DNA of 64,000 nt from Collinsella bouchesdurhonensis (GTDB lineage: Bacteria; Actinomycetota; Coriobacteriia; Coriobacteriales; Coriobacteriaceae), in contig NZ_LT699743.1 of the NCBI RefSeq assembly GCF_900155365.1, positions 62,001 to 126,000 of the forward strand, read 5' to 3'. The notes below the pieces were generated by a model that saw nothing but the letters and a program-made list of their open reading frames with translations, did no database searches and was not told where the DNA came from. Positions within the stretch are counted from its first letter, which is position 1; the number at the start of each line of letters is the position of its first letter. The position numbers were made by a program, and so were the translations under genes. Below are positions 1 through 64,000 of this stretch, one piece after another.

Positions 1-2006
1 TCGGCAAAGGTGCGAACGCCGGCGCGGATCAAGTGGTTATGCACAGCGCCCGTGGCCAAAAGCGATGGGATGGGGACCTCACCTGCGGCAGCGCGGTCGG
101 AAAGCACCACGATATTCACGCCGTCGCGAACAGCGGACTCAACGTCTTGCGCTAGCTTGTCGAGCGCACAAGCCAAGGCACCGGGAGCATCGTCGCGCTT
201 ATAGACCGCACGGAAACGCGCTGTCTTGAAGCCCACGTGATCAATGGCGCAGATAGCTTCGAACTGCTCCTTATCCAGCAGCGGACGCGGCAGGCGCACC
301 AGCTGGCAGGCGGTGCGGGAATCCTCAAGCAAGTTACCGTGGTTGCCCAGGTACAGCTTGGTCGAAGTCACAAAGCTCTCGCGCAACGCGTCGATCGGCG
401 GGTTTGTAACCTGCGCGAACAGCTGATAGAAGTAATCAAAGAACGAACGGTTCTTCTTGGAGAGCACTGCAAGCGGCGCATCGATGCCCATAGAGGCCAG
501 AGGCACCTTGCCTGCCTGCGCCATGGGACGCACCGCCTCGTCGACGTCGTCCCAGTGGTAGCCCAAACGGGCCATGCGCACAACCTCGGGAACATCGGCG
601 TCCTCGCAGGGAGGCTCGGTCTTAGCGGCATCGAGGTCCTCGATATCGAGCGTCTCCTCGGCAATCCAGTCGCGATAGGGCTTTTGCATGGCAAGGGCAC
701 GGCGAATCTCGTCGTTGTACTTCACGCGGCCCTGCGCAAAATCGACCTCGAGCATCTCGCCCGGGCCCAAGCAGCCCGCCGTAAGCACATTTGCCGGATC
801 GATTTCGATGGTGCCCACCTCGGAGGAGAGCAGGAAGCGGTCGTCACGCGTCACATAATAGCGAGCCGGGCGCAGGCCGTTGCGATCGAGCGCGGCGCCC
901 AAGGTACGACCGTCGGTAAAGGCGATTGCGGCAGGACCGTCCCAGGGCTCCATAAGCATGGACTGGTAGGCGTCGTAGGCACGACGTGCCTCGGACAGAT
1001 TCGCGTTGTGGTCCCACGGCTCGGGCAGCAGCAAAGAGACAGCGCGCGTGAGGGGTCGCCCGTTCATGACCAGGAACTCAAGGACGTTGTCGAGAATGGC
1101 GGAGTCGGAACCTTCGCGGTTAATGATAGGCAGCACGCGCTCAAGGTCGTGCTGGAGCACCGGCGAGTAGAGGTTTGGTTCGCGGGCGCGAATCCAGTTG
1201 ACGTTGCCCTTGAGGGTATTGATCTCGCCGTTGTGGATGATGTAGCGGTTGGGGTGCGCGCGCTCCCAACTGGGCGTGGTGTTGGTGGAATAACGGGAAT
1301 GGACAAGGGCCACCGCCGTCTTGACCGCAGCATCGTTGAGGTCGATAAAGAAGCGGCGCATCTGCGTAGCCACGAGCATGCCTTTGTAGACCACGGTGCG
1401 CGAACTCATGGAGCAAACGTAGAAGATCTTTCCCTTCAGGGAATACTCGGCATCGGCACGCTTCTCGACGGTGCGTCGGCAAACGTACAGGCGGCGCTCA
1501 AAGTCGTCACCGGCCTCAACGCCCTCGGGGCGGCCCAAAAACGCCTGCAGGATCGTAGGCATGCAGGCACGGGCCGTCTCGCCCAGATCATGCGGGTCTA
1601 CCGGGACGCGACGCCAAAACAGCAAGGGCACGCCGGCCTCGGCACAGCCTTCTTCAAAGACGCGGCGCGCGTCTTCAACACCGCATTCGTCCTGCGGGAA
1701 AAAAAGCATGGCAACGCCGTAATCGCCCTCGGCGGGCAGAATCTGACCGCACTTCTGTGCTTCTTTGCGGAAAAAATGATGCGGAACCTGAAAGAGGATG
1801 CCGGCACCGTCGCCGGTGTTTTTCTCCAAACCCGTGCCGCCACGGTGCTCCAAATTGACGAGTACCGAAAGCGCATCGTCCAAAATCTGATGGCTCTTTT
1901 GTCCATGAAGATTAGCGAGCGCGCCAATGCCGCACGCGTCGTGTTCGAACTCAGGACGATACAGTCCCTGATGGTGCTGGTCAGCGGGATTTCCCTGCTC
2001 CTGCAT
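1..2006 (-). CDS. gltB: Glutamate synthase large subunit, N-terminal part (cut by window edge)
   Basis: Ferredoxin- or NADPH-dependent glutamate synthase makes two glutamates from glutamine and 2-oxoglutarate in the cytoplasm. The visible 668 codons start at an ATG behind a GGGGAGG site. They read MQEQGN...FEHDACGIGA, so Cys25 is probably the class II amidotransferase nucleophile, exposed after a short propeptide as in the family. The glutaminase domain fills roughly residues 25-420 (HSRYSTNT, IHNGEINT, LDRNGLRPARYY are all present), and the central domain begins after it. The usual length is about 1500 residues, so more than half lies outside the window. The rubredoxin gene just upstream is on the same strand but separated by a terminator. 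A long plus-strand reading frame over this gene is a shadow. Confidence 0.93.
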   Translation of the reverse strand, partial: MQEQGNPADQHHQGLYRPEFEHDACGIGALANLHGQKSHQILDDALSVLVNLEHRGGTGLEKNTGDGAGILFQVPHHFFRKEAQKCGQILPAEGDYGVAMLFFPQDECGVEDARRVFEEGCAEAGVPLLFWRRVPVDPHDLGETARACMPTILQAFLGRPEGVEAGDDFERRLYVCRRTVEKRADAEYSLKGKIFYVCSMSSRTVVYKGMLVATQMRRFFIDLNDAAVKTAVALVHSRYSTNTTPSWERAHPNRYIIHNGEINTLKGNVNWIRAREPNLYSPVLQHDLERVLPIINREGSDSAILDNVLEFLVMNGRPLTRAVSLLLPEPWDHNANLSEARRAYDAYQSMLMEPWDGPAAIAFTDGRTLGAALDRNGLRPARYYVTRDDRFLLSSEVGTIEIDPANVLTAGCLGPGEMLEVDFAQGRVKYNDEIRRALAMQKPYRDWIAEETLDIEDLDAAKTEPPCEDADVPEVVRMARLGYHWDDVDEAVRPMAQAGKVPLASMGIDAPLAVLSKKNRSFFDYFYQLFAQVTNPPIDALRESFVTSTKLYLGNHGNLLEDSRTACQLVRLPRPLLDKEQFEAICAIDHVGFKTARFRAVYKRDDAPGALACALDKLAQDVESAVRDGVNIVVLSDRAAAGEVPIPSLLATGAVHNHLIRAGVRTFA

Positions 2007-2142
2007 CGTTTACCTCCCCGATAGCTTCTAGCTCCATCACGCACACACAGTATTCACGTAGTGCGTGAGGGCTCCATACTACGGCGGTAGGTTTACGGAG
2101 ATGTTTCCCCGCTGTTTCGAAACATATGCGTAACGCGTACGC

Positions 2143-2185
2143 AAAAAACGAACGCGGGGCGAGACCCTATGGCCTCGCCCCGCGT
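2143..2185 (-). terminator. Intrinsic terminator after the rubredoxin gene
   Basis: A GC-rich stem (CGCGGGGCGAG pairing with CTCGCCCCGCG) with a short loop is followed on the minus strand by a run of six T. It lies between the rubredoxin gene and gltB, so the two are probably separate transcripts. Confidence 0.75.
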
Positions 2186-2214
2186 TGGGAAACGCATGAT
2201 GTATCTAGCACATG

Positions 2215-2358
2215 TTACTCGTCGACGCGCTCAAACTGATCGGGGCCCACGCCGCATACCGGGCAAACGTAGTCCTCCGGCAGCTCAGGCGTATCGACCT
2301 CGACCTCGTAGCCGCAAACGGTGCAGACAAACTTGTAGGTCTTCTTCTCTTCAGCCAT
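2215..2358 (-). CDS. Rubredoxin-like small iron protein (47 aa)
   Basis: A 47-residue protein beginning [20 protein letters not shown]. It has CTVCGY (Cys12, Cys15) and CPVCGV (Cys32, Cys35), the two knuckles that bind one Fe in rubredoxins and rubredoxin-like domains. It should be a cytoplasmic one-electron carrier, often linked to oxygen or peroxide detoxification in anaerobes. The ATG sits behind GGGAGG. It has its own promoter-like sequence upstream and a terminator downstream, so it appears monocistronic. It is close to the minimum length for a complete rubredoxin domain. The redox partner is not identifiable here. gltB is the neighbour, but a functional link is only a guess. Confidence 0.85.
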
Positions 2359-2394
2359 GATGTCCTCCCTAGAACTGGCTATGTACTTATTAAT

Positions 2395-2422
2395 AGTATA
2401 AGTTCCTATTTAATAAACGCAA
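2395..2422 (-). promoter_or_regulatory. Likely promoter of the rubredoxin gene
   Basis: On the minus strand TTGCGT (2417-2422) is followed after 16 bp by TATACT (2395-2400). A short inverted repeat, CTTAT-7-ATAAG, overlaps the -10 and could be an operator. The surrounding DNA is AT-rich, unlike its neighbours. Confidence 0.5.
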
Positions 2423-2503
2423 GTCTTTTCATGCCAGTTGAGCAAAAAGAAACGGCCTCCCAAAGGAAGCCGTAATTGAAGTCGCCATGACGCCCGCGCA
2501 CCC

Positions 2504-2818
2504 GCATGGCTGAGATGCCGTAGAGCGGTTTGACCGAGGAGGGTACCACGCCTAGCGTGCGGCGCCCGACGATTGAGCACCGAAGTGTGGTGCCCCCGTT
2601 CACGCCCCTGCGGGGCTGGGGTGCCGCAGGTTGTCGCGAAAGAGGAGCGCAGCGTACACAAGGTACGTAAGCGACGATTGGACGCCAAGATTCTGCGCCC
2701 GACCCCGTCGCCCTTCCTGCGTGGCTGAGATGCCGCAGATCGGCGTGAAAGAGGAGGGCGCACGCCTTGCGTGCGGCGCCCGACGATTGAGCGCCGAGGT
2801 GCGGCATCTCAGCCGCGC
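2504..2818. repeat. Three tandem imperfect copies of a ~95-bp palindromic element
   Basis: Copies lie at about 2504-2597, 2615-2700 and 2719-2818. They share GAGGAG(G), a central GCACGC/GCGTGC hairpin and CGACGATTG. Copy 3 is the best: GGCTGAGATGCCGCA at 2722-2736 pairs exactly with TGCGGCATCTCAGCC at 2799-2813, and GGGCGC/GCGCCC and GCACGC/GCGTGC nest inside. Copies 1 and 2 have lost parts of the outer stem. The right arm of copy 3 supplies the stop codon and last residues of smpB. This accounts for nearly all of the gene-free stretch between rubredoxin and smpB. No gene is seen in it. Confidence 0.8.
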
Positions 2819-3282
2819 AGGCGTGTTTTGAGGGCTCGGTCGATCTCCCGCTGCACATCGCGCTTGGCCATATCTTCGCGCTTGTCATAGAGCTTCTTGC
2901 CGCGGCCCAAACCAAGGAGCAGCTTCACGCGGCCCGAATCGTTAAAGTACAGCTCCAGTGGAACAAGCGCATAGCCGCGGTTACGCAGCTTGCCATCCAG
3001 GTAATCAATCTCTTTACGATGAAGCAAAAGCTTCTTGCGACGATCGGGGTCGCGGTTCCACACGCCGCCGTTGCTGTACGGATGGATGTGCAGGCCCACA
3101 AGCCAGCACTCTCCCCCACGGATAATCGCAAAGGTGTCCGTAATCTGGCAGGCGCGCTCGCGAATGCTTTTCACCTCGGCACCGGCAAGCTCAACACCGC
3201 ATTCGATGGTCTCGTCGATAAAATACTCGTGGTGCGCCGAGCGGTTTTTAGAGATGAGCTTGTGCTCCTTCTTACTGGGCAT
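2809..3282 (-). CDS. smpB: tmRNA-binding protein SmpB
   Basis: SmpB brings tmRNA to stalled ribosomes for trans-translation. The 157 residues match the family length and landmarks: NRSAHHEYFI near the start, RDPDRRKKLLLHRKEI in the middle, and the basic tail GKKLYDKREDMAKRD that enters the mRNA channel. I chose ATG 3282 (MPSKKEHK), with GAGGGTGG just upstream; a GTG three codons earlier is possible. It overlaps the end of the TPR gene by 11 bp, so the two are translationally coupled. The last residues (LRG) and the stop lie inside a palindromic repeat, suggesting the C-terminus was reset by insertion of the repeat. I found no ssrA gene beside it. Confidence 0.95.
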   Translation of the reverse strand: MPSKKEHKLISKNRSAHHEYFIDETIECGVELAGAEVKSIRERACQITDTFAIIRGGECWLVGLHIHPYSNGGVWNRDPDRRKKLLLHRKEIDYLDGKLRNRGYALVPLELYFNDSGRVKLLLGLGRGKKLYDKREDMAKRDVQREIDRALKTRLRG

Positions 3283-4123
3283 TGGCGCCACCCTCGTTAT
3301 CTGCCTCGCGAATCATCTTGATCAGCGCGGAGCAAGCCTCCTTGCCAATAAGCCCGTTTGCGCGTGCCGTATACTCGGCAGCCCGGGCGCGGTCCCCCGC
3401 CATTGCGGCATCGGACGCACAGATGAGCAGGCAGATGGCAACATCGGCCGAAGGACTCGTGGGAATGCCCTGGATCGAGAGCTCGCCCATAACATGGTCG
3501 TCGGAATCCTTAGCGACCTCGGGATGTTCCTTGGCAAGGCGGTCCATCAGCGCTACCGTGCGCGCATCGGCAGGAGCCAAGCGCACGGCCAGGCGCGCGC
3601 ACCCAGAAGCGGCAACGGCGTTGTCCTGGTCGATAAAGAGCTGGCCCAGATTGGAATAGGCGCGCGCGGCGACGCGACCATCGGAAGCGCGCTCGAGCAC
3701 AGAGTTGGAGAGTGCCGCCCACTCCTGAATATCGCCCAGCGCACGGAAAATCTCGGCCAAATCAAGACGATACTTGCAGTTCATGGGGTTCCAGCGCACC
3801 GCTTGAACAAGCGCATCGCGTGCGCGCTCGTAATCTTGCTGCTGAATACACACGTATGCTACATCGGAATACAGGCGATCAAACGGAGCCGGCACCGCAA
3901 CGATACGGCGCGGATCATGCTCAACGCGCGCATAGCATAGACGCTCAAAGGAGTCCTGGAAGCTAAAGTACTGCACCTCGTCCGTTGCCTGGCACTCCTC
4001 GGCAATATACTCCTCGGCAAGCTCCAGATAACGCTCAAGCATCTGCGATGCCGTCGAAATGTCGCCCGCCGCCAGATACGTCTCGGCGTACTCGATATCT
4101 TGTTCGGAAATCGGCGTTTCCAC
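3272..4123 (-). CDS. Tetratricopeptide-repeat protein
   Basis: An acidic 283-residue cytoplasmic protein with no signal peptide or membrane segment. Helical pairs typical of TPR recur, for example LYSDVAYVCIQQQDYERARDAL at about 82-103 followed by VRWNPMNCKYRLDLAEIF, and AARAYSNLGQLFIDQDNAVAA further on. TPR proteins are scaffolds, and no catalytic motif is visible. It lies between rnr and smpB, both RNA-quality-control genes, and overlaps smpB. This context suggests, but does not prove, a role around stalled ribosomes or RNA decay. The specific function is unknown. Confidence 0.75.
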   Translation of the reverse strand: METPISEQDIEYAETYLAAGDISTASQMLERYLELAEEYIAEECQATDEVQYFSFQDSFERLCYARVEHDPRRIVAVPAPFDRLYSDVAYVCIQQQDYERARDALVQAVRWNPMNCKYRLDLAEIFRALGDIQEWAALSNSVLERASDGRVAARAYSNLGQLFIDQDNAVAASGCARLAVRLAPADARTVALMDRLAKEHPEVAKDSDDHVMGELSIQGIPTSPSADVAICLLICASDAAMAGDRARAAEYTARANGLIGKEACSALIKMIREADNEGGANAQ

Positions 4124-4161
4124 ATGTCCTCCTGAGTCTCGGTTCGGTTTCTCAGTGTAGC

Positions 4162-6273
4162 CTAAATGCTCAAGGTATGTATGAGCTTGAAGTTGAGGTG
4201 GCCTCGCATGCAGTCGGTGCCCACAACCTCCACGATTGCCCGCTGACCAAGCGAGATGACCTCGCCAGAAGACGTGCCGGTAAGAGTAAGGCGACGCTCA
4301 TCGAACTCCCACCACTCGTTGCCGCCCAGCGCGCTCATACGCACCAAGCCTTCCGCCGCGGTCTCGTCCACGCGCACGAAAGCGCCCATCTGGTCGATCC
4401 AGGTAACGGTTGCCGCCATGCGCTCGCCCACACGCTGAGCGTAGTATTGGGCAACCTTCACCTTTTGAGAGTCGCGCGCGGCAGCGTCGGCGATGCGCTC
4501 GCGCGAAGACGCCTCCCGGCAAAGTGCCGGCAGAATGTGCTCCATATCCTGGGCGCCCGTCCCCACCAGGTGCGGCGCTCGCTCGTGCGCCACGCGGGCG
4601 CCCAGCCGCTCGCGCGCGAGCAGCATCTTGAGGGCGCGGTGGACCAGCAGGTCCGGGTAGCGTCGAATAGGGCTTGTAAAGTGGCAGTATGCCTCGGCGC
4701 CCAGGGCATAGTGCCCCAGGTTATGCGGACGATACACAGCTCGCTGCATCGCACGCAGGAGCAAAGCATTCACCATAGGGGCCTGAGAGGTCTGGGCGCT
4801 GCGCTCCAGCACGGCCTCGATAGCATGGGAGTCACCGGTCATGATGCCCAGCGCCTCTTGGCGGTCGATCGCCTGAGCCTCGATCAGCACTTCTGCCGCA
4901 GCCGTCAACTCGTCGGACGAAGGGTCCTCGTGCACGCGAAACGCCGCAGGCACCCCCGCCGCCACCAGCTTTCTTGCCACGCACTCGTTGGCAAGAAGCA
5001 TGGCCTCTTCCACAAGCGACGTCGCCGCGGTACGACGGCGCACATCGATGCGCTCCGGCACGCCCTCGTCGTCAAGGACCGCATGGACCTCGCTTGATTC
5101 GAAATCGATAGCACCGCGGCGACGCCTAACCCCCTGGCGCGCATGTGCAAGCTCGTCGGCATCGCGAAGAAACGCAGTGATTTCGATCCCGCAGGCAGCA
5201 GCGTCTCGACGCGCCCGCTCGGCACGCTCCACGCATGCCAAATCGACATCCTCGGCGTCTTCCCCATCGCTTGCTGCCTCTCCGCCCCGAAGCAACCAAT
5301 CGGCAGCATCGTAATCAAGGCGCACGCGCGACTGAATCACACTCGGATAGGCACGGCTCGATACCACGCGCCCGCGCGCATCGAGTTCGATATCCACGGT
5401 AAAGGCAAGGCGATCCTCGTGCGGCCGCAAGGAGCACAGATCGTTCGACAGGCGCTCGGGCAGCATGGGCAACACGCGATCGGCCAGGTAAACACTGGTG
5501 GAGCGCATGCGAGCTTCAAGATCGATAGAACTCTCCCATAGCACGTAATGCGACACGTCGGCGATATGCACCCCAAGCTTCCAACCGCCCGCTGGCGTGC
5601 GTTCAACGGAAATGGCGTCGTCAAAGTCGCGCGCATCCACCGGATCGATCGTCAGCAAGAAACGGTCGCGGATATCGCGGCGCAGCGGATCTTGCAACGC
5701 AGATTCGACATCGAGCTCCAGTGACTCGGCCTCCGCGAGTGCAATCGGCGCATAGCCGTCGGCCAAGTCGTAGCGCGCCATGACGGTCTGAATGCCAGCA
5801 TCCGGGGCGTCTTCTCCACCGATGCACCGCTCGATTGTCACCACGCCCGACTCCATGCGCGTGGGATAGCTCACAATCCGCGCGACGACAAGGTCGCCAT
5901 CGGTCACGCCCAACCGCTCGGGCGACTGGTCACGCGGGGGAACAAAGAAATCGAGCTTGGCTCGTTTATCCAGCGGGCGCACGACGCCCAGCGGCCCCGC
6001 CTGGTGATAGGTTCCCACCAAGACGGTCTGGGAACGTTCCTCCACCGATTCGACCTGCGCGCGGTGCTCGCCGCCCGGCCCGCGATGCAAGCTCACCGTT
6101 ACGGTGTCACCCGGCATGGCCTCGCGCATACCGCGCTCGGTAAGTCTGAGCACGCCCTCGGCAGTCTCTACCGTAGCGACGCCGCCCGTCACGCGCACCG
6201 CGCCCAAAAGGCCCGCTACGCGGCGCGAACGCACGGGAGAACGGTGCCCGTTCGTCTTATGTTTACGCCCCAA
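4162..6273 (-). CDS. rnr: Ribonuclease R (RNase II/VacB family exoribonuclease)
   Basis: A processive 3'-5' exoribonuclease that degrades structured RNA and helps trans-translation by removing nonstop mRNA. In 703 residues the order is: N-terminal cold-shock/OB domains (about 20-200), the RNB catalytic domain with IDPVDARDFDDA at 210-220 carrying the metal-binding aspartates, then SVYLADRVLPMLPERLSNDLCSL, HYALGAEAYCHFTSPIRRYPDL, and a C-terminal S1 domain. The length is at the short end for RNase R. Its position just ahead of the TPR gene and smpB fits the known functional pairing of RNase R with SmpB/tmRNA. Confidence 0.93.
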   Translation of the reverse strand: MGRKHKTNGHRSPVRSRRVAGLLGAVRVTGGVATVETAEGVLRLTERGMREAMPGDTVTVSLHRGPGGEHRAQVESVEERSQTVLVGTYHQAGPLGVVRPLDKRAKLDFFVPPRDQSPERLGVTDGDLVVARIVSYPTRMESGVVTIERCIGGEDAPDAGIQTVMARYDLADGYAPIALAEAESLELDVESALQDPLRRDIRDRFLLTIDPVDARDFDDAISVERTPAGGWKLGVHIADVSHYVLWESSIDLEARMRSTSVYLADRVLPMLPERLSNDLCSLRPHEDRLAFTVDIELDARGRVVSSRAYPSVIQSRVRLDYDAADWLLRGGEAASDGEDAEDVDLACVERAERARRDAAACGIEITAFLRDADELAHARQGVRRRRGAIDFESSEVHAVLDDEGVPERIDVRRRTAATSLVEEAMLLANECVARKLVAAGVPAAFRVHEDPSSDELTAAAEVLIEAQAIDRQEALGIMTGDSHAIEAVLERSAQTSQAPMVNALLLRAMQRAVYRPHNLGHYALGAEAYCHFTSPIRRYPDLLVHRALKMLLARERLGARVAHERAPHLVGTGAQDMEHILPALCREASSRERIADAAARDSQKVKVAQYYAQRVGERMAATVTWIDQMGAFVRVDETAAEGLVRMSALGGNEWWEFDERRLTLTGTSSGEVISLGQRAIVEVVGTDCMRGHLNFKLIHTLSI

Positions 6274-6296
6274 GGCGAACCTCCAATCGATTCACA

Positions 6297-6336
6297 AAAA
6301 ACAGCAAAGGGCGGGCCGCATAATGCGACCCGCCCC
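6297..6336 (-). terminator. Terminator after ftsX
   Basis: GGGCGGG-C-CGCAT pairs with ATGCG-A-CCCGCCC across one unpaired position. On the minus strand it is followed by TTTGCTGTTTTTT. It should end the ftsE-ftsX transcript ahead of rnr. Confidence 0.7.
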
Positions 6337-6363
6337 TATCGTGTACCCCTTTGGGCCCTCAGG

Positions 6364-7311
6364 CTATACCTTAAGGTAGCGCCTCATAGCGATGGCAGAG
6401 CCAAACAGGCCAATGACCACGCCGACAAGAAGCAGCGCGCCATAGGTGGCCAAAAACATCTGGATAGGAATCGCAAAGGTGAGGAACTTGATGCTGTTTT
6501 GCAGCGCGGGGATACCCACGTTGCGGATAATCTCCAGCACGCCAATGGCGAGCACAGAGCCCAGCAGGGCCTGCAAAACACCCTCGGTGATAAACGGTCC
6601 ACGGATAAAGCCGTTCGAAGCGCCCACAAGGCGCATGATGGCGATCTCGCGACGACGCGCGGTGATCGAGAGGCGAATCGTGTTGTTGATAAAGATGAAG
6701 GCGATAAACGTGAGGAGCGCCACGACCACAATAGCGGCGATGCGAATGTAGTTAGTCACCTGGAACAGACGGCCAACCTCCTCCTGACCATACAAAACGC
6801 TTGCCTCGACATCGGCGTCTTTATCGTCTACGCCGGTGTTTTCGTCGTCAACGATCTTGCGGAAGCTCGAGCTTTGCTTGATCTTTGTGGCGGTGGAGGC
6901 AACTTGCGAGGGGTCCTCCATCTCGATCACAAAGGAGCGCGGCAGCGGGTTCTCGCCGTCGAGTGCCGACATAGTGGCATCGGCGTTGTTGGACACCTTG
7001 CTCTTGTAGTCGGAAAGGGCATCTTCTTTCGTCTTGAAGGTTACGTTCTTGACGTTATCCCAGCTCTTGAGCTCGGACTCGAATGCCTTGATATCATCGT
7101 CGGCGGCGTCGTCGGAAATAAACGCGTTGATGGTAACTTCCTGCTCCACCGTACCGATCGCGGCATTGACCATCGCGGAACCGACGATGAACAGGCCGAT
7201 GATGAACAGCGACAGGAAAATGGTGATGACCGCACCCAGAGACGTGGTCCAGTTGCGGAAGAAGTGCCTATTGGCCTCCTTGATGGAATAACCCAGATTG
7301 CTAGGCGCCAT
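6364..7311 (-). CDS. ftsX: Cell-division ABC transporter permease FtsX
   Basis: FtsX is the membrane half of FtsEX, which gates peptidoglycan hydrolases at the septum. The 315 residues show a cytoplasmic start (MAPSNLGYSIKEANRHFFRN), TM1 at about 22-46, an extracellular domain of roughly 130 residues, then three TM segments, the last ending RYLKV. This is the 4-TM FtsX topology. I chose ATG 7311, which overlaps the ftsE stop by 11 bp and implies coupling. A start further upstream would only duplicate ftsE sequence in another frame. Confidence 0.95.
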   Translation of the reverse strand: MAPSNLGYSIKEANRHFFRNWTTSLGAVITIFLSLFIIGLFIVGSAMVNAAIGTVEQEVTINAFISDDAADDDIKAFESELKSWDNVKNVTFKTKEDALSDYKSKVSNNADATMSALDGENPLPRSFVIEMEDPSQVASTATKIKQSSSFRKIVDDENTGVDDKDADVEASVLYGQEEVGRLFQVTNYIRIAAIVVVALLTFIAFIFINNTIRLSITARRREIAIMRLVGASNGFIRGPFITEGVLQALLGSVLAIGVLEIIRNVGIPALQNSIKFLTFAIPIQMFLATYGALLLVGVVIGLFGSAIAMRRYLKV

Positions 7312-8473
7312 AGTTGCCGTAACCTCCCCTCTCCTGGTCGCGAATGACATGACCGGCCTCGAGCGCGATAACGCGACGGCGCATGGAGTCGACCATGGCG
7401 CGGTCGTGCGTGGCCACGATAACCGTGGTGCCCGTGCGATTAATGCGCTCGAGCAGCTTCATGATGCCAAGCGAAATGGCGGGGTCGAGGTTACCGGTGG
7501 GCTCGTCGCAAATCAACAGCGGCGGGCGGTTGACCATAGCGCGGGCAACGGCAACGCGCTGCTGCTCGCCGCCGGAGAGCTGGTCGGGCATGGAGTCCAT
7601 CTGGTCTGCCAAGCCAACAAGGCGCAGCACCTCGGGAACCTGGCTGCGAATGACGCCGCGCGGCTTGCCGATGCACTCAAGGGCAAAGGCGACGTTCTCG
7701 TAAGCCGTCTTGTTGGGCAGGAGCTTAAAGTCCTGGAAGACGGCGCCGATCTGACGGCGGAGGAACGGGACCTTGCGGTTCTTGATGCGCATGAGGTCCT
7801 GGCCGGCAACGAGCACGCGGCCGGACGTGGGCTTGACATCACGCATCAAGGTGGAAAGCAGCGTGGTCTTGCCGGAACCGGAGTGGCCGACGAGGAAGAC
7901 GAACTCACCGGGGTAAATCTCGATGTTCACATCGTCCAGCGCGGGCTTATTGGGCTGCGCGGCATAGATCTTGGTAAGGTGCTCCATCAGGATAACGGGC
8001 TCAACGCCCGCATCGCGGGCCATCTTCTTGCGCGAATCCACCTGCGGAGCAAAGACAGAGGTAAAGTCTGGATTCTGCAGGGCGGCGTCAAGCGAGGCAA
8101 CCTGCTTTTGCTCGGAAACATCCGTGGATGCGGGATCGACCGCACCGGCAGAGGTCATGAAGGCGCCCGTGGAAGACGGAGCAACGGGATCTGTCGGCGA
8201 AGGGATGTTGAGGAGTCCGGGTTGCGTAACCTGCGGGTCCATATCGGCATCCAAAGATGACATGGTGATGTCATCGGCGGCATCGGCCATATCGAGCGGG
8301 GCCACCGGAGCGGTCACGTCGGGTGCAGGAGTGTATGCAAAGGGATCGGTTACGGGCTCATAGCCCGTGTCTTCCGGAGCGACGATATCGTCTGCCGAGA
8401 CAACCGACAACCGAGGGTCTTCGACCTTCGGCGCCGCTTGCCCGTCTCCGGGCTTACGGAAGTGGTTACCCAC
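7301..8473 (-). CDS. ftsE: Cell-division ATP-binding protein FtsE with a long N-terminal extension
   Basis: The ATPase core occupies residues about 160-390: Walker A GHSGSGKTT (196-204), signature LSGGEQQRV, Walker B LLICDEPTGNLD, H-loop ATHDRAM. FtsE proteins are usually about 230 residues. Here some 159 residues precede the core. They are rich in Pro, Ala, Asp, Ser and Thr and look disordered, with no membrane segment. I chose GTG 8473 because AAAGGAGC lies 4 bp upstream; an ATG 14 codons earlier has no such site. The extension is therefore inside the best-supported reading frame. It could recruit a partner at the septum, but that is speculation. Confidence 0.92.
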   Translation of the reverse strand: MGNHFRKPGDGQAAPKVEDPRLSVVSADDIVAPEDTGYEPVTDPFAYTPAPDVTAPVAPLDMADAADDITMSSLDADMDPQVTQPGLLNIPSPTDPVAPSSTGAFMTSAGAVDPASTDVSEQKQVASLDAALQNPDFTSVFAPQVDSRKKMARDAGVEPVILMEHLTKIYAAQPNKPALDDVNIEIYPGEFVFLVGHSGSGKTTLLSTLMRDVKPTSGRVLVAGQDLMRIKNRKVPFLRRQIGAVFQDFKLLPNKTAYENVAFALECIGKPRGVIRSQVPEVLRLVGLADQMDSMPDQLSGGEQQRVAVARAMVNRPPLLICDEPTGNLDPAISLGIMKLLERINRTGTTVIVATHDRAMVDSMRRRVIALEAGHVIRDQERGGYGNYGA

Positions 8474-8601
8474 AAAAGCTCCTTTACGTCGTGCGTTTAA
8501 ACTACATGAGCGCACCTATTGTAGCAAGACACTTGGCGCGTCATCAAAGTGGCATATGTTTGAACGTCATTTGCACGAAAGGCACGCCACCGTGCGCCAT
8601 C

Positions 8602-8638
8602 AAAAAGGCTTCGCTCGCCAAAAAAGACGAACGAAGCC
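8602..8638 (-). terminator. Terminator after the transketolase genes
   Basis: GGCTTCGCTCGCC (8607-8619) pairs with GACGAACGAAGCC (8626-8638), with two mismatches. On the minus strand TTTTT follows directly. Confidence 0.7.
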
Positions 8639-8675
8639 CAATAAAACCGCTTTGCGATGACAGTGAGAACGGGTG

Positions 8676-9617
8676 CTACGCCATAAAGGCAGCAACCTTC
8701 TTGGTGATGCTCTCAGCATCGAGACCAAACTCCTGGAGCAAGTCGAGCGCGGGACCGGAGTACCCAAAGACATCCTCCACGCCGATCTTCTTCATGGGAA
8801 CCGGGTGGTTTTGGACCAAGACGTCGGCAACGGCATCGCCCAGGCCACCGATCACGGAGTGCTCCTCGACCGTCACCACGCGGCCGGTCTTCTCGGCGCT
8901 CTTCAAAATGATATCGGCGTCGATGGGCTTGATGGTGTGGATGTTGATGACCTCGGCATCGATGCCGCGCTCGGCAAGAGCCTCGGCAGCCTCGAGGGCG
9001 GCAGAGACCATAAGGCCGCAGGCGACAATAGTCACGTCGGAGCCCTCGCGCATAAGGATGCCGCGACCCAGCTCGAACTCATAGGTCTCGGGGTCGTTGA
9101 TGACGGGGGCAGCCAAGCGGCCAAAGCGCATGTAGACAGGGCCATCGAACTCATAGGCGGCACGTACGCATGCCTTTGCCTCGACGTCATCGGCAGGAAC
9201 AACCACCGTCATGCCCGGAATGGTGCGCATGAGGGCGATATCCTCGTTGCACTGGTGCGTAGCTCCGTCCTCGCCCACCGAGATACCGGCGTGCGTGGCG
9301 CCGATCTTGACGTTGAGGTGCGGATAGCCAATGGAGTTGCGAACCTGCTCGAAAGCGCGGCCGGCAGCGAACATCGCAAAGGTGCTCGCAAAGGCAACGC
9401 GACCGGTGGTGGCAACGCCCGCAGCCATGCCCATCAGGTTGGACTCGGCGATACCGGCGTTGAAGAAGCGATCGGGATAGGCCGCCTTGAACTTTGCCGT
9501 CTGGGTAGCAGCCGCCAGGTCGGCATCGAATACGACAAAGTCGTCGTGCTCGGCACCCAGCTCGACCAGGGCCTCACCATAGCTCGCGCGAGTGGCGATT
9601 CTCTTCACGTCTGCCAT
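8676..9617 (-). CDS. Transketolase, C-terminal subunit
   Basis: This is the pyrimidine-binding plus C-terminal half of a split transketolase (313 aa, MADVKRIATRASYGEALVEL). Landmarks are VFDADLAAATQT, the region NAGIAESNLMGMAAGVA with the Glu that activates the TPP aminopyrimidine, and GISVGEDGATHQCNEDIALMR. With the upstream gene it forms one enzyme of the non-oxidative pentose phosphate pathway. Its ATG overlaps the stop of the N-terminal gene by one base (TAATG), so the halves are made in step. Split transketolases are common in anaerobic Actinobacteria and Firmicutes. A DXS-like role is less likely from the motifs. Confidence 0.92.
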   Translation of the reverse strand: MADVKRIATRASYGEALVELGAEHDDFVVFDADLAAATQTAKFKAAYPDRFFNAGIAESNLMGMAAGVATTGRVAFASTFAMFAAGRAFEQVRNSIGYPHLNVKIGATHAGISVGEDGATHQCNEDIALMRTIPGMTVVVPADDVEAKACVRAAYEFDGPVYMRFGRLAAPVINDPETYEFELGRGILMREGSDVTIVACGLMVSAALEAAEALAERGIDAEVINIHTIKPIDADIILKSAEKTGRVVTVEEHSVIGGLGDAVADVLVQNHPVPMKKIGVEDVFGYSGPALDLLQEFGLDAESITKKVAAFMA

Positions 9618-10450
9618 TATTCGCCCTCCTTGTCATGAGCGTCGAGCTCGGCCATGGCCTGAGCGTACTGTTCGTCGTTAGGAGCCTTACCATGCCAGCC
9701 AACCTGACCCTCCATGAAGGAAACGCCTTTGCCCTTGGTGGTTTCGCACACGATACACGTGGGCACGCCATGGGTCTCGCGGGCCTCGGCAAAGGCGGCG
9801 CGCAGCTGAGCGAAGTCGTTGCCGTCGGCGACCTCGATCACATGGAACTTGAACGCACGGAACTTATCGGCGATGGGCATCGCGGAGTTGACTTCCTCGA
9901 TGGTGCCATCGATCTGCAAGCCGTTGTGGTCGACGATCAAGCAGAGGTTATCGAGCGCGTGGTTGCCCGCAAACATAGCGGCCTCCCACACCTGGCCCTC
10001 CTCAATCTCGCCGTCGCCCAACAGGGCATAGGTGCGATAGGTATCGCCCCAATGCTGAGCGGCAAGCGCCATTCCCACGGCAGCGGAGACGCCCTGGCCA
10101 AGTGAGCCGGTGGACATGTCCACGCCCGGGGTATCGTTCATGTTGGGATGGCCCTGCAGGTGACTGCCAATGTGGCGAAGCGTAAGTAGGTCTTCCTTGG
10201 GGAAAAAGCCGCGCTCGGCAAGTACGGCGTAGAGGGCGGGCGCGCAGTGGCCCTTGGAGAGCACGAAGCGATCGCGATCGGCACGGCGCGGGTCGGCCGG
10301 GTCGATATTCATCTCCTCGAAATACAGGTAGGTCATGATCTCCGTAGCTCCAAGCGAGCCGCCGGGATGTCCCGACTTCGCCGCATGGACACCGGTGACG
10401 ATTCCCTTCCTCACTTCGTTGGCAAGGTGCTCGAGCTCTTCATCGCTCAT
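9617..10450 (-). CDS. Transketolase, N-terminal subunit
   Basis: The TPP-pyrophosphate-binding half (277 aa). It contains GHPGGSLGATEIMTYLYF, the SKGHCAPALYAVLAERG stretch, GSLGQGVSAAVGMALA, and the TPP-binding GDGEIEEGQVWEA followed by DNLCLIVDHNGLQ. I chose ATG 10450 because GAAAGGAAG lies just upstream; the open frame extends 39 codons further but without conserved sequence. It is coupled to the C-terminal subunit. Together they move two-carbon units between sugar phosphates. Confidence 0.93.
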   Translation of the reverse strand: MSDEELEHLANEVRKGIVTGVHAAKSGHPGGSLGATEIMTYLYFEEMNIDPADPRRADRDRFVLSKGHCAPALYAVLAERGFFPKEDLLTLRHIGSHLQGHPNMNDTPGVDMSTGSLGQGVSAAVGMALAAQHWGDTYRTYALLGDGEIEEGQVWEAAMFAGNHALDNLCLIVDHNGLQIDGTIEEVNSAMPIADKFRAFKFHVIEVADGNDFAQLRAAFAEARETHGVPTCIVCETTKGKGVSFMEGQVGWHGKAPNDEQYAQAMAELDAHDKEGE

Positions 10451-10624
10451 GGTGCCTTCCTTTCGCACGTTGTGTCGTCGGTTACGAATACGTCCGCGCC
10501 GCCTTGGTTTGCAAAGCGACACGTACGCTTCCCCATTATGAACCAAGCGCCTCCCATTGCCAGGCACAACTGCGCTACGGGGTTATCAATCGGCCAGTGG
10601 GCGCAAACGTTTTTTCACTCATGT

Positions 10625-10659
10625 AAAAAACAGCAGCGGGCATCGCACACCCGCCGCCG
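10625..10659 (-). terminator. Terminator after the YitT-family gene
   Basis: GCAGCGGG pairs with CCCGCCGC-type sequence, and on the minus strand the stem is followed by TTTTTT. The stem begins only a few bases beyond the stop codon. Confidence 0.7.
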
Positions 10660-10661
10660 CG

Positions 10662-11552
10662 CTACACGCCCAGCTCTTTGAATCCCTCGCCAAACGCCTC
10701 GGTGACATCGGAGATGATGACGATGGCGTCTCGGTCGCGCTCGGCCACAATAGCCTTTAGGGGCGAAAGCTCGCGGCGCTCCAAAATCACCATGAGCACT
10801 GGCTTGTCGTTACCGCTCCACATGCCCGTCGCACTCAGCTTGGTGCAGCCGCGCCCCAAGCCGTGCAAGATATCGTCCGCGATATCGTCAAAACTATCGG
10901 AAATGACAAAAGCCATGCGGCGCTTGTTGCCGCCGTCGACCACGGCATCGACTACGATGCCCATGAGCACCATGGCGAGCGCAGCGTAAAGCGCATTGAT
11001 GAGCGAGAACACGGGAATCGAAAGCGCACAGACGGTAACGTCGATGACCATGGTGGTAGCGCCCACCGGCAACGACGTCTTGCGCGAGATGATCTGGCCG
11101 ATGGTATCCGACCCGCCGGTATTGGAGCCGCAACGCAGCACCAAGCCGTAACCCAGGCCGCACGCCAGCGCACCCCAAAGAGCCGAAAGCATCAGCTCCT
11201 CGCCGCCAAGCGGCGTGACAAAAGGCGCAAAGAGGTCGGTGAACACACCGAGCAAAACAAATCCCGTCACGGTTTGAATAACGTAGAGCAGGCCTCCGGC
11301 GCGTGCCACCGCCAGCAGCAGAACGGCATTGATCACAATGGTCTGGATGCCAACGGGAAGCGTCAGGCCATTGCGGGCGCCCAGCTCTTGGATAATCGTC
11401 GCCACGCCGGTAACGCCGCCCGCGGCAAGACCGTTGGGAATCATGAACATGTCGGTTGCGAACGCCGCGATAGCGCAACCGAGCACGACCATCGGCAGAT
11501 CGCGCACGAAGTTCGATTGGATGATGCGCTTGATATCCAAACGATGTCCCAC
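10662..11552 (-). CDS. YitT-family (DUF161/DUF2179) integral membrane protein
   Basis: The 296 residues hold five or six hydrophobic segments (first at about 18-38) and then a soluble C-terminal domain (about 225-296, VISDSFDDIADDILHGLGRGCTKL...) of the DUF2179 type. LGCAIAAFATDMFMIPNGLAAGGVTG and GLGYGLVLRCGSNTGGSDTIGQII are typical of the family. Function is unknown; a transport role is assumed for relatives. The start is GTG 11552, with GAGGAGGAATA directly upstream. It follows prfB on the same strand with a 118-bp gap and is followed by its own terminator. Confidence 0.88.
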   Translation of the reverse strand: MGHRLDIKRIIQSNFVRDLPMVVLGCAIAAFATDMFMIPNGLAAGGVTGVATIIQELGARNGLTLPVGIQTIVINAVLLLAVARAGGLLYVIQTVTGFVLLGVFTDLFAPFVTPLGGEELMLSALWGALACGLGYGLVLRCGSNTGGSDTIGQIISRKTSLPVGATTMVIDVTVCALSIPVFSLINALYAALAMVLMGIVVDAVVDGGNKRRMAFVISDSFDDIADDILHGLGRGCTKLSATGMWSGNDKPVLMVILERRELSPLKAIVAERDRDAIVIISDVTEAFGEGFKELGV

Positions 11553-11670
11553 TATTCCTCCTCATGAGAAAGGACGCATCGCAACGTTCGCGGTGCGCCC
11601 CTTAGGTATCAACGGCTCGATTGTACCGGATGAAGCGCGGCTCGAACACCGCCCCTTCCGTCAGCGTAGG

Positions 11671-12828
11671 CTATTCGTCCAGCAAGGTATCCTCTGCAGA
11701 CGGACCCTCGGCATTGCCGGTTGCCCAGCGATGATAGCCAAAGATAAACGGGTCTAGGTCCCCGTCTTCCAAAACAGCATCGGGGTTGCCCGTCTCTACA
11801 CCTGTACGCAGGTCTTTGACCATCTGATACGGATAGAGCACATAGCTTCGAATCTGGTTGCCAAAGCCGATCGTATGCTTGGGCCCGCGAATCTCGTCGA
11901 GAGCCTCTTCGCGCTTTTGAAGCTCCAGCTCGTAGAGGCGCGCTTTGAGGATCTGCATACATGCGGCTTTGTTCTGTATCTGGCTGCGCTCGTTTTGACA
12001 GGTGACCACAATACCTGTGGGGATATGCGTGACGCGCACGGCAGAGTCGGTGGTGTTGACGCCCTGTCCGCCGGGGCCGCTCGCGTGGTACACGTCCACG
12101 CGAATATCGCCGGGATCGACCTCGACCTCGATATCATCGGGCAGCACCGGGATGACCTCTACGCCCGCAAATGTAGTCTGGCGACGCTTTTTATCGTCCG
12201 TAGGCGAAATGCGCACCAAACGGTGCACGCCCGCCTCGGCACGCAGCATGCCAAAGGCGTTCTTGCCCTCAACGGTGATGGTGGCACGGTCGATGCCGAT
12301 AACCTCTGCCGCGGGGCAGTCGTTGACCGTCACCTTCCAACCGCGGCGCGCGCAGTACTTCATGTACATCTTAAAGAGCATGAAGGTCCAGTCCTGCGCC
12401 TCAAGACCTCCCTGGCCGGGCTTGATGGTGAGAATCGCGTTGCCGTGGTCAAACCCGCCGGTAAACCAGCTGGAGAGCTCCATATCGTCGATCTTGCGTT
12501 CAAGGGCCTGCGCCGTAGACGCCGCCTCGGTCAACAGCTCCTCGTCGCCGCCCATCTCGTCGGCAAGTTCGAGTGCGGCAAGAGCATCGGAGATGCCTTC
12601 ACGCGCATCCGCCACGGCCTGGATGTCCTCTTTGCAACTGGAAAGCTCGGCCATAAGCGTGCGGGCGGCATCGGGGTTATCCCAAAAGCCAGCCTCGGCG
12701 CTTTTTGCCTCAAGCTCCGCCACGCGGGCGCGCTTCTCATCTAAATGAAGATAAGCCTCGACCTCGGCCAGACGCGCGCTCAGGGCGTCCAGGACCTCGG
12801 CCGAGGTTGTCATGATTTCAGTCGACAC
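11671..12828 (-). CDS. prfB: Peptide chain release factor 2
   Basis: RF2 ends translation at UGA and UAA. The 385-residue frame is continuous, so the autoregulatory UGA frameshift known from E. coli is absent. Domain 3 carries GPGGQGVN, with GGQ at 253-255. The stop-codon-recognition loop reads VRISPTDD: SPT at 208-210 where RF2 normally has SPF (bases 12199-12207 read directly). The start is GTG 12828, immediately after the secA stop with TAGGAA upstream; ATG 12813 is an alternative. The secA-prfB order is conserved in many Gram-positive bacteria. Confidence 0.95.
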   Translation of the reverse strand: MSTEIMTTSAEVLDALSARLAEVEAYLHLDEKRARVAELEAKSAEAGFWDNPDAARTLMAELSSCKEDIQAVADAREGISDALAALELADEMGGDEELLTEAASTAQALERKIDDMELSSWFTGGFDHGNAILTIKPGQGGLEAQDWTFMLFKMYMKYCARRGWKVTVNDCPAAEVIGIDRATITVEGKNAFGMLRAEAGVHRLVRISPTDDKKRRQTTFAGVEVIPVLPDDIEVEVDPGDIRVDVYHASGPGGQGVNTTDSAVRVTHIPTGIVVTCQNERSQIQNKAACMQILKARLYELELQKREEALDEIRGPKHTIGFGNQIRSYVLYPYQMVKDLRTGVETGNPDAVLEDGDLDPFIFGYHRWATGNAEGPSAEDTLLDE

Positions 12829-15633
<2,805 letters not shown>

Positions 15634-15850
15634 AGACGGTGTCCTTTACTTAACCGAGCCAAATAAGCTCGATGAATACACAGTTGAGTTTACTTTAGCC
15701 ATATTTGCACCTTGGCAGAGTCATATATTGCTCCCCCACGTATAAACCATGCTCGGTATAGACGGTATAGAACATGCCGCAGGCGTATCATGTGGCGATC
15801 AGCCGCATGCAAAGCCGCACGTGGCAGACAAGCTCAAGCCAGGAGGAGCA

Positions 15851-16369
15851 ATGCGACCGATGAGACTCATCAAGCGTCAGGTAACCGACGCCGACGCAAT
15901 CAAGGACATCGTAGATTCCGCGCAGATACTGCACATTGGCGCCATGGATGGCGACGGCATGTTCGTCGTTCCCGTGAACTACGGCTACCGGTGGCACAAA
16001 GAGCGCGACGGAGCGGAAAGTCTATCGCTCTACCTGCATTCGGCACGAGAAGGTCGCAAAGCCGAGGCGTTCTTCGCGGGCGGCAAAGGCGGCGTTCGCG
16101 TAGCGATCGAACTTGAAGAGGACCGTGGCAACATCACAGGCACATTTGCCTGCGCGTACTCGCGTTCATACCGCTCCATCATGGGATCGGGCATCGTGTT
16201 TGCGGTTGATGATCCATCAGAAAAGGAGCAGGCCCTTCACCTCATCATGGCGCACGCGGCGCCCGATATGCCCTCCCCTGTCTTCATGCCCGATGCGCTC
16301 GCGCGCGTCGCGATCTTTCGCATCGATGTTGACACGCTCTCGGCCAAGGAGCGCGCACCCAAGCAATAG
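15851..16369 (+). CDS. Pyridoxamine 5'-phosphate oxidase-related, NimA-like flavoprotein
   Basis: A 172-residue protein of the split-barrel FMN-binding fold. It begins MRPMRLIKRQVTDADAIKDIV and continues AQILHIGAMDGDGMFVVPVNYGY, the opening typical of the 5-nitroimidazole-reductase (Nim) branch, then SIMGSGIVFAVDDPSEKEQALHLIM near residue 110. It probably binds FMN and reduces small molecules; the substrate is unknown, and resistance to nitroimidazoles cannot be inferred from sequence alone. ATG 15851 is chosen because AGGAGGAG lies 4 bp upstream. It stands alone on the plus strand between two minus-strand genes. Confidence 0.8.
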   Translation: MRPMRLIKRQVTDADAIKDIVDSAQILHIGAMDGDGMFVVPVNYGYRWHKERDGAESLSLYLHSAREGRKAEAFFAGGKGGVRVAIELEEDRGNITGTFACAYSRSYRSIMGSGIVFAVDDPSEKEQALHLIMAHAAPDMPSPVFMPDALARVAIFRIDVDTLSAKERAPKQ

Positions 16370-16381
16370 GTGAGACTCCAG

Positions 16382-16413
16382 CGCGAGGCAAACCCGCAAC
16401 GGCTCGCCTCGCG
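16382..16413. terminator. Possible shared hairpin between convergent genes
   Basis: CGCGAGGC (16382-16389) pairs with GCCTCGCG (16406-16413) in the short space between two converging genes. There is no clear T run on either strand, so termination is uncertain. Confidence 0.35.
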
Positions 16414-16438
16414 TCCCTCGCGTCTATTCTTAATTGCC

Positions 16439-17113
16439 TTAATTGCCGCTAGAGACCATCGGCGCGATAGCCGCCGCAAGATTGCTGACGGGCATCGTTT
16501 GCAACCAGATACGGCCCGGACCCGTAAGCACGGTGTTGAACAGGCCCTCGCCGCCAAAGACAATGTTCTTGGCGCCCTTGACCATTTGTGCATCGATTTT
16601 GACCGTCTCTTCGAAGCCGGCAACGTTGCCGGTATCGACGATCATCTGCTGTCCCGGGGCAAGTTGATATTCAACAAGGTCGCCGTCAATCTCGGCAAAA
16701 GCGATGCCGCTGCCCGTAAGCTTTTGCATGACGAAGCCTTCGCCGCCAAAGATGCCGGTCTTTGCCTTTCTATTAAAATGAACGCTCAGCTCAACACCGC
16801 TTTCGGCAGCGAGGAACGAGCGCTTCTGCAAAACCCAGCTTTTGTTAGGACCGATCTCGATCGGGACGATACGACCCGGGAAGCACGAGCCAAACGTGAT
16901 CATGGCGCTGCCGTGCGCGGTCCAGATGTTTTGAAACATGCTTTCGCCCGATACGGCCTTTGAAAACATCTTGCCAAGCCCGCCGCCCGTGGTAGACATC
17001 TCCATGTTGGGGGTCATCCAAACCATGGTGCCGCTCTCGGTGATCATCGATTCACCATCGGCAAGATTGCACGTAACAACCGGGAAGGTTCCTCCAAGAA
17101 TCTTGTACTGCAC
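16439..17113 (-). CDS. AIM24/TIGR00266-family protein
   Basis: A 224-residue beta-rich protein with the glycine-rich strand pattern of the family: ESGTMVWMTPNMEMSTTGGGLG at the start, SCFPGRIVPIEIGPNKSWVLQKRSFLAAESGV in the middle, and VFGGEGLFNTVLTGPGRIWLQTMP at the end. Yeast Aim24 is mitochondrial; bacterial members have no settled function. There is no signal peptide. The start is taken as GTG 17113 because AAAGGAG lies 6 bp upstream; the open frame runs 11 codons further back without support. No operon partner is visible. Confidence 0.82.
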   Translation of the reverse strand: MQYKILGGTFPVVTCNLADGESMITESGTMVWMTPNMEMSTTGGGLGKMFSKAVSGESMFQNIWTAHGSAMITFGSCFPGRIVPIEIGPNKSWVLQKRSFLAAESGVELSVHFNRKAKTGIFGGEGFVMQKLTGSGIAFAEIDGDLVEYQLAPGQQMIVDTGNVAGFEETVKIDAQMVKGAKNIVFGGEGLFNTVLTGPGRIWLQTMPVSNLAAAIAPMVSSGN

Positions 17114-17274
17114 GACATGCTCCTTTCGTTCGATGTCGCCCGACATATGGGGACAGACTATTGTATCTTGTTAATTATTATCGAGAACGTCCCCTTTATC
17201 TCAACCCCAAGACGGCGGCCTGATGTCCCAAATCGATGACCGTTCCCGGCTCTCACGCACGCCTCCCTTAAAAC

Positions 17275-17397
17275 GAGTGGCGGTAAATCACTCATTTTGA
17301 ATCGAGTGGCGGATAAACGCGCGCAATCTCGTCGATTTCCTCCCCAAAACGTTTCAAAAACCGCCACTCATTTAAAAACGTTTGAAAACCGCCACTC
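17275..17397. repeat. Four-arm palindromic intergenic element, copy A
   Basis: GAGTGGCGG occurs at 17275 and 17304, and its inverse CCGCCACTC at 17361 and 17389. Spacings are 29, 57 and 28 bp. The 20-bp spacers are AT-rich with a TTTtgAA core, and the 48-bp centre contains AAAACGTTT. The whole can fold into one long imperfect hairpin. It lies in the 464-bp gene-free stretch between the AIM24-like gene and rpmE. Related copies are at 21052, 50839 and 53210. Confidence 0.85.
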
Positions 17398-17491
17398 ATC
17401 AGCCACCGTGCATCAGCCACCGACCGTCAGCCGCCGACCGTCAGCCGCCACTCATCAGCTACCCTGTATCAGCTGCCGATCATCTGACCCG
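17394..17491. repeat. 14-bp tandem repeat, seven units
   Basis: Consecutive 14-mers follow the pattern NNNNATCAGCCRCC: ACTCATCAGCCACC, GTGCATCAGCCACC, GACCGTCAGCCGCC (twice, identical), ACTCATCAGCTACC, CTGTATCAGCTGCC and a last decayed unit. The array begins inside the final arm of palindromic element copy A. No reading frame with gene character crosses it. Confidence 0.8.
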
Positions 17492-17513
17492 TGGCAACGT
17501 CCCCTCGAAATAG

Positions 17514-17545
17514 AAAAAGGGCTGCGACCCACAGGATCGCAGCCC
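17514..17545 (-). terminator. Terminator after rpmE
   Basis: GGGCTGCGA pairs with TCGCAGCCC around a 9-bp loop. On the minus strand TTTTTCTATTT follows. Confidence 0.8.
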
Positions 17546-17577
17546 CCATACGTGCACTTTGTTGCAAGCAGCAAATG

Positions 17578-18003
17578 CTACTCGGCAGCCTCGGTGGTCT
17601 CGGCCTCAGCAGCGGCCTCCTCGACCGGAGCCTCAGCAGGAGCCTCGGCGGCCTTCTTGGCAGCCTCAGCAGCGAACTTCTCGGCACGCTTTGCCTTCTC
17701 GGCAGCCTTAGCCTCAGCGGCAGCCTTGCGAGCAGCCTCGGCCTCGGCAGCCTTAGCGGCCTTAGCAGCCTTGGCCTCCTCAGCCTTCTTGAGCTGAGCA
17801 GCGGCGGCGCCACCGAACTTGTCGGCGAAGCGCTGGACGCGTCCACCGGTGTCAACGAACTTCTGCTGGCCAGTGTAGAACGGGTGGCACTCGTTGCAGA
17901 GCTCGACGGTAATCTCAGACTTGGTGGAGCGGGTCTTGAACACGTTGCCGCAGCTGCAGCGGACGGTGCACTCGACGTACTCCGGATGAATTCCTTGCTT
18001 CAT
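17578..18003 (-). CDS. rpmE: Ribosomal protein L31 with a long Ala/Lys/Glu tail
   Basis: Residues 1-70 are a zinc-type bL31: [20 protein letters not shown], with Cys16, Cys18, Cys36 and Cys39 in the zinc-binding places, and [21 protein letters not shown]31 is normally about 70 residues. Here 71 more follow, almost only Ala, Lys and Glu ([20 protein letters not shown]...), ending acidic in Pro/Glu/Ala. The tail should be a long charged helix or coil projecting from the central protuberance of the 50S subunit. It is in frame, ends in a clean stop, and is followed by a terminator. The upstream leader holds two hairpins, probably regulatory. Confidence 0.93.
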
Positions 18004-18025
18004 GGCAGGGCTCCTCTGGAATCGC

Positions 18026-18074
18026 GTCCTGGTTTCCGACCAGGACTAGGGGTGTCTTGGTTTCCGACCAAGAC
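18026..18074 (-). promoter_or_regulatory. Two-hairpin leader of rpmE, candidate L31 autoregulatory element
   Basis: In the 5' region of rpmE two hairpins stand in tandem: GTCTTGG/CCAAGAC (18054-18074) and GTCCTGG/CCAGGAC (18026-18046). Their 7-nt loops are identical (TCGGAAA in the mRNA sense). The start codon of rpmE follows 23 bases after the second hairpin, with GAGGAG between. L31 leaders are known ribosomal-protein autoregulatory RNAs, and a Coriobacteria-specific class has, to my recollection, been described. Assigning this sequence to that class is inference. Confidence 0.65.
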
Positions 18075-18308
18075 AAGACAGCCTGCCTAGGATAGCACAG
18101 ACCCCATCGACCTCGCCAAGCCCACAAAAGCACCACGCCAATACTCGCGCACGGCGCGCCCTGGGCACGAGCTGCTCTCCCCCTTCCGATTTCCGCCGTG
18201 TTACCCGCGTGAATGGCATGTGTAAAGCGCGCCGGTACATCTACAATGGTGAGTATTGTTATCTCTGTGCGCGGCGCCGTGCCTTGCGCACACGTCGAAG
18301 GGACTCTC

Positions 18309-18596
18309 ATGGCCGAGACCGCCTCCAACCGTATCGTCATCACCGTCCTGGGCGAAAACCGCCCCGGCATCGTCGCCGGCGTCACCCGCGTGCTGGGCGA
18401 GGCCAACGTCGACATCCGCGACATCACGCAGTCCATCCTCGAGGACATCTTCACCATGACCATGCTCGCAGACTGCTCCGAGTCCACGCTCGACTTCACC
18501 GACCTGCAAGAAGCACTGGTCCAAGCAGGCGAGCTCTCCGGCGTAACCGTGAACATTCAGCGCGAGGACGTTTTTAACTTCATGTACCGCCTCTAA
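18309..18596 (+). CDS. ACT-domain protein (UPF0237/GcvR-like)
   Basis: A 95-residue single-domain protein: RIVITVLGENRPGIVAGVTRVLGEANVDIRDITQ is a classic ACT ligand-binding beta-alpha-beta start, and FTMTMLADCSES and VNIQREDVFNFMYRL complete it. Stand-alone ACT proteins of this type usually sense amino acids; in many Firmicutes they pair with a UPF0210 partner, which is absent here. ATG 18309 has GAAGGGA upstream. The next gene on the strand, 55 bp on, is citrate synthase, so the protein may sense an amino acid linked to that pathway. That link is inference. Confidence 0.85.
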   Translation: MAETASNRIVITVLGENRPGIVAGVTRVLGEANVDIRDITQSILEDIFTMTMLADCSESTLDFTDLQEALVQAGELSGVTVNIQREDVFNFMYRL

Positions 18597-18651
18597 GCCC
18601 TACGGTATTCCAACGACATTCAAACAGCGCTTTGCGAAAGGAGCCTTAACC

Positions 18652-20076
18652 GTGGCATATGACGCTAAAAAGATTTACTACCGCTTCGACGACTATCTGA
18701 GCCGCCTGGTGCTCGACTACGAGGCAAGCCGCCAGATCGACGAGGACAGTGAACGCCTGTACCACGGTTTTCCCAATGCGCCCTACGACGAATCGCTCTT
18801 CGAGCAGCATAACGTCAAGCGTGGCCTGCGCAATGCCGACGGCTCCGGCGTCGTCGCGGGCCTTACGCGCATCTCCGACGTCCACGGCTACAACCGGATC
18901 GACGGTCGCGTCGTCCCCGACGAGGGCCGCTTGAGCCTGCGCGGCTACAGCATCGACGACCTAGTGAATCACGCCCAAGCAGAAGACCGCTTTGGCTACG
19001 AGGAAGTCGCCTACCTGCTGCTCACCGGTTCCCTTCCCAACAAGGAAGAGCTCGAGGGCTTTTGCGAGCGCCTGCGCGCATTCCGTCACCTCTCCGGCGA
19101 CTACATCCACGAGTTCCCGCTCACCACGCCCTCCAAAAGCATCATGAACACGCTGGCACGCGCCGTCTTGCTGCTATACCGCTTTGACGCCGAGCCTGAC
19201 GAGATTTCGCCGGAACACGAGATCGACGTCGCCATGTCCATGATCGCGCGTCTACCGCGCATCGCCGCTCTCGCCCACATGGCACGCGTCGCCCAGCGCG
19301 AGGGGCGCATGCCGCAGATTCCCCAGCCCTCCCCCGACCTCTCCACCGCCGAAAGCGTCCTGCAGGTCCTGCGTGGCGGAAACGATTTCACCCATGACGA
19401 AGCCATGTTGCTCGATGTCATGATGATGCTGCACGCCGAGCACGGCGGCGGCAACAACTCGACGTTCGCCTGCCGCGTGCTCTCTTCCTCGGCAACCGAC
19501 CCCTACTCCGCCTATGCCGCCGCGATCGGCTCCCTCAAGGGTCCGCGCCACGGCGGAGCCAACGCCAAGGTCGTTGCCATGCACGAGGACATTCGCAAGA
19601 ATGTTTCGAACTGGGAGAACGAAGACGAGCTCGCCGCGTACCTCACGCGCATCCTCAAGCGCGAAGCATTCGACGGCTCCGGCCTCATCTACGGCATGGG
19701 CCACGCCGTCTACACGCTTTCCGACCCGCGTGCCGAACTCTGCCGCACCTATGCGCGCAGTCTTGCGCAAAAGAAGGGCCTGGGCGATGAGTTTGCGCTC
19801 ATCGAGCGCATCGAGGGCCTCGCACCGCAGCTCATGCGCGATGTCTGCGGCATTACCAAACCTATCTGCGCCAACATCGACCTGTACACCGGCTTTATCT
19901 ATTCGATGCTCGGCATCCCCGAGACGCTCTTCACCCCGATGTTCGCCGTTTCACGCATGGCAGGTTGGGCAGCCCACCGCATGGAGGAACTCTTCTGCGC
20001 ACATCGCATCATCCGCCCGGGCTATCAATCGGTGCTGGATGACGTCACTTACCTGCCCATCAACGAACGTCAGTAG
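18652..20076 (+). CDS. Citrate synthase family protein (citrate or 2-methylcitrate synthase)
   Basis: The 474 residues carry the family motifs: GRVVPDEGRLSLRGYSIDDL for the small-domain entry, LHAEHGGGNNSTFACRV with the first catalytic His, GPRHGGANAKV, YGMGHAVYTLSDPRAE with the second His, and PICANIDLYTGFIYSMLGIP with the catalytic Asp. It condenses acetyl-CoA (or propionyl-CoA) with oxaloacetate and probably supplies 2-oxoglutarate for glutamate synthesis in an organism with an incomplete TCA cycle. It has a longer N-terminus than E. coli GltA. The start is GTG 18652 behind GAAAGGAG. No aconitase or isocitrate dehydrogenase gene is in the window. Confidence 0.88.
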   Translation: MAYDAKKIYYRFDDYLSRLVLDYEASRQIDEDSERLYHGFPNAPYDESLFEQHNVKRGLRNADGSGVVAGLTRISDVHGYNRIDGRVVPDEGRLSLRGYSIDDLVNHAQAEDRFGYEEVAYLLLTGSLPNKEELEGFCERLRAFRHLSGDYIHEFPLTTPSKSIMNTLARAVLLLYRFDAEPDEISPEHEIDVAMSMIARLPRIAALAHMARVAQREGRMPQIPQPSPDLSTAESVLQVLRGGNDFTHDEAMLLDVMMMLHAEHGGGNNSTFACRVLSSSATDPYSAYAAAIGSLKGPRHGGANAKVVAMHEDIRKNVSNWENEDELAAYLTRILKREAFDGSGLIYGMGHAVYTLSDPRAELCRTYARSLAQKKGLGDEFALIERIEGLAPQLMRDVCGITKPICANIDLYTGFIYSMLGIPETLFTPMFAVSRMAGWAAHRMEELFCAHRIIRPGYQSVLDDVTYLPINERQ

Positions 20077-20107
20077 GCTTTTTCGCTTTGTCCTCCGAAA
20101 GGACCCT

Positions 20108-20926
20108 ATGATTTTCTTTTCCGATATGGATGGAACGCTGCTCACCTCCGACAAGCGCATCACGCCCGAAACCTGGACTGCGCTCGACGCGATCCACGAT
20201 GCGGGCATGCAATTCGTCCCCTGCACAGCGCGTGCCTTCAACGGCGTGCCGGCGGAGCTTTTGGCGCATCCGTCCGTGCGCTACGTCGTGACATCGAACG
20301 GTGCCTCGGTTGTGGACCTGCAAACGCAAGCCCAAATCCACGCCGTGCATCTCACGCGACAGCACGTGCTTGACATTTACCAGGTGGCCCGCGGCTATCG
20401 CGACATCACGTTCGACATCTTTTCCAATGGCACCTGCTATTCTGAGCGGGCGCGCTACGATCGCCTTGCCGAGTTCGCCGGCAAGCTCTCCACCTTGGAG
20501 TCGCTCCAGAGCAACCGCACGCCCTACGACGAGCCCTGCGAGAAGTTCATTGCCGAGCACGACGATTTTGAGCGCATTACCATTTATTGGAAAAACGAGC
20601 GCGACGCCATCGAGCTCAAAGCCGCCTATAGCCAAGACCCCACGCTCGCCATTGTGCGTTCCGCGCCCAATAACATCGAGCTTTCCGACCCTGCAGCAAC
20701 CAAGGGCGGCGCCCTTACCTGGCTGTGCGGGCACCTGGGCATCAACATTGCAGATTCGGTTGCCTTTGGTGACAACATCAACGACATCTCGATGATCGAA
20801 GCGGCGGGCTGCGGCGTGGCGATGAAAAACGCCGAGCCCGAAGACATCGCGGCAGCAAACCTGGTTGCCGACTACAACGATCGAGATGGCGTTGCCAAAG
20901 TGATTATGGAAAAGCTCGGACGGTAA
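20108..20926 (+). CDS. Cof-type HAD phosphatase
   Basis: A 272-residue HAD superfamily IIB hydrolase. DMDGTLLTSD at 6-15 holds the nucleophile Asp6 and acid/base Asp8; ATKGGALTWLCGHLGI gives the motif III lysine and FGDNINDISMIEAAGCGVAMKNA motif IV. The cap domain lies between. Members dephosphorylate sugar phosphates or flavin/PLP intermediates, and substrate cannot be told from sequence. It starts 31 bp after citrate synthase behind AAAGGA, so it is probably in the same transcript as the ACT and citrate synthase genes, and a terminator follows. Confidence 0.85.
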   Translation: MIFFSDMDGTLLTSDKRITPETWTALDAIHDAGMQFVPCTARAFNGVPAELLAHPSVRYVVTSNGASVVDLQTQAQIHAVHLTRQHVLDIYQVARGYRDITFDIFSNGTCYSERARYDRLAEFAGKLSTLESLQSNRTPYDEPCEKFIAEHDDFERITIYWKNERDAIELKAAYSQDPTLAIVRSAPNNIELSDPAATKGGALTWLCGHLGINIADSVAFGDNINDISMIEAAGCGVAMKNAEPEDIAAANLVADYNDRDGVAKVIMEKLGR

Positions 20927-20956
20927 AACCCCGCTCCCCATGCTCAAATGCGTCCA

Positions 20957-20991
20957 AAAGCTCCGGCTCAGCAAAATCGAGCCAGAGCTTT
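20957..20991 (+). terminator. Terminator after the ACT-citrate synthase-HAD genes
   Basis: AAAGCTCCGGCTC (20957-20969) pairs with GAGCCAGAGCTTT (20979-20991), with one mismatch, ending in TTTCT on the plus strand. Confidence 0.55.
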
Positions 20992-21051
20992 CTGCATCAC
21001 TGCATGTTAACGACAACGCGTGGGTCCAGGTGGCCCTTTTGAAACGCAAAT

Positions 21052-21175
21052 GTGTGGCGGCAAATCAAACGTTTTCGAACGAGTGGCGGATAATCGTGCA
21101 TCCTGGCGTCACATTCGAGCTCAAAACGCTTCGAAAACCGCCACTCATTTAAACATGATTGAAAAGCCGCCACTC
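21052..21175. repeat. Four-arm palindromic intergenic element, copy B
   Basis: GTGTGGCGG at 21052 and GAGTGGCGG at 21081 face CCGCCACTC at 21138 and 21167. Spacings are 29, 57 and 29 bp, the same geometry as copy A. The first spacer contains ACGTTTTCGAA and the 48-bp centre ends AAAACGCTTCGAAAA. The element occupies the middle of the 363-bp gene-free stretch after the HAD gene. No gene is seen there. Confidence 0.85.
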
Positions 21176-21230
21176 GTCAGAATTATTTGGAGTCCAAACG
21201 CTGTCGCAGCAGCCGCCCATAATCGCCTGC

Positions 21231-21273
21231 AAGAAAACGGCGGTCGCGAAACAAACCATTCCGCAGACCGCCG
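21231..21273 (-). terminator. Terminator after the TPR/DUF4037/DUF4125 genes
   Basis: CGGCGGTC (21238-21245) pairs with GACCGCCG (21266-21273). On the minus strand TTTTCTT follows. Confidence 0.65.
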
Positions 21274-21289
21274 CATACATCGAGAAGCC

Positions 21290-21910
21290 TCACTTCCCCC
21301 TGCCGCTGTTGTGCTCAGCATCGGTGGCGTTGGCATAACCGTAGTGGCGCGCGATGTTATCCATGTTCGCAATGGCAAGGTTTACGCCGTTATGCCAGCA
21401 CGAAATTGCATAGCGCTCGTAAATCGCGATCGTGCGGGCAGAATAGCTCTTGAGCTCGCCGCGCAGGTAGCTTTCAAACGAAGTCGAATCGGGCTTGTCG
21501 TCCTCGGAAAGAAGCGGGCGCCCACCTTCGGCCATGCGCGGGAACAAAACGTTTGCCTGCGCCTGCCACACCAGGAAGAACTTGACGATATGTTCGATGC
21601 GCTCACACACCTCATACGGAAGAAGCGGGAGCTGAGAGGCGATCTGCTTAAACGCCGTGTCGTCGGTGTTTTCCATCATCCAGGCGTATTTCTCGGTCAT
21701 CAAAGAACGACCAGTTGCCGAAGCGGTCGAGACATCATCAAGATACGACTCGAGAAGCTCGTCCGAATAGGTCTGCAAAAGCGAGGTGCGCATGATCTTG
21801 AAGGTGTCGGGGCGCCGCTGACAAGACGCAACACCGCCTTCGTTATTCACATGCAGGAAGTCCTCCCATTCGATGCGTACGATTGTGTCGATAAGTTCTG
21901 CTCTGGACAT
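21290..21910 (-). CDS. DUF4125-family protein
   Basis: A 206-residue, mainly helical protein (MSRAELIDTIVRIEWEDFLHVNNEGG...). The opening IVRIEWEDFLHVNNEGGVASCQRRPDTFKIMR and ELLESYLDDVSTASATGRSLMTEKYAWMME are what I recognise as DUF4125. There is no signal peptide, membrane segment or obvious catalytic motif. ATG 21910 has AGGAGTG upstream. It is the last gene of a three-gene unit, 17 bp after the DUF4037 gene, and a terminator follows. The function is unknown. Confidence 0.72.
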   Translation of the reverse strand: MSRAELIDTIVRIEWEDFLHVNNEGGVASCQRRPDTFKIMRTSLLQTYSDELLESYLDDVSTASATGRSLMTEKYAWMMENTDDTAFKQIASQLPLLPYEVCERIEHIVKFFLVWQAQANVLFPRMAEGGRPLLSEDDKPDSTSFESYLRGELKSYSARTIAIYERYAISCWHNGVNLAIANMDNIARHYGYANATDAEHNSGRGK

Positions 21911-21927
21911 GATAGTCACTCCTGTCT

Positions 21928-22878
21928 CTAGTCGCACGGCATCGCGCACGGCGCCATTCCCGCCGCGGTGCCCAATGTCCTGATGGCGTTCACATGGTCA
22001 AGCAAGAAGACCGATGTATCATCCGTAAGTTCCTGACGCGCCAGCTCTGCCACGATCAGCGCGGCTGCATCGTCAAGCTCGTTTTGGAGGGCGCGCGCGT
22101 TGCAAGTTCCAAGCGCACCCGTAAACGACCCGGCAGCGCGCAGATGCGCCGCAACGGCACGGCCCAGCTCTCCGCAGCAGCGTTCACACGAGATAAGGGC
22201 CCATTTGTAGTACGGGCAAAAGCGATGCGACAGTTCGTGCACAAGCAGGCATGCGGCCTCGACGGCACGCGCATAGGCCAAGCAGCAGCCAACTTCGTCG
22301 CCACGAACCGCAGCGCGCACCAGGTTGTACTGGCCCGCTTGAGCAAAGTCCATGCATCGCTGCGCGATGCGCTGCAGTCGCACGGCATCGGGGTATCCCA
22401 AAAGCAAGCGCTCGCGTATACGCGAAAAATCGCCCGGCCCATCGTAAAAAACGTCGCCGTTCGTGGCTGCCGCGAGGGCGTGCTCGGGCGTACGTGTCCA
22501 CTCGGCAAGCGTGCACGGGCCCTCGGGGCATCCCGTAAAGTACGCGTAGTGAGTTGCCACGGTCCATGCACCGGCCCTCCCCTGAGGAACCGGAGCATGA
22601 AATCCCAAGATGGGATAGCCGCAATAGTTCGAAGGAAGCGCTCGCATGATTTGGTCGGCGGAGGCAGCGAGCGCCTGCTCTCCGTCGCGGACCCAAACGC
22701 ACAGGGAAACGCCCCAGTCGTGATCGCGAGAAACGTCGTCATCAAAGCCAAAACGATCCGATCCGTCGCCAACGCTGCCTACGGCAATGCGAGAAAACGC
22801 CTCGTCTCCCAGGCCGCGGCGCAGCTCGGGCAAGGCCACCTTGGTGGCATATTCACGCGTCAGTTCAAGACCTTGCAT
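21928..22878 (-). CDS. DUF4037 protein, nucleotidyltransferase-like
   Basis: The 316 residues open with a nucleotidyltransferase-like site: GSVGDGS at 34-40, FDDDVSRDHDWG at 45-56, resembling the G-S...D-x-D pattern of the Pol-beta superfamily. The rest is helical and Cys/Ala-rich. DUF4037 proteins are known only by family. A nucleotidyl transfer reaction (aminoglycoside-adenylyl-like or regulatory AMPylation) is plausible but unproven. ATG 22878 lies inside the end of the TPR gene (14-bp overlap), so the two are coupled and their products may act together. Confidence 0.75.
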   Translation of the reverse strand: MQGLELTREYATKVALPELRRGLGDEAFSRIAVGSVGDGSDRFGFDDDVSRDHDWGVSLCVWVRDGEQALAASADQIMRALPSNYCGYPILGFHAPVPQGRAGAWTVATHYAYFTGCPEGPCTLAEWTRTPEHALAAATNGDVFYDGPGDFSRIRERLLLGYPDAVRLQRIAQRCMDFAQAGQYNLVRAAVRGDEVGCCLAYARAVEAACLLVHELSHRFCPYYKWALISCERCCGELGRAVAAHLRAAGSFTGALGTCNARALQNELDDAAALIVAELARQELTDDTSVFLLDHVNAIRTLGTAAGMAPCAMPCD

Positions 22879-23716
22879 TCAGGTCCCCCCGCACGCGCTC
22901 GATGTTTTGACAGACTATCGTATAGGCGCGCGATTCGGTACCGAACAGCTCACCTGCAATTTCGCGCGACTCTTCAAAAAGCTCAAGCGCATGCTCGGGC
23001 TCCCCTTGATCTGCAAGGAATCCTGCCACGTTGTTAAGAGCGCTCGCGTAACTGGCGCTCACGCGGCCGTTAAGCTCGAGCGTCATAGCGCGTCCGCGCT
23101 CAAAAAGGTCTTTTGCACGCGCGATATCGCCCGCGTGCCACAGACAGACACCAAGGTTCATAAGCGTTGTTGCAATAGAATTGGGATGCTGGGTGCCGGC
23201 AGCCGAACCCTCGAGCAGCGCCAAAGCGCGCTCATGACATGCGCGCGCCTCATCATAGCGGCCCTGGTCTTGGTAGAGCAGGCCGATGTTGTTGTAGCAG
23301 CTGATGGTACGCCAGTCGTCCTCGGGCAAGCTTGCCTGATAGATCTTAAGGGCGTGCTTGAACGTCTCCTCGGCCTTATCGAAATCCCTGCAGAGACGGT
23401 AAAGACCAGCCAGGTTGTTGACCGTCGTACCATACTCGGAATTTGTTTCGCCCCACGCTTCGCGCAAGATCTCCCCAGCCTCGATAAAGTGCTCGCGGGC
23501 ATCGTCGTAGCGGCCAAGATAGCGCTCGACCGAAGCGGCATCGTTTAAAGCAATGGCCAGATGTACATCCCCCGGCGCACAGACAGAGCGCGCACACGCA
23601 AGCTCCTCGCATGCCACAGGATACGCAAGGGCGTATTCACCGCGCATCATATGGGCCTGGAGCTGCTCCGTGATCCGATTGAGCTCCGTATAGTCCGGCT
23701 CGTCTGCATATCCCAT
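22865..23716 (-). CDS. Tetratricopeptide-repeat protein, first gene of a three-gene unit
   Basis: The 283 residues hold about five TPR units of the kinesin-light-chain/NB-ARC type, each about 42 residues: YGTTVNNLAGLYRLCRDFDKAEETFKHALKIY, TISCYNNIGLLYQDQGRYDEARACHERALALL, IATTLMNLGVCLWHAGDIARAKDLFERGRAM, YASALNNVAGFLADQGEPEHALELFEESREI. It is soluble and probably a scaffold or peptide sensor. ATG 23716 is chosen; GAGGA lies 11 bp upstream, and the frame upstream has no TPR character. Overlap with the nucleotidyltransferase-like gene and close spacing to DUF4125 suggest one complex or pathway. Confidence 0.78.
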   Translation of the reverse strand: MGYADEPDYTELNRITEQLQAHMMRGEYALAYPVACEELACARSVCAPGDVHLAIALNDAASVERYLGRYDDAREHFIEAGEILREAWGETNSEYGTTVNNLAGLYRLCRDFDKAEETFKHALKIYQASLPEDDWRTISCYNNIGLLYQDQGRYDEARACHERALALLEGSAAGTQHPNSIATTLMNLGVCLWHAGDIARAKDLFERGRAMTLELNGRVSASYASALNNVAGFLADQGEPEHALELFEESREIAGELFGTESRAYTIVCQNIERVRGDLNARS

Positions 23717-23878
23717 AGCCGCATCCGTCCTCGAGCATTTGCCATAGCTGCTATGAGATTCTACGGGGAAGATGAGATTCCCCTTTGTGCACCCTGCCCA
23801 TAGTTCTCGGCAGCGGTCGAGAGATGTCGGCGTACGGAGCTGCAGTGAGAAATAAACAAGTTGCCAAAGGCTGCCGTG

Positions 23879-23996
23879 CGAGGCCCCGCTACGCATCCCT
23901 CCACGCGCAGTTACGCAGAAAGGCCTTGGTTCAGCAAAGCTGAGCCAAGGCCTTTCGAGTATGTTTGAGCATGGAGGGATGCGTATCGGGGTCTCG
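23879..23996. repeat. Two-tier palindrome, 118 bp
   Basis: Outer arms 23879-23903 and 23972-23996 are inverse copies with 23 of 25 positions matching (core ACGCATCCCTCCA). An inner hairpin, 23918-23934 with 23940-23956, matches 16 of 17 (GAAAGGCCTTGGTTCAG) around a 5-nt loop. There is no T run on either strand. It sits between the start of the TPR gene and the end of the HAD gene, both minus strand, and fills most of that 299-bp gap. Confidence 0.85.
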
Positions 23997-24015
23997 CGCG
24001 CCCAAGCACGGAAAC

Positions 24016-24810
24016 TTACTTCTGCTCGCTCAAAATGCGGCGCATCTCGGCCTGAACGGCATGCTCGTAGTTGTAGCCCACCACGCGGTCGGCCACGGCC
24101 TTGAGGGCGGGACGGCCATTTGCCATGGCGCAACCACAGCCCACCATGCGCACGATCTCGTAATCGTTCATGGAGTCGCCAAAGGCCATGACTTCCTCGG
24201 TCTTGATGCCGTAGTGGCCCATGATCTGAGCGATGCCCGAAGCCTTGGTCACGCCAAGCTGGAGAGCGTCGATCCATGCGTTGCCGGAAGGTGCGAACAC
24301 AAATTTGTCGCCCAGCTCGCGCTGAAGCACGTACGCGTTATCCATCACGTTGCCGTCATCGCAAAAGATCGACGCCTTAAGGATATTCACCTCGGGATCG
24401 GGCAGATCCCAAATGCGCTCGGCGTTGGGAAGGTCTTTGTCCACCTCGCGCACGAACTTGCTCTCGTCGTCAAGCAAAAAGGACTTCGTACGGTCGAACA
24501 ACGCCAGGTGAAGGTTGTCGAACATCTCGATCACGCGGGCAAGCTCGCGAATAGCAAGATGCGAGTACACCTCACGATCGATCAACTTGCCGTCTGCGTA
24601 GACCTGCGCGCCGTTTGACGCCACGAAATCCATGTGGTCGCGCACCGGCTCGAAAAACGTGCACAGGCGATCATAGCGACGACCAGAAGAAACGGCAAAA
24701 TGAACGCCCTTTTCGCGCAGGGCTTCGATAAGCTCGAACGTCTCGGGCGGAACCTTGCTGTGCTCGTCAAGCAAAGTGCCGTCCATGTCAGAAGCGATAA
24801 GTTTGATCAT
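24016..24810 (-). CDS. Cof-type HAD phosphatase
   Basis: A 264-residue HAD IIB hydrolase. MIKLIASDMDGTLLDEHSKVP carries Asp8 and Asp10; VSSGRRYDRL gives motif II; TKASGIAQIMGHYGI motif III; FGDSMNDYEIVRMVGCGCAMANG motif IV. It is probably a sugar-phosphate phosphatase. ATG 24810 has AGGAGG 10 bp upstream. It lies 162 bp after the iron-ADH on the same strand, with a hairpin between, so it may or may not share the DeoR-controlled transcript. Confidence 0.86.
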   Translation of the reverse strand: MIKLIASDMDGTLLDEHSKVPPETFELIEALREKGVHFAVSSGRRYDRLCTFFEPVRDHMDFVASNGAQVYADGKLIDREVYSHLAIRELARVIEMFDNLHLALFDRTKSFLLDDESKFVREVDKDLPNAERIWDLPDPEVNILKASIFCDDGNVMDNAYVLQRELGDKFVFAPSGNAWIDALQLGVTKASGIAQIMGHYGIKTEEVMAFGDSMNDYEIVRMVGCGCAMANGRPALKAVADRVVGYNYEHAVQAEMRRILSEQK

Positions 24811-24898
24811 GCGAACAGGGCCTCCTAAACAACCTGTGCGATAGCTTTCTCTCACGCCAAGCATACCCATTTCTCATTACCGCCATATCAACAATGCA

Positions 24899-24926
24899 CC
24901 CGCTTGCAACAATCGTCACAAGCGGG
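24899..24926 (-). terminator. Possible terminator or attenuator after the aldolase-dehydrogenase genes
   Basis: CCCGCTTG (24899-24906) pairs perfectly with CAAGCGGG (24919-24926). No strong T run follows on the minus strand, so it may only partly stop transcription. Confidence 0.4.
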
Positions 24927-24972
24927 CGCACGCGAAAAAAGGGGGCACCGTTAGCGTGATGTCGAAACTGCG

Positions 24973-26127
24973 TTAGGCAGAAATCAAACGCTCGTAGATC
25001 GCCTCGAGATCGGCAACCGTCAAAGGCTTGATCGTATTTGCCGGACTGCCCGAATCGATAGCGTCCTTTGCCATCTTGGGAATCTGTGCGCGGAATTCAT
25101 CGACATCGATGCCATAGCTGGCAAGCGTAGGGATATTGAGCTTTCGCAGCAGCTTGGCAATAACATCGAGCAGATCGTTTGCCGCCACCTTGTCATCGGC
25201 CGCAACAGACGCGCCTACCTCGCGCGCCACGGAAGCAAACTCCGGATAGGCTCCGTCCACCACGTAGCGCAGGCACTCCAGCATGATCATGGCATTAGAG
25301 AGCCCATGCGGCACATGGAAGAGCGCACCGATGGGACGGCTCATGCCATGGATGATAGTCACACTCGCATTGTTAAAGGCGACACCCGCCTCGGTCGCGG
25401 CAATGGCCATCTGGGTGCGCGCTTCAACGTTTTCGGGCTCGGTATAGCACGTGTAAAGATGTGCCAAGATACGTTTGATGGCACTTATCGAGAAGGTATA
25501 GCTCATGGGCTGCATCTTCTTGGACGTAGCCGATTCGAGCGCGTGGCACAAAGCGTCAACGCCCGTGTTTGCCGTGACGCTCGCCGGCGCCGTGCATGTG
25601 AACTGCGGGTCCACAATGGCAACGTCGGGCAAAACCTTGGCACCCGCAAGGAGCATCTTGATGCCCTGGCGCGTGTTGTTGATGATCGTGAACTGCGTGG
25701 CTTCCGAACCCGTACCCGCCGTAGTGGGGATGGCCACAAGCGGCGGGCGATCAAAGTCCAGGGCAACGCCCATCTGCTCGTCGATATCCCCATCGCAAGC
25801 AGCCATCATGGCGATGGCCTTCATGGCATCGATGGGACTGCCGCCGCCAAGGCCCACGTACATATCGCAGCCCGATGCCTTGAATGCGGTGATTCCCGCC
25901 TCGATCATGACGTCGCTCGGCTCGCCCGTGATCTGGTCGAACACCTCAAAGCCAAGCCCCGCACGCTCAAGGGCGTCGGTTACCGTTTTGCAGTTGCCAA
26001 GCTTGACCATCATGGGGTCGGTCACCACAAAAGCCTTGGTTCCCAAACCGCGCAGGATGTCGAGCGAATCGTCGAGCGCTCCCTGCCCGGATACAATGCG
26101 CGAGGGCATCAAAAACAAACGTGCCAC
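24973..26127 (-). CDS. Iron-containing alcohol dehydrogenase
   Basis: A 384-residue group III (Fe-type) dehydrogenase. GLGGGSPIDAMKAIA binds the NAD(P) pyrophosphate; IPTTAGTGSEAT is a family motif; metal ligands are an Asp in PDVAIVDP and His in DALCHALE, HGMSRPIG and HVPHG. It would reduce an aldehyde such as lactaldehyde, 3-hydroxypropanal or a semialdehyde to an alcohol. The start is GTG 26127 behind AAGGAGG. It is the third gene of an operon with an MDR dehydrogenase (12 bp gap) and a class II aldolase, giving a plausible route from an aldol cleavage product to an alcohol. Confidence 0.9.
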   Translation of the reverse strand: MARLFLMPSRIVSGQGALDDSLDILRGLGTKAFVVTDPMMVKLGNCKTVTDALERAGLGFEVFDQITGEPSDVMIEAGITAFKASGCDMYVGLGGGSPIDAMKAIAMMAACDGDIDEQMGVALDFDRPPLVAIPTTAGTGSEATQFTIINNTRQGIKMLLAGAKVLPDVAIVDPQFTCTAPASVTANTGVDALCHALESATSKKMQPMSYTFSISAIKRILAHLYTCYTEPENVEARTQMAIAATEAGVAFNNASVTIIHGMSRPIGALFHVPHGLSNAMIMLECLRYVVDGAYPEFASVAREVGASVAADDKVAANDLLDVIAKLLRKLNIPTLASYGIDVDEFRAQIPKMAKDAIDSGSPANTIKPLTVADLEAIYERLISA

Positions 26128-26139
26128 GTGGTAGCCTCC

Positions 26140-27198
26140 TTACTGCATGACGACGGTCGTGCGGTAACCGCCCGGGATGATCGCGTTTTCAAAGGCCTGT
26201 TGAATCTGGTCGAACGGATACTCCTTATCGACGAGCGGCGACACGTCGATCTCGCCCGATCCCAGCAGATGACAGGACTCCTTGAAGTCTGCAAACTCGC
26301 CCAGGAAGGTGCCGAAGATCTGCATCTTTCCGTAATGGATTTTGTTGGCGTCCACGCCCAACTCCGGCGCAGGATAGCCGGCGGCAAACATCAAAACCTT
26401 GCCATGTAGTTTCTTGAGCATAGCGAAGCCCTGCTTGTTGGCCGCCGTCGCGGCAACTGCCAAGATCACGGTGTCAGCTCCGCGACCATCGGTGCGCGCA
26501 CGCACCTCCTCTACAGGATCGACCATAGAACCGTCGATAACCTCAAGGCCAAGCTGTTCTGCCACGCGGATCTTTTTCTCCATGAGCTCGGAGACGATCA
26601 CGCGAGCGCCCTTCTGCTTGGCAACGAGCGCATTGAGCACGCCCATGGTGCCGCCGCCAATGACCACCACGGTCTCGCCCTTTTTGATATCGAGCTTCTT
26701 GATGCCGTTGATCACCGTGGCGAGCGGCTCCAAAAAGCCTGCCTCGGAGGGACGAATCTTGTTCTCAAACTTATAGATAGACTCCTGCGATTGCACCAGG
26801 TACTCGGCACAACCGTCATAGCGGCCATAGTAGCCGTCGGGCCACTGAGTATCGTAAGGTTTCACACCGGGAGCCTCGGAAGTGCGGCCCTCGAGCGCCT
26901 CGGTAGAGTACGGGTCAAAGGTGTAGGAGCCACCCACGAAGTCGCCCACGGCAAGGCCGGAAACCCTCTCGCCCACCTGGATGATCTCGCCCGCCCACTC
27001 ATGGCCAAACGTCATGGGCAGCGGCTTATTGGTGCGAGCACCGCTCCACAGGCCGTACTCGGACGTGCACAGGTTGCAGGACAAAATTTTGATGAGCACA
27101 TCGTGCTCGCCCAAGTCGTGGATGGGGCGAACGACAATCTGCGCGTCGTGAGCGGCGTTGATGATGGCGGTACGGGTTTCGGTAACGATGGGTTTCAT
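26140..27198 (-). CDS. Zinc-type medium-chain alcohol/polyol dehydrogenase
   Basis: A 352-residue MDR protein close to sorbitol/threonine dehydrogenases. Probable catalytic zinc ligands are Cys44 in SCNLCTSEYGLW and His66-Glu67 in FGHEWAGE; the NAD(P) fold starts VVVIGGGTMGVLNALVAKQKGA. The usual four-Cys structural zinc lobe is absent: the region after VGDFVGGSY has no cysteine cluster. The substrate is probably a sugar alcohol or hydroxy acid. It sits between the aldolase and the iron-ADH in the DeoR-controlled operon. Confidence 0.88.
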   Translation of the reverse strand: MKPIVTETRTAIINAAHDAQIVVRPIHDLGEHDVLIKILSCNLCTSEYGLWSGARTNKPLPMTFGHEWAGEIIQVGERVSGLAVGDFVGGSYTFDPYSTEALEGRTSEAPGVKPYDTQWPDGYYGRYDGCAEYLVQSQESIYKFENKIRPSEAGFLEPLATVINGIKKLDIKKGETVVVIGGGTMGVLNALVAKQKGARVIVSELMEKKIRVAEQLGLEVIDGSMVDPVEEVRARTDGRGADTVILAVAATAANKQGFAMLKKLHGKVLMFAAGYPAPELGVDANKIHYGKMQIFGTFLGEFADFKESCHLLGSGEIDVSPLVDKEYPFDQIQQAFENAIIPGGYRTTVVMQ

Positions 27199-27279
27199 GG
27201 TCTCCCCTTTTCTTTTGAAGATGGTGTCGTCGGTGCCGCACGCAGGTGTGGGGCAGATGATAGGTTTCCGGGAATGGAG

Positions 27280-28158
27280 TTAAATGCGACCGGCGGAACC
27301 AAAGAGCTCCATGTAGTGCATGAGCTTCTTCTGGTAGCCGTTCTTGCAGCTGTCCTCCATAAGCTGGGTGATCTTTTTCTTGGCGTTCTTGAACTCGTCC
27401 TCGGTTACTTCCTCGGCCGTACCCTCATGAATGGCGATCTCGCGCTTGAGGGCCTGCAGCCAGGCCTCGCCCAGATCGGTATAGAGGTTGACCTTCTGGA
27501 TGCCCGTCTTAACTGCACGCTGGAGATTCTCGTCGCCGGTGCCAGAACCACCGTGGAGCACAAGCGGAATCTCAAGGTCGCTAGCCAAGGTTGACAACAG
27601 GTCGAACTCAAGATGCGGGGTGCCCTTGTAGACACCGTGCGAGGTGCCCACCGCCACGGCAAGACAATCGACACCCGTGCGCTCGACGAACTCGGCAGCC
27701 TCCTCGGGATGCGTGAGGCCCGCATCGCGCGTCGCCTCGTACTCGACGCCCTGGCCAACATGACCCAGCTCCGCCTCAACGGAGACGCCCACGGCATGGG
27801 CGATGCGAACCACATCGGCAACCTGTGCCACGTTGTCCTCGAACGAAAGCGTTGATCGATCGACCATCACAGAGCTATAACCGGAGCGAATAGCCAAGAT
27901 GACATGCTCAAACGGGCCGCCGTGATCGAGGTTGAGCGCCCAGGGGATACGCGGATGCTTGGTACCGTAGTATTTGGCGATCATTCCCGTCTCTTCAATG
28001 CCCATGGCATAGCCCACATCAAGAATCACCGGGGAATCGAGCTCCTCGGCCGCGTTAAACGCCGCCTCGACGCTCTCCTTGTCAAACACGTTGGGGGCAG
28101 GCACGGCGTAGCCGCCGCGTTTTGCTTCCACCAGCAAGTCCTTCATGGGCTCGAGCAT
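27280..28158 (-). CDS. Class II (zinc) aldolase of the fructose-bisphosphate/tagatose-bisphosphate type
   Basis: The 292 residues have the class II motifs: PAPNVFDKESVEA at the start, ALNLDHGGPFEH with catalytic Asp and zinc His, VEAELGHVGQGVEYE with zinc ligands, VGTSHGVYKGTPHLEFDLL, LVLHGGSGTGDENLQ and KVNLYTDLGEAW for phosphate binding. It cleaves a ketose phosphate into DHAP and an aldehyde. Among GatY, FbaA and IolJ I cannot choose. ATG 28158 follows AAGGAG. It is the first gene of the operon and is transcribed away from the DeoR regulator across a shared operator region. No kinase or transporter accompanies it. Confidence 0.88.
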   Translation of the reverse strand: MLEPMKDLLVEAKRGGYAVPAPNVFDKESVEAAFNAAEELDSPVILDVGYAMGIEETGMIAKYYGTKHPRIPWALNLDHGGPFEHVILAIRSGYSSVMVDRSTLSFEDNVAQVADVVRIAHAVGVSVEAELGHVGQGVEYEATRDAGLTHPEEAAEFVERTGVDCLAVAVGTSHGVYKGTPHLEFDLLSTLASDLEIPLVLHGGSGTGDENLQRAVKTGIQKVNLYTDLGEAWLQALKREIAIHEGTAEEVTEDEFKNAKKKITQLMEDSCKNGYQKKLMHYMELFGSAGRI

Positions 28159-28245
28159 ACGGATCAGTCTCCTTCGCCTCGTTTCGAACGGCCGCATTCC
28201 CCTCTTGCAGCGCAGCCGCGCGAGCACCTCTTTGCTCACCTGTGA

Positions 28246-28281
28246 CTATAGAAATATATAGTTTTGATTGTAGAAACTGTA
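28246..28281. promoter_or_regulatory. Operator-like repeats upstream of the aldolase gene
   Basis: CTATA-6-TATAG (28246-28261) and the half-sites TATAGTTT (28257) and AGAAACTGTA (28272) share the sequence found near deoR (AGAAACTATAA). They lie 90-120 bp ahead of the aldolase start. They are probably bound by the divergent DeoR protein. Confidence 0.5.
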
Positions 28282-28376
28282 AAACTAGGCTCTGTAAACG
28301 GTCGAAATCCAACGCCAAATGGCTAGTTTCTCAAATTATTGTTTTAGAATTCAATTATTAGAGCCTTTTGTTTTGC

Positions 28377-28414
28377 AGAAACTATAATGAGAGACGTCAA
28401 TCGTTATAGTTTCT
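28377..28414. promoter_or_regulatory. Palindromic operator upstream of deoR
   Basis: AGAAACTATAA (28377-28387) and TTATAGTTTCT (28404-28414) form a perfect 11-bp inverted repeat with a 16-bp spacer. It ends 15 bp before the deoR start codon and just ahead of its AGGAG site, so it is well placed for autorepression. Confidence 0.65.
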
Positions 28415-28429
28415 AAACCAGGAGATCCC

Positions 28430-29182
28430 ATGGAAGAACGCCGCCGAGCCATCGTGGAGCTCGTCAACAAGATGGGCAGCGTGTCCATCGCACAGCTTAA
28501 AGAGGCTTTTCCCGAGGTCTCCGAGATGACCATTAGAAACGACATCAAGGCGCTCGACCGTGAGCACAAGCTCGTGCGCGTCTACGGCGGGGTGCGTTCG
28601 CTCGAGTTCGCCGTGGGCGCCGACGGCCTTTTTGACGTGCGCCGCAATCAAAACGTCGATGCCAAGGCGGCCATAGCGGAAAAGGCGGCAAAGCTCGTTC
28701 GACCCAACACCACCATCTATCTGGATTCGGGCAGCACGCTCGCCAAATTCGCCGCCGCGCTACCCGACGAGCACCTCATGGTCTTCACCTGCGGTATCTA
28801 TAACGTTATGGAGCTCGGCCATTTTGACACCGTTGACGTGATCGTACCGGGCGGCACCCTCAACCGCTACAACATGTGCTTGCATGGCAGCCGCGCCATC
28901 CGCGAGATTCGCAAGCTGCGCTTCGACCAGGTTTTCATCGGCGCCGCCTCATACAGTAAAACGGCAGGGCTCTCCTGCGGCTCCGACGAGGAAGCCGAGC
29001 TTAAGCGCGCATGCCTCGAGCAGGCAGAACAGAAGGTATTGCTGCTCGATTCAACCAAACTGGGCAAAATCTCGACGTTTGCCATCTGCGATATCGACCA
29101 GTTTGACGTCATCGTCACCGATGGCAACATGCCCGCCGATTTTCTCGAGCGTTGCACCGCCGCGGGCGTCGACGTCCTATAA
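28430..29182 (+). CDS. DeoR-family transcriptional regulator
   Basis: A 250-residue repressor. The N-terminal winged helix (MEERRRAIVELVNKMGSVSI..., with EMTIRNDIKAL as the recognition helix) is followed by the DeoR effector domain: IYLDSGSTLAKFAAAL for phosphosugar binding, VIVPGGTLNRYNMCLHG, VFIGAASYSKTAGLSCGSDEEAELKRACL, and LLDSTKLGKIS. The ligand is probably a sugar phosphate from the pathway it controls. It is divergent from the aldolase/MDR/iron-ADH genes with palindromic sites in between. ATG 28430 has AGGAG upstream. Confidence 0.9.
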   Translation: MEERRRAIVELVNKMGSVSIAQLKEAFPEVSEMTIRNDIKALDREHKLVRVYGGVRSLEFAVGADGLFDVRRNQNVDAKAAIAEKAAKLVRPNTTIYLDSGSTLAKFAAALPDEHLMVFTCGIYNVMELGHFDTVDVIVPGGTLNRYNMCLHGSRAIREIRKLRFDQVFIGAASYSKTAGLSCGSDEEAELKRACLEQAEQKVLLLDSTKLGKISTFAICDIDQFDVIVTDGNMPADFLERCTAAGVDVL

Positions 29183-29214
29183 CGCCGCGGCGACACCTAA
29201 ACCCAACAGCAATG

Positions 29215-29251
29215 CAAAAAAGAAGCGGCGCCACCGATGTGACGCCGCTTC
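29215..29251 (-). terminator. Terminator after tyrS
   Basis: GAAGCGGCG pairs with CGCCGCTTC around a 12-bp loop. On the minus strand TTTTTT follows. It separates tyrS from the converging deoR. Confidence 0.8.
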
Positions 29252-29288
29252 GCTGTCGTAGCCCAAATAAGAAAAGACAAGCCCGTCC

Positions 29289-30500
29289 TTAGATCAGCTT
29301 GAAGCCCTTGCGCTTGCCCACGGAAAGGGTGTCGCCCACCTTGAGCTCGGACGGATCGATGTTGTAGCTCTTGGGTGCTACGGCCTGACCGTTAATCTTC
29401 ACGCCGCCGCCGTCGATGTCGCGGCGAGCCGCTCCCGCGCTGGCAGAAAGACCAAGGTCCTTGAGCAGACCCGCAAGGTAGATCATGCCCTCGTCGTTGA
29501 CGGTAAGCTCAACGTGCTTCTCGGGGAAGTCGGCGAGCTGGCCCTCCTTGAACACGCGATCGAACTCGGCCTGTGCCTCGTCGCCCGCGCCGGCGCCGTG
29601 GTAGGTGTCGCACAGGTCGCGGCCAAGGGCGCGCTTGAGCTCGTACGGGTCGGCAGAGCCATCGGCAAGGGCAGCGTCGATCTTATCGACCTCAGCGGGA
29701 GATAGGGAACTGGCCAGACGGTAGTACTTGCCAATCATCTCGTCGGGAATGGACATGGTCTTGCCAAACATATCCTTGGGCTCGTCGGTCAGGCCAATAT
29801 AGTTGCCATAGGACTTGGACATCTTGCGCACGCCGTCAGTGCCCTCGAGCAGCGGCATGGTGAGCGCGATCTGCGGCTCCATGTCCATCTTCTCCATGAG
29901 CTCGCGGCCGGCAAGCAGGTTGAACAGCTGGTCGGTGCCGCCCATCTCGACGTCAGCTTTGATCATGACCGAATCGTAAGCCTGCATCACGGGATAGAGG
30001 AACTCGTGCAAGGCAATGGGGGTCTGGGACTGATAACGCTTGGTGAAGTCATCGCGCTCGAGGATACGGGCAACGGTGAACTTGGAGCACACCTGCAGCA
30101 GGCCGGCCAGGTCCATCGACAAAATCCAGTCGCCGTTGTGCACGATGGTGGTCTTCTCGGGATCGAGGATCTTCATTGCCTGAGAGACGTAGGTCTCGGC
30201 ATTGGCCTCGATCTGCTCTTGCGACAGCTGCGGACGCGTTGAATTCTTGCCCGAAGGATCGCCGATCAGCGCGGTACCGTTGCCGATGATGAGGGTAACG
30301 TTGTGGCCCAAATCCTGGAACTGGCGCATCTTGCGCAGCGGAACGGCATGACCCAGGTGCAGGTCGGGGGAGGTAGGATCGACGCCGAGCTTGATGTTGA
30401 GCGGCGTGCCCTTCTCGAGCTTCTTGCGCAGGTCTACCTCGGGGACGATCTGGGCGGCGCCCGAGGTAATGATCTTCATCTGTTCGTCGACTGGAAGCAT
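29289..30500 (-). CDS. tyrS: Tyrosyl-tRNA synthetase
   Basis: Charges tRNA-Tyr. The 403 residues include the class I HIGH motif as HLGH (48-51), the tyrosine-binding QAYDSVMIKADVEMGGTDQLFNLLAGRELM, KMSKSYGN near 229, and a C-terminal S4 RNA-binding domain (SASAGAARRDIDGGGVKINGQ). HLGH and the overall pattern are those of the TyrZ-like branch. ATG 30500 has AAAGGAG upstream. The leader of about 130 bp ahead of it shows no T-box. Confidence 0.95.
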   Translation of the reverse strand: MLPVDEQMKIITSGAAQIVPEVDLRKKLEKGTPLNIKLGVDPTSPDLHLGHAVPLRKMRQFQDLGHNVTLIIGNGTALIGDPSGKNSTRPQLSQEQIEANAETYVSQAMKILDPEKTTIVHNGDWILSMDLAGLLQVCSKFTVARILERDDFTKRYQSQTPIALHEFLYPVMQAYDSVMIKADVEMGGTDQLFNLLAGRELMEKMDMEPQIALTMPLLEGTDGVRKMSKSYGNYIGLTDEPKDMFGKTMSIPDEMIGKYYRLASSLSPAEVDKIDAALADGSADPYELKRALGRDLCDTYHGAGAGDEAQAEFDRVFKEGQLADFPEKHVELTVNDEGMIYLAGLLKDLGLSASAGAARRDIDGGGVKINGQAVAPKSYNIDPSELKVGDTLSVGKRKGFKLI

Positions 30501-30627
30501 CGCTTCTCCTTTAAACGGTTATAGCGCCCTCGCCCCGATAGAGCGGTGCTGATTATGGTTGGTAACTCGTTGATTGTAGCGAAGACTGAAGTTTCGTGCG
30601 AGGTCATTTGCCCGACATGAGCAAGCT

Positions 30628-32730
30628 TCACGCCTCGCTGGCAGCGGCACATGCCGCAGCAAGAGTGTCGATGGCGCATTCGAGCTCGCCCTCGTCAAGC
30701 AACATGGCGTCGATGGCAAAGCCGCTCGCGCCAAAGCGCAGCAGCGCATCGACATCCTCGGTGCGATTGAGCATACAAGCATCAAAGGTGCGCGTGCGGC
30801 CATGGGCATCCACGCGAACCGGCAGGCGTGCGCCCGAAGCCTCCACCAGATAGCGTTCCTGCCGGCGACGCTCGCATGTACCGCAGGAATGCGAGCACGG
30901 GCCTTCGGCAGTAAGAAGGCAATGCTCAGTCACCATCAGCTGCGGATATCCGCAGGCAAGCATGCCAACGCGCACTCCCTCGTGAGCAGCACTGCACACC
31001 GCCTCACGCGCCTCGTCCAAAGAGAGCTCATCGGGCAGCCAAACGCAGCTCGCACCGCGCTGCCCAAACCACGCGGCGCTTTGCCCGTTGGTCGCCGAAA
31101 GCGGAGCGGCCACATCAAAAGGAACGTCCGCCTCCTTTGCCATCTGCATATGCGCGTAATTGCGGCAGATGACCTTGCGGGCACGACGGCAAAGGTAGCG
31201 CGTGCGCGCCTCATCGATCATGCGCGCAGGCTCGTCGAGCATGACGGTAAGGCGCGGCAAGAGGTCTTCCCATGCATCCGCGTCTTCGTCAAGCGCCATC
31301 TGACGCACGACCACCTCGTCAACTCGAACGTCGTGAAGCAAGGCCGCCGCTCGCACGGGGGTGTCGACCGCCACGGAAAGACAGGCACCCCTAGCGGTAG
31401 AAACAGCAGGCTCAACCGACAGGCCCAAAGGCTCAGAAGCGCACCGACCGACATGCGCCGGTAGATAATCGGAAGAATAGGACTCCAACTCGGCGTGCAT
31501 GCGCGCAAGCGCGGCATCGGTACGTTCCAGCACCTCAACCGAGCTAATTCGATTGACGATGCTCCCCACTTCGACCTTGCGCTTGCAATGGACGTCGATT
31601 ACCTCGCCAGCTTTCGCATCGACAGGGCAGGGAACCTGCGGCCAGCGTTTGGGAACATCTGCCGGAGCGTCGGGGCCGGGCGTCGAGCGAATCTCAAGCA
31701 TGTCACCCGCGCGCACGGCGGCGCACAGGCGAACGGAAACCTCCTCATACCGGCGCTCGACGAGCTCTCCCACGCGCAATCCCTGGTTACACGCGCGCTC
31801 GAAACTCATGAGCTCTGCACCCGAGGCCCCCCGCAGATACGCATCGGTAAAGCCGCGATTGAACGACATGCCCAGCTTGCGTTTGCATGCAGCGGCAACA
31901 TCGCTGTCCCACGAGCCCGCACCCACGGCGTCGAGCGCACGGCGATAGGCCCCCACCACGTTGAAGACGTAATCGGGGTTCTTCATGCGCCCCTCAATCT
32001 TGAGGGCCGAAACACCTGCCTCCACAAGCTCGCGCACATGATCAATCGAGCAGTAGTCGCGCGGACACAGCAGGCGCTCCCCCTCCTGCACGTTAACGGA
32101 GCTCCCCTCTCCATCCTGCAAATCGTAGGTAAAGCGACACGGCTGCGTACAGTCTCCGCGGTTTGCCGAGCGCCCCCTTCGCAAGGCGGACGCCGCGCAC
32201 GCCCCCGAATAGCAGATGCAGATGGCTCCGTGGCAAAAAACCTCGATGGGCATGCCAACGGAGCATACGCTCGCAATCTCAGGCAAGGAGAGCTCGCGCG
32301 AAACCGTGATGCGCTCGATCCCCAAGTGCTCACGCACATATTCGACACCCGCAGGCGACATGACCCCCGTTTGGGTAGAGAGATGAATCTCGGCATGAGG
32401 AATGGCGCGCCGGATTGCCCGTACCTGTGCGACATCGGCAACAATGAAGGCATCTGCGCCCGCGGCATCGGCCTCACGCACAAGGTCCAGCGCGGGCACG
32501 AGCTCATGTTCGCGCAGGTAGACATTGCATGTCACGTACACACGCACACCATGCGCATGCGCCAAGCGCACCGCGCGCGCAAACTCGATAGGCTCGATAT
32601 CTTTCGCACTCGCGCGGGCGTTGAAGGCGCCAAGCCCACAGTAGACGGCATCGGCACCCGCGGCAACAGCCGCAAGGAGCGCATCGATAGAGCCCGCAGG
32701 GGCCAAAAGCTCTGGTAAGGGTCGATTCAT
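30628..32730 (-). CDS. U32-family peptidase-like RNA hydroxylation protein (first paralogue)
   Basis: A 700-residue member of the U32 family. PELLAPAGSIDALLAAVAAGADAVYCG is the usual start and EVFCHGAICICYSGACAAS the family signature with Cys residues; CTQPCRF and CPRDYCS supply more Cys. In E. coli, U32 proteins such as TrhP and RlhA carry Fe-S clusters and hydroxylate tRNA U34 or 23S rRNA C2501; protease activity is doubtful. The C-terminal half, including CSHSCGTCERRR, matches a DUF3656-like extension. ATG 32730 has AGGTGA upstream. It is divergent from the PBP gene. A second paralogue lies at 60085-62601. Confidence 0.87.
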   Translation of the reverse strand: MNRPLPELLAPAGSIDALLAAVAAGADAVYCGLGAFNARASAKDIEPIEFARAVRLAHAHGVRVYVTCNVYLREHELVPALDLVREADAAGADAFIVADVAQVRAIRRAIPHAEIHLSTQTGVMSPAGVEYVREHLGIERITVSRELSLPEIASVCSVGMPIEVFCHGAICICYSGACAASALRRGRSANRGDCTQPCRFTYDLQDGEGSSVNVQEGERLLCPRDYCSIDHVRELVEAGVSALKIEGRMKNPDYVFNVVGAYRRALDAVGAGSWDSDVAAACKRKLGMSFNRGFTDAYLRGASGAELMSFERACNQGLRVGELVERRYEEVSVRLCAAVRAGDMLEIRSTPGPDAPADVPKRWPQVPCPVDAKAGEVIDVHCKRKVEVGSIVNRISSVEVLERTDAALARMHAELESYSSDYLPAHVGRCASEPLGLSVEPAVSTARGACLSVAVDTPVRAAALLHDVRVDEVVVRQMALDEDADAWEDLLPRLTVMLDEPARMIDEARTRYLCRRARKVICRNYAHMQMAKEADVPFDVAAPLSATNGQSAAWFGQRGASCVWLPDELSLDEAREAVCSAAHEGVRVGMLACGYPQLMVTEHCLLTAEGPCSHSCGTCERRRQERYLVEASGARLPVRVDAHGRTRTFDACMLNRTEDVDALLRFGASGFAIDAMLLDEGELECAIDTLAAACAAASEA

Positions 32731-32918
32731 GTTCACCTGGCTATCGCTTGCGAGGCATACCGGTACCAGTGTGTCCGGGTATGCAATCGGTCTGGAATTT
32801 AGCACTAATAAGGATACACGAGGACGATGGACGCGCTTTGCGCTAATGTGTCTGAGTATGCATGACCGTATGCTCTCGGAGCGCAATCGCGCCCCGTCAC
32901 ATCCACAGGAGGTACTCC

Positions 32919-35105
32919 ATGGGTCCTCGCGAGCGACACGCACGCACCCGCGCCAAGACACATACCATCCCCATCATCTTGGGCTCGTTCTTCGGGTTCA
33001 TGTTGATCTGCGGCATCGCCTTTGCCGTGGGCATGGTGGGCAATGTCTCGCGTTGGCTGTCCGATCTTCCGGACTATACCGACGCCAACGCCTACCTTGC
33101 CTCCGAGCCCACCACGATCTTGGATGCCAACAACAACCAGATCGCGATGCTCTATGTGCAAAACCGTGACAGCGTCACCGAAGACCAGATTAGCAAATAC
33201 GTGCTTAAGGGCACTGTCGATGTTGAGGACGAGCGCTTCTACGAGCATAACGGCGTCGACTTTATCGGCATCGGCCGCGCCGTGCTAAGCCAGCTCTCCG
33301 GTCGCTCCGAGGGCGCGTCGACCATCACCCAGCAGCTGGTGCGTAACACCATTCTGTCTGAGGAGCAGTTCGACAACACCATCGAGCGTAAGGTCCGCGA
33401 GGCTTGGATCGCCCTGCAGATGGAGAAGATCTTCTCTAAAGACGAGATCCTCACCATGTACCTCAACACGATCTACTACGGGCACGGCGCCTACGGTATC
33501 GAAGCCGCAAGCGAAATGTACTTCTCCAAGCATGCCAGCGAGCTCTCGCTCGCCGAAGCGGCGCTGCTCGTGGGCCTGCCCAACTCGCCCTCCTACCTCG
33601 ACCCCACGGTGAACCCCGAAGGTGCCCTCGCCCGTCGCGACAAGGTTCTCGACAACATGCTGCGCCTGGGAACCATCACACAGGAAGAGGCCGATGCTGC
33701 CAAGGCCGAGCAGCTCAAACTCAACGTTTCGGGCATCAGCGAGTCGGGCACCATCGCCTACCCCTACTTTGTCGACTACGTGCGCAGTCTGCTTCAGGAG
33801 CAGTTCTCCACCGACGTGCTTTTCAAGGGCGGCCTGACCATCAAGACCACCATCGACCCCACGATCCAGAAGGCAGCAGAGGATGCGGCCGTCCAGCAGC
33901 TCGTTGACGCCGGCGCCGACGAGCTCGACGTGGGCATGGTCGTCATTGAGCCTCAGACCGGTTATATCCGCGCCATGGTAGGCGGCCGCGACTACTACGC
34001 CAACGACAGCCACATCAACCATGCCACCTCGCGCCGCGCAGTGGGCTCGACCTTTAAGGGCCTCACGCTGGCCGCCGCCATCCACGACGGTATGAACCCC
34101 AATATCACGCTCAACTGCACCTCGCCTATGAAAATCGCCGATGGCTACACCGTGCAAAACTACGGCGGCACCAACTACGGCACCAAAACCCTTGCACAGG
34201 CAACGGCGGTCTCCTCGAACACGGGCTACGCCCAGGTGGCCCTCGCTATCGGCAATGACAAGATCATCTCCATGTGCAAGGACCTTGGCATCGATACCGA
34301 GGCCGCGGGCATGGATCCTTCCGTTCTCTCGCTTACCCTGGGTGCCATGGCACAAGGCATCACCCCGCTTGAGATGGCAGAGGCCTATGCGACCTTCGCC
34401 TCGGGCGGGCAGCATCGCAATGCCGTTGCCGTAACCGAGATCACCTCGCGCTCGGGCGCCACGCTCTACAAGCACGAGGACAAGTACGACCAGGTGCTCA
34501 CCACCGGCGAAGCCCAGGCCGTGACCAACGTGCTCAAGACCGTCATGCAAGGCGGCGGCACGGGCAGTTCCGGCGCCCTCTCCGTCAATCAGCCTGTTGC
34601 CGGCAAGACCGGTACCGCCGGTGACGCTGGCACCACCAGCGACATCTGGTTCTGCGGCTACACCCCGCAGTACTCCGTCGCCATCTGGGCAGGCCGCTCC
34701 AACTCCAACGCCGCCATCACGCGTTGGCACAACACGCAGATCACCTTGCCTATCTTCCGCAAGTTCATGAATACGGTTCTTGCCGGCGTTGCTCGCGAGG
34801 AATTCCCCACGGGCGAAACGCCTTCCTATAAGGACAACTCCTCCTGGACCTTCGTTGGCGGCAGCGCCAAGAAAGACGATGAGGAGGACGAGGAAGAAGA
34901 GGAAGAGCAGAGCCCCGAGGAGACGGAAGGCGATACTCCTAGCGGCGACGGCACCGGCGGCGGCGAGACACCCGAGCCCACGCCAACGCCTACTCCGGAG
35001 CCCACGCCAACGCCAACGCCTACTCCGGAGCCCACGCCCACGCCAACGCCCACTCCGGATCCGGCGCCTACGCCAGACCCCGGTACAGGCGGAACCACTT
35101 CATAA
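32919..35105 (+). CDS. Class A penicillin-binding protein (glycosyltransferase/transpeptidase)
   Basis: Builds and crosslinks peptidoglycan outside the membrane. In 728 residues: a short basic cytoplasmic start, one TM at about 18-42, the GT51 domain with [13 protein letters not shown] (catalytic Glu), [10 protein letters not shown] and [14 protein letters not shown], then the transpeptidase with S377-x-x-K380 (GSTFKG), SSNTGY and KTGT (563-566). The C-terminal 90 residues are a run of Asp/Glu followed by PTPTPEP-type repeats, probably an extended spacer in the wall. ATG 32919 has AGGAGG upstream. A strong terminator follows. Confidence 0.94.
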
Positions 35106-35120
35106 GGCCAGCTTCTTTAT

Positions 35121-35149
35121 CCCCCAGCTTTATCGCTGGGGGATTTTTT
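35121..35149 (+). terminator. Terminator after the PBP gene
   Basis: CCCCCAGC-tttatc-GCTGGGGG is followed by ATTTTTTAT: a textbook intrinsic terminator 16 bp after the stop codon. Confidence 0.9.
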
Positions 35150-35209
35150 ATCGCTCGATGCATTGATCTCGTGGGCGCGTTGCAGCAGCACTTCGCACCT
35201 ATTCAAACG

Positions 35210-35248
35210 TATGGGGGGCGCCGGCATCAACGCCTGCGCCCCCCCATA
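35210..35248. terminator. Perfect-stem hairpin between the PBP gene and argR
   Basis: TATGGGGGGCG pairs with CGCCCCCCATA around a loop that can itself fold. T runs are weak on both strands. It may stop argR transcription from the right. The cause of the unusually strong G/C stem is unclear. Confidence 0.45.
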
Positions 35249-35285
35249 CATACTCTGTCACATCCCGATACCGGGTGGGAATCCC

Positions 35286-35723
35286 TTAGCTTTTGGCACA
35301 CCTCAACTTCTGAAGCAGCGCCTCCAGGCGCTGGGAGTCCTCCCCTGTTTGTGAGACCACGAAAATGGTGTCGTTTCCGGCAAGCGAGCCCAAAACATCG
35401 GGCAGCTCGGCGGCATCGATTGCTGCGGCAATGCCATTTGCCGTGCCCGGCTGCGTCTTGACGATCAACATATTATCCGCGCGATGCACATCTACCACAA
35501 GCTCGGAAACCATACGCTGCAGATGAAGATCCTCTGCCAGCACATATACGCCCTCCGGAAGCTTTCGCAGCCCCATCTCGGCAATATCGCGCGAAACCGT
35601 CGCCTGTGTGCAATCGAAACCCTCGGCTTTGAGTTCATCCACAAGCATGCGCTGCGTGCGGACATCGCGATTGCGCACGATGTCACGAATCGCGTCCTGG
35701 CGTCCATTGCGTTTTTTTGCCAT
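35286..35723 (-). CDS. argR: Arginine repressor ArgR
   Basis: A 145-residue ArgR/AhrC. The N-terminal winged helix has RTQRMLVDELKAEGFDCTQATVSRDIAEMGLRKLP, and the C-terminal hexamerisation/arginine domain has VKTQPGTANGIAAAIDAAELPDVLGSLAGNDTIFVV, with the GTAN and GNDT motifs that contact arginine. It represses arginine genes when arginine is abundant. ATG 35723 is chosen; the ribosome site is only moderate (AGAGGA, 12 bp away). No arginine gene is adjacent, so it acts on distant targets. Confidence 0.94.
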   Translation of the reverse strand: MAKKRNGRQDAIRDIVRNRDVRTQRMLVDELKAEGFDCTQATVSRDIAEMGLRKLPEGVYVLAEDLHLQRMVSELVVDVHRADNMLIVKTQPGTANGIAAAIDAAELPDVLGSLAGNDTIFVVSQTGEDSQRLEALLQKLRCAKS

Positions 35724-35874
35724 GCCCGTACGCGTCCTCTCCGTTTTTTGAAAAGAGAAATGCACCACAGGGGTACATCTTTAACGGAATGATTATAGCT
35801 GCATAGTTTTACCAAAATGTGCAAGAAAACGAATATATCCAGCCAGTAACGCCAGATTTACGTATGAGCGTACG

Positions 35875-36966
35875 TTAACGCACGATGGGTCCCAAGGGTA
35901 TATGCGAAATGCGCGCCACCTCGCGCAGCCTCGAGCCCATGCAGCAGGCAGCAGCGTTCTTTTTTGCCATCGGCTTGTACATACAGCCAAATTCGCGAGC
36001 GGCATGGCTCATCCTCTGTACCGCACGCTGCGTACCCTCGTCATCAAGCATGTCCTGCACGCGCTGGGTTCGCTCCACAGACGATACGGAACTGTGGCCA
36101 ATGCAGGCATTGTCAATACAGCTGATAACATCGAACAAGTAACGCCGATAAACGGGTTCCATTTCCTCGGCATCCAGATCGAAACCCCAGCTACGAAACA
36201 GATCCAAAAGCTCCGTATGCTCACGTTCGCACGAAGGATAACGGTCTGGATCGAACGACAGGGCCGCCGGCACCTGTCTCGTCACATGGTAACTGGGGCC
36301 GGCAAACACGCCCGCACGTTCCACGCGCTCAAGGCAGGCGATAACGACATCGAGGGGTTTTTCAGACATATGAGAAAGAACAAACGAGCGCATAACATCG
36401 GCATCGATGACCATCCCAAAGGGATCGTCCAGGACACCCAGCATCAGCAGCTCGCCCACCGCATGATGAAAATCGGCAGCGGTCTTCCACGTCATTGTGT
36501 TAAACGTCGTAACGCTCGAAGAGCGCTCGTGATTGCGCCCGGAATAGACATCGAACGACTGCGTGGGAATGGCCAGCTGCAAATCGTTGGCGCGCATAAA
36601 AGGCATCACATCGTACAAGAGCCCGCTGCCCAGCCAGTCGCCGGGGCGCAGCATCATAACGTACGAGCCGCGCGCCGCACACAAGGCGGCATGGTTGCCA
36701 ACCGCCAGGTTGTCGGTATCCAGGTGGATGTACTCAACACGGATATCGCGGTCATGAAAACGTTCGCAAATCGAAGGTGTCCGATCGCTCGAGGCGCAAT
36801 CCGCTATAACCAGCTCGAGGTCCTCAAACGACTGGTTGAGCACGCTCTCGATCGCGCGCACAGCAGTATCGGCGTCGTTATGCAGCACCATCACGACGGA
36901 GACAAGCGGACGTTTTGATTCGCGATGAGCCAAGAGCAGACCCTCCGATACAGACCTCAATTGCAT
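35875..36966 (-). CDS. Family 2 glycosyltransferase
   Basis: A 363-residue protein with a GT-A fold at the N-terminus: RPLVSVVMVLHNDADTAVRAIESVLNQSFEDLELVIADCASSDRTPSICERF, then HAALCAARGSYVMMLRPGDWLG. The expected DxD-type motif is replaced by RPGDWL, so metal binding may differ. There is no TM segment, so it probably works on the inner membrane face on a wall or surface polymer. The acceptor is unknown. ATG 36966 has a weak ribosome site; a TTG at 36933 behind GGAGGG is an alternative start. Confidence 0.75.
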   Translation of the reverse strand: MQLRSVSEGLLLAHRESKRPLVSVVMVLHNDADTAVRAIESVLNQSFEDLELVIADCASSDRTPSICERFHDRDIRVEYIHLDTDNLAVGNHAALCAARGSYVMMLRPGDWLGSGLLYDVMPFMRANDLQLAIPTQSFDVYSGRNHERSSSVTTFNTMTWKTAADFHHAVGELLMLGVLDDPFGMVIDADVMRSFVLSHMSEKPLDVVIACLERVERAGVFAGPSYHVTRQVPAALSFDPDRYPSCEREHTELLDLFRSWGFDLDAEEMEPVYRRYLFDVISCIDNACIGHSSVSSVERTQRVQDMLDDEGTQRAVQRMSHAAREFGCMYKPMAKKNAAACCMGSRLREVARISHIPLGPIVR

Positions 36967-37097
36967 CTGATGGTAGCATCTCTACCCACGTTGCCGTCCT
37001 TGTCCCCCGTCGCGCCGCACATGTGCAAAATAACAACACCATTAAACGGTAGGACAGCACGCTGGAACGGTTTAGAGCCGCTGACTACTCAACGTGC

Positions 37098-37925
37098 CTA
37101 CTCAGCTTGCGTCAATGCGCCCTCGTCATATTCCACCGCCATGAAGCACAGACCCTGCGCAGGGGCTGTGGGGCCAGCTGCCTGTCGAGAACGGGCGGCA
37201 AGAACCTCATCGATCCATTCGGGCTCGCGCCGATGCATACCCACCTCGACAAGAGTCCCCACAATCGTTCGGACCATCGAGTGCAAAAAGGCGTTTCCGC
37301 AAATGGTAAAGGTGATGCAGTCTTCTCCCAAGCTGTTTTCGTGACCAAACCCCGCCGATATCACGCAGCGATGCGTAGGCTTGCCCTCGGCAGAAGACGC
37401 TTTGCAAAAGCTCTTGAAATCACGCTCCCCCAACATACGCTGAGCGGCAGCATGCATCGCCTCCACATCAAGCGTCTGCCTGTGCCACCAGGTCACACTG
37501 CGCGTGAGCAACGGCGGTGCATCACCTGTAGCAATGCGATACGTATACGTACGCGAGCGCGCATCAAAACGTGCCGAGAAACCCGGCGCCGCATGCCACA
37601 CCTCGCGCACGGCTATATCGCGCGGCAACAGCGCCACCAGCGCACGCATCCAACGCGAGCGCGTGATCTCGAGTTCCGCCGCCGTGGCGGGAAAACTCAC
37701 GTACTGGCTAATGGCATGAACGCCGGCGTCGGTCCTGCCGGCACAGGTCAACTCGATTGGGCGACGCAAAAAGGTCTCCACCGCGCGACGGATCTCGCCC
37801 GCAACGGTCGTCTGGCCCGGCTGCTCGGCAAATCCGCTGTAGCCCGTACCGTCGTAGCCCAGCTGCAAGACGATGGTCCCATCAAGCACCTCGGGGGCAT
37901 CGAATTCCCGCGTTTCCCGACCCAT
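37098..37925 (-). CDS. truA: tRNA pseudouridine synthase A
   Basis: Makes pseudouridine at positions 38-40 of tRNAs. The 275 residues include VLQLGYDGTGYSGFAEQPGQTTVAGEI, catalytic Asp in CAGRTDAGVHAISQYVSF, FSARFDARSRTYTYRI, and HSMVRTIVGTLVEVGMHRREP near the end. ATG 37925 is preferred (AAAGGA 8 bp upstream); GTG 37928 is nearly as good. It follows ecfT by 25 bp and closes the rpoA-rplQ-ecf-truA block, an order also seen in Firmicutes. Confidence 0.94.
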   Translation of the reverse strand: MGRETREFDAPEVLDGTIVLQLGYDGTGYSGFAEQPGQTTVAGEIRRAVETFLRRPIELTCAGRTDAGVHAISQYVSFPATAAELEITRSRWMRALVALLPRDIAVREVWHAAPGFSARFDARSRTYTYRIATGDAPPLLTRSVTWWHRQTLDVEAMHAAAQRMLGERDFKSFCKASSAEGKPTHRCVISAGFGHENSLGEDCITFTICGNAFLHSMVRTIVGTLVEVGMHRREPEWIDEVLAARSRQAAGPTAPAQGLCFMAVEYDEGALTQAE

Positions 37926-37950
37926 CACGGCATTCCTTTCCAAACGTCGT

Positions 37951-38751
37951 CTACCAGCCCAAGACGCCCGTAAGCACCATGGAACACGTCACAACAATAC
38001 CAGCAATCAAAAGGACCCAATCACTCCGGCATAAACCACGCGCGGGAATCTCTATAGAAGAGCCGTCCGCATAACAGCGCGACGCCATGGATTCCGCCAA
38101 GCTGTCCGCCCGGCGAAAGAGGCCCACAACCAGCGGCGTGAGAACCGACGCCCAAACGCGAACGCGCTCAAATAGACCGCCTTCGTCAAAGCGAACCCCT
38201 CGCGAGCGTTGGGCCATCTGGATACGGCCATATTCCTCGGCAACAATGGGAATAAAGCGCAACGCTAAAGAAAGAACAAGGCCAATATCGGCAACCGGTA
38301 CCCCCACAGCACCCAGGGGACGCAAAAGGCGCACGCATGCATCGGAAATCTCCGGCGGCGTGGTCGACGCCGAAACCGCACAGGCAAACCCGGCAAGAAG
38401 CACGATGCGCAAAACGGCGCAGGCGCCTCGTATCGCGCCAGCGCTGCTGATGCCAAGCGGACCCGCGATCGCAATATCGCCGTGCCCGTCCAACACCAAG
38501 GCATTTGCCAGAAGAGTAAACAGCAAGATGACCGTCACCGGTCGTACGGCGCGCACAAGCGATCTCCACTCGACGCGCGCAGCGTACATCGCCAAGGCCA
38601 ACAGCGCGAACCAAACGATAATCGCCCATGCCGCCTGGCAGGCAAAAACCCCTGCGGTGAAAACAAGAAGCAAAAGCAGCTTGACGCGGGCATCGATGTG
38701 AGAGAGGGGCGTGTCGGCGGCAACAAAAGAGCCCAAAGGATTACTGCGCAT
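37951..38751 (-). CDS. ecfT: ECF transporter transmembrane protein EcfT
   Basis: EcfT joins the EcfA ATPases to exchangeable vitamin-binding S components. The 266 residues carry five or six hydrophobic segments, the opening NPLGSFVAADTPLSHIDARVKL, and the coupling-helix motif MAQRSRGVRF plus SMASRCYADGSS, matching the two Ala-Arg-Gly-type motifs that touch the ATPases. ATG 38751 lies inside the end of the ATPase gene (11-bp overlap), so they are made together. No S component gene is beside it, typical of a group II shared ECF module. Confidence 0.9.
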   Translation of the reverse strand: MRSNPLGSFVAADTPLSHIDARVKLLLLLVFTAGVFACQAAWAIIVWFALLALAMYAARVEWRSLVRAVRPVTVILLFTLLANALVLDGHGDIAIAGPLGISSAGAIRGACAVLRIVLLAGFACAVSASTTPPEISDACVRLLRPLGAVGVPVADIGLVLSLALRFIPIVAEEYGRIQMAQRSRGVRFDEGGLFERVRVWASVLTPLVVGLFRRADSLAESMASRCYADGSSIEIPARGLCRSDWVLLIAGIVVTCSMVLTGVLGW

Positions 38752-40435
38752 TGTCCTCCCCCGTTTCGCCATCAACTTGCAAGGCATCGGAAAGCGCCTG
38801 CGCCAGCACGGCATTTTCGGGCGCTTTTATGCCCGCGCGTTCAAACAGCTCAAAATGGCAACACACCTCCGCAGCATCGCCTTGCCATAGCATGCTGCCG
38901 CAAGAAAGCAACGCCACGCGGTCAACAACGGCCAGCCACTCCTCCAAGTCGTGGCTCACCACAACAACCGGCGCGCCCGCATTGGCAAGCTCTCGCACCA
39001 AACGATGCATGTCGCGCCGGCCTTGAACATCAAAACCGGCCGTCGGCTCATCAAAAAGATAGGCTTTCACGCCAATAGATAGAACGGATGCGATGGCAAC
39101 ACGACGGCGCTGCCCGCCCGAAAGCGCATAAGGGTAGAAATCGAGCTGCTCATCGGAAAGACCAACAAGGCGTGCCGCATGACGCACCGCCTTGTCCACA
39201 TCCACCGCATCAAGATGCGCACAACGTGGCGCAAGGGCAATCTCATCATACGCAGAATTGAGAAACAGCTGATTTTCGGGTCGCTGGAAAGACATACCGC
39301 ACACACCCGGAGACGGGCGTGTACCGCAGATGCTCACGGCACCAGAATCGGGTTTAACCAAGCCCGCGAGGATCGTCGAAAGCGTCGATTTACCGCCGCC
39401 CGAAGCACCAGCAAGGAGAGTGACCGTACCGGCCGGGGCCTCGAGGCTAACATCATTTAGAACGGGATTGCCGGGCTCATAAGAATGAACGATGTGCTCT
39501 GCCACGATTCCGGGCTGCTCGGGAACAGTCCCCCGCTCATAAGAATGAGCACGTGCACGGGATGCCTCTATCACAGACAAAACGTCTGTCTTTCGAATCG
39601 CACGGGATTCCAGAGCCAAAATAAGCCACTCTTTAATGGTGTTAGGTGCAACGCTCGCGCTCGGCTTAAATCCAAGGCGCATAGCGGCTCTCAGAGCCCT
39701 GACAAAGCCGCTGTCCCGAAGAGGATCGCCCGGAAGATCTCCATCATGGCACAAAAGCTCTAGCGGAGTGCCCTCCCAGCCAAGTTCGCCATCGTGCATC
39801 AGCACAACGCGATCACTCGAGAGCACTTCCTGCGGCTCGTGGGTGATTTGAACCACGCCAATACCCTGCTCCCGTGCCAGCTGGAAAACAAGCGTGCGAA
39901 ACGAGGACCGAATGGCAGAATCAAGCATCGAGGTTGCTTCATCAAGAACCAAATAACGCGGATGCATGGCGAGTACGCCAGCAAGAGCCAAACGCTGCTG
40001 TTCCCCGCCCGAAAGCGCCGTCGTATCGCGCTTCTCAAAGCCCAAAAGGCCGCACTGCTCAAGAGCCTCCTTAACGCGCTGACGAACCTGCAGCTCGGGC
40101 AAGCCTAGGTTGCGCGGACCAAAAGCAACCTCATCAAAAACGAGTGTCGATACAATTTGATCAAGGGGGTTTTGCCTCACCAGCCCCACAAGACGACGGA
40201 CCTCGAGACGAGAATGCTCATCCACAGCGGGATCGAACCCGTCAACAACAACCATCCCCTCAAGGCTAAGACGCACAGCGCACATCAATGCCGCAAGGGT
40301 CGACTTGCCACTTCCATTGGAGCCAACCAAGGAGACAATCTGACCGGGAGCAACGCTCAGCGAGATGTCGTGCAGGGCAAAACGAGACCCACCGGTATCC
40401 CCCAGCGAAACAGCAGCGTGTCTTACCTCGAGCAT
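38741..40435 (-). CDS. Fused double-ATPase of the ECF transporter (EcfA-EcfA')
   Basis: One 564-residue chain holds two complete ABC ATPase domains, where most species have two genes. Domain 1: GSNGSGKST, Q-loop VRQNPLDQI, LSGGEQQRLALAG, YLVLDEATSMLD, ITHEP. Domain 2, after a linker near residues 255-315: GASGGGKST, FQRPENQLF, LSGGQRRRVAIAS, YLFDEPTAGFD, VSHDLEEW. Domain 1 has EATSMLD where EPTAMLD-like is usual. ATG 40435 has GGGGGGTGA upstream. It powers vitamin uptake with EcfT. It follows rplQ after a terminator. Confidence 0.93.
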   Translation of the reverse strand: MLEVRHAAVSLGDTGGSRFALHDISLSVAPGQIVSLVGSNGSGKSTLAALMCAVRLSLEGMVVVDGFDPAVDEHSRLEVRRLVGLVRQNPLDQIVSTLVFDEVAFGPRNLGLPELQVRQRVKEALEQCGLLGFEKRDTTALSGGEQQRLALAGVLAMHPRYLVLDEATSMLDSAIRSSFRTLVFQLAREQGIGVVQITHEPQEVLSSDRVVLMHDGELGWEGTPLELLCHDGDLPGDPLRDSGFVRALRAAMRLGFKPSASVAPNTIKEWLILALESRAIRKTDVLSVIEASRARAHSYERGTVPEQPGIVAEHIVHSYEPGNPVLNDVSLEAPAGTVTLLAGASGGGKSTLSTILAGLVKPDSGAVSICGTRPSPGVCGMSFQRPENQLFLNSAYDEIALAPRCAHLDAVDVDKAVRHAARLVGLSDEQLDFYPYALSGGQRRRVAIASVLSIGVKAYLFDEPTAGFDVQGRRDMHRLVRELANAGAPVVVVSHDLEEWLAVVDRVALLSCGSMLWQGDAAEVCCHFELFERAGIKAPENAVLAQALSDALQVDGETGEDNAQ

Positions 40436-40499
40436 ATTCACCCCCCAGCTATCGATCGTGGCATCCTTACGCCTTGCGGGCACATCGGCCCATCATACG

Positions 40500-40531
40500 A
40501 AAAAAGGGGCACGCATGCGCGCACCCCTTTT
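40500..40531 (-). terminator. Terminator after rplQ
   Basis: AAAAGGGG and CCCCTTTT enclose a GC-rich inner stem (GCGCGC/GCGTGC type). On the minus strand the stem ends in TTTTTT. It ends the spc/alpha ribosomal transcript before the ECF genes. Confidence 0.8.
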
Positions 40532-40556
40532 AAATTTGATCAAATGATCTTTGACG

Positions 40557-41045
40557 CTACTCGGCGTCAGCGGTCTTATCGACCTCAGCTGCGGGAGCCT
40601 CGACGGTCTCCTCGACCTCTGCCTCAACCTTCTTGGGGGCAGCAGCCTTCTTAGCAGCCTTCTTGGGAGCCTTCTTGGTAACAGGCTCGGAAACGATCTC
40701 GATGATGACCATCTCGGCATTGTCGCCCTTACGGCGGCCAAGCTTCATGATGCGCGTGTAACCGCCGTTACGGTCGGCCCACATGCCCTGAGCGGCCTTG
40801 TCAAAGAGCTCAGCCACAAGCTGCTTATCGCCAAGCTTGGCGATAGCAAGACGACGAGAATGCAGGTCGCCCTTCTTGGCCCACGTGATGATAGGCTCAG
40901 CGAAAGAGCGCAGGGCCTTGGCACGGGTCTCGGTGGTCTTGATGCGATCGTTCTCGAAGAGAGCCTTAGCGAGGCTCTTCTTCATGGCCTTGGTGTGGCT
41001 GGCGTCGGTGCCGAGCTTAAGGCCTTTCTTGACGTTGTGACGCAT
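40557..41045 (-). CDS. rplQ: Ribosomal protein L17 with an extended tail
   Basis: Residues 1-120 are a normal bL17: MRHNVKKGLKLGTDASHTKA, ENDRIKTTETRAKALRSFAEPIITWAKKGDLHSRRLA, and NGGYTRIMKLGRRKGDNAEMVIIEI. About 42 extra residues follow, first Lys/Ala-rich (KKAPKKAAKKAAAPKK), then acidic (VEAEVEETVEAPAAEVDK). L17 lines the peptide exit tunnel rim, so the tail is likely exposed. It is the last gene of the alpha part. Confidence 0.94.
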   Translation of the reverse strand: MRHNVKKGLKLGTDASHTKAMKKSLAKALFENDRIKTTETRAKALRSFAEPIITWAKKGDLHSRRLAIAKLGDKQLVAELFDKAAQGMWADRNGGYTRIMKLGRRKGDNAEMVIIEIVSEPVTKKAPKKAAKKAAAPKKVEAEVEETVEAPAAEVDKTADAE

Positions 41046-41074
41046 TGTCTGGTTTCTCCTCTAAAAACAGGGCA

Positions 41075-42016
41075 CTATGCCTTGAGGCTCAGGCCCATAG
41101 ACTCAAGCTTGTCCTTGACTTCCTCGATCGACTTAACACCGAAGTTACGGATGTTAAGCAGGTCGTTCTCGGAGAACTCCACCAGCTGACGCACGGAGTG
41201 AATGCTCGCGCGCTTCAGGCAGTTGTAGGAGCGAACCGAGAGGTCAAGATCCTCGATCTGCTTGTCGAGCTCAGCATTGTCGCTGGTCTGCTCGGGAGCA
41301 AAGATCGAAATCTCTTCCTCCTCCTCGGGGGTCTCAGCCAAATTCATAAAGGCAGCCATGTGCTGGTTGATGATATTGGCAGCCTGCACGACGGCGTCAC
41401 GAGGAGAAAGCGCACCGTTGGTCTCGACCTCGAGAACGAGGCGATCGTAGTCGGTGTGCTGACCCACGCGGCAAGCCTCAACGAGCTTGGCGCAACGGTG
41501 AACGGGCGAGTACAGCGAGTCGACATGAATAATGCCGATAGGATCGCTGTCGCGCTTGTTCGACTCATAGGAGACATAACCGCGACCATAGCCGATACGC
41601 ATGCTCATCGTGAGGTGGCCGCCCTCGTTGAGGGTAGCGATGTGCTGCTCGGGGTTGACGAGCTCGAACTCCGAAGGAATGAAGAAGTCTGCACCGGTAA
41701 CCTCGCAAGGACCGTCGACCGAGATGGTCGCAGTAGCCTCATCGGTGGTACCGAGCGAACGGAACACCAGACCCTTGACGTTCAGAACGATATCAGTGAC
41801 ATCCTCAACCATGTTGGGGATAGTCATGAACTCATGCTGCGCACCATCAATCTGGATGGCCTCAACCGCAGCGCCCTCGAGCGAGGAAAGCAGGACGCGA
41901 CGCAGGGAGTTACCAAGCGTATCGCCATAACCACGCTCGAGAGGCTCAACGGAGACGCGCGCAGACGTTTCGTTGATTTCCTCGACCTGAACCTGGGGCC
42001 TAATGAATTCTGACAT
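41075..42016 (-). CDS. rpoA: RNA polymerase alpha subunit
   Basis: The 313 residues show the N-terminal assembly domain ([28 protein letters not shown]-like stretch at about 24-50, [16 protein letters not shown]) and, after an acidic linker ([24 protein letters not shown]), the C-terminal DNA-binding domain with [28 protein letters not shown]. It nucleates RNA polymerase assembly and binds UP elements and activators. It is flanked by rpsD and rplQ, the standard alpha-operon order. Confidence 0.97.
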   Translation of the reverse strand: [313 protein letters not shown]

Positions 42017-42048
42017 GTATTACCTCCAGCCTCAGCAGCCCGAATGGA

Positions 42049-42645
42049 CTACTTAGAGTAGAGCTCGACGATGAGCTGCTCGTGGATATCACCGCTGATC
42101 TGCTCACGCGTCGGCAGAGCGAGCACGTTACCAGACAGCTTCTCGATATCGACCTCGAGCCAGCCGGGGACCTCGAAACGCTCGGAGGAGATCAGAGCCT
42201 CCTTGATGGGAAGGAGATCACGGTACTTCTCGCCGACAGCGACAACGTCGCCGGGCTTGACGAGATAGGACGGGATGTCAACACGACGGCCGTTCACGGT
42301 GAAGTGACCGTGACGCACGGACTGACGTGCCTCCTTGCGAGTGCGGGCAAAGCCCAGACGGAAAACAACATTGTCGAGACGGGTCTCGAGAATGATCATC
42401 AGGTTCTCGCCGGTAACGCCCTTCATCTTACGAGCACGGACGAAGTAGCTGTGGAACTGCTTCTCGAGCACGCCGTAGATGAACTTAACCTTCTGCTTCT
42501 CGCGCAGCTGCATGCCGTACTCGGATTCCTTGCGACGGCGCTTGGGCTGGCGGATAGATTCCTTCTTGCTGCTGTAACCAAGCTCAGCGGGATCGATCCC
42601 GAGCTGACGGCAGCGCTTGAGAACCGGAGTCCTGTCGATTGCCAT
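42049..42645 (-). CDS. rpsD: Ribosomal protein S4
   Basis: A primary 16S-binding protein of 198 residues. [28 protein letters not shown] opens it and the S4 RNA-binding motif is [47 protein letters not shown]. The four-Cys zinc site of some S4 proteins is absent. In other bacteria S4 represses the alpha operon; no leader structure could be assigned here. Confidence 0.96.
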
Positions 42646-42664
42646 AGTTTATCGATCCTTTCAG

Positions 42665-43069
42665 TTACACGCGACGACGCTTCTTGGGGCGGCAGCCGTT
42701 GTGCGGGATGGGAGTCTTGTCCTGGATGCTCGAAACCTCGAGGCCAGCGGCCTGGAGGGAGCGAATTGCGGTCTCGCGGCCAGAACCAGGGCCCTTAACG
42801 AAGACGGCAACCTTGTGCATGCCGTGCTCCATGGCGATCTTGGCACAAGCCTCGGCAGCCATCTGAGCAGCGAACGGGGTGGACTTACGGGAGCCCTTGA
42901 AACCAACCGTTCCGGCAGACTTCCAGGCAATGACATTACCCTGGGCGTCGGTGATGGAAACGATCGTGTTGTTGAACGTGGAGCGGATATGCGCCTGTCC
43001 AACAGAGATGTTCTTACGATCAGAGCGCTTGATGCGGGCGCTGCGAACGTTCTTCTTAGCAGTAGCCAT
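42665..43069 (-). CDS. rpsK: Ribosomal protein S11
   Basis: A 134-residue platform protein of the 30S subunit. [44 protein letters not shown] and the basic C-terminus [16 protein letters not shown] are diagnostic. It lies between rpsM and rpsD. Confidence 0.97.
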
Positions 43070-43085
43070 GATGCGTCAGTCTCCC

Positions 43086-43460
43086 TTATTTCTTCTTCTT
43101 GGCACCGATCTGACGCTTCGGACCCTTGCGGGTACGAGCGTTAGTGTGGGTGCGCTGTCCACGGACAGGGAGGCCCTTGCGGTGACGGAGGCCACGGTTG
43201 CAGCCAATATCCATCAGACGCTTGACGTTCATGTTGCGCTCACGGCGCAGATCGCCCTCAACCATGAGCTGGGCGTTGTCGATGTACTTACGGATTGCAT
43301 CGACTTCGTCTTCCGTAAGATCCTTAACACGGGTGTCAACATTGATGTTGCACTCATTGCAGATCTTGGTGGCGGTAGTGCGGCCGATGCCGTAGATGTA
43401 GGTCAGACCGATCTCAACACGCTTCTCGCGCGGAAGGTCGACACCATTAATACGGGCCAA
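43086..43460 (-). CDS. rpsM: Ribosomal protein S13
   Basis: A 124-residue head protein of the 30S subunit that contacts the P-site tRNA and L5. [26 protein letters not shown], the [30 protein letters not shown] stretch and a lysine tail are typical. rpmJ lies 15 bp upstream. Confidence 0.97.
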
Positions 43461-43475
43461 CGTTGGTCTCCTCTC

Positions 43476-43589
43476 TTAGCCCTGACGCTGCTTGTGGCGA
43501 GGATTCTCGCAGATAACGAGAATCTTGCCGTGGCGTCGGATGATCTTGCACTTATCGCACATCTTCTTGACCGAAGGACGTACCTTCAT
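43476..43589 (-). CDS. rpmJ: Ribosomal protein L36 (37 aa)
   Basis: The shortest ribosomal protein, 37 residues: [21 protein letters not shown], then [15 protein letters not shown]. Cys11, Cys14, Cys27 and His32 form the zinc site of the C+ type. It is missed by length-filtered gene finding but is complete, with ATG behind GAGAGGAAGAAC and a TAA stop. Confidence 0.95.
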
Positions 43590-43685
43590 CGTTCTTCCTC
43601 TCGGTAGTGCTCAAACTACAACGTACTATATCTACTCGCCCAGCCGCAGGCGTTAAAAACGATAGGCTGGATACACATGCAAACG

Positions 43686-43714
43686 CGATCGCGGGTTGAG
43701 CACTCCTGCGATCG
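43686..43714. promoter_or_regulatory. Hairpin in the infA-rpmJ spacer
   Basis: CGATCGC (43686-43692) pairs with GCGATCG (43708-43714). The 149-bp spacer between infA and rpmJ is the longest in this part of the block. It also holds a TATAGT on the minus strand at 43625-43630 that could be a -10 element for the rpmJ-rpsM genes; no convincing -35 accompanies it. Confidence 0.35.
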
Positions 43715-43738
43715 ACGACATGCACTTTGTGCTTATCG

Positions 43739-43957
43739 CTACTTATAGCGATAGGTGATGCGCCCGCGCGTCAGGTCATACGGGGAAATCTCCACGACAA
43801 CCTTGTCGCCGGGAAGAATACGGATGTAATTCATGCGGATCTTGCCCGAAATAGAGCACAGAACCGTTGCACCGTTCTCGAGCTCGACGCGAAACATGGC
43901 GTTGGGGAGCGGCTCAGTTACCGTACCCTCGAGTTCGATAGCATCTTCCTTCTTCAC
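43739..43957 (-). CDS. infA: Translation initiation factor IF-1
   Basis: A 72-residue OB-fold protein that occupies the ribosomal A site during initiation. [32 protein letters not shown] and [32 protein letters not shown] are the family sequence. GTG 43957 gives the standard 72-residue length; a TTG two codons earlier is possible. It lies between map and rpmJ, as in many Gram-positive spc operons. Confidence 0.95.
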
Positions 43958-44064
43958 AAGCAATCATCTTTCTCTATAAAACGACAGCAATTGAGAATTC
44001 TATAACACAATAGGCAGAGCAGTAAAAGATTCGTAATCGCTCCACAACAAATGCGTTATTGACA

Positions 44065-44853
44065 TTACATGCAGCCACCTTGGAGACTGCACCACGCGCC
44101 GTGCTCGTCGGCGGTGAGAACCACAGGACCATCTTCTGTGATGGCAATGGTGTTCTCGAAGTGGGCGGCACATAGGTGATCGCGAGTAGAGACCACCCAA
44201 CCGTCCGCTCCCGTGGAAACGTGATTGGAGCCCAAGGTGATCATGGGCTCGATGGCAATGACCATACCCGCACGAAGGCGCACGCCCCTCCCCTTCTTAC
44301 CAAAGTTGGGAACGTTAGGCTCCTCATGCATGTCACGGCCAACACCATGACCTACATAATTGCGCAGGACGCCAAATCCATGAGACTCGGCAAGTGATTG
44401 AATTGCATAGCCGATATCCCCAATGGAGTTACCGGGCACTGCCTGCTTGATGCCTGCGATCAAACAGTCGCGTGTAACCTGGCACAAGGTCTGTGCCTCG
44501 GCAGAGGGAGTTCCACAATAGAACGTCCACGCGTTATCCCCTACCCAGCCGTCGACGACAGCACCAGTGTCAACCGACAAAATGTCGCCATCGCGCAAGA
44601 TGACATCGGGATTGGGAATCCCGTGAACCACCTGATCATTAACAGAGGCGCAGATGGTTCCAGGAAACCCACCGTATCCCTTGAAGGCAGGTTTGCCCCC
44701 ATGCATACGGATAATCTGTTCTGCCAGCTGATCGAGCTCGAAGGTGGAAACGCCAGGGCGCACCATGGCTCCAACATGGCGGAGCGCCATCTTAGATAGC
44801 GCTCCAGCCTTTTTCATCTCTTCGATTTGTGCCGCGGTCTTGATCTTGATCAT
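44065..44853 (-). CDS. map: Methionine aminopeptidase type I
   Basis: Removes the initiator methionine. The 262 residues have the five metal ligands in VDTGAVVDGWVGDNAWTF (two Asp), GHGVGRDMHEEP (His), VIAIEPM (Glu) and a final Glu in AITEDGPVVLT. His79-type residue lies in ASVNDQVVHGIP. ATG 44853 overlaps the adk stop by four bases (ATGA). Confidence 0.95.
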   Translation of the reverse strand: MIKIKTAAQIEEMKKAGALSKMALRHVGAMVRPGVSTFELDQLAEQIIRMHGGKPAFKGYGGFPGTICASVNDQVVHGIPNPDVILRDGDILSVDTGAVVDGWVGDNAWTFYCGTPSAEAQTLCQVTRDCLIAGIKQAVPGNSIGDIGYAIQSLAESHGFGVLRNYVGHGVGRDMHEEPNVPNFGKKGRGVRLRAGMVIAIEPMITLGSNHVSTGADGWVVSTRDHLCAAHFENTIAITEDGPVVLTADEHGAWCSLQGGCM

Positions 44854-45476
44854 AGACTGAGAACGTCCTTGACCTCGTTATAAACGACATCGGCATCGCG
44901 ATCGCCGTCAACGACCTTCAAGATGTTCTGTCCACGATAGTACTCAACCAGCGGGCTGGTGTTCTTCTCGTAGACATCGAGACGGTTCTTGATGGTCTCA
45001 GGCTTATCGTCGTCGCGCTGATACATCTCGCCACCGCAGGTGGGGCACACGGTATCGGAAGCGGTACCGGTGTAGCCGCAGTCACGGCAGGTGCGACGCG
45101 AAGACAAACGTCCGATGATAACATCGCCAGGAACGTCCACCAGCAGGGCACAGTCAAGAGAGCGGCCCATAGCAGCGAGCTCGGAATCGAGCGTCACGGC
45201 TTGAGCGGTGTTGCGCGGGAAGCCATCGAGGATGAAGCCCTTCTGGGCATCGTCGGCAGCAAGGCGCTCCTTGACCAGATCGATCACCAACTGGTCGGGC
45301 ACAAGCTCGCCAGCATCCATGTACTTCTTGGCCTGAACTCCCAGCTCGGTACCACCCTTGACGGCAGCACGAAGCAAGTCGCCCGTGGAGATGTGAGCGA
45401 CGCCAAACTCGGCAACAAGACGCTGAGCCTGCGTGCCCTTACCGGCACCGGGTGCTCCCAAAAGTACGAGATTCAT
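44850..45476 (-). CDS. adk: Adenylate kinase
   Basis: Interconverts ATP+AMP and 2 ADP. The 208 residues contain the P-loop GAPGAGKGTQ (7-16), STGDLLRAAV, LDGFPRNTAQA for AMP, and a zinc-type LID with CRDCGYTG and CPTCGG. It follows secY by 19 bp and is coupled to map. Confidence 0.96.
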   Translation of the reverse strand: MNLVLLGAPGAGKGTQAQRLVAEFGVAHISTGDLLRAAVKGGTELGVQAKKYMDAGELVPDQLVIDLVKERLAADDAQKGFILDGFPRNTAQAVTLDSELAAMGRSLDCALLVDVPGDVIIGRLSSRRTCRDCGYTGTASDTVCPTCGGEMYQRDDDKPETIKNRLDVYEKNTSPLVEYYRGQNILKVVDGDRDADVVYNEVKDVLSL

Positions 45477-45495
45477 GAGATGCTCCTTCTTCGAG

Positions 45496-46782
45496 TTATT
45501 TAAAGAACCCGTCGTAATCGTACATCTTCATCTGGCTCTCCACCTTAGCGATGGTATCGAGAACGACGCCCACCATAATAAGGATGGAAGTACCGCCAAA
45601 AGCACGGATCAGCGTGTTGCCGGTGAAGCTGAACACAATCGAAGGCACAATGGCGATAATTGCCAAGAAAATGGCAGAAGGCAGGGTGATCTTGGACAGC
45701 GCGTTCTTGATGTAGGCAGCGGTAGCGCGACCCGGGCGCACGCCAGGGATAAAGCCACCCTGCTTCTGCAAGTTGTCAGCAGTATCCTCGGGATTGAACA
45801 CCATAGAGGTGTAGAAGTACGCAAAGAACACGATGAGCACGACGTTAAGCACCCAGTTGAGCCAACCAGAAGACAGCGCGCCAGCGACAACCTGAATCCA
45901 AGCCACACCGGGGAAGAACACAGCGATCTGCGCCGGGAAGTACAGAAGTGCACTCGCAAAGATGATGGGGATGACGCCCGCCGTATTGACCTTAATAGGA
46001 AGATACGTGGACTGGCCGCCCATCATACGACGACCGACAACGCGCTTGGCATACTGCACCGGAATACGACGCTGGCCACGCTCAATGTAGACGATCAGCG
46101 GAATGACGATCAGGATAACGACGCAAACGATAACGGTCATCAGGATGCCGCTGTTTCCGTTCTCAACACTCGAGTAGATCGACTGAGGCAGGCCCGCCAT
46201 GATGTTGGCGAAGATGATAAGGCTCATGCCGTTGCCGATACCGCGCTGAGTGATGAGCTCGCCCATCCACATGATGAGCATAGCGCCGGCGACAAGCGTA
46301 CCCACGATCACGATATCGAAAATGATCTCGGGAGCATCGGCGCCGTTGAAGCTGATACCGAAGCTCTTGAACAGGAACAGATAACCGATCGAGTTCAGAA
46401 TCGCGAGAGCAAGCGTGAGATAACGCGAATACTGGGTGATCTTGGTCTGACCGACCTCGCCTTCACGAGCAAGCTCGTGCAAAGACGGCACCACGGCCTG
46501 AAGCATCTGAAGGATGATCGAGCTCGTGATGTAGGGCATGATGCCCAAAGAGAACACCGATACGTACGCCAAAGCGCCACCGGAGAACAAGTTCAGCAGG
46601 GCCATAGCACCCGAAGCCACCGAGGTACCGGTATTCGAGAAAAGGCCCGTTATCCCCTGGAAGGGGATACCGGGCACGGGAATGTGCGCACCGAGACGGT
46701 ACAGCACAAGCATGGCGATGGTGAAAATGATCTTGCCGCGCAGCTCTTTGATAGAGAATGCGTTTTTAAGACCAGTTAGCAC
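45496..46782 (-). CDS. secY: Protein translocase subunit SecY
   Basis: The channel subunit of the Sec translocon, 428 residues with ten TM segments. MLTGLKNAFSIKELRGKIIFTIAMLVLYRLGAHIPVPGI opens it, and VGRRMMGGQSTYLPIKVNTAGVIPIIFASALLYFPAQ and YKFIPGVRPG-like FIPGVRPGRATA are diagnostic. The start overlaps rplO by 7 bp. Its partner ATPase SecA is encoded in the same window at 12829-15633. Confidence 0.97.
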   Translation of the reverse strand: MLTGLKNAFSIKELRGKIIFTIAMLVLYRLGAHIPVPGIPFQGITGLFSNTGTSVASGAMALLNLFSGGALAYVSVFSLGIMPYITSSIILQMLQAVVPSLHELAREGEVGQTKITQYSRYLTLALAILNSIGYLFLFKSFGISFNGADAPEIIFDIVIVGTLVAGAMLIMWMGELITQRGIGNGMSLIIFANIMAGLPQSIYSSVENGNSGILMTVIVCVVILIVIPLIVYIERGQRRIPVQYAKRVVGRRMMGGQSTYLPIKVNTAGVIPIIFASALLYFPAQIAVFFPGVAWIQVVAGALSSGWLNWVLNVVLIVFFAYFYTSMVFNPEDTADNLQKQGGFIPGVRPGRATAAYIKNALSKITLPSAIFLAIIAIVPSIVFSFTGNTLIRAFGGTSILIMVGVVLDTIAKVESQMKMYDYDGFFK

Positions 46783-47225
46783 GGCAGCTCGACCGACCCT
46801 CCGGCGGCCTCGATCTTAGCCTTGGCAGAAGCCGAAGCCTTGTCGACCTTGACCGTGAGTTTCTTGCTGATCTCGCCGTTGCCGAGCACCTTGACGGGCT
46901 CGAACTCGCTCTTGATGAGGCCAGCGGCCTTCAGAGCAGCACCGTCGACCACAGCGCCATCCTCGAAACGGGCATCGAGAGCGGAGATGTTAATCGGGCT
47001 GTACTCGATACGACGGGGATTGCGGAAGCCGGGGAGCTTAGGCAGACGCATCGCGAGCGGGGTCTGGCCACCCTCGAAGCCAGCGCCCTTGGTACCACCG
47101 GAACGGGAACCCTGGCCGTTCTGACCACGGCCGGCAGTGGTGCCGTGACCGGAAGAATTACCGCGACCGACACGCTTACGCTTGTGCGTAGAGCCCGGTG
47201 CGGGAGTAAGATCGTGAAGCTGCAT
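46776..47225 (-). CDS. rplO: Ribosomal protein L15
   Basis: A 149-residue 50S protein. LHDLTPAPGSTHKRKRVGRGNSSGHGTTAGRGQNGQGSRSGG and FEGGQTPLAMRLPKLPGFRNPRR are the family signature; a globular C-terminal half follows. It lies between rpmD and secY with short spacing. Confidence 0.97.
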   Translation of the reverse strand: MQLHDLTPAPGSTHKRKRVGRGNSSGHGTTAGRGQNGQGSRSGGTKGAGFEGGQTPLAMRLPKLPGFRNPRRIEYSPINISALDARFEDGAVVDGAALKAAGLIKSEFEPVKVLGNGEISKKLTVKVDKASASAKAKIEAAGGSVELPC

Positions 47226-47227
47226 TG

Positions 47228-47410
47228 CTACTCCTCTACAATCTCGACAAGGTGCTTGACCTTGAAGAGCATACCGCGAACGCTCTCGTTATCAGTGATC
47301 TCGCGCTCTTCACGGATCCTGTGAAGACCGAGGGCGCGAACGGTCTTAACCTGATCGTCCTTGCAGCCGTTAGTGCTGCGAATCTGACGAATCTTGATGG
47401 TGTTAGCCAT
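47228..47410 (-). CDS. rpmD: Ribosomal protein L30
   Basis: A 60-residue uL30: MANTIKIRQIRSTNGCKDDQ, VRALGLHRIREEREITDNESVRGMLFKVKHLVEI. ATG 47410 is chosen; it is two bases from the rpsE stop, and the frame further upstream is inside rpsE. It lies in the standard rpsE-rpmD-rplO order. Confidence 0.96.
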   Translation of the reverse strand: MANTIKIRQIRSTNGCKDDQVKTVRALGLHRIREEREITDNESVRGMLFKVKHLVEIVEE

Positions 47411-47412
47411 TC

Positions 47413-47934
47413 CTACTTCACCTTCCCGGTAAACATCTCGGAAACGGTGATACCACGACGAGCGGCGACATCCTCGGGAGCGGAGAGCTCCTTGAGGCCC
47501 TCGCAAGCGGCCTTGATGATGTTCAGACCGTTATCGGTACCGAGAGACTTGGACAGGACGTTCTTGATGCCGGCAAGCTCGAAGAGGGGACGCACTGCGC
47601 CACCGGCGATAACGCCGGTACCCTCGACAGCGGGCTTGATAACGATGCGGCCAGCACCGAAGTGACCCTCGACCTCGTGAGGAATGGTGCCATCCTCGGT
47701 CACGGGCACGTGGAACATGTTCTTCTTGGCGTCCAGGGAAGCCTTGGAGATGGCCAGGGGCACCTCAGCGGACTTGCCCATGCCAAGACCAATATTGCCC
47801 TTGCCATCGCCCACGACAACGAGAGCGACGAGGGACATGCGGCGACCGCCCTTGACGGTCTTGGAAACACGGTTGATGAAAACGACGCGCTCCTCGAACT
47901 CGGAGGCCTCGCGCTGCTTTTGATTACGAGCCAT
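47413..47934 (-). CDS. rpsE: Ribosomal protein S5
   Basis: A 173-residue decoding-fidelity protein. FEERVVFINRVSKTVKGGRRMSLVALVVVGDGKGNIGLGMGKSAEVP is the RNA-binding N-terminal domain; GVIAGGAVRPLFELAGIKNVLSKSLGTDNGLNIIKA the C-terminal. GGRRM holds the loop altered in spectinomycin-resistant mutants elsewhere and looks wild type. Confidence 0.97.
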   Translation of the reverse strand: MARNQKQREASEFEERVVFINRVSKTVKGGRRMSLVALVVVGDGKGNIGLGMGKSAEVPLAISKASLDAKKNMFHVPVTEDGTIPHEVEGHFGAGRIVIKPAVEGTGVIAGGAVRPLFELAGIKNVLSKSLGTDNGLNIIKAACEGLKELSAPEDVAARRGITVSEMFTGKVK

Positions 47935-47948
47935 GTGCTACAAACCTC

Positions 47949-48314
47949 CTAGAACTTGAGACCAGCGGCGCGAGCGCCGTCGGCGAGGGCCTTGACGCGG
48001 CCGTGATAGATGCGGCCACCGCGGTCGAAAGCGACGGTAGTGATACCGGCCTCGAGAGCGCGCTTGGCGACGAGCTCGCCAACCTTCTCGGCAGCCGTCT
48101 TGTTCGAGGTGGTCATGCCCTCGAACTCAGCCTCGAGCGTCGAAGCGGAAACCAGGGTACGGGAACCCTCGGTATCGTCGATGATCTGGGCGTAGATATT
48201 GGCGTTGGTGCGGGTAACGCGCAGACGCGGACGCTCGGCAGTGCCCGAGACCTTACCGCGAACACGACGCTGACGACGCTTGAGACCCGCCAACTTCGCC
48301 TTATGCTTATTCAT
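47949..48314 (-). CDS. rplR: Ribosomal protein L18
   Basis: A 121-residue 5S-rRNA-binding protein. [35 protein letters not shown] and [28 protein letters not shown]-like ending (ARAAGLKF) are typical. A 70-bp spacer to rplF contains the inverted repeat CACCTAA/TTAGGTG, larger than usual for this junction. Confidence 0.96.
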
Positions 48315-48384
48315 GCTGAATACTCCTTAGAAGTCAGTGCCGACACCTAACGGGGTATCGGACTTGCGCATTAGGTGGGACCTA

Positions 48385-48921
48385 CTACTTAGCGGCCTTA
48401 CCGAGCTTACGACGGATGTGCTCGCCAACGTAGTGGATACCCTTGCCCTTGTAAGGCTCGGGGGCGCGCTTGCTGCGGATCTCCGCGGCAACCTGGCCGA
48501 CCTGCTGCTTGTTGATGCCCTTAACGTTGATGTGCGTGTTATCGGGCACCTCGAAGGTGATGCCTTCGGGAGCTGCATAGTTGACGGGGTGAGAATAACC
48601 GAGGGACAGCTCGAGGTCTTTGCCTTTGAGCTGGACACGGTAGCCGACGCCGGCGAGCTCGAGGCCCTTGGTGTAGCCCTCGGAAACGCCCACGACCATG
48701 TTGTGGATGAGGGCGCGGGTGAGGCCGTGCATAGCGCGGGTCTCACGCTCGTCATCGGGGCGGGAGACATGCAGGGTGTCGCCCTCGACCTCGATGGTCA
48801 GCTTCTCATAGAAATCATTCTCAAGGGTGCCCTTGGGACCCTTGACGGACACGTGAGTGCCGTTGACTGCCACTTCGACTCCAGCGGGAATCTGGACAGG
48901 CTTATTACCGATACGAGACAC
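48385..48921 (-). CDS. rplF: Ribosomal protein L6
   Basis: A 178-residue protein with two similar domains: [21 protein letters not shown] and [37 protein letters not shown], ending [31 protein letters not shown]. It sits near the factor-binding centre of the 50S subunit. Confidence 0.97.
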
Positions 48922-48955
48922 GGTGATCTCCTTTTCCTTCTACTCGCCGAATCAA

Positions 48956-49354
48956 TTACCAGACGAAAGCGATGATCTCGCCGCCGACACCGTTAGCACG
49001 GCAGTCGCGGTCGGTCATAACGCCCTTGCTGGTAGAAACGATCGCGGTACCAAGACCACCGCGGACGCGGGGGAGGTCCTTTACGCCGGCGTACTTGCGC
49101 AGACCGGGCTTGGAGATACGGCGGATGCCGTTGATGACCTTAGCCTTCTTGGGACCGTACTTGAGGGTGATGTGCAGGGTCTTCTGGGGCATGGTGTCCT
49201 CCACCGTGTAGCCCTCGATGAAGCCCTCCTCGTAGATGACACGAGCGATCTCCACGAGCTTCTTGCTGCTCGGCATGGAGACCGTGGCCTTGTTCGCAGA
49301 GTTCGCGTTACGAATACGCGTAAGCATGTCTGCGATCGGGTCTGTGACGTTCAT
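48956..49354 (-). CDS. rpsH: Ribosomal protein S8
   Basis: A 132-residue primary 16S-binding protein. [20 protein letters not shown] opens it and [26 protein letters not shown] is the signature end. In E. coli it represses the spc operon by binding near rplE. ATG 49354 has AGGAGAATCT upstream; the open frame continues further back without family sequence. Confidence 0.97.
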
Positions 49355-49475
49355 GCAGATTCTCCTTCGTTCTTGATGAACACGTGCAGTGGTTCTCCCT
49401 CGCCCATAGCGATTGAGCCTACCTCGCACGTTCTTCCTTGCATTGCGGCTGCACACCGCATGCACTGGTAGTGAC

Positions 49476-49661
49476 TTACCAGCTGGCCTTCTTGATGCCG
49501 GGAAGCTCGCCCTTCAGTGCAAGCTCACGGAAGCAGACACGGCACAGGCCGAACTTGCGGTAAACCGAATGCGGACGGCCGCAACGCTGGCAACGGCTGT
49601 ACTTGCGCGTCGAGAACTTCGGCTCACGGCTGCACTTGACGATCATCGATGTCTTAGCCAC
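49476..49661 (-). CDS. rpsN: Ribosomal protein S14, zinc type
   Basis: A 61-residue type Z uS14: [31 protein letters not shown] with Cys24 and Cys27, and [11 protein letters not shown] with Cys40 and Cys43 binding zinc. ATG 49661 has AGGAGGAAATA upstream. It lies between rplE and rpsH. Confidence 0.97.
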
Positions 49662-49747
49662 TTATTTCCTCCTCACATTGAGTATTGTTCGCTCCGCGGC
49701 GGGCACGCGCGTCTTGCACGTGCCCGCCGGCATCGGAGCAGATGAAC

Positions 49748-50305
49748 CTATTTCTTGAACGGGAACCCGAAGGCGTCGAGAAGGGCCTTGGCCTCTTCGT
49801 CGGTCTTCGCGGTCGTCACGATGGTGATATCCATACCACGCTGATGATCGACGGAATCGAAGTCGATCTCGGGGAAGATGAGCTGCTCGGTAACGCCCAT
49901 GGAGAAGTTACCACGGCCGTCGAAGCTCTTAGCGGAAATGCCGCGGAAGTCGCGGATACGGGGGATCGCCACAGAGGTCAGACGATCGAAGAACTCCCAC
50001 ATGCGGTCGCCGCGCAGAGTGACCTTGGCGCCGATGGGCATACCGGCACGCAGGTGGAAGGTAGCGATGGACTTACGAGCACGGGTCACCATCGGCTGCT
50101 GGCCAGTGATGGCGCGCAGGTCGCGGACAGCGCCCTCGATTGCCTTGGAATCGGTAGCGGCCTCGCCGACACCCATGTTCACGACGATCTTCTCGAACTT
50201 CGGGATCATCATGACATTCTCGTACTGGAACTTGTCGTGCAGAGCCTGCTTGACTTCGTTCTGGTACTTGGTCTTGAGACGCGGGACGTACTTCTCTTCA
50301 GCCAT
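49748..50305 (-). CDS. rplE: Ribosomal protein L5
   Basis: A 185-residue 5S-binding protein: [42 protein letters not shown] and [38 protein letters not shown] 50305 has AAGGAGTG upstream. It is the first ribosomal gene of this block. rplX, which precedes it in nearly all bacteria, is 13.1 kb away at 63455, so rplE needs its own promoter. Confidence 0.96.
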
Positions 50306-50389
50306 TGTTCACTCCTTCATGGGGTTTTAAGCATGGGGCTTGGCCACGCAACTCACCAACCGTGAGCTGCGGGTTGTCCTCATGCCTCC

Positions 50390-50401
50390 TGTCGTACGAC
50401 A
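50390..50401. promoter_or_regulatory. Perfect 12-bp palindrome in the rplE leader
   Basis: TGTCGTACGACA is fully self-complementary and lies 85 bp ahead of rplE, next to AGGAGG. It could be an operator or part of an RNA structure. No family is recognised. Confidence 0.4.
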
Positions 50402-50462
50402 TGCCCTTATGGCTAAAAGTAGGCATGACGAAACCTCGACAGGAGCCGACAAAACAGTCGTT

Positions 50463-50494
50463 ACTATACGCGTGTTTTGCCGCCTGTGCCACAA
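50463..50494 (-). promoter_or_regulatory. Possible promoter of the rplE-led operon
   Basis: TATAGT on the minus strand (50463-50468) is a good -10. The best -35 candidate, TTGTGG at 50489-50494, is 20 bp away, longer than ideal. A promoter is expected here because the normal upstream genes are missing. Confidence 0.3.
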
Positions 50495-50644
50495 AAAGGT
50501 TTATAAGCAGGTGAAATCCACATATCCGCAACGTGCCGCATCGGTCGCGGGCGACTGGTGGCGAGCAGCAGACGGCGGCTCTCCTTTCGTTTACCGCGAC
50601 TCTGTCCGAAGCCCGATTTCCCGTCAATGCAAAAACGGGTCTCT

Positions 50645-50683
50645 AAAACGACCGCCTAAAACGGTTGCCTAAAACGACTGCCT
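50645..50683. repeat. 13-bp tandem repeat, three units
   Basis: TAAAACGACCGCC, TAAAACGGTTGCC and TAAAACGACTGCC follow without gaps, and decayed units (TAACGGCTGCC, TGAAACGGCTAC, TAAAACGGCTTT) continue to about 50732. No gene is seen. Confidence 0.8.
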
Positions 50684-50767
50684 GAAAACCTCTCCAATAA
50701 CGGCTGCCTGAAACGGCTACTAAAACGGCTTTCTCTTTTATTTGCACTCCGTCCCCGCCGCCGGATG

Positions 50768-51036
50768 ACTGGCGGAGATTCTAACGTTCCCGAAATGACT
50801 GGCGGATATCGCGCTTTTTCCGATGCCGGGCGGAAATGACCGGCGGAAATACTAACGTTTCCGAAATGACTGGCGGAGAATCACTCGCTATCCGGCTAAA
50901 TTCGTCACTAAAACGTACACAGACCCGCCAATCATCGAAAAACGAATGAAAAACCGCCAGTCGTTCGGGGGCAGAGGGACAGAAAAACGTATCCGGATCC
51001 GCCGCTCGTTCTCAAACGAAAAAAATCCGCCAGCCA
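50768..51036. repeat. Four-arm palindromic element, copy C, with extra outer arms
   Basis: The core has GACCGGCGG at 50839 and GACTGGCGG at 50869 facing CCGCCAATC at 50926 and CCGCCAGTC at 50955 (spacings 30, 57, 29). Outer arms are GACTGGCGG at 50768 and 50798 (30 apart), an extra GCCGGGCGG at 50826, and CCGCCGCTC at 51000 and CCGCCAGCC at 51028 (28 apart). Spacers again contain AACGTTTCCGAAA. This looks like two nested or partly duplicated copies within the 1.3-kb gene-free stretch upstream of rplE. Confidence 0.85.
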
Positions 51037-51612
51037 TCTGCTGCAGGAACCGCAAAACACACTCAAAGCCGTCAGTCGCCTCTCCTTCTCCCGTCTCGGT
51101 ACCCATCAGGAGCCTCTGTATCAAATGGATGACAACCGGACCAGGCACCCCTAAGACGATCAACAGAAGCGTTACTTTGAAAGATGAGCCACACCTAAGA
51201 CCCGCACGCGATCCAGCACAACCCGGGCGGCAAGCCGCCGCTCCGAAAGATAAGCCCTATTAGCAACCGTAAAGAGCTCTTTCATGCCAGGCAAAATAGG
51301 CCGCTTCAAGCAACACGTCATCGGCTCTCAAAGGGGAATGACGCCCCAGCGTTTACACAAATGCTCGCGCTCGCCGCGCATTCACTCTCCGACATGCGTC
51401 TTTATGAAAAAGAGCTGTATTTATCCATGCTGCAAACCGAACACCCAGCAAACAACCGTGAGCAAATCGCACGAAACAGGACATTGACCAGCGCTGTTAG
51501 TTTTTGGGGAGATATTGCAGAAAAGCCGTCCAGTTATTTGGAAGACAACGGGGAAAATCGCTGAATACGACCGCATATGCTCCTTAAAAAACTCCAGACT
51601 CGAGGGGCGATC
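51037..51612. other. Gene-free stretch ahead of the AbiEi/VSR-like gene
   Basis: Apart from a decayed repeat arm (CCGTCAGTC at 51070) I see no gene, RNA or clear repeat here. Base composition is more AT-rich than the neighbouring genes. A promoter for the following gene must lie in it, but no -35/-10 pair stands out. Confidence 0.5.
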
Positions 51613-52623
51613 ATGAACAGCAGAAAAGCAGAGCTGCGGCTCGCGGCGCAATTCGAAGACGCCATCGCGCGCGGGGCATGTCTGGCTCCCGCTATGCAGC
51701 GCGACTATCAGCTGCTCAAAAGGCGAATGAACCAGAAAAAGGTCGTAGAGCCACGGCACGGAGTATTCGCGCCTGTCGACTGCTGGAACAAGCTCGGTGA
51801 TCGGCAACGCTATCTCCACGTCCTGCGAAGTATGGCCGCAAAACATCCGGATTGGGTGTTTTGCTCGTTTAGCGCTGCTGTCATCCAAGGACTTGCGGTG
51901 TCGAAAAAGCAGCTTCGCGCAATCCACATTGCCTCTCCAGCCAATCATTGCGGAGAGGCGCCAACTGGTGTGGTCCGCTATCGTCCGTCTCAGCTCTCGG
52001 TCGTCACCATCAATGGACTTAAAACTACCCCAGAGGTCGAGACGGTCTTTTGCTGCGCCGCACGCGGAGGTTTCTCGGAAGGACTGATTGTTGCCGACTC
52101 TTTTCTGCGAAACAACAACATGGATAGCAGGCAGTTGTACACCCAGTTTCTATGCATCGGAAAAAACAGACCCGGCAAAGCATGTGCGCTCAGAGTTGCT
52201 CGCTACGCCGACGAAAGATCAGAGAACGGTGGGGAATCGAAAGCGCGCGCCGTAATGATCGAAGGCGGATGGGAAACGCCCGATCTACAGGTTGAAATCG
52301 ACGATCCCGAGCATCCAGGAAACCCCTATCGTGTCGATTTCCTCTGGTCCCACCTCACAAAACCCGTTATCGGCGAGCTCGATGGGCTCGAAAAATACCG
52401 CGCAGCCAAGACAGAAGATGACGAACAACACGCGCTCAACGTCATGATGCGCGAGCGGCAACGCGAATCACGTCTTTCATTAGCAGGCTTCACGGTCATG
52501 AGGTTCACCATGGAAGACGTGAACGTACCGGAACGTCTCTATAGAAAAATGGAACTTGCGGGCATTCCAAGAATCCCATTGAGCGATTCTCTCCGTCTTG
52601 GTGCCCCCGGTGACAGTCTCTGA
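51613..52623 (+). CDS. AbiEi-like protein with a C-terminal VSR/DUF559-type nuclease domain
   Basis: A 336-residue protein. The N-terminal two thirds resemble AbiEi-type antitoxin/transcription-factor proteins: VFAPVDCW..., PDWVFCSFSAAVIQGLAV, LRAIHIAS, TTPEVETVFCCAARGGFSEGLIVADS. The C-terminal part has a very-short-patch-repair-like core: YRVDFLW with Asp242, GELDG with Glu255 and Asp257, then RESRLSLAGFTVMRFTMEDV. Active-site residues look intact. Function is unknown; no AbiEii-like toxin gene is adjacent. ATG 51613 has GAGGGG upstream. It stands alone, flanked on both sides by palindromic repeats, within the DNA that splits rplX from rplE, so it may be horizontally acquired. Confidence 0.65.
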   Translation: MNSRKAELRLAAQFEDAIARGACLAPAMQRDYQLLKRRMNQKKVVEPRHGVFAPVDCWNKLGDRQRYLHVLRSMAAKHPDWVFCSFSAAVIQGLAVSKKQLRAIHIASPANHCGEAPTGVVRYRPSQLSVVTINGLKTTPEVETVFCCAARGGFSEGLIVADSFLRNNNMDSRQLYTQFLCIGKNRPGKACALRVARYADERSENGGESKARAVMIEGGWETPDLQVEIDDPEHPGNPYRVDFLWSHLTKPVIGELDGLEKYRAAKTEDDEQHALNVMMRERQRESRLSLAGFTVMRFTMEDVNVPERLYRKMELAGIPRIPLSDSLRLGAPGDSL

Positions 52624-52940
52624 GCGCGGAAAATGAAACCAGGCGGCGAACCTTCCATCGTTTTTTTAAAAAACGATTCTCAGGTCGCCTCTTCTCAGTC
52701 AGCGAGCCGAAAAAAATTGACAGGAAACGCGAGCCCCGGAGCTTGGCCCTCTTGCTTAAACTGCTCAATTTTTCGTGCTCACGGTGCTCATTTCCCGATG
52801 ATCACTCGGACCACTTCTTAGTGAACATCAACAGACGTGAGTCCGCCCGCCGTGCTGCGGCAGCTCGTGCAGGCGATGAGCTCCTCCTGGAGGCGTGAGT
52901 CCGCCCCCAATGAATAGCGATTTTACATACAATCGCAAAT

Positions 52941-53036
52941 GAATGGCGATTTCTCGAACAAAAAATGGCGGAAAACAGTCGTTTAATGCACCGTTTTCCG
53001 CCAGCCATTTAGAAAAGACGCGGATTTCCGCCAGCG
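52941..53036. repeat. Degenerate relative of the four-arm palindromic element
   Basis: GAATGGCGA (52941) and AAATGGCGG (52963) face CCGCCAGCC (52998) and CCGCCAGCG (53028). Spacings 22, 35 and 30 differ from the standard, so part has been lost. Just before it TGAGTCCGCCC occurs twice (52839 and 52896), 57 bp apart. Confidence 0.6.
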
Positions 53037-53068
53037 ATTTTGCCAGCCAGTCCAGAACAAACGAAAAG

Positions 53069-53160
53069 CCGCCAGTCGTCCGCCGCGGCAACCCAAAACG
53101 CATCCAGAACCGCCAGGGATTCCACTGCGGCAACTCAAAACGTATGCAGAACCGCCGGGC
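53069..53160. repeat. 41/42-bp tandem repeat, two full units and part of a third
   Basis: Units start CCGCCAGTC (53069), CCGCCAGGG (53110) and CCGCCGGGC (53152). The two full units share GCGGCAACYCAAAACG and end CAGAA. A similar 42-bp unit occurs after copy C (51028-51069). The units use the same 9-mer as the palindromic element but repeat in one direction. Confidence 0.7.
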
Positions 53161-53209
53161 ATCTTCCCCTTGTCCACCTCGGCATCCATCCAGGACATTA
53201 CCGACGAAT

Positions 53210-53333
53210 GAGTGGCGGAAATTCATACGTTTTCGAAATAAGTGGCGGAAACTCGCACACTATTCAGCAGGTTCCCTCCCGCAAACGCATGCAGATCCGC
53301 CATTCGTTCTCAAACGAAAGAAAACCGCCAGTC
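53210..53333. repeat. Four-arm palindromic intergenic element, copy D
   Basis: GAGTGGCGG at 53210 and AAGTGGCGG at 53240 face CCGCCATTC at 53297 and CCGCCAGTC at 53325: spacings 30, 57 and 28. The first spacer contains ATACGTTTTCGAAAT, close to that of copies B and C. With the previous repeats it fills most of the 916-bp gene-free stretch between the AbiEi/VSR-like gene and the NCS2 permease gene. Confidence 0.85.
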
Positions 53334-53539
53334 GTCGAGAAGCACGCAGGCTTCCGGCCGCCAACTCACGGCGGCCAACTCCCGATAGGCCTCGAGAAGC
53401 ACACGGCGCAGCACTGGCCATCACAAAGCGCACGAATACCTGCCAGCTGCCCGCCATCGGGCAGAGTGCCGGATGCATCGCCGCAGCGAGGCATCGCAGC
53501 AAATGGCGGGCCGCAGCCTAAATCCGCCCGGTGCCAGCG

Positions 53540-54871
53540 CTACTCGGACGCCTTCTCCTCACGGGGAAGTACAAGATTCAAAATGACCGCCACAACGGTC
53601 GCCACAGCAATGGAGGAAGTGCCAAACACAGTATTGACCCATGCGGGAAAACCGGCGCCGGCGAGCGCGCCAACAGACTGCTCGATACCGACGCCAAAAG
53701 CAACCGCTAGGCCCATGAGCGTACAATCACGGCCGGATAGCCCCTCGCGCGCGAACATGACCACACCGTTCATGCCAATGGTTGCGAACACGCCGATGGT
53801 AGCGCCGCCAATAACGGGCTGCGGAATAGACGTAAGCAGCGCTGCAAACTTAGGAAGCAAGCCGCCGGCAAGCAAGACGAGGGCAGCAATGGTGAATACC
53901 ACGCGATTCACAACCTTGTTCTCGGCGATGATGCCCACGTTCTGGCCGTACGTGACCGTGGGAATGGTGCCAAACAGCGCAGCCACGGCGCCCACGGCGC
54001 CGGTTGCAACCATGCCACCGGAAAGCTCAGCATCCGTTGCCTCGCGATCAAGACCCGCAGAGGACACGGCCGAAAGCTCGCCCATGACTTGCACGACATT
54101 GACGATAGAGACCACGCCAATCATGGCACAAGCAGCGGGGTCGAAAACAATCTTGTACGGCAAGATGGTGGGCAGCGCAAACCAGGCCGCCGTGCCCACA
54201 CCGGAAAGATCGACCATACCCATAAGAGCAGCGATGACAAATCCCGAAATGATGCCCAAAAGAATACCACCGAGCTTGAGCGTGCCGCGCGCGTAGTTGC
54301 CCACGGCAAAGGTAACGACAAAGGTCGCGATGGCGACGATCCAATTGGAAAGGTCACCAAAGCCAGCGCTCCCCTGTCCGCCAGCCATGGACTTAACGGC
54401 AACGGGACATAGCGACAAACCGATAACAAAGATGACGGTTCCCATCACGACAGGCGGGAACAAGAAGCGCAGGTGGCGAAACGCCAGGCCGAACACGACA
54501 ACAAGCAGACCGCCAACAAGCTGCGCTCCAAGCACGGCCTCAAAGCCCATCTCGACACCGATAGCCTGAAACGCCGGAACAAACGTAAAGCTCGCGCCCA
54601 TGACGATGGGCAGGCCCGATCCAATGCGGCCAAACAGCGGAAACTGTTGCAAAAGCGTATCCACCGCAGAGAGCACGAGAGCCGCCTGGATGATACGGGC
54701 CTCCTCGGCAGCAGAAAAGCCGCAGACCGATGCCACGATGATGGCAGGCGTGACGATTGCCGCAAAAGCGGCGAGAACGTGCTGGAGAGCCAAAGGAATG
54801 GCCGTGACGGGCGACACATGGCCGCGAGGCGTGAACAGCGCGTCTTCTTCTGGAGTGGAAACATCTGCCAT
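53540..54871 (-). CDS. NCS2-family nucleobase (xanthine/uracil) permease
   Basis: The 443 residues form a 14-TM uptake protein. Family motifs include ALQHVLAAFAAIVTPAIIV near the start, PLFGRIGSGLPIVMGASFTFVPA, GELSAVSSAGLD, TVTYGQNVGIIAENKVVNR (the QN-x-G substrate motif of the purine branch) and KFAALLTSIPQPVIGGATIGVFATIGMNG. The QNVG motif and overall pattern favour a purine (xanthine/uric acid) permease. ATG 54871 has AAAGG upstream. Its promoter region has a palindrome but no purine riboswitch. Confidence 0.88.
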   Translation of the reverse strand: MADVSTPEEDALFTPRGHVSPVTAIPLALQHVLAAFAAIVTPAIIVASVCGFSAAEEARIIQAALVLSAVDTLLQQFPLFGRIGSGLPIVMGASFTFVPAFQAIGVEMGFEAVLGAQLVGGLLVVVFGLAFRHLRFLFPPVVMGTVIFVIGLSLCPVAVKSMAGGQGSAGFGDLSNWIVAIATFVVTFAVGNYARGTLKLGGILLGIISGFVIAALMGMVDLSGVGTAAWFALPTILPYKIVFDPAACAMIGVVSIVNVVQVMGELSAVSSAGLDREATDAELSGGMVATGAVGAVAALFGTIPTVTYGQNVGIIAENKVVNRVVFTIAALVLLAGGLLPKFAALLTSIPQPVIGGATIGVFATIGMNGVVMFAREGLSGRDCTLMGLAVAFGVGIEQSVGALAGAGFPAWVNTVFGTSSIAVATVVAVILNLVLPREEKASE

Positions 54872-54891
54872 GGAGCGAGACCTTTCACGAG

Positions 54892-54931
54892 GGGGCAGTG
54901 CAATGGGTTGGATTATATACTGAGCTGCCCC
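54892..54931 (-). promoter_or_regulatory. Promoter with flanking inverted repeat for the NCS2 permease gene
   Basis: A consensus TATAAT (minus strand, 54912-54917) lies between GGGGCAG (54892-54898) and its inverse CTGCCCC (54925-54931). A repressor bound to the repeat would cover the -10. The -35 is weak. Confidence 0.5.
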
Positions 54932-55095
54932 TTGGTCGCCCCAGCTGTACACATCGCCAGGCGCTTCAAGGTTTCTCGAAAAATCGAGCGGCGCCCGCAG
55001 TTGCCACAACCCGAACGCCCGCCATGCGAATCGCACCGTTTTGAGCGGCCGGGCGCCGGCCTCGAGTTCGCATCCGCTCGCCGCGGCACTCGGCA

Positions 55096-55911
55096 TTATG
55101 CAGTAAACGGCCACTTCCCCGCCGCTATAGCCATCATGGCTTGCGGAACAGCAAACTCGTCTACCGATCCGATATGCCAGCGCGCGGCAGCAGCAGCGCG
55201 GGGCGTAGCGTTTGCCACGGCCACCGAGTTGGGAACGTGTTCGAGCATCTCCAGGTCGTTGTCGGCATCACCGAATACAACAACCTCATCAAGCGAGACA
55301 TCTAATTCACGACAGATAATGTCGATACCCGTCGCCTTGCTGTACCCCACCGGCACCACATTCATAAACCCTGCCATGGGGGTGTTAAGACCAAGGCGCG
55401 GCACCACCGCTTCAAGGCGCTCCATAAGCGCCTGCGTACCTTGAACGTCCGCATCGACAAAAACGTTTGCCTTGACCACAGGAAAATCGGGTACGGCGTC
55501 CACGGACGTGATATGAGCTGCATACGAGGGAAAAATGGGAGCGAGGACATCGCGCTCGCCCTCCACCAAAAAGACTTCCGCTCCCTTGAAGCAAATCATA
55601 CCGGCGCGCGGCACCTCGCGCACGGCAGCAGCAAGTTGCGCCAAGCCCTCGTGATCAAGATACTCCTCGTGCACGAGCTTTCCCGCGGCATACACTTGCA
55701 TACCGTTCGTGGCAAGAGCCGTTGCCACACATGCCTGGTCGCCAGCAAAGGCGGGTAGAATCGCCGGAAGGGCCCGGCCGCTTGCAGGGCCTACAGCAAG
55801 ACCGGCATCGAGCAGGGCATGAAAGGCCTCTACGACGCAATGATCAACCTCCGCATTCCCCCGCGGAAGAAGCGTTCCATCGATATCGCTCAGCACAAGT
55901 TTGATGGCCAT
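55096..55911 (-). CDS. Cof-type HAD phosphatase
   Basis: A 271-residue HAD IIB hydrolase: IKLVLSDIDGTLLPRGNAEV with the two catalytic Asp (8 and 10), GPASGRALPAI, YSKATGIDIICRELDVSLDEVVVFGDADNDLEMLEHVPNSVAVANA. Substrate unknown. ATG 55911 has AGAGGGA upstream. It is divergent from uridine kinase and upstream of the permease on the same strand, with 224 bp and a promoter between, so it is probably not in one transcript with it. It is the third Cof-type gene in the window. Confidence 0.85.
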   Translation of the reverse strand: MAIKLVLSDIDGTLLPRGNAEVDHCVVEAFHALLDAGLAVGPASGRALPAILPAFAGDQACVATALATNGMQVYAAGKLVHEEYLDHEGLAQLAAAVREVPRAGMICFKGAEVFLVEGERDVLAPIFPSYAAHITSVDAVPDFPVVKANVFVDADVQGTQALMERLEAVVPRLGLNTPMAGFMNVVPVGYSKATGIDIICRELDVSLDEVVVFGDADNDLEMLEHVPNSVAVANATPRAAAAARWHIGSVDEFAVPQAMMAIAAGKWPFTA

Positions 55912-56108
55912 ACATTCCCTCTCGACGCGAATTGCACAAATGCCATGCGCAACTCTAGCGCGCATCGGAGCCCAAAACAACGCACGGCATGCTGCAAGTC
56001 TTAAAGCCAGACAAAATCGCCTCAGGACCACGCTCTTCGTACACCGGCGAGCACTGCCGAGCCCCTATACTCAAACGCGCAGGCAACACAGACCCAAAAG
56101 GAAACGTC

Positions 56109-56732
56109 ATGCAGCCCTATATCATCGGTATCGCCGGCGGCTCGGGTTCGGGCAAATCAACCTTCATCAACAAGATTGAAGGACGCTTTGGCGATAAGAT
56201 AGCGACCCTTCACTACGACAACTACTATCGCGAGCAGGCCGGCGTTGCCTTTAAGCAGCGCGCGGCAATGAACTACGATCATCCCGATTCGCTTGAGACC
56301 GATTTGCTCGCCAAGCATCTCGAGGAACTCAAACGTGGACACGCAATCCAAAGTCCTGTGTACGATTTCTCCCAGCACAATCGCCTTGATAAGACCGTCG
56401 AGGTTCAGCCGCGGCCGGCGATTCTCGTCGAAGGCATCCTCCTTCTTGCCGACAAGCGCCTGCGGGACCTCTGTGATGTGACGATCTTTATCGAGGTAGA
56501 CGCCGACGAGCGCATCCTGCGTCGAATCCGACGCGACATGGCGGAGCGAGGGTGCTGCTTTGAGGGCGTCATCGATCAATACCTAACATCGGTAAAGCCC
56601 ATGCACAATCGCTATGTCGAACCCACCAAGGCACTGGCCGACATCCTCACCAACGGAGAGCCAAGCGACGCTGTCCTCGACCTCATTTCCATGAAAATCG
56701 ATGGGATGCTCAGCCACGCGGCAGAAAATTAA
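56109..56732 (+). CDS. udk: Uridine kinase
   Basis: Phosphorylates uridine/cytidine in pyrimidine salvage. The 207 residues include the P-loop GGSGSGKST (10-18), HYDNYYREQAGV, MNYDHPDSLETDLLAKHLEELKRG, PVYDFSQHNR, ILVEGILLLADKRLRDLCDVTIFIEVDADERILRRIRRD and the substrate stretch YLTSVKPMHNRYVEPTKALADI. ATG 56109 has AAAAGGAAA upstream. The tRNA-Ala gene follows 64 bp on with its own promoter. Confidence 0.94.
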   Translation: MQPYIIGIAGGSGSGKSTFINKIEGRFGDKIATLHYDNYYREQAGVAFKQRAAMNYDHPDSLETDLLAKHLEELKRGHAIQSPVYDFSQHNRLDKTVEVQPRPAILVEGILLLADKRLRDLCDVTIFIEVDADERILRRIRRDMAERGCCFEGVIDQYLTSVKPMHNRYVEPTKALADILTNGEPSDAVLDLISMKIDGMLSHAAEN

Positions 56733-56752
56733 ACGAATTGGCAAAAAAGTAC

Positions 56753-56781
56753 TTGCACGTTCAAATACATTCCCGTATAGT
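56753..56781 (+). promoter_or_regulatory. Promoter of tRNA-Ala
   Basis: TTGCAC (56753-56758), a 17-bp spacer and TATAGT (56776-56781) give a near-ideal sigma-70-type promoter. Transcription would start about 8-10 bp before the mature tRNA. Confidence 0.8.
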
Positions 56782-56796
56782 TCTTTTCTGTTGCTT

Positions 56797-56872
56797 GGGG
56801 GCGTAGCTCAGCTGGGAGAGCGCTTGACTGGCAGTCAAGAGGTCAGGGGTTCGATTCCCCTCGTCTCCACCA
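56797..56872 (+). tRNA. tRNA-Ala, anticodon GGC
   Basis: A 76-nt cloverleaf with encoded CCA. Acceptor GGGGGCG pairs with CGTCTCC and includes G3-U70, the alanine identity pair. D arm GCTC/GAGC, anticodon stem CTTGA/TCAAG with loop CTGGCAG (anticodon GGC), T arm AGGGG-TTCGATT-CCCCT. It reads GCC and GCU codons. A promoter precedes it and a terminator follows. Confidence 0.95.
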
Positions 56873-56886
56873 CTTGTAACGTCTAA

Positions 56887-56914
56887 GGTCTCAACTTCGG
56901 TTGGGACCTTTTTT
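56887..56914 (+). terminator. Terminator after tRNA-Ala
   Basis: GGTCTCAAC-TTCG-GTTGGGACC followed by TTTTTT: a tetraloop hairpin and T run 15 bp after the CCA end. Confidence 0.9.
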
Positions 56915-56925
56915 GTTACCCGCTC

Positions 56926-56942
56926 AGGGGATCGAACCCTCT
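56926..56942 (-). other. Inverted T-arm-like fragment
   Basis: On the minus strand this reads AGAGGGTTCGATCCCCT, close to the T arm of the tRNA-Ala gene just upstream but inverted. No other part of a tRNA is present. It may be a remnant of recombination at the tRNA or chance. Confidence 0.35.
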
Positions 56943-56955
56943 CGCCATCTCTATA

Positions 56956-57030
56956 TTCCAAATGAAGCAGATAATCCCATTTAGCGCGGTCGATATGCAA
57001 TCTAAATGGGATTATCTGCTTCATTTGGAA
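56956..57030. repeat. Perfect 29-bp inverted repeat with a 17-bp centre
   Basis: The arms 56956-56984 and 57002-57028/30 are exact inverse copies over 29 bp (core AAATGAAGCAGATAATCCC). No T run follows on either strand, so it is not a normal terminator. It lies 84 bp after the tRNA-Ala gene. Confidence 0.92.
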
Positions 57031-57324
57031 AGGGATACCCCGGTGGCGCACGAGGTGCGGTCGCGCGCCATCGGGGCCGCACGCCGAGGCGGAGACGGTC
57101 GCCGGAGCGCGACCACGCACCGAGATGGGAACGGGCACCGCAGCCGCACGCGGCGCGGGGCCGCCTGTCCAAAGCTCAATAAACTCGTTTCAAAATCGCG
57201 CGAACGCTTAAGACGCATGCGCGCCATTCGAGCGTACGCATGCTCATTTACCTCAGCTGCTCTGCTAAGGTTATAGTTCCAGCCCCATTCGAAGCCGCAT
57301 TATTGACCATACGGAGAGATAGCC
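57031..57324. other. Gene-free stretch between the inverted repeat and the LTA-synthase-like gene
   Basis: The first 140 bp are very GC-rich with small hairpins (GTGCGG/CCGCAC); the last 100 bp are AT-richer. TTTACC and TTATAG about 18 bp apart, ending near 57275, could be the promoter of the following gene. No gene or further repeat is seen. Confidence 0.35.
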
Positions 57325-59517
57325 ATGAGCCAGCACGCAAGGACGTCGACGCCAAAGCACGCCGCTCCCAAAAAACCGGCTAGGAAACCAGCGAGGAAGC
57401 AAAGCAGAACACCTGCCGCGCCAGCCACGTCGACTCCGCTTTTCAGCTCGCGCGACCTGCTCCCGCTTCTCTACTTAAGCGCAGCCTTCCTCTTTCTCGA
57501 GCTTCTCCTGCGCATTGCAAATACCAGCAACCCCTTCTTTGACCCGACGCTGCTGCGCATCATCGCCTCCAGCCTCGCCGCGGGTTCTTTGCTCTGGCTC
57601 GTTTCGACCATCATTCCGCATAAAACCGTCGCCCGTGGTATTGTCGCTGCGGTGCTTCTCATCCTTGGTGTTATCGTCATTGCCGAATGCTGTGTGCAGA
57701 AGTTCTTTGGCATCTACTATCAAATCGCCTACATGCTTGGCATGGGCGGACAGGTTGCCGGTGACTTCATGGATGAAGCGGTGGGCGCCATCCTTAAGAA
57801 TCTTTGGTTCTTCCCACTTGCGCTGGCCCCCGGAATATTGACAGTTGTCTTCCGTCACCGCGTTGTGCCCGATAGCAAAAGCACGCAAACAGGCTCGCAC
57901 GTTGTCCTCATCTTCATCTCGCTCATTGTTCTCGCGCTTGCACAGTCTGCCAACGTCGTCGCATGTCACCTTGGCAATGACAACCAGTACTACACCACCG
58001 AGTACACGGCCAATAGCGCCATCCCGCGTTTTGGCCTCGTAAACTCGCTGCGCCTTGAGGCTAAATACTCGATCTTCGGAATGCCGACGCCTTCGTTCGA
58101 CGCCCCCGCAGCCTCCACCTCCGGCGCGACGAAGCAGACTAGTTACAAACCCAACGCGCTCGATATCGATTTTGACACGCTCGTCGCCAACGATACTGAC
58201 GATACCCTGCGCACCATGGATCAGTATTTTGCTTCACAGGTGCCCACGCAGCAAAATCAGTACACCGGATATTTCAAAGACAAAAACCTTGTCTTCATCA
58301 CCGCCGAGGGCTTTTCTTACGCCACCATCGACAAAGAGCGCACGCCCGCGCTCTACAAGCTCTCGCACAACGGATTTGTCTTTAACAACTACTACCAGCC
58401 CAACTGGACCCAGTCGACCACCGGTGGCGAATTCGCGGCCATGTGCGGCATCATTCCTACCTGGGTCAACGGCAACACCGCTTTTGCCGAAAGCGGCGAC
58501 AACGCCATGCCCTTTGGCCTTGGCTGGCAGTTCCAAACGCGCGGCTATACCACCATGGCCTACCACAACAACACCTACACCTATTACGGCCGAAACATCA
58601 CCCATCCCAACCTGGGCTATGACTTTATCGGTATTGGCAACGGCCTGGAGCTCCCCACCAATGCTTGGCCCCGCTCCGACCTCGAAATGATGCAGGCAAC
58701 CATCGATCAGCAGATTGACGCATACAAGAACAACGGCACGCCGTTCCACACCTACTACATGTCCGTCTCGGGCCACTGCAACTACGGCTGGAGCGTAAAC
58801 GACATGTCGCGCAAGAACAAGGATGTCATGAACGGCGAAAAGGGCTCTGAAACCGTCCTGGCCTACAAGGCTTCCCAGCAGGAGCTCGAATACGCGTTGG
58901 AATACCTGTTGGGCCAGCTGGACGAAGCGGGCATCGCCGATGACACCGTGATCGTGCTCACCGCCGACCACTACCCGTATGCTATGACCGAAAATAGCGA
59001 TGTAGACTACTATGCCGAGATGACCGGTATCAACGATAACGAGTCCCTGACCACGCGCTACAAGAATACGCTCATCCTGTGGTGCGGCTCTATGAAGGAA
59101 CCCGTGAAGATCGACGACCCCTGCACCGCCGTGGATATCGTCCCCACGCTGCTCAATCTTTTTGGCTTTGACTACGATTCGCGCCTGCTATCGGGCCGCG
59201 ATGTTTTGGCCCCCGACGCCGACCCCGGCAACGTGAGCACCGACATGCACGTCGCGATCTTTGCCGATTATGGCGGCGGCTACAGCTGGATCACGCGCGC
59301 AGGCACCTACGAGGCATCCCTGGGCACCTTTACCCCGGCCAAGGGCGTGACCCTCGACGACCAAGATGCCTATATCACATCTATGAACGAACTTGTCCGA
59401 AACCGCTACAGCATGGCCAAATACATTGTCCAAACGGACTACTATCGCCACGTATTCCCCAACTGGAAAGACGGAATGACGCTTACTGAGGCTCTTGCCG
59501 GAAGCGCAAGCAGCTAA
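57325..59517 (+). CDS. LTA-synthase-family membrane sulfatase-like protein
   Basis: The 730 residues start with a basic, Pro/Lys-rich cytoplasmic tail (1-40), then about five TM helices (45-212), then an extracellular sulfatase-fold domain. NLVFITAEGFSYATI binds metal, NWTQSTTGGEF holds the probable nucleophile Thr365, YMSVSGHCNYGW and VIVLTADHYPYA provide further metal ligands. Relatives transfer glycerol-phosphate to lipoteichoic acid or act on other wall polymers; which reaction this one does is open. ATG 57325 has GGAGA upstream. A strong terminator follows. Confidence 0.88.
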   Translation: MSQHARTSTPKHAAPKKPARKPARKQSRTPAAPATSTPLFSSRDLLPLLYLSAAFLFLELLLRIANTSNPFFDPTLLRIIASSLAAGSLLWLVSTIIPHKTVARGIVAAVLLILGVIVIAECCVQKFFGIYYQIAYMLGMGGQVAGDFMDEAVGAILKNLWFFPLALAPGILTVVFRHRVVPDSKSTQTGSHVVLIFISLIVLALAQSANVVACHLGNDNQYYTTEYTANSAIPRFGLVNSLRLEAKYSIFGMPTPSFDAPAASTSGATKQTSYKPNALDIDFDTLVANDTDDTLRTMDQYFASQVPTQQNQYTGYFKDKNLVFITAEGFSYATIDKERTPALYKLSHNGFVFNNYYQPNWTQSTTGGEFAAMCGIIPTWVNGNTAFAESGDNAMPFGLGWQFQTRGYTTMAYHNNTYTYYGRNITHPNLGYDFIGIGNGLELPTNAWPRSDLEMMQATIDQQIDAYKNNGTPFHTYYMSVSGHCNYGWSVNDMSRKNKDVMNGEKGSETVLAYKASQQELEYALEYLLGQLDEAGIADDTVIVLTADHYPYAMTENSDVDYYAEMTGINDNESLTTRYKNTLILWCGSMKEPVKIDDPCTAVDIVPTLLNLFGFDYDSRLLSGRDVLAPDADPGNVSTDMHVAIFADYGGGYSWITRAGTYEASLGTFTPAKGVTLDDQDAYITSMNELVRNRYSMAKYIVQTDYYRHVFPNWKDGMTLTEALAGSASS

Positions 59518-59541
59518 TGGCTGAGCCGCGCATATATCATC

Positions 59542-59587
59542 AAAGGGGCCCGTTGCCAAATACACGATTGGCAACGGGCCCCTTTTT
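59542..59587. terminator. Bidirectional terminator between the LTA-synthase-like gene and ridA
   Basis: GGGGCCCGTTGCCAA pairs perfectly with TTGGCAACGGGCCCC. TTTTT follows on the plus strand and TTTG on the minus strand, serving two converging genes. Confidence 0.9.
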
Positions 59588-59605
59588 CACGTTGTATCCC
59601 ACTCG

Positions 59606-59983
59606 CTACAGGGAGGCGATGGCCTCGATCTCGACGAGGGCGCCAGCAGGCAGCGCAGCAACCTGGAAAGCGCTGCGGGCCGGGAAGGGAGCCTCGAAGT
59701 GCTGGGCATAGACCTCATTCACCGCAGCGAAATCGGCGATGTCGGCTAGAAGGACCGTGGTCTTAACGACGTTATCGGTCGTAGCTCCGGCAGCGGCCAG
59801 CAGATTCTCGATATTCTTCAGCGACTGCTCGGCCTGCTCGGTCGCTGTCTCGGGAAGCTTGCCATCTGCGGGGTTGATGCCCAGCTGGCCGGAAAGGAAC
59901 AGCATGTTGCCGCTCTTAACTGCCGGGGAATAAGGTCCCAAAGGTGCGGGGGCATTGTTGGGGATAACTGCTTCTTTGGACAT
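59606..59983 (-). CDS. ridA: RidA-family (YjgF/UK114) enamine/imine deaminase
   Basis: The 125 residues hydrolyse reactive 2-aminoacrylate-type imines made by PLP enzymes. NAPAPLGPYSPAVKSGNMLFLSGQLGINP, QAEQSLKNIENLLAAAGATTDNVVKTTVLLADIADFAAVNEVY and PARSAFQVAALPAGALVEIEAIA (with the catalytic Arg) are all conserved. ATG 59983 has AGGAGCA upstream. It is alone on the minus strand. Confidence 0.94.
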   Translation of the reverse strand: MSKEAVIPNNAPAPLGPYSPAVKSGNMLFLSGQLGINPADGKLPETATEQAEQSLKNIENLLAAAGATTDNVVKTTVLLADIADFAAVNEVYAQHFEAPFPARSAFQVAALPAGALVEIEAIASL

Positions 59984-60084
59984 GATTGCTCCTGTCTTTT
60001 GCTCGTGACGATACCTTGGGATAATACGCCCAAGTAGCGCAAAACGGTATACTTCACTGTACAAATTCAAGTGAAAAGAGCTGC

Positions 60085-62601
60085 ATGGCAATCATGAATT
60101 CCGCCCCGCGCGGCACACATCTCACAGCCCCCACCTACCCTGAGCTGCTTGCCCCCGCAGGCGGACCGGAGCCCTTTGCGGCAGCCGTCGCCGCGGGTGC
60201 CGACGCCATCTATTGCGGCATGGGCGAATTCAACGCCCGCCGCAAAGCCGACAACTTTGCCGATGATACCTTTGAGGCAGCTTGCCGTATGGCGCATCTC
60301 GCCGGCACACGTGTGTACGTCACGGTTAATATCGTCATCAAAGACGAAGAGATGAGCGATGCACTTGAGCTTATCCGCCGTTGCGCAGCCTTAGGCGCCG
60401 ACGCCTTTATCATTCAGGACTGGGGTCTTTTCTTTGAAGTCAAACGCTTGATGCCTCAGCTCGAGACCCATGTTTCGACGCAGGCGAATATTCACGACAA
60501 ACGCGGTGCCGCCTGGTGCCGCGAGGCTGGTGCCGATCGCGTAACGCTCTCGCGCGAGCTTTCGCTCGAGGAAATCGATGATATTTCAAGCGTCGATATC
60601 GATCTTGAGATTTTTAGCCACGGCGCCATCTGCTTTTGTTACTCCGGGCTCTGTGAGCTTTCGAGCTTTGCCTGCGCCGGACGATCCGCCAACCGCGGGA
60701 TGTGCGCCCAGCCGTGCCGTCTCCCCTATGAGGTCCTCGACGCCTCGGGACAAGTTGTTCCCACCCCCGGACGCGAGCGCGCCCTCTGCCCGCGCGACAA
60801 TTGCACCATCGATCTGCTGCCCCAGCTCCTCCGCGCAGGGGCCTGCGCCCTCAAGCTCGAAGGCCGTATGAAAGCTGCGGATTACGTCCATTCCATTTGC
60901 AGTGCCTATCGCGCACAACTCGACGATGTTCTTGCCGGCAAAACGCCTAGCGAGCATGATCGCACCCTCCGTTCTCGTCAGCTCAAACGCTGTTTCAACC
61001 GCGACTTCACAAGCGCCTACCAGCATGGCGTCTCGGATGACAGCATGATGAGCTACGAGCGCTCCAACAACCGCGGGCAAATTGTCGGCAGCGTCGTGGC
61101 AAGCAAACGCGTCGTCACGCATGGCTTGGCCCCCGACGACCGCCGCGCCCGTGCGGGCATTACGCGCATCGAGCTCACCGAGCCCGTGGGCAAGGGAGAT
61201 CTTCTTGAACTGCGCCATGACAACGAACCCGAGAAGTTCCTCACCGCAATCGCCGGGGCAGACACCCCCGCCGGCGAGCAAATCGAAGTGCGCACTGCCC
61301 GTGTCATGCCCGCAGGCTGCGTCGTTCGCCTTATTCGCAGCCAAGCGGCCCTTGATGCCGCAAGTGCCGCCATCAAGCGAGACGTACCCCGCAAACGTAT
61401 GGTCAACATTCATGTTTCCGCGCTTCTGGGTAAGCCGTTTTCCGTCACGCTTACCTGTTTAGACGACCCAACGTTTAGCGTTACAGCGTCTGGTTTTACC
61501 GTCGAGGCCGCTCGAACCCGAGCCGTTGCCAAGGCCGACCTGATTGAGCACGTTGGCCGTATGGGCTCCTCCCCCTTCGAGGCGGCCTCGTTTGAAGTCG
61601 AACTCGATGACGGCTGCGGCATGAGCTTCTCGGCCGTACATAAGGTTCGCGCAGAGGCCTGCCGTCTTCTTGAGGAGAAGATGCTCGCAGGATATACCCA
61701 GCGCGCTCATGAGCTTAAAACCCTTCCCTCGTTTAAGACGACCGCTCTCACCGCCGCATCCCTGGACGCGGCCCCCTCGCCTGCGTCTGCTGCCAAGATC
61801 TGCGTTACCGTCACCAACCTGGCTGCCGCCAAGGCCGCACGAGAGGCTGGAGCAGACCTCATCTACATGACAGTCGACAGCCTTGTTGCCGAGGGAATCT
61901 CGCCGCAAGACGTCCAGAATCTTGGCATCATCCCTATTCTCGACGAGATATGCCGCAAAGCCGATCATGATCGCCTCGACGCATGGGCACAAGCCGGCGC
62001 CACCGTGGCCGTTGGCAACATCTCCGAGCTTTCACTCGCACATCTTGTCGGGTCCACGGCAGAGATTCGCAGCTGCCTGCCGGTGCATAACCTCGCCTGC
62101 ATTCGCGCCATGGAAGAACATGGGGCGAGCACCATTTGGTTCTCCCCCGAACTCACGCTTGCCGAGATCGAGCGCATCGCCCCGCATGCAAAAGCCGCTT
62201 GCGGCATCACTGTCATGGGAAAGCCACGCGTTATGACAAGTGAGCATTGCATCTTGCAGGTCATGAACCGCTGCGTGCATGATTGCTCACGCTGCCAGCT
62301 ACGACACCAGAGCTTCTCGCTCAAAAATATCGACGGCAAAGTCTTTCCCATTCGCACCGATATCCATGGCCGCTCGCGCCTGTACGATGCCTATCCGCTC
62401 GACTTAACCCCGCAAATTCCTGCACTCATCGCCTGCGGCGTCACTCGATTTGCAATCGACGGCGCGCTTCTTGATATCGAAGAGCTCTCCCGCTATGTCG
62501 CACATGCCAAACGAGCACTTACTATCTCGCTCGAGGGACGCAAACCCGCTCGCCGCCTACCGGGCACTACATCTGGCTGCCTTTTTGTAGGGGTCTCATA
62601 G
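60085..62601 (+). CDS. U32-family RNA hydroxylation-type protein (second, longer paralogue)
   Basis: The 838 residues open PELLAPAGGPEPFAAAVAAGADAIYCGMGEFNARRKADNF and carry the U32 signature EIFSHGAICFCYSGLCELS, then NRGMCAQPCR and CPRDNCTIDLL, giving enough Cys for an Fe-S cluster. The C-terminal DUF3656-like region has CVHDCSRCQLRHQS. The length and C-terminal extension resemble RlhA (23S rRNA C2501 hydroxylation) more than TrhP. It is about 140 residues longer than the paralogue at 30628-32730. ATG 60085 has AAGAGC upstream; ATG 60094 is possible. rluA-like starts 2 bp after it, so the two are an operon on RNA modification. Confidence 0.87.
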   Translation: MAIMNSAPRGTHLTAPTYPELLAPAGGPEPFAAAVAAGADAIYCGMGEFNARRKADNFADDTFEAACRMAHLAGTRVYVTVNIVIKDEEMSDALELIRRCAALGADAFIIQDWGLFFEVKRLMPQLETHVSTQANIHDKRGAAWCREAGADRVTLSRELSLEEIDDISSVDIDLEIFSHGAICFCYSGLCELSSFACAGRSANRGMCAQPCRLPYEVLDASGQVVPTPGRERALCPRDNCTIDLLPQLLRAGACALKLEGRMKAADYVHSICSAYRAQLDDVLAGKTPSEHDRTLRSRQLKRCFNRDFTSAYQHGVSDDSMMSYERSNNRGQIVGSVVASKRVVTHGLAPDDRRARAGITRIELTEPVGKGDLLELRHDNEPEKFLTAIAGADTPAGEQIEVRTARVMPAGCVVRLIRSQAALDAASAAIKRDVPRKRMVNIHVSALLGKPFSVTLTCLDDPTFSVTASGFTVEAARTRAVAKADLIEHVGRMGSSPFEAASFEVELDDGCGMSFSAVHKVRAEACRLLEEKMLAGYTQRAHELKTLPSFKTTALTAASLDAAPSPASAAKICVTVTNLAAAKAAREAGADLIYMTVDSLVAEGISPQDVQNLGIIPILDEICRKADHDRLDAWAQAGATVAVGNISELSLAHLVGSTAEIRSCLPVHNLACIRAMEEHGASTIWFSPELTLAEIERIAPHAKAACGITVMGKPRVMTSEHCILQVMNRCVHDCSRCQLRHQSFSLKNIDGKVFPIRTDIHGRSRLYDAYPLDLTPQIPALIACGVTRFAIDGALLDIEELSRYVAHAKRALTISLEGRKPARRLPGTTSGCLFVGVS

Positions 62602-62603
62602 CT

Positions 62604-63332
62604 GTGGGGTCAATAGATAACGCACATATCGCGATACTTTATCGGGACGAATATCTTCTTGCTGTCGACAAACCAGCCGGGATTATTGTCCATAGCGACG
62701 GATGCAACACAAAAACGCTTACCGACCAGGTGCGCTCGTTTCTCCTCCATGAAACAGCACAGAATGCCGCCCATGACCTCCAGGCCCTCAATCGCCTGGA
62801 TCGCGACACCACGGGTATCGTGCTATTCTCACTCAATAAAGAAACGCAGCCTGCCTTTGATGCGCTCATCGCCGCGCACGATACCTCAAAGCGCTATCTA
62901 GCCATCTGCTGCGGCATCCCTGCCTGGAAAAGCAAGCTGATTGATGCCCCTCTTGGCCGCGATCGCCATGACGCGCGGTGTATGCGCATCTCAAAGGGCG
63001 GCAAACCCGCTCAGACGCGCGTCAGCGTCATTGCAACAAGGGCGCGCAATAGCCACGCCCCAGAATTTTCCTTGCTTAACGTCGAGCTTCTGACGGGACG
63101 TAAACATCAGATCAGAGTGCATCTCGCATCTCTTGGATTCCCCCTGCTTGGAGACGAGCTGTATGGACGCTCCGTTCGACGCACGGGCAACAAACGGTAT
63201 CCTCTTATGCTCCACGCATGTTCTATGTCTCTCACCCATCCCGTAACGCACGACCGCCTGACCATCCAAGCGCCCATCCCACGCCGCTTTCATGCGCTAT
63301 TTCCGCACGCCACAGAACTAGATCGCAATTAG
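62604..63332 (+). CDS. RluA-family pseudouridine synthase
   Basis: The 242 residues have the RluA core: ILYRDEYLLAVDKPAGIIVHSDG, LQALNRLDRDTTGIVLFSLNKE with catalytic Asp in RLDRDT, and LTGRKHQIRVHLASLGFPLLGDELYG. The His usually ahead of RLDR (HRLDRDT) is Asn here. No S4 domain. The start is GTG 62604, two bases after the U32 stop, with AGGGG about 10 bp upstream. The target uridine in rRNA or tRNA is unknown. Confidence 0.9.
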   Translation: MGSIDNAHIAILYRDEYLLAVDKPAGIIVHSDGCNTKTLTDQVRSFLLHETAQNAAHDLQALNRLDRDTTGIVLFSLNKETQPAFDALIAAHDTSKRYLAICCGIPAWKSKLIDAPLGRDRHDARCMRISKGGKPAQTRVSVIATRARNSHAPEFSLLNVELLTGRKHQIRVHLASLGFPLLGDELYGRSVRRTGNKRYPLMLHACSMSLTHPVTHDRLTIQAPIPRRFHALFPHATELDRN

Positions 63333-63392
63333 ACGATGGATTACATTCATCGACATCAAAGCGAGCACAAACATATAGTCCCTAGATATAAG

Positions 63393-63423
63393 AAAAGGAC
63401 CCCGGAAACCCGAGGTCCTTTTT
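63393..63423. terminator. Bidirectional terminator between rluA-like and rplX
   Basis: AAAAGGACCCCGG and CCGAGGTCCTTTTT form a stem with T runs on both strands. It ends the rplN-rplX transcript from the right, so transcription of the ribosomal operon stops here rather than continuing to rplE. Confidence 0.85.
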
Positions 63424-63454
63424 AAGTGCTTATCGCTTAGGTGCGAAGGGCAAA

Positions 63455-63766
63455 TTAGAACTCAGCGCCGCACTTCTTGCAAATGCGAAGCTTGTTCTTG
63501 CCGTCCTTCTTGTGGCCAACGCGAGTGGACTGGCCGCACTTGGGGCAGATGAGCTGAACGTTGGAAGCATCGATGGCAGCCTCCTGGCTGACGATGCCGC
63601 CCTGCTGGTTCTGCGGGTTGGGCTTAACGGCCTTCTTGACGATAGCCACGCCCTCGACGACAACCTTGCCCTCAGAGGGGAGCGCACGCAGGACGGTACC
63701 CGTCTTGCCGCGGTCCTTACCGGAGAGCACCTTGACGTTATCGCCCTTCTTAATGGACATAGACAT
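63455..63766 (-). CDS. rplX: Ribosomal protein L24
   Basis: A 103-residue assembly-initiator protein. [40 protein letters not shown] is the KOW domain. The C-terminal part has two CxxC-type pairs ([25 protein letters not shown]) that may bind zinc. ATG 63766 has GGGGAG 6 bp upstream. rplN lies 15 bp upstream, the normal order, but rplE does not follow; a terminator does. Confidence 0.95.
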
Positions 63767-63781
63767 ACTGGTCTCCCCTAA

Positions 63782-64000
63782 CTACAGGGTCTCGGGTGCG
63801 AGCGAGACGATCTTCATGTACTTCTTGTCACGAAGCTCGCGAGCGACGGGCCCGAAGATACGGGTGCCGACGGGCGAACCATCGTTGTTGATGACGACAG
63901 CAGCATTGTCGTCAAAGCGGATGTAGGAACCGTCCTTACGACGGATCTCCTTCACGGTACGAACGACGACGCAGCGAACGACGTCCTTCTTCTTGACATT
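63782..64000 (-). CDS. rplN: Ribosomal protein L14, C-terminal part (cut by window edge)
   Basis: 72 codons and a TAG stop are visible: [65 protein letters not shown], the C-terminal half of uL14, which binds 23S rRNA and L19. The remaining 50 or so residues lie beyond 64000. rplX follows after 15 bp. It belongs to the S10-spc ribosomal cluster, whose earlier genes must continue to the right. Confidence 0.95.

Follow-up and report, generated by a model that had tools for sequence, protein, structure and literature searches.

The genes for a TPR-repeat protein, a DUF4037 protein and a DUF4125 protein form one real, widely shared unit, and the DUF4037/DUF4125 genes are associated with glycyl radical enzymes (GREs). 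This association is a new point: among open-licence papers, we found none tying DUF4037/DUF4125 into a module common to several GREs. GREs are oxygen-sensitive and act on toluene, choline and aromatic acids. Their chemistry includes the conversion of gut choline to trimethylamine, the formation of p-cresol and hydrocarbon activation in sediments. The activase is a known helper of GREs, as is the BssE/BssF pair in some systems.

The window, meaning the whole 64-kb stretch of DNA analysed here, contains the unit as three consecutive minus-strand ORFs, identified from the ORF list and a profile search. The unit and its flanking elements are as follows.

22865..23716, minus strand: TPR-repeat protein, first gene of the unit, 283 aa (PF13424/PF13374, E 3e-50/4e-35)
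21928..22878, minus strand: DUF4037 protein, BssJ homologue, 316 aa (PF13228, E 1e-30, residues 127-226)
22711..22764, minus strand: GS-x11-DHD motif of DUF4037, residues 39-56 (G39 S40 ... D52 H53 D54 W G)
21290..21910, minus strand: DUF4125 protein, BssG homologue, 206 aa (PF13526, E 1e-64)
21230..21274, minus strand: terminator-like hairpin and U-run at the end of the unit (RNA fold)
23918..23956, no strand given: 18-bp palindromic hairpin in the interval between a HAD gene and the unit (terminator-like scan)

The TPR protein matches the TPR_12 domain with an E value of 3e-50. Its ORF overlaps that of DUF4037 by 14 bp (22865-22878), and DUF4125 follows after a gap of 17 bp (21911-21927), exactly as an earlier note on this DNA had described. 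That note had also placed a terminator at the end of the unit. RNA folding bears this out, with a GC-rich hairpin at ~21274-21237 followed by UUUUCUU (-30.2 kcal/mol, z -2.2). A simple terminator scan missed the hairpin because its stem is bulged. On the upstream side, the HAD gene is set apart by the long palindromic hairpin. With a U-run hairpin on its 3' side and a palindrome on its 5' side, the trio therefore looks like its own transcript.

Co-occurrence was surveyed in 80 loci homologous to the window unit, many of them on contigs that end early. At 58/80 loci DUF4125 and DUF4037 are no more than 8 kb apart, a TPR gene lies within 3 kb of DUF4037 at 58/80 also, and 43/80 have both close by. 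In five other genomes (L108, L111, L131, L132 and L133) the three are fused, in the same order, into a single TPR-DUF4037-DUF4125 polypeptide, and two-part fusions of trio members occur in L134, L143, L060 and L118. The trio recurs across several phyla. The view that the three genes belong together, already put forward from the sequence of the window, thus holds: they co-occur widely rather than rarely, and are sometimes one protein. The three-gene set is not obligatory. A TPR gene is rare in Desulfobacteria (3/20 loci), and in many loci from Proteobacteria and Desulfobacterota an atypical SDR joins in place of the TPR protein. DUF4125 genes without a nearby DUF4037 were found in L037, L142, L149 and L164. 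As side observations, L037 (6664-8754) and its counterpart L038 (6477-8567) have a TPR gene between two DUF4125 genes, downstream of 4-hydroxyphenylacetate decarboxylase (HPAD) and an MFS transporter, with DUF4037 absent nearby. In a genome of the same genus (L031, 11894-14488), a GRE is spread over two ORFs, possibly by a frameshift or an assembly error. An activase and a solitary DUF4125 gene lie next to it, with DUF4037 20 kb off (L032).

Unbiased clustering of the neighbouring genes ranks three families directly after TPR and DUF4125: the SDR, found at 22 loci, the GRE activase at 21 and the GRE itself at 20. We defined linkage as a GRE within 10 kb of DUF4037/DUF4125, the expectation being calculated from how densely GREs occur in the genomes concerned. 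A GRE is present in 10/40 loci, against 1.3 expected (P 1.5e-7). A sample of 391 Clostridia genomes, picked independently of similarity to the window, gave 5/14 DUF4125 loci with a GRE, against 0.38 expected (P 1.3e-5). The enrichment beside the module is thus ~8-13 fold over the density in the same genomes. Among 149 Coriobacteriia genomes, 12 of the 13 DUF4125 genes are within 10 kb of a GRE, the exception being the window copy; these 12 linkages do not represent 12 independent events, given the close relationship of L037 and L038. Of 20 Desulfobacteria loci, 9 contain a GRE, an activase or BssE/BssF. On a quick tree of DUF4037, GRE linkage is scattered, and the supported branches force at least 11 changes. 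The linked enzymes are of several types: HPAD, indoleacetate decarboxylase (G126), choline lyase (CutC) in microcompartment loci, BssA, MasD and an arylacetate decarboxylase. A universal link was considered and rejected, as most copies are unlinked: ~60% of the well-flanked loci (19/32, both flanks at least 9 kb) have no GRE within 10 kb, and 3/40 genomes, some of which are incomplete MAGs, have no detectable GRE genome-wide. With so many copies lacking a GRE, service to GREs cannot be the sole role; the module may have a broader function, of which controlling GREs is one part.

BssG and BssJ of toluene degraders have been published as proteins of unknown function. In Herminiimonas sp. CN (L083), the strain shown in PMC5874301, the gene order is GRE, BssE (AAA), BssF, DUF4125, a DUF4258 protein, DUF4037 and SDR. 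Therefore, DUF4125 corresponds to BssG, the DUF4258 protein to BssI, DUF4037 to BssJ and the SDR to BssK. The bssJ primers (PMC7285207) fall inside DUF4037, matching 18/20 and 15/19 bases. The bssG primer has no proper site on the DNA of the relatives, where it matches 13-14/20 bases in the wrong place, so the assignment of BssG to DUF4125 rests on gene order. BssK has been proposed to be a translational regulator (PMC7285207). The bss accessory genes had been described as confined to beta-proteobacterial clusters. The window unit contains the same two families, a BssJ-type DUF4037 and a BssG-type DUF4125, but has a TPR protein where the bss clusters have the DUF4258 protein. It has no SDR beside or between its genes and no adjoining GRE, whereas the bss set includes the atypical SDR and stands within a GRE gene cluster. 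The gene at the BssI position (L083 9408-10004, L107 9399-9989, L093 9399-10004) takes the place of the TPR gene; its product joins a DUF4258 domain to a zinc-ribbon-like tail (CxxC...CxxC) and looks like a toxin and an antitoxin fused together. In a limonene-degrading member of the Syntrophobacteraceae, LrcL (DUF4125) and LrcM (DUF4037) are expressed (PMC12583861). Like the window pair, they are adjacent, and they belong to a catabolic operon of a GRE-using organism. The passages describing them annotate them only as expressed DUF proteins and propose neither a module nor a wider GRE association. The statement of the earlier note that no function is published for either family is correct as regards an assigned activity, and incomplete as regards a domain grouping (PMC3710099), the disruption of bssJ (PMC5874301) and LrcL/LrcM (PMC12583861).

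When bssJ (DUF4037) is interrupted by an insertion, Azoarcus sp. CIB can still use toluene and m-xylene for growth, and the authors of that study propose a role in solvent stress. Growth was lost when bssF was disrupted, a mutation that may also have had polar effects on bssG and bssI (PMC5874301).

DUF4037 is predicted to be an enzyme. In an alignment of 82 homologues, G39, S40, D46, D47, S50, D52 and H53 are invariant and D54 is conserved at 98%. Both DxD residues, whose lack of conservation would have counted against the reading of the earlier note, are therefore kept, and GSVGDGS and DHDWG, singled out in the earlier note, are both real in the window protein. DUF4037 carries the GS-x(10-12)-DxD catalytic motif of KNT/ANT-type enzymes. 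Candidates for the third acidic residue or catalytic base of such enzymes are D46, D47, D146 and E/D41, which are highly conserved in the same alignment. The AlphaFold2 model (pLDDT 94) has an N-terminal part with a nucleotidyltransferase fold and a helical, HEPN-like C-terminal part. In the structure search, the best match is kanamycin nucleotidyltransferase 1kny (Z 12.2, 237 residues); the top six rows by Z are all nucleotidyltransferases covering both halves, and lincosamide nucleotidyltransferases are also among the best matches. The HEPN protein 2hsb matches the helical half with a Z of 9.9, in a comparison where helical halves often give middling values. This fold agrees with the published classification of DUF4037 with the non-catalytic C-terminal HEPN domain of aminoglycoside nucleotidyltransferases, where TPR fusions are also mentioned (PMC3710099). 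DUF4037 shares with KNT/ANT(4') the overall fold over 237 residues, the GS...DxD motif and the HEPN-like C-terminal helices. In contrast, identity is only ~10%, invariant D46, D47, H53, W127, N185, R188, P222, K225 and W226 are found in DUF4037 and not in KNT/ANT(4'), and DUF4037 is coupled to TPR and DUF4125. Overall, motif and model fold strengthen the predicted nucleotidyltransferase-like character that the earlier note had proposed. A PDB sequence search with single proteins and profiles returned no relatives of DUF4037 or DUF4125. Pfam/NCBIfam matches of DUF4037 to TehB (E 0.06-0.2) were dropped as weak, chance matches. Other Coriobacteriia (L039, L040, L041) have a distinct short DUF4037 family of ~265 aa with GGSRAG...SDYDLYVY, outside the module.

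The AlphaFold2 model of DUF4125 is all-helical (pLDDT 96). Foldseek gave no match below E 1, the best Z in the PDB is 2.5, and neither the PDB nor BFVD holds a usable fold match. Conserved polar residues are E14, C30, Q31, R41, K74, Y75, R131, Y148 and E152.

Motif, fold and fusions together make a nucleotidyl-transferring complex likely. We tentatively propose that the TPR adaptor, the DUF4037 nucleotidyltransferase and its DUF4125 partner may form an accessory module of GRE systems, one that nucleotidylylates proteins. Here we infer the catalytic activity, the formation of a complex, the protein target, the purpose of the module and, in the window genome, HPAD as client. DUF4037 would attach a nucleotide to a protein, which could be DUF4125 or a client that the TPR protein holds. 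At GRE-linked loci, nucleotidylylation could provide post-translational control or quality control of the GRE or of its radical-SAM activase. The linked GREs have no substrate in common, and the partners either bind proteins (TPR) or are helical; for these reasons we favour a protein over a small molecule as the target. Several observations weigh against this proposal: growth of the bssJ mutant on toluene and m-xylene, the GRE-less copies, the window copy among them, the DUF4125 genes without a nearby DUF4037, the rarity of the TPR gene in Desulfobacteria, and nearest folds that are small-molecule antibiotic modifiers. It is doubtful, though conceivable, that DUF4037-DUF4125 is a hitherto overlooked system that controls or repairs GREs of many reaction types through nucleotidylylation, working with TPR in Firmicutes and Actinobacteria and with the SDR in Proteobacteria and Desulfobacterota. 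If so, a shared nucleotidyltransferase module would be a new control layer on many GREs. HPAD, choline lyase, and toluene, alkane and limonene activation would be united under one accessory module, and the unexplained bssG/bssJ and two DUF families would gain a testable role. The GRE association supplies concrete strains and operons for testing.

The antibiotic-modifying relatives raise an alternative, on the whole unlikely, in which DUF4037 would adenylylate a toxic or hydrophobic metabolite, often alongside an exporter. The top folds, ANT(4')/kanamycin and lincosamide nucleotidyltransferases, do act on small molecules, and the chemistry of many linked GREs involves toxic or hydrophobic compounds. 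Co-directional MATE exporters adjoin the module in L077, L111 and L136, and lie a short gap away from it in L081; HPAD clusters contain an MFS gene. An adjacent exporter is nevertheless missing at most loci, choline, toluene, alkanes and hydroxyphenylacetate provide no common substrate or product, and TPR and DUF4125 domains fused to the enzyme fit a protein target better.

It is also rather improbable that the unit serves stress responses or regulation in general and has no particular connection with GREs, its linkage arising because anaerobic, metabolically rich clusters gather stress functions. The majority of well-flanked copies that stand alone would be expected on these grounds, and so would a bssJ mutant without a growth phenotype, for which solvent stress was suggested (PMC5874301). 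The enrichment calculated against same-genome density argues the other way, as does the fact that activase and GRE outrank all non-core neighbours but the SDR.

MntA adenylylates HepT in the HEPN/MNT toxin-antitoxin system (PMC7641770), and the trio likewise pairs a nucleotidyltransferase with a helical partner; the toxin-antitoxin-like gene that toluene clusters have at the BssI position points in the same direction. A HEPN/MNT-like toxin-antitoxin or phage-defence unit is nonetheless very unlikely: no HEPN RX4-6H motif shows among the columns at least 85% conserved (there, the only His is H53 in DUF4037 and DUF4125 has none), the enzyme is larger than in HepT/MntA, and the neighbours are metabolic and chromosomal. 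The defence-like role that the earlier note had considered plausible is not supported: PADLOC matched the trio with a generic TPR model only, with nothing for DUF4037 or DUF4125, and the additional genes that recur around the unit belong to metabolism, GREs and activases above all.

If the module does nucleotidylylate a protein of GRE systems, its likeliest client in the window genome would be HPAD. A GRE was sought within the 64-kb window and none was found; the nearest in the genome is HPAD (C15:17079-19769), ~64 kb from the unit. The closest relatives of the window unit are those of Collinsella vaginalis (L047/L145), with identities of 52% for DUF4037, 65% for DUF4125 and 49% for TPR. There, the cluster reads activase / HPAD - MFS - TPR - DUF4037 - DUF4125, and HPAD is the likeliest client because this orthologous unit stands in an HPAD cluster. 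The HPAD locus of the window genome (L127) has activase, TPR and MFS genes, lacks DUF4037/DUF4125, and shares its Rrf2 and mnmA neighbours with the C. vaginalis cluster. The simplest reading is that the window unit became separated from the HPAD cluster, or was acquired apart from it, and would act in trans.

Within the same genome, the HPAD (L127 5774-10632) and indoleacetate decarboxylase (L128 4047-9924) clusters each have their own small TPR gene beside the activase, without DUF4037/DUF4125. A second DUF4037-DUF4125 pair (L028 6945-8571, L129 806-3340; G000:C15:175-187 kb) is located in a CutC locus. Its companions there are genes for an aldehyde dehydrogenase, a MerR-like regulator and an iron alcohol dehydrogenase, together with EutP-like and microcompartment-shell-like genes. 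The same gene order is repeated in L030, L033 and L035.
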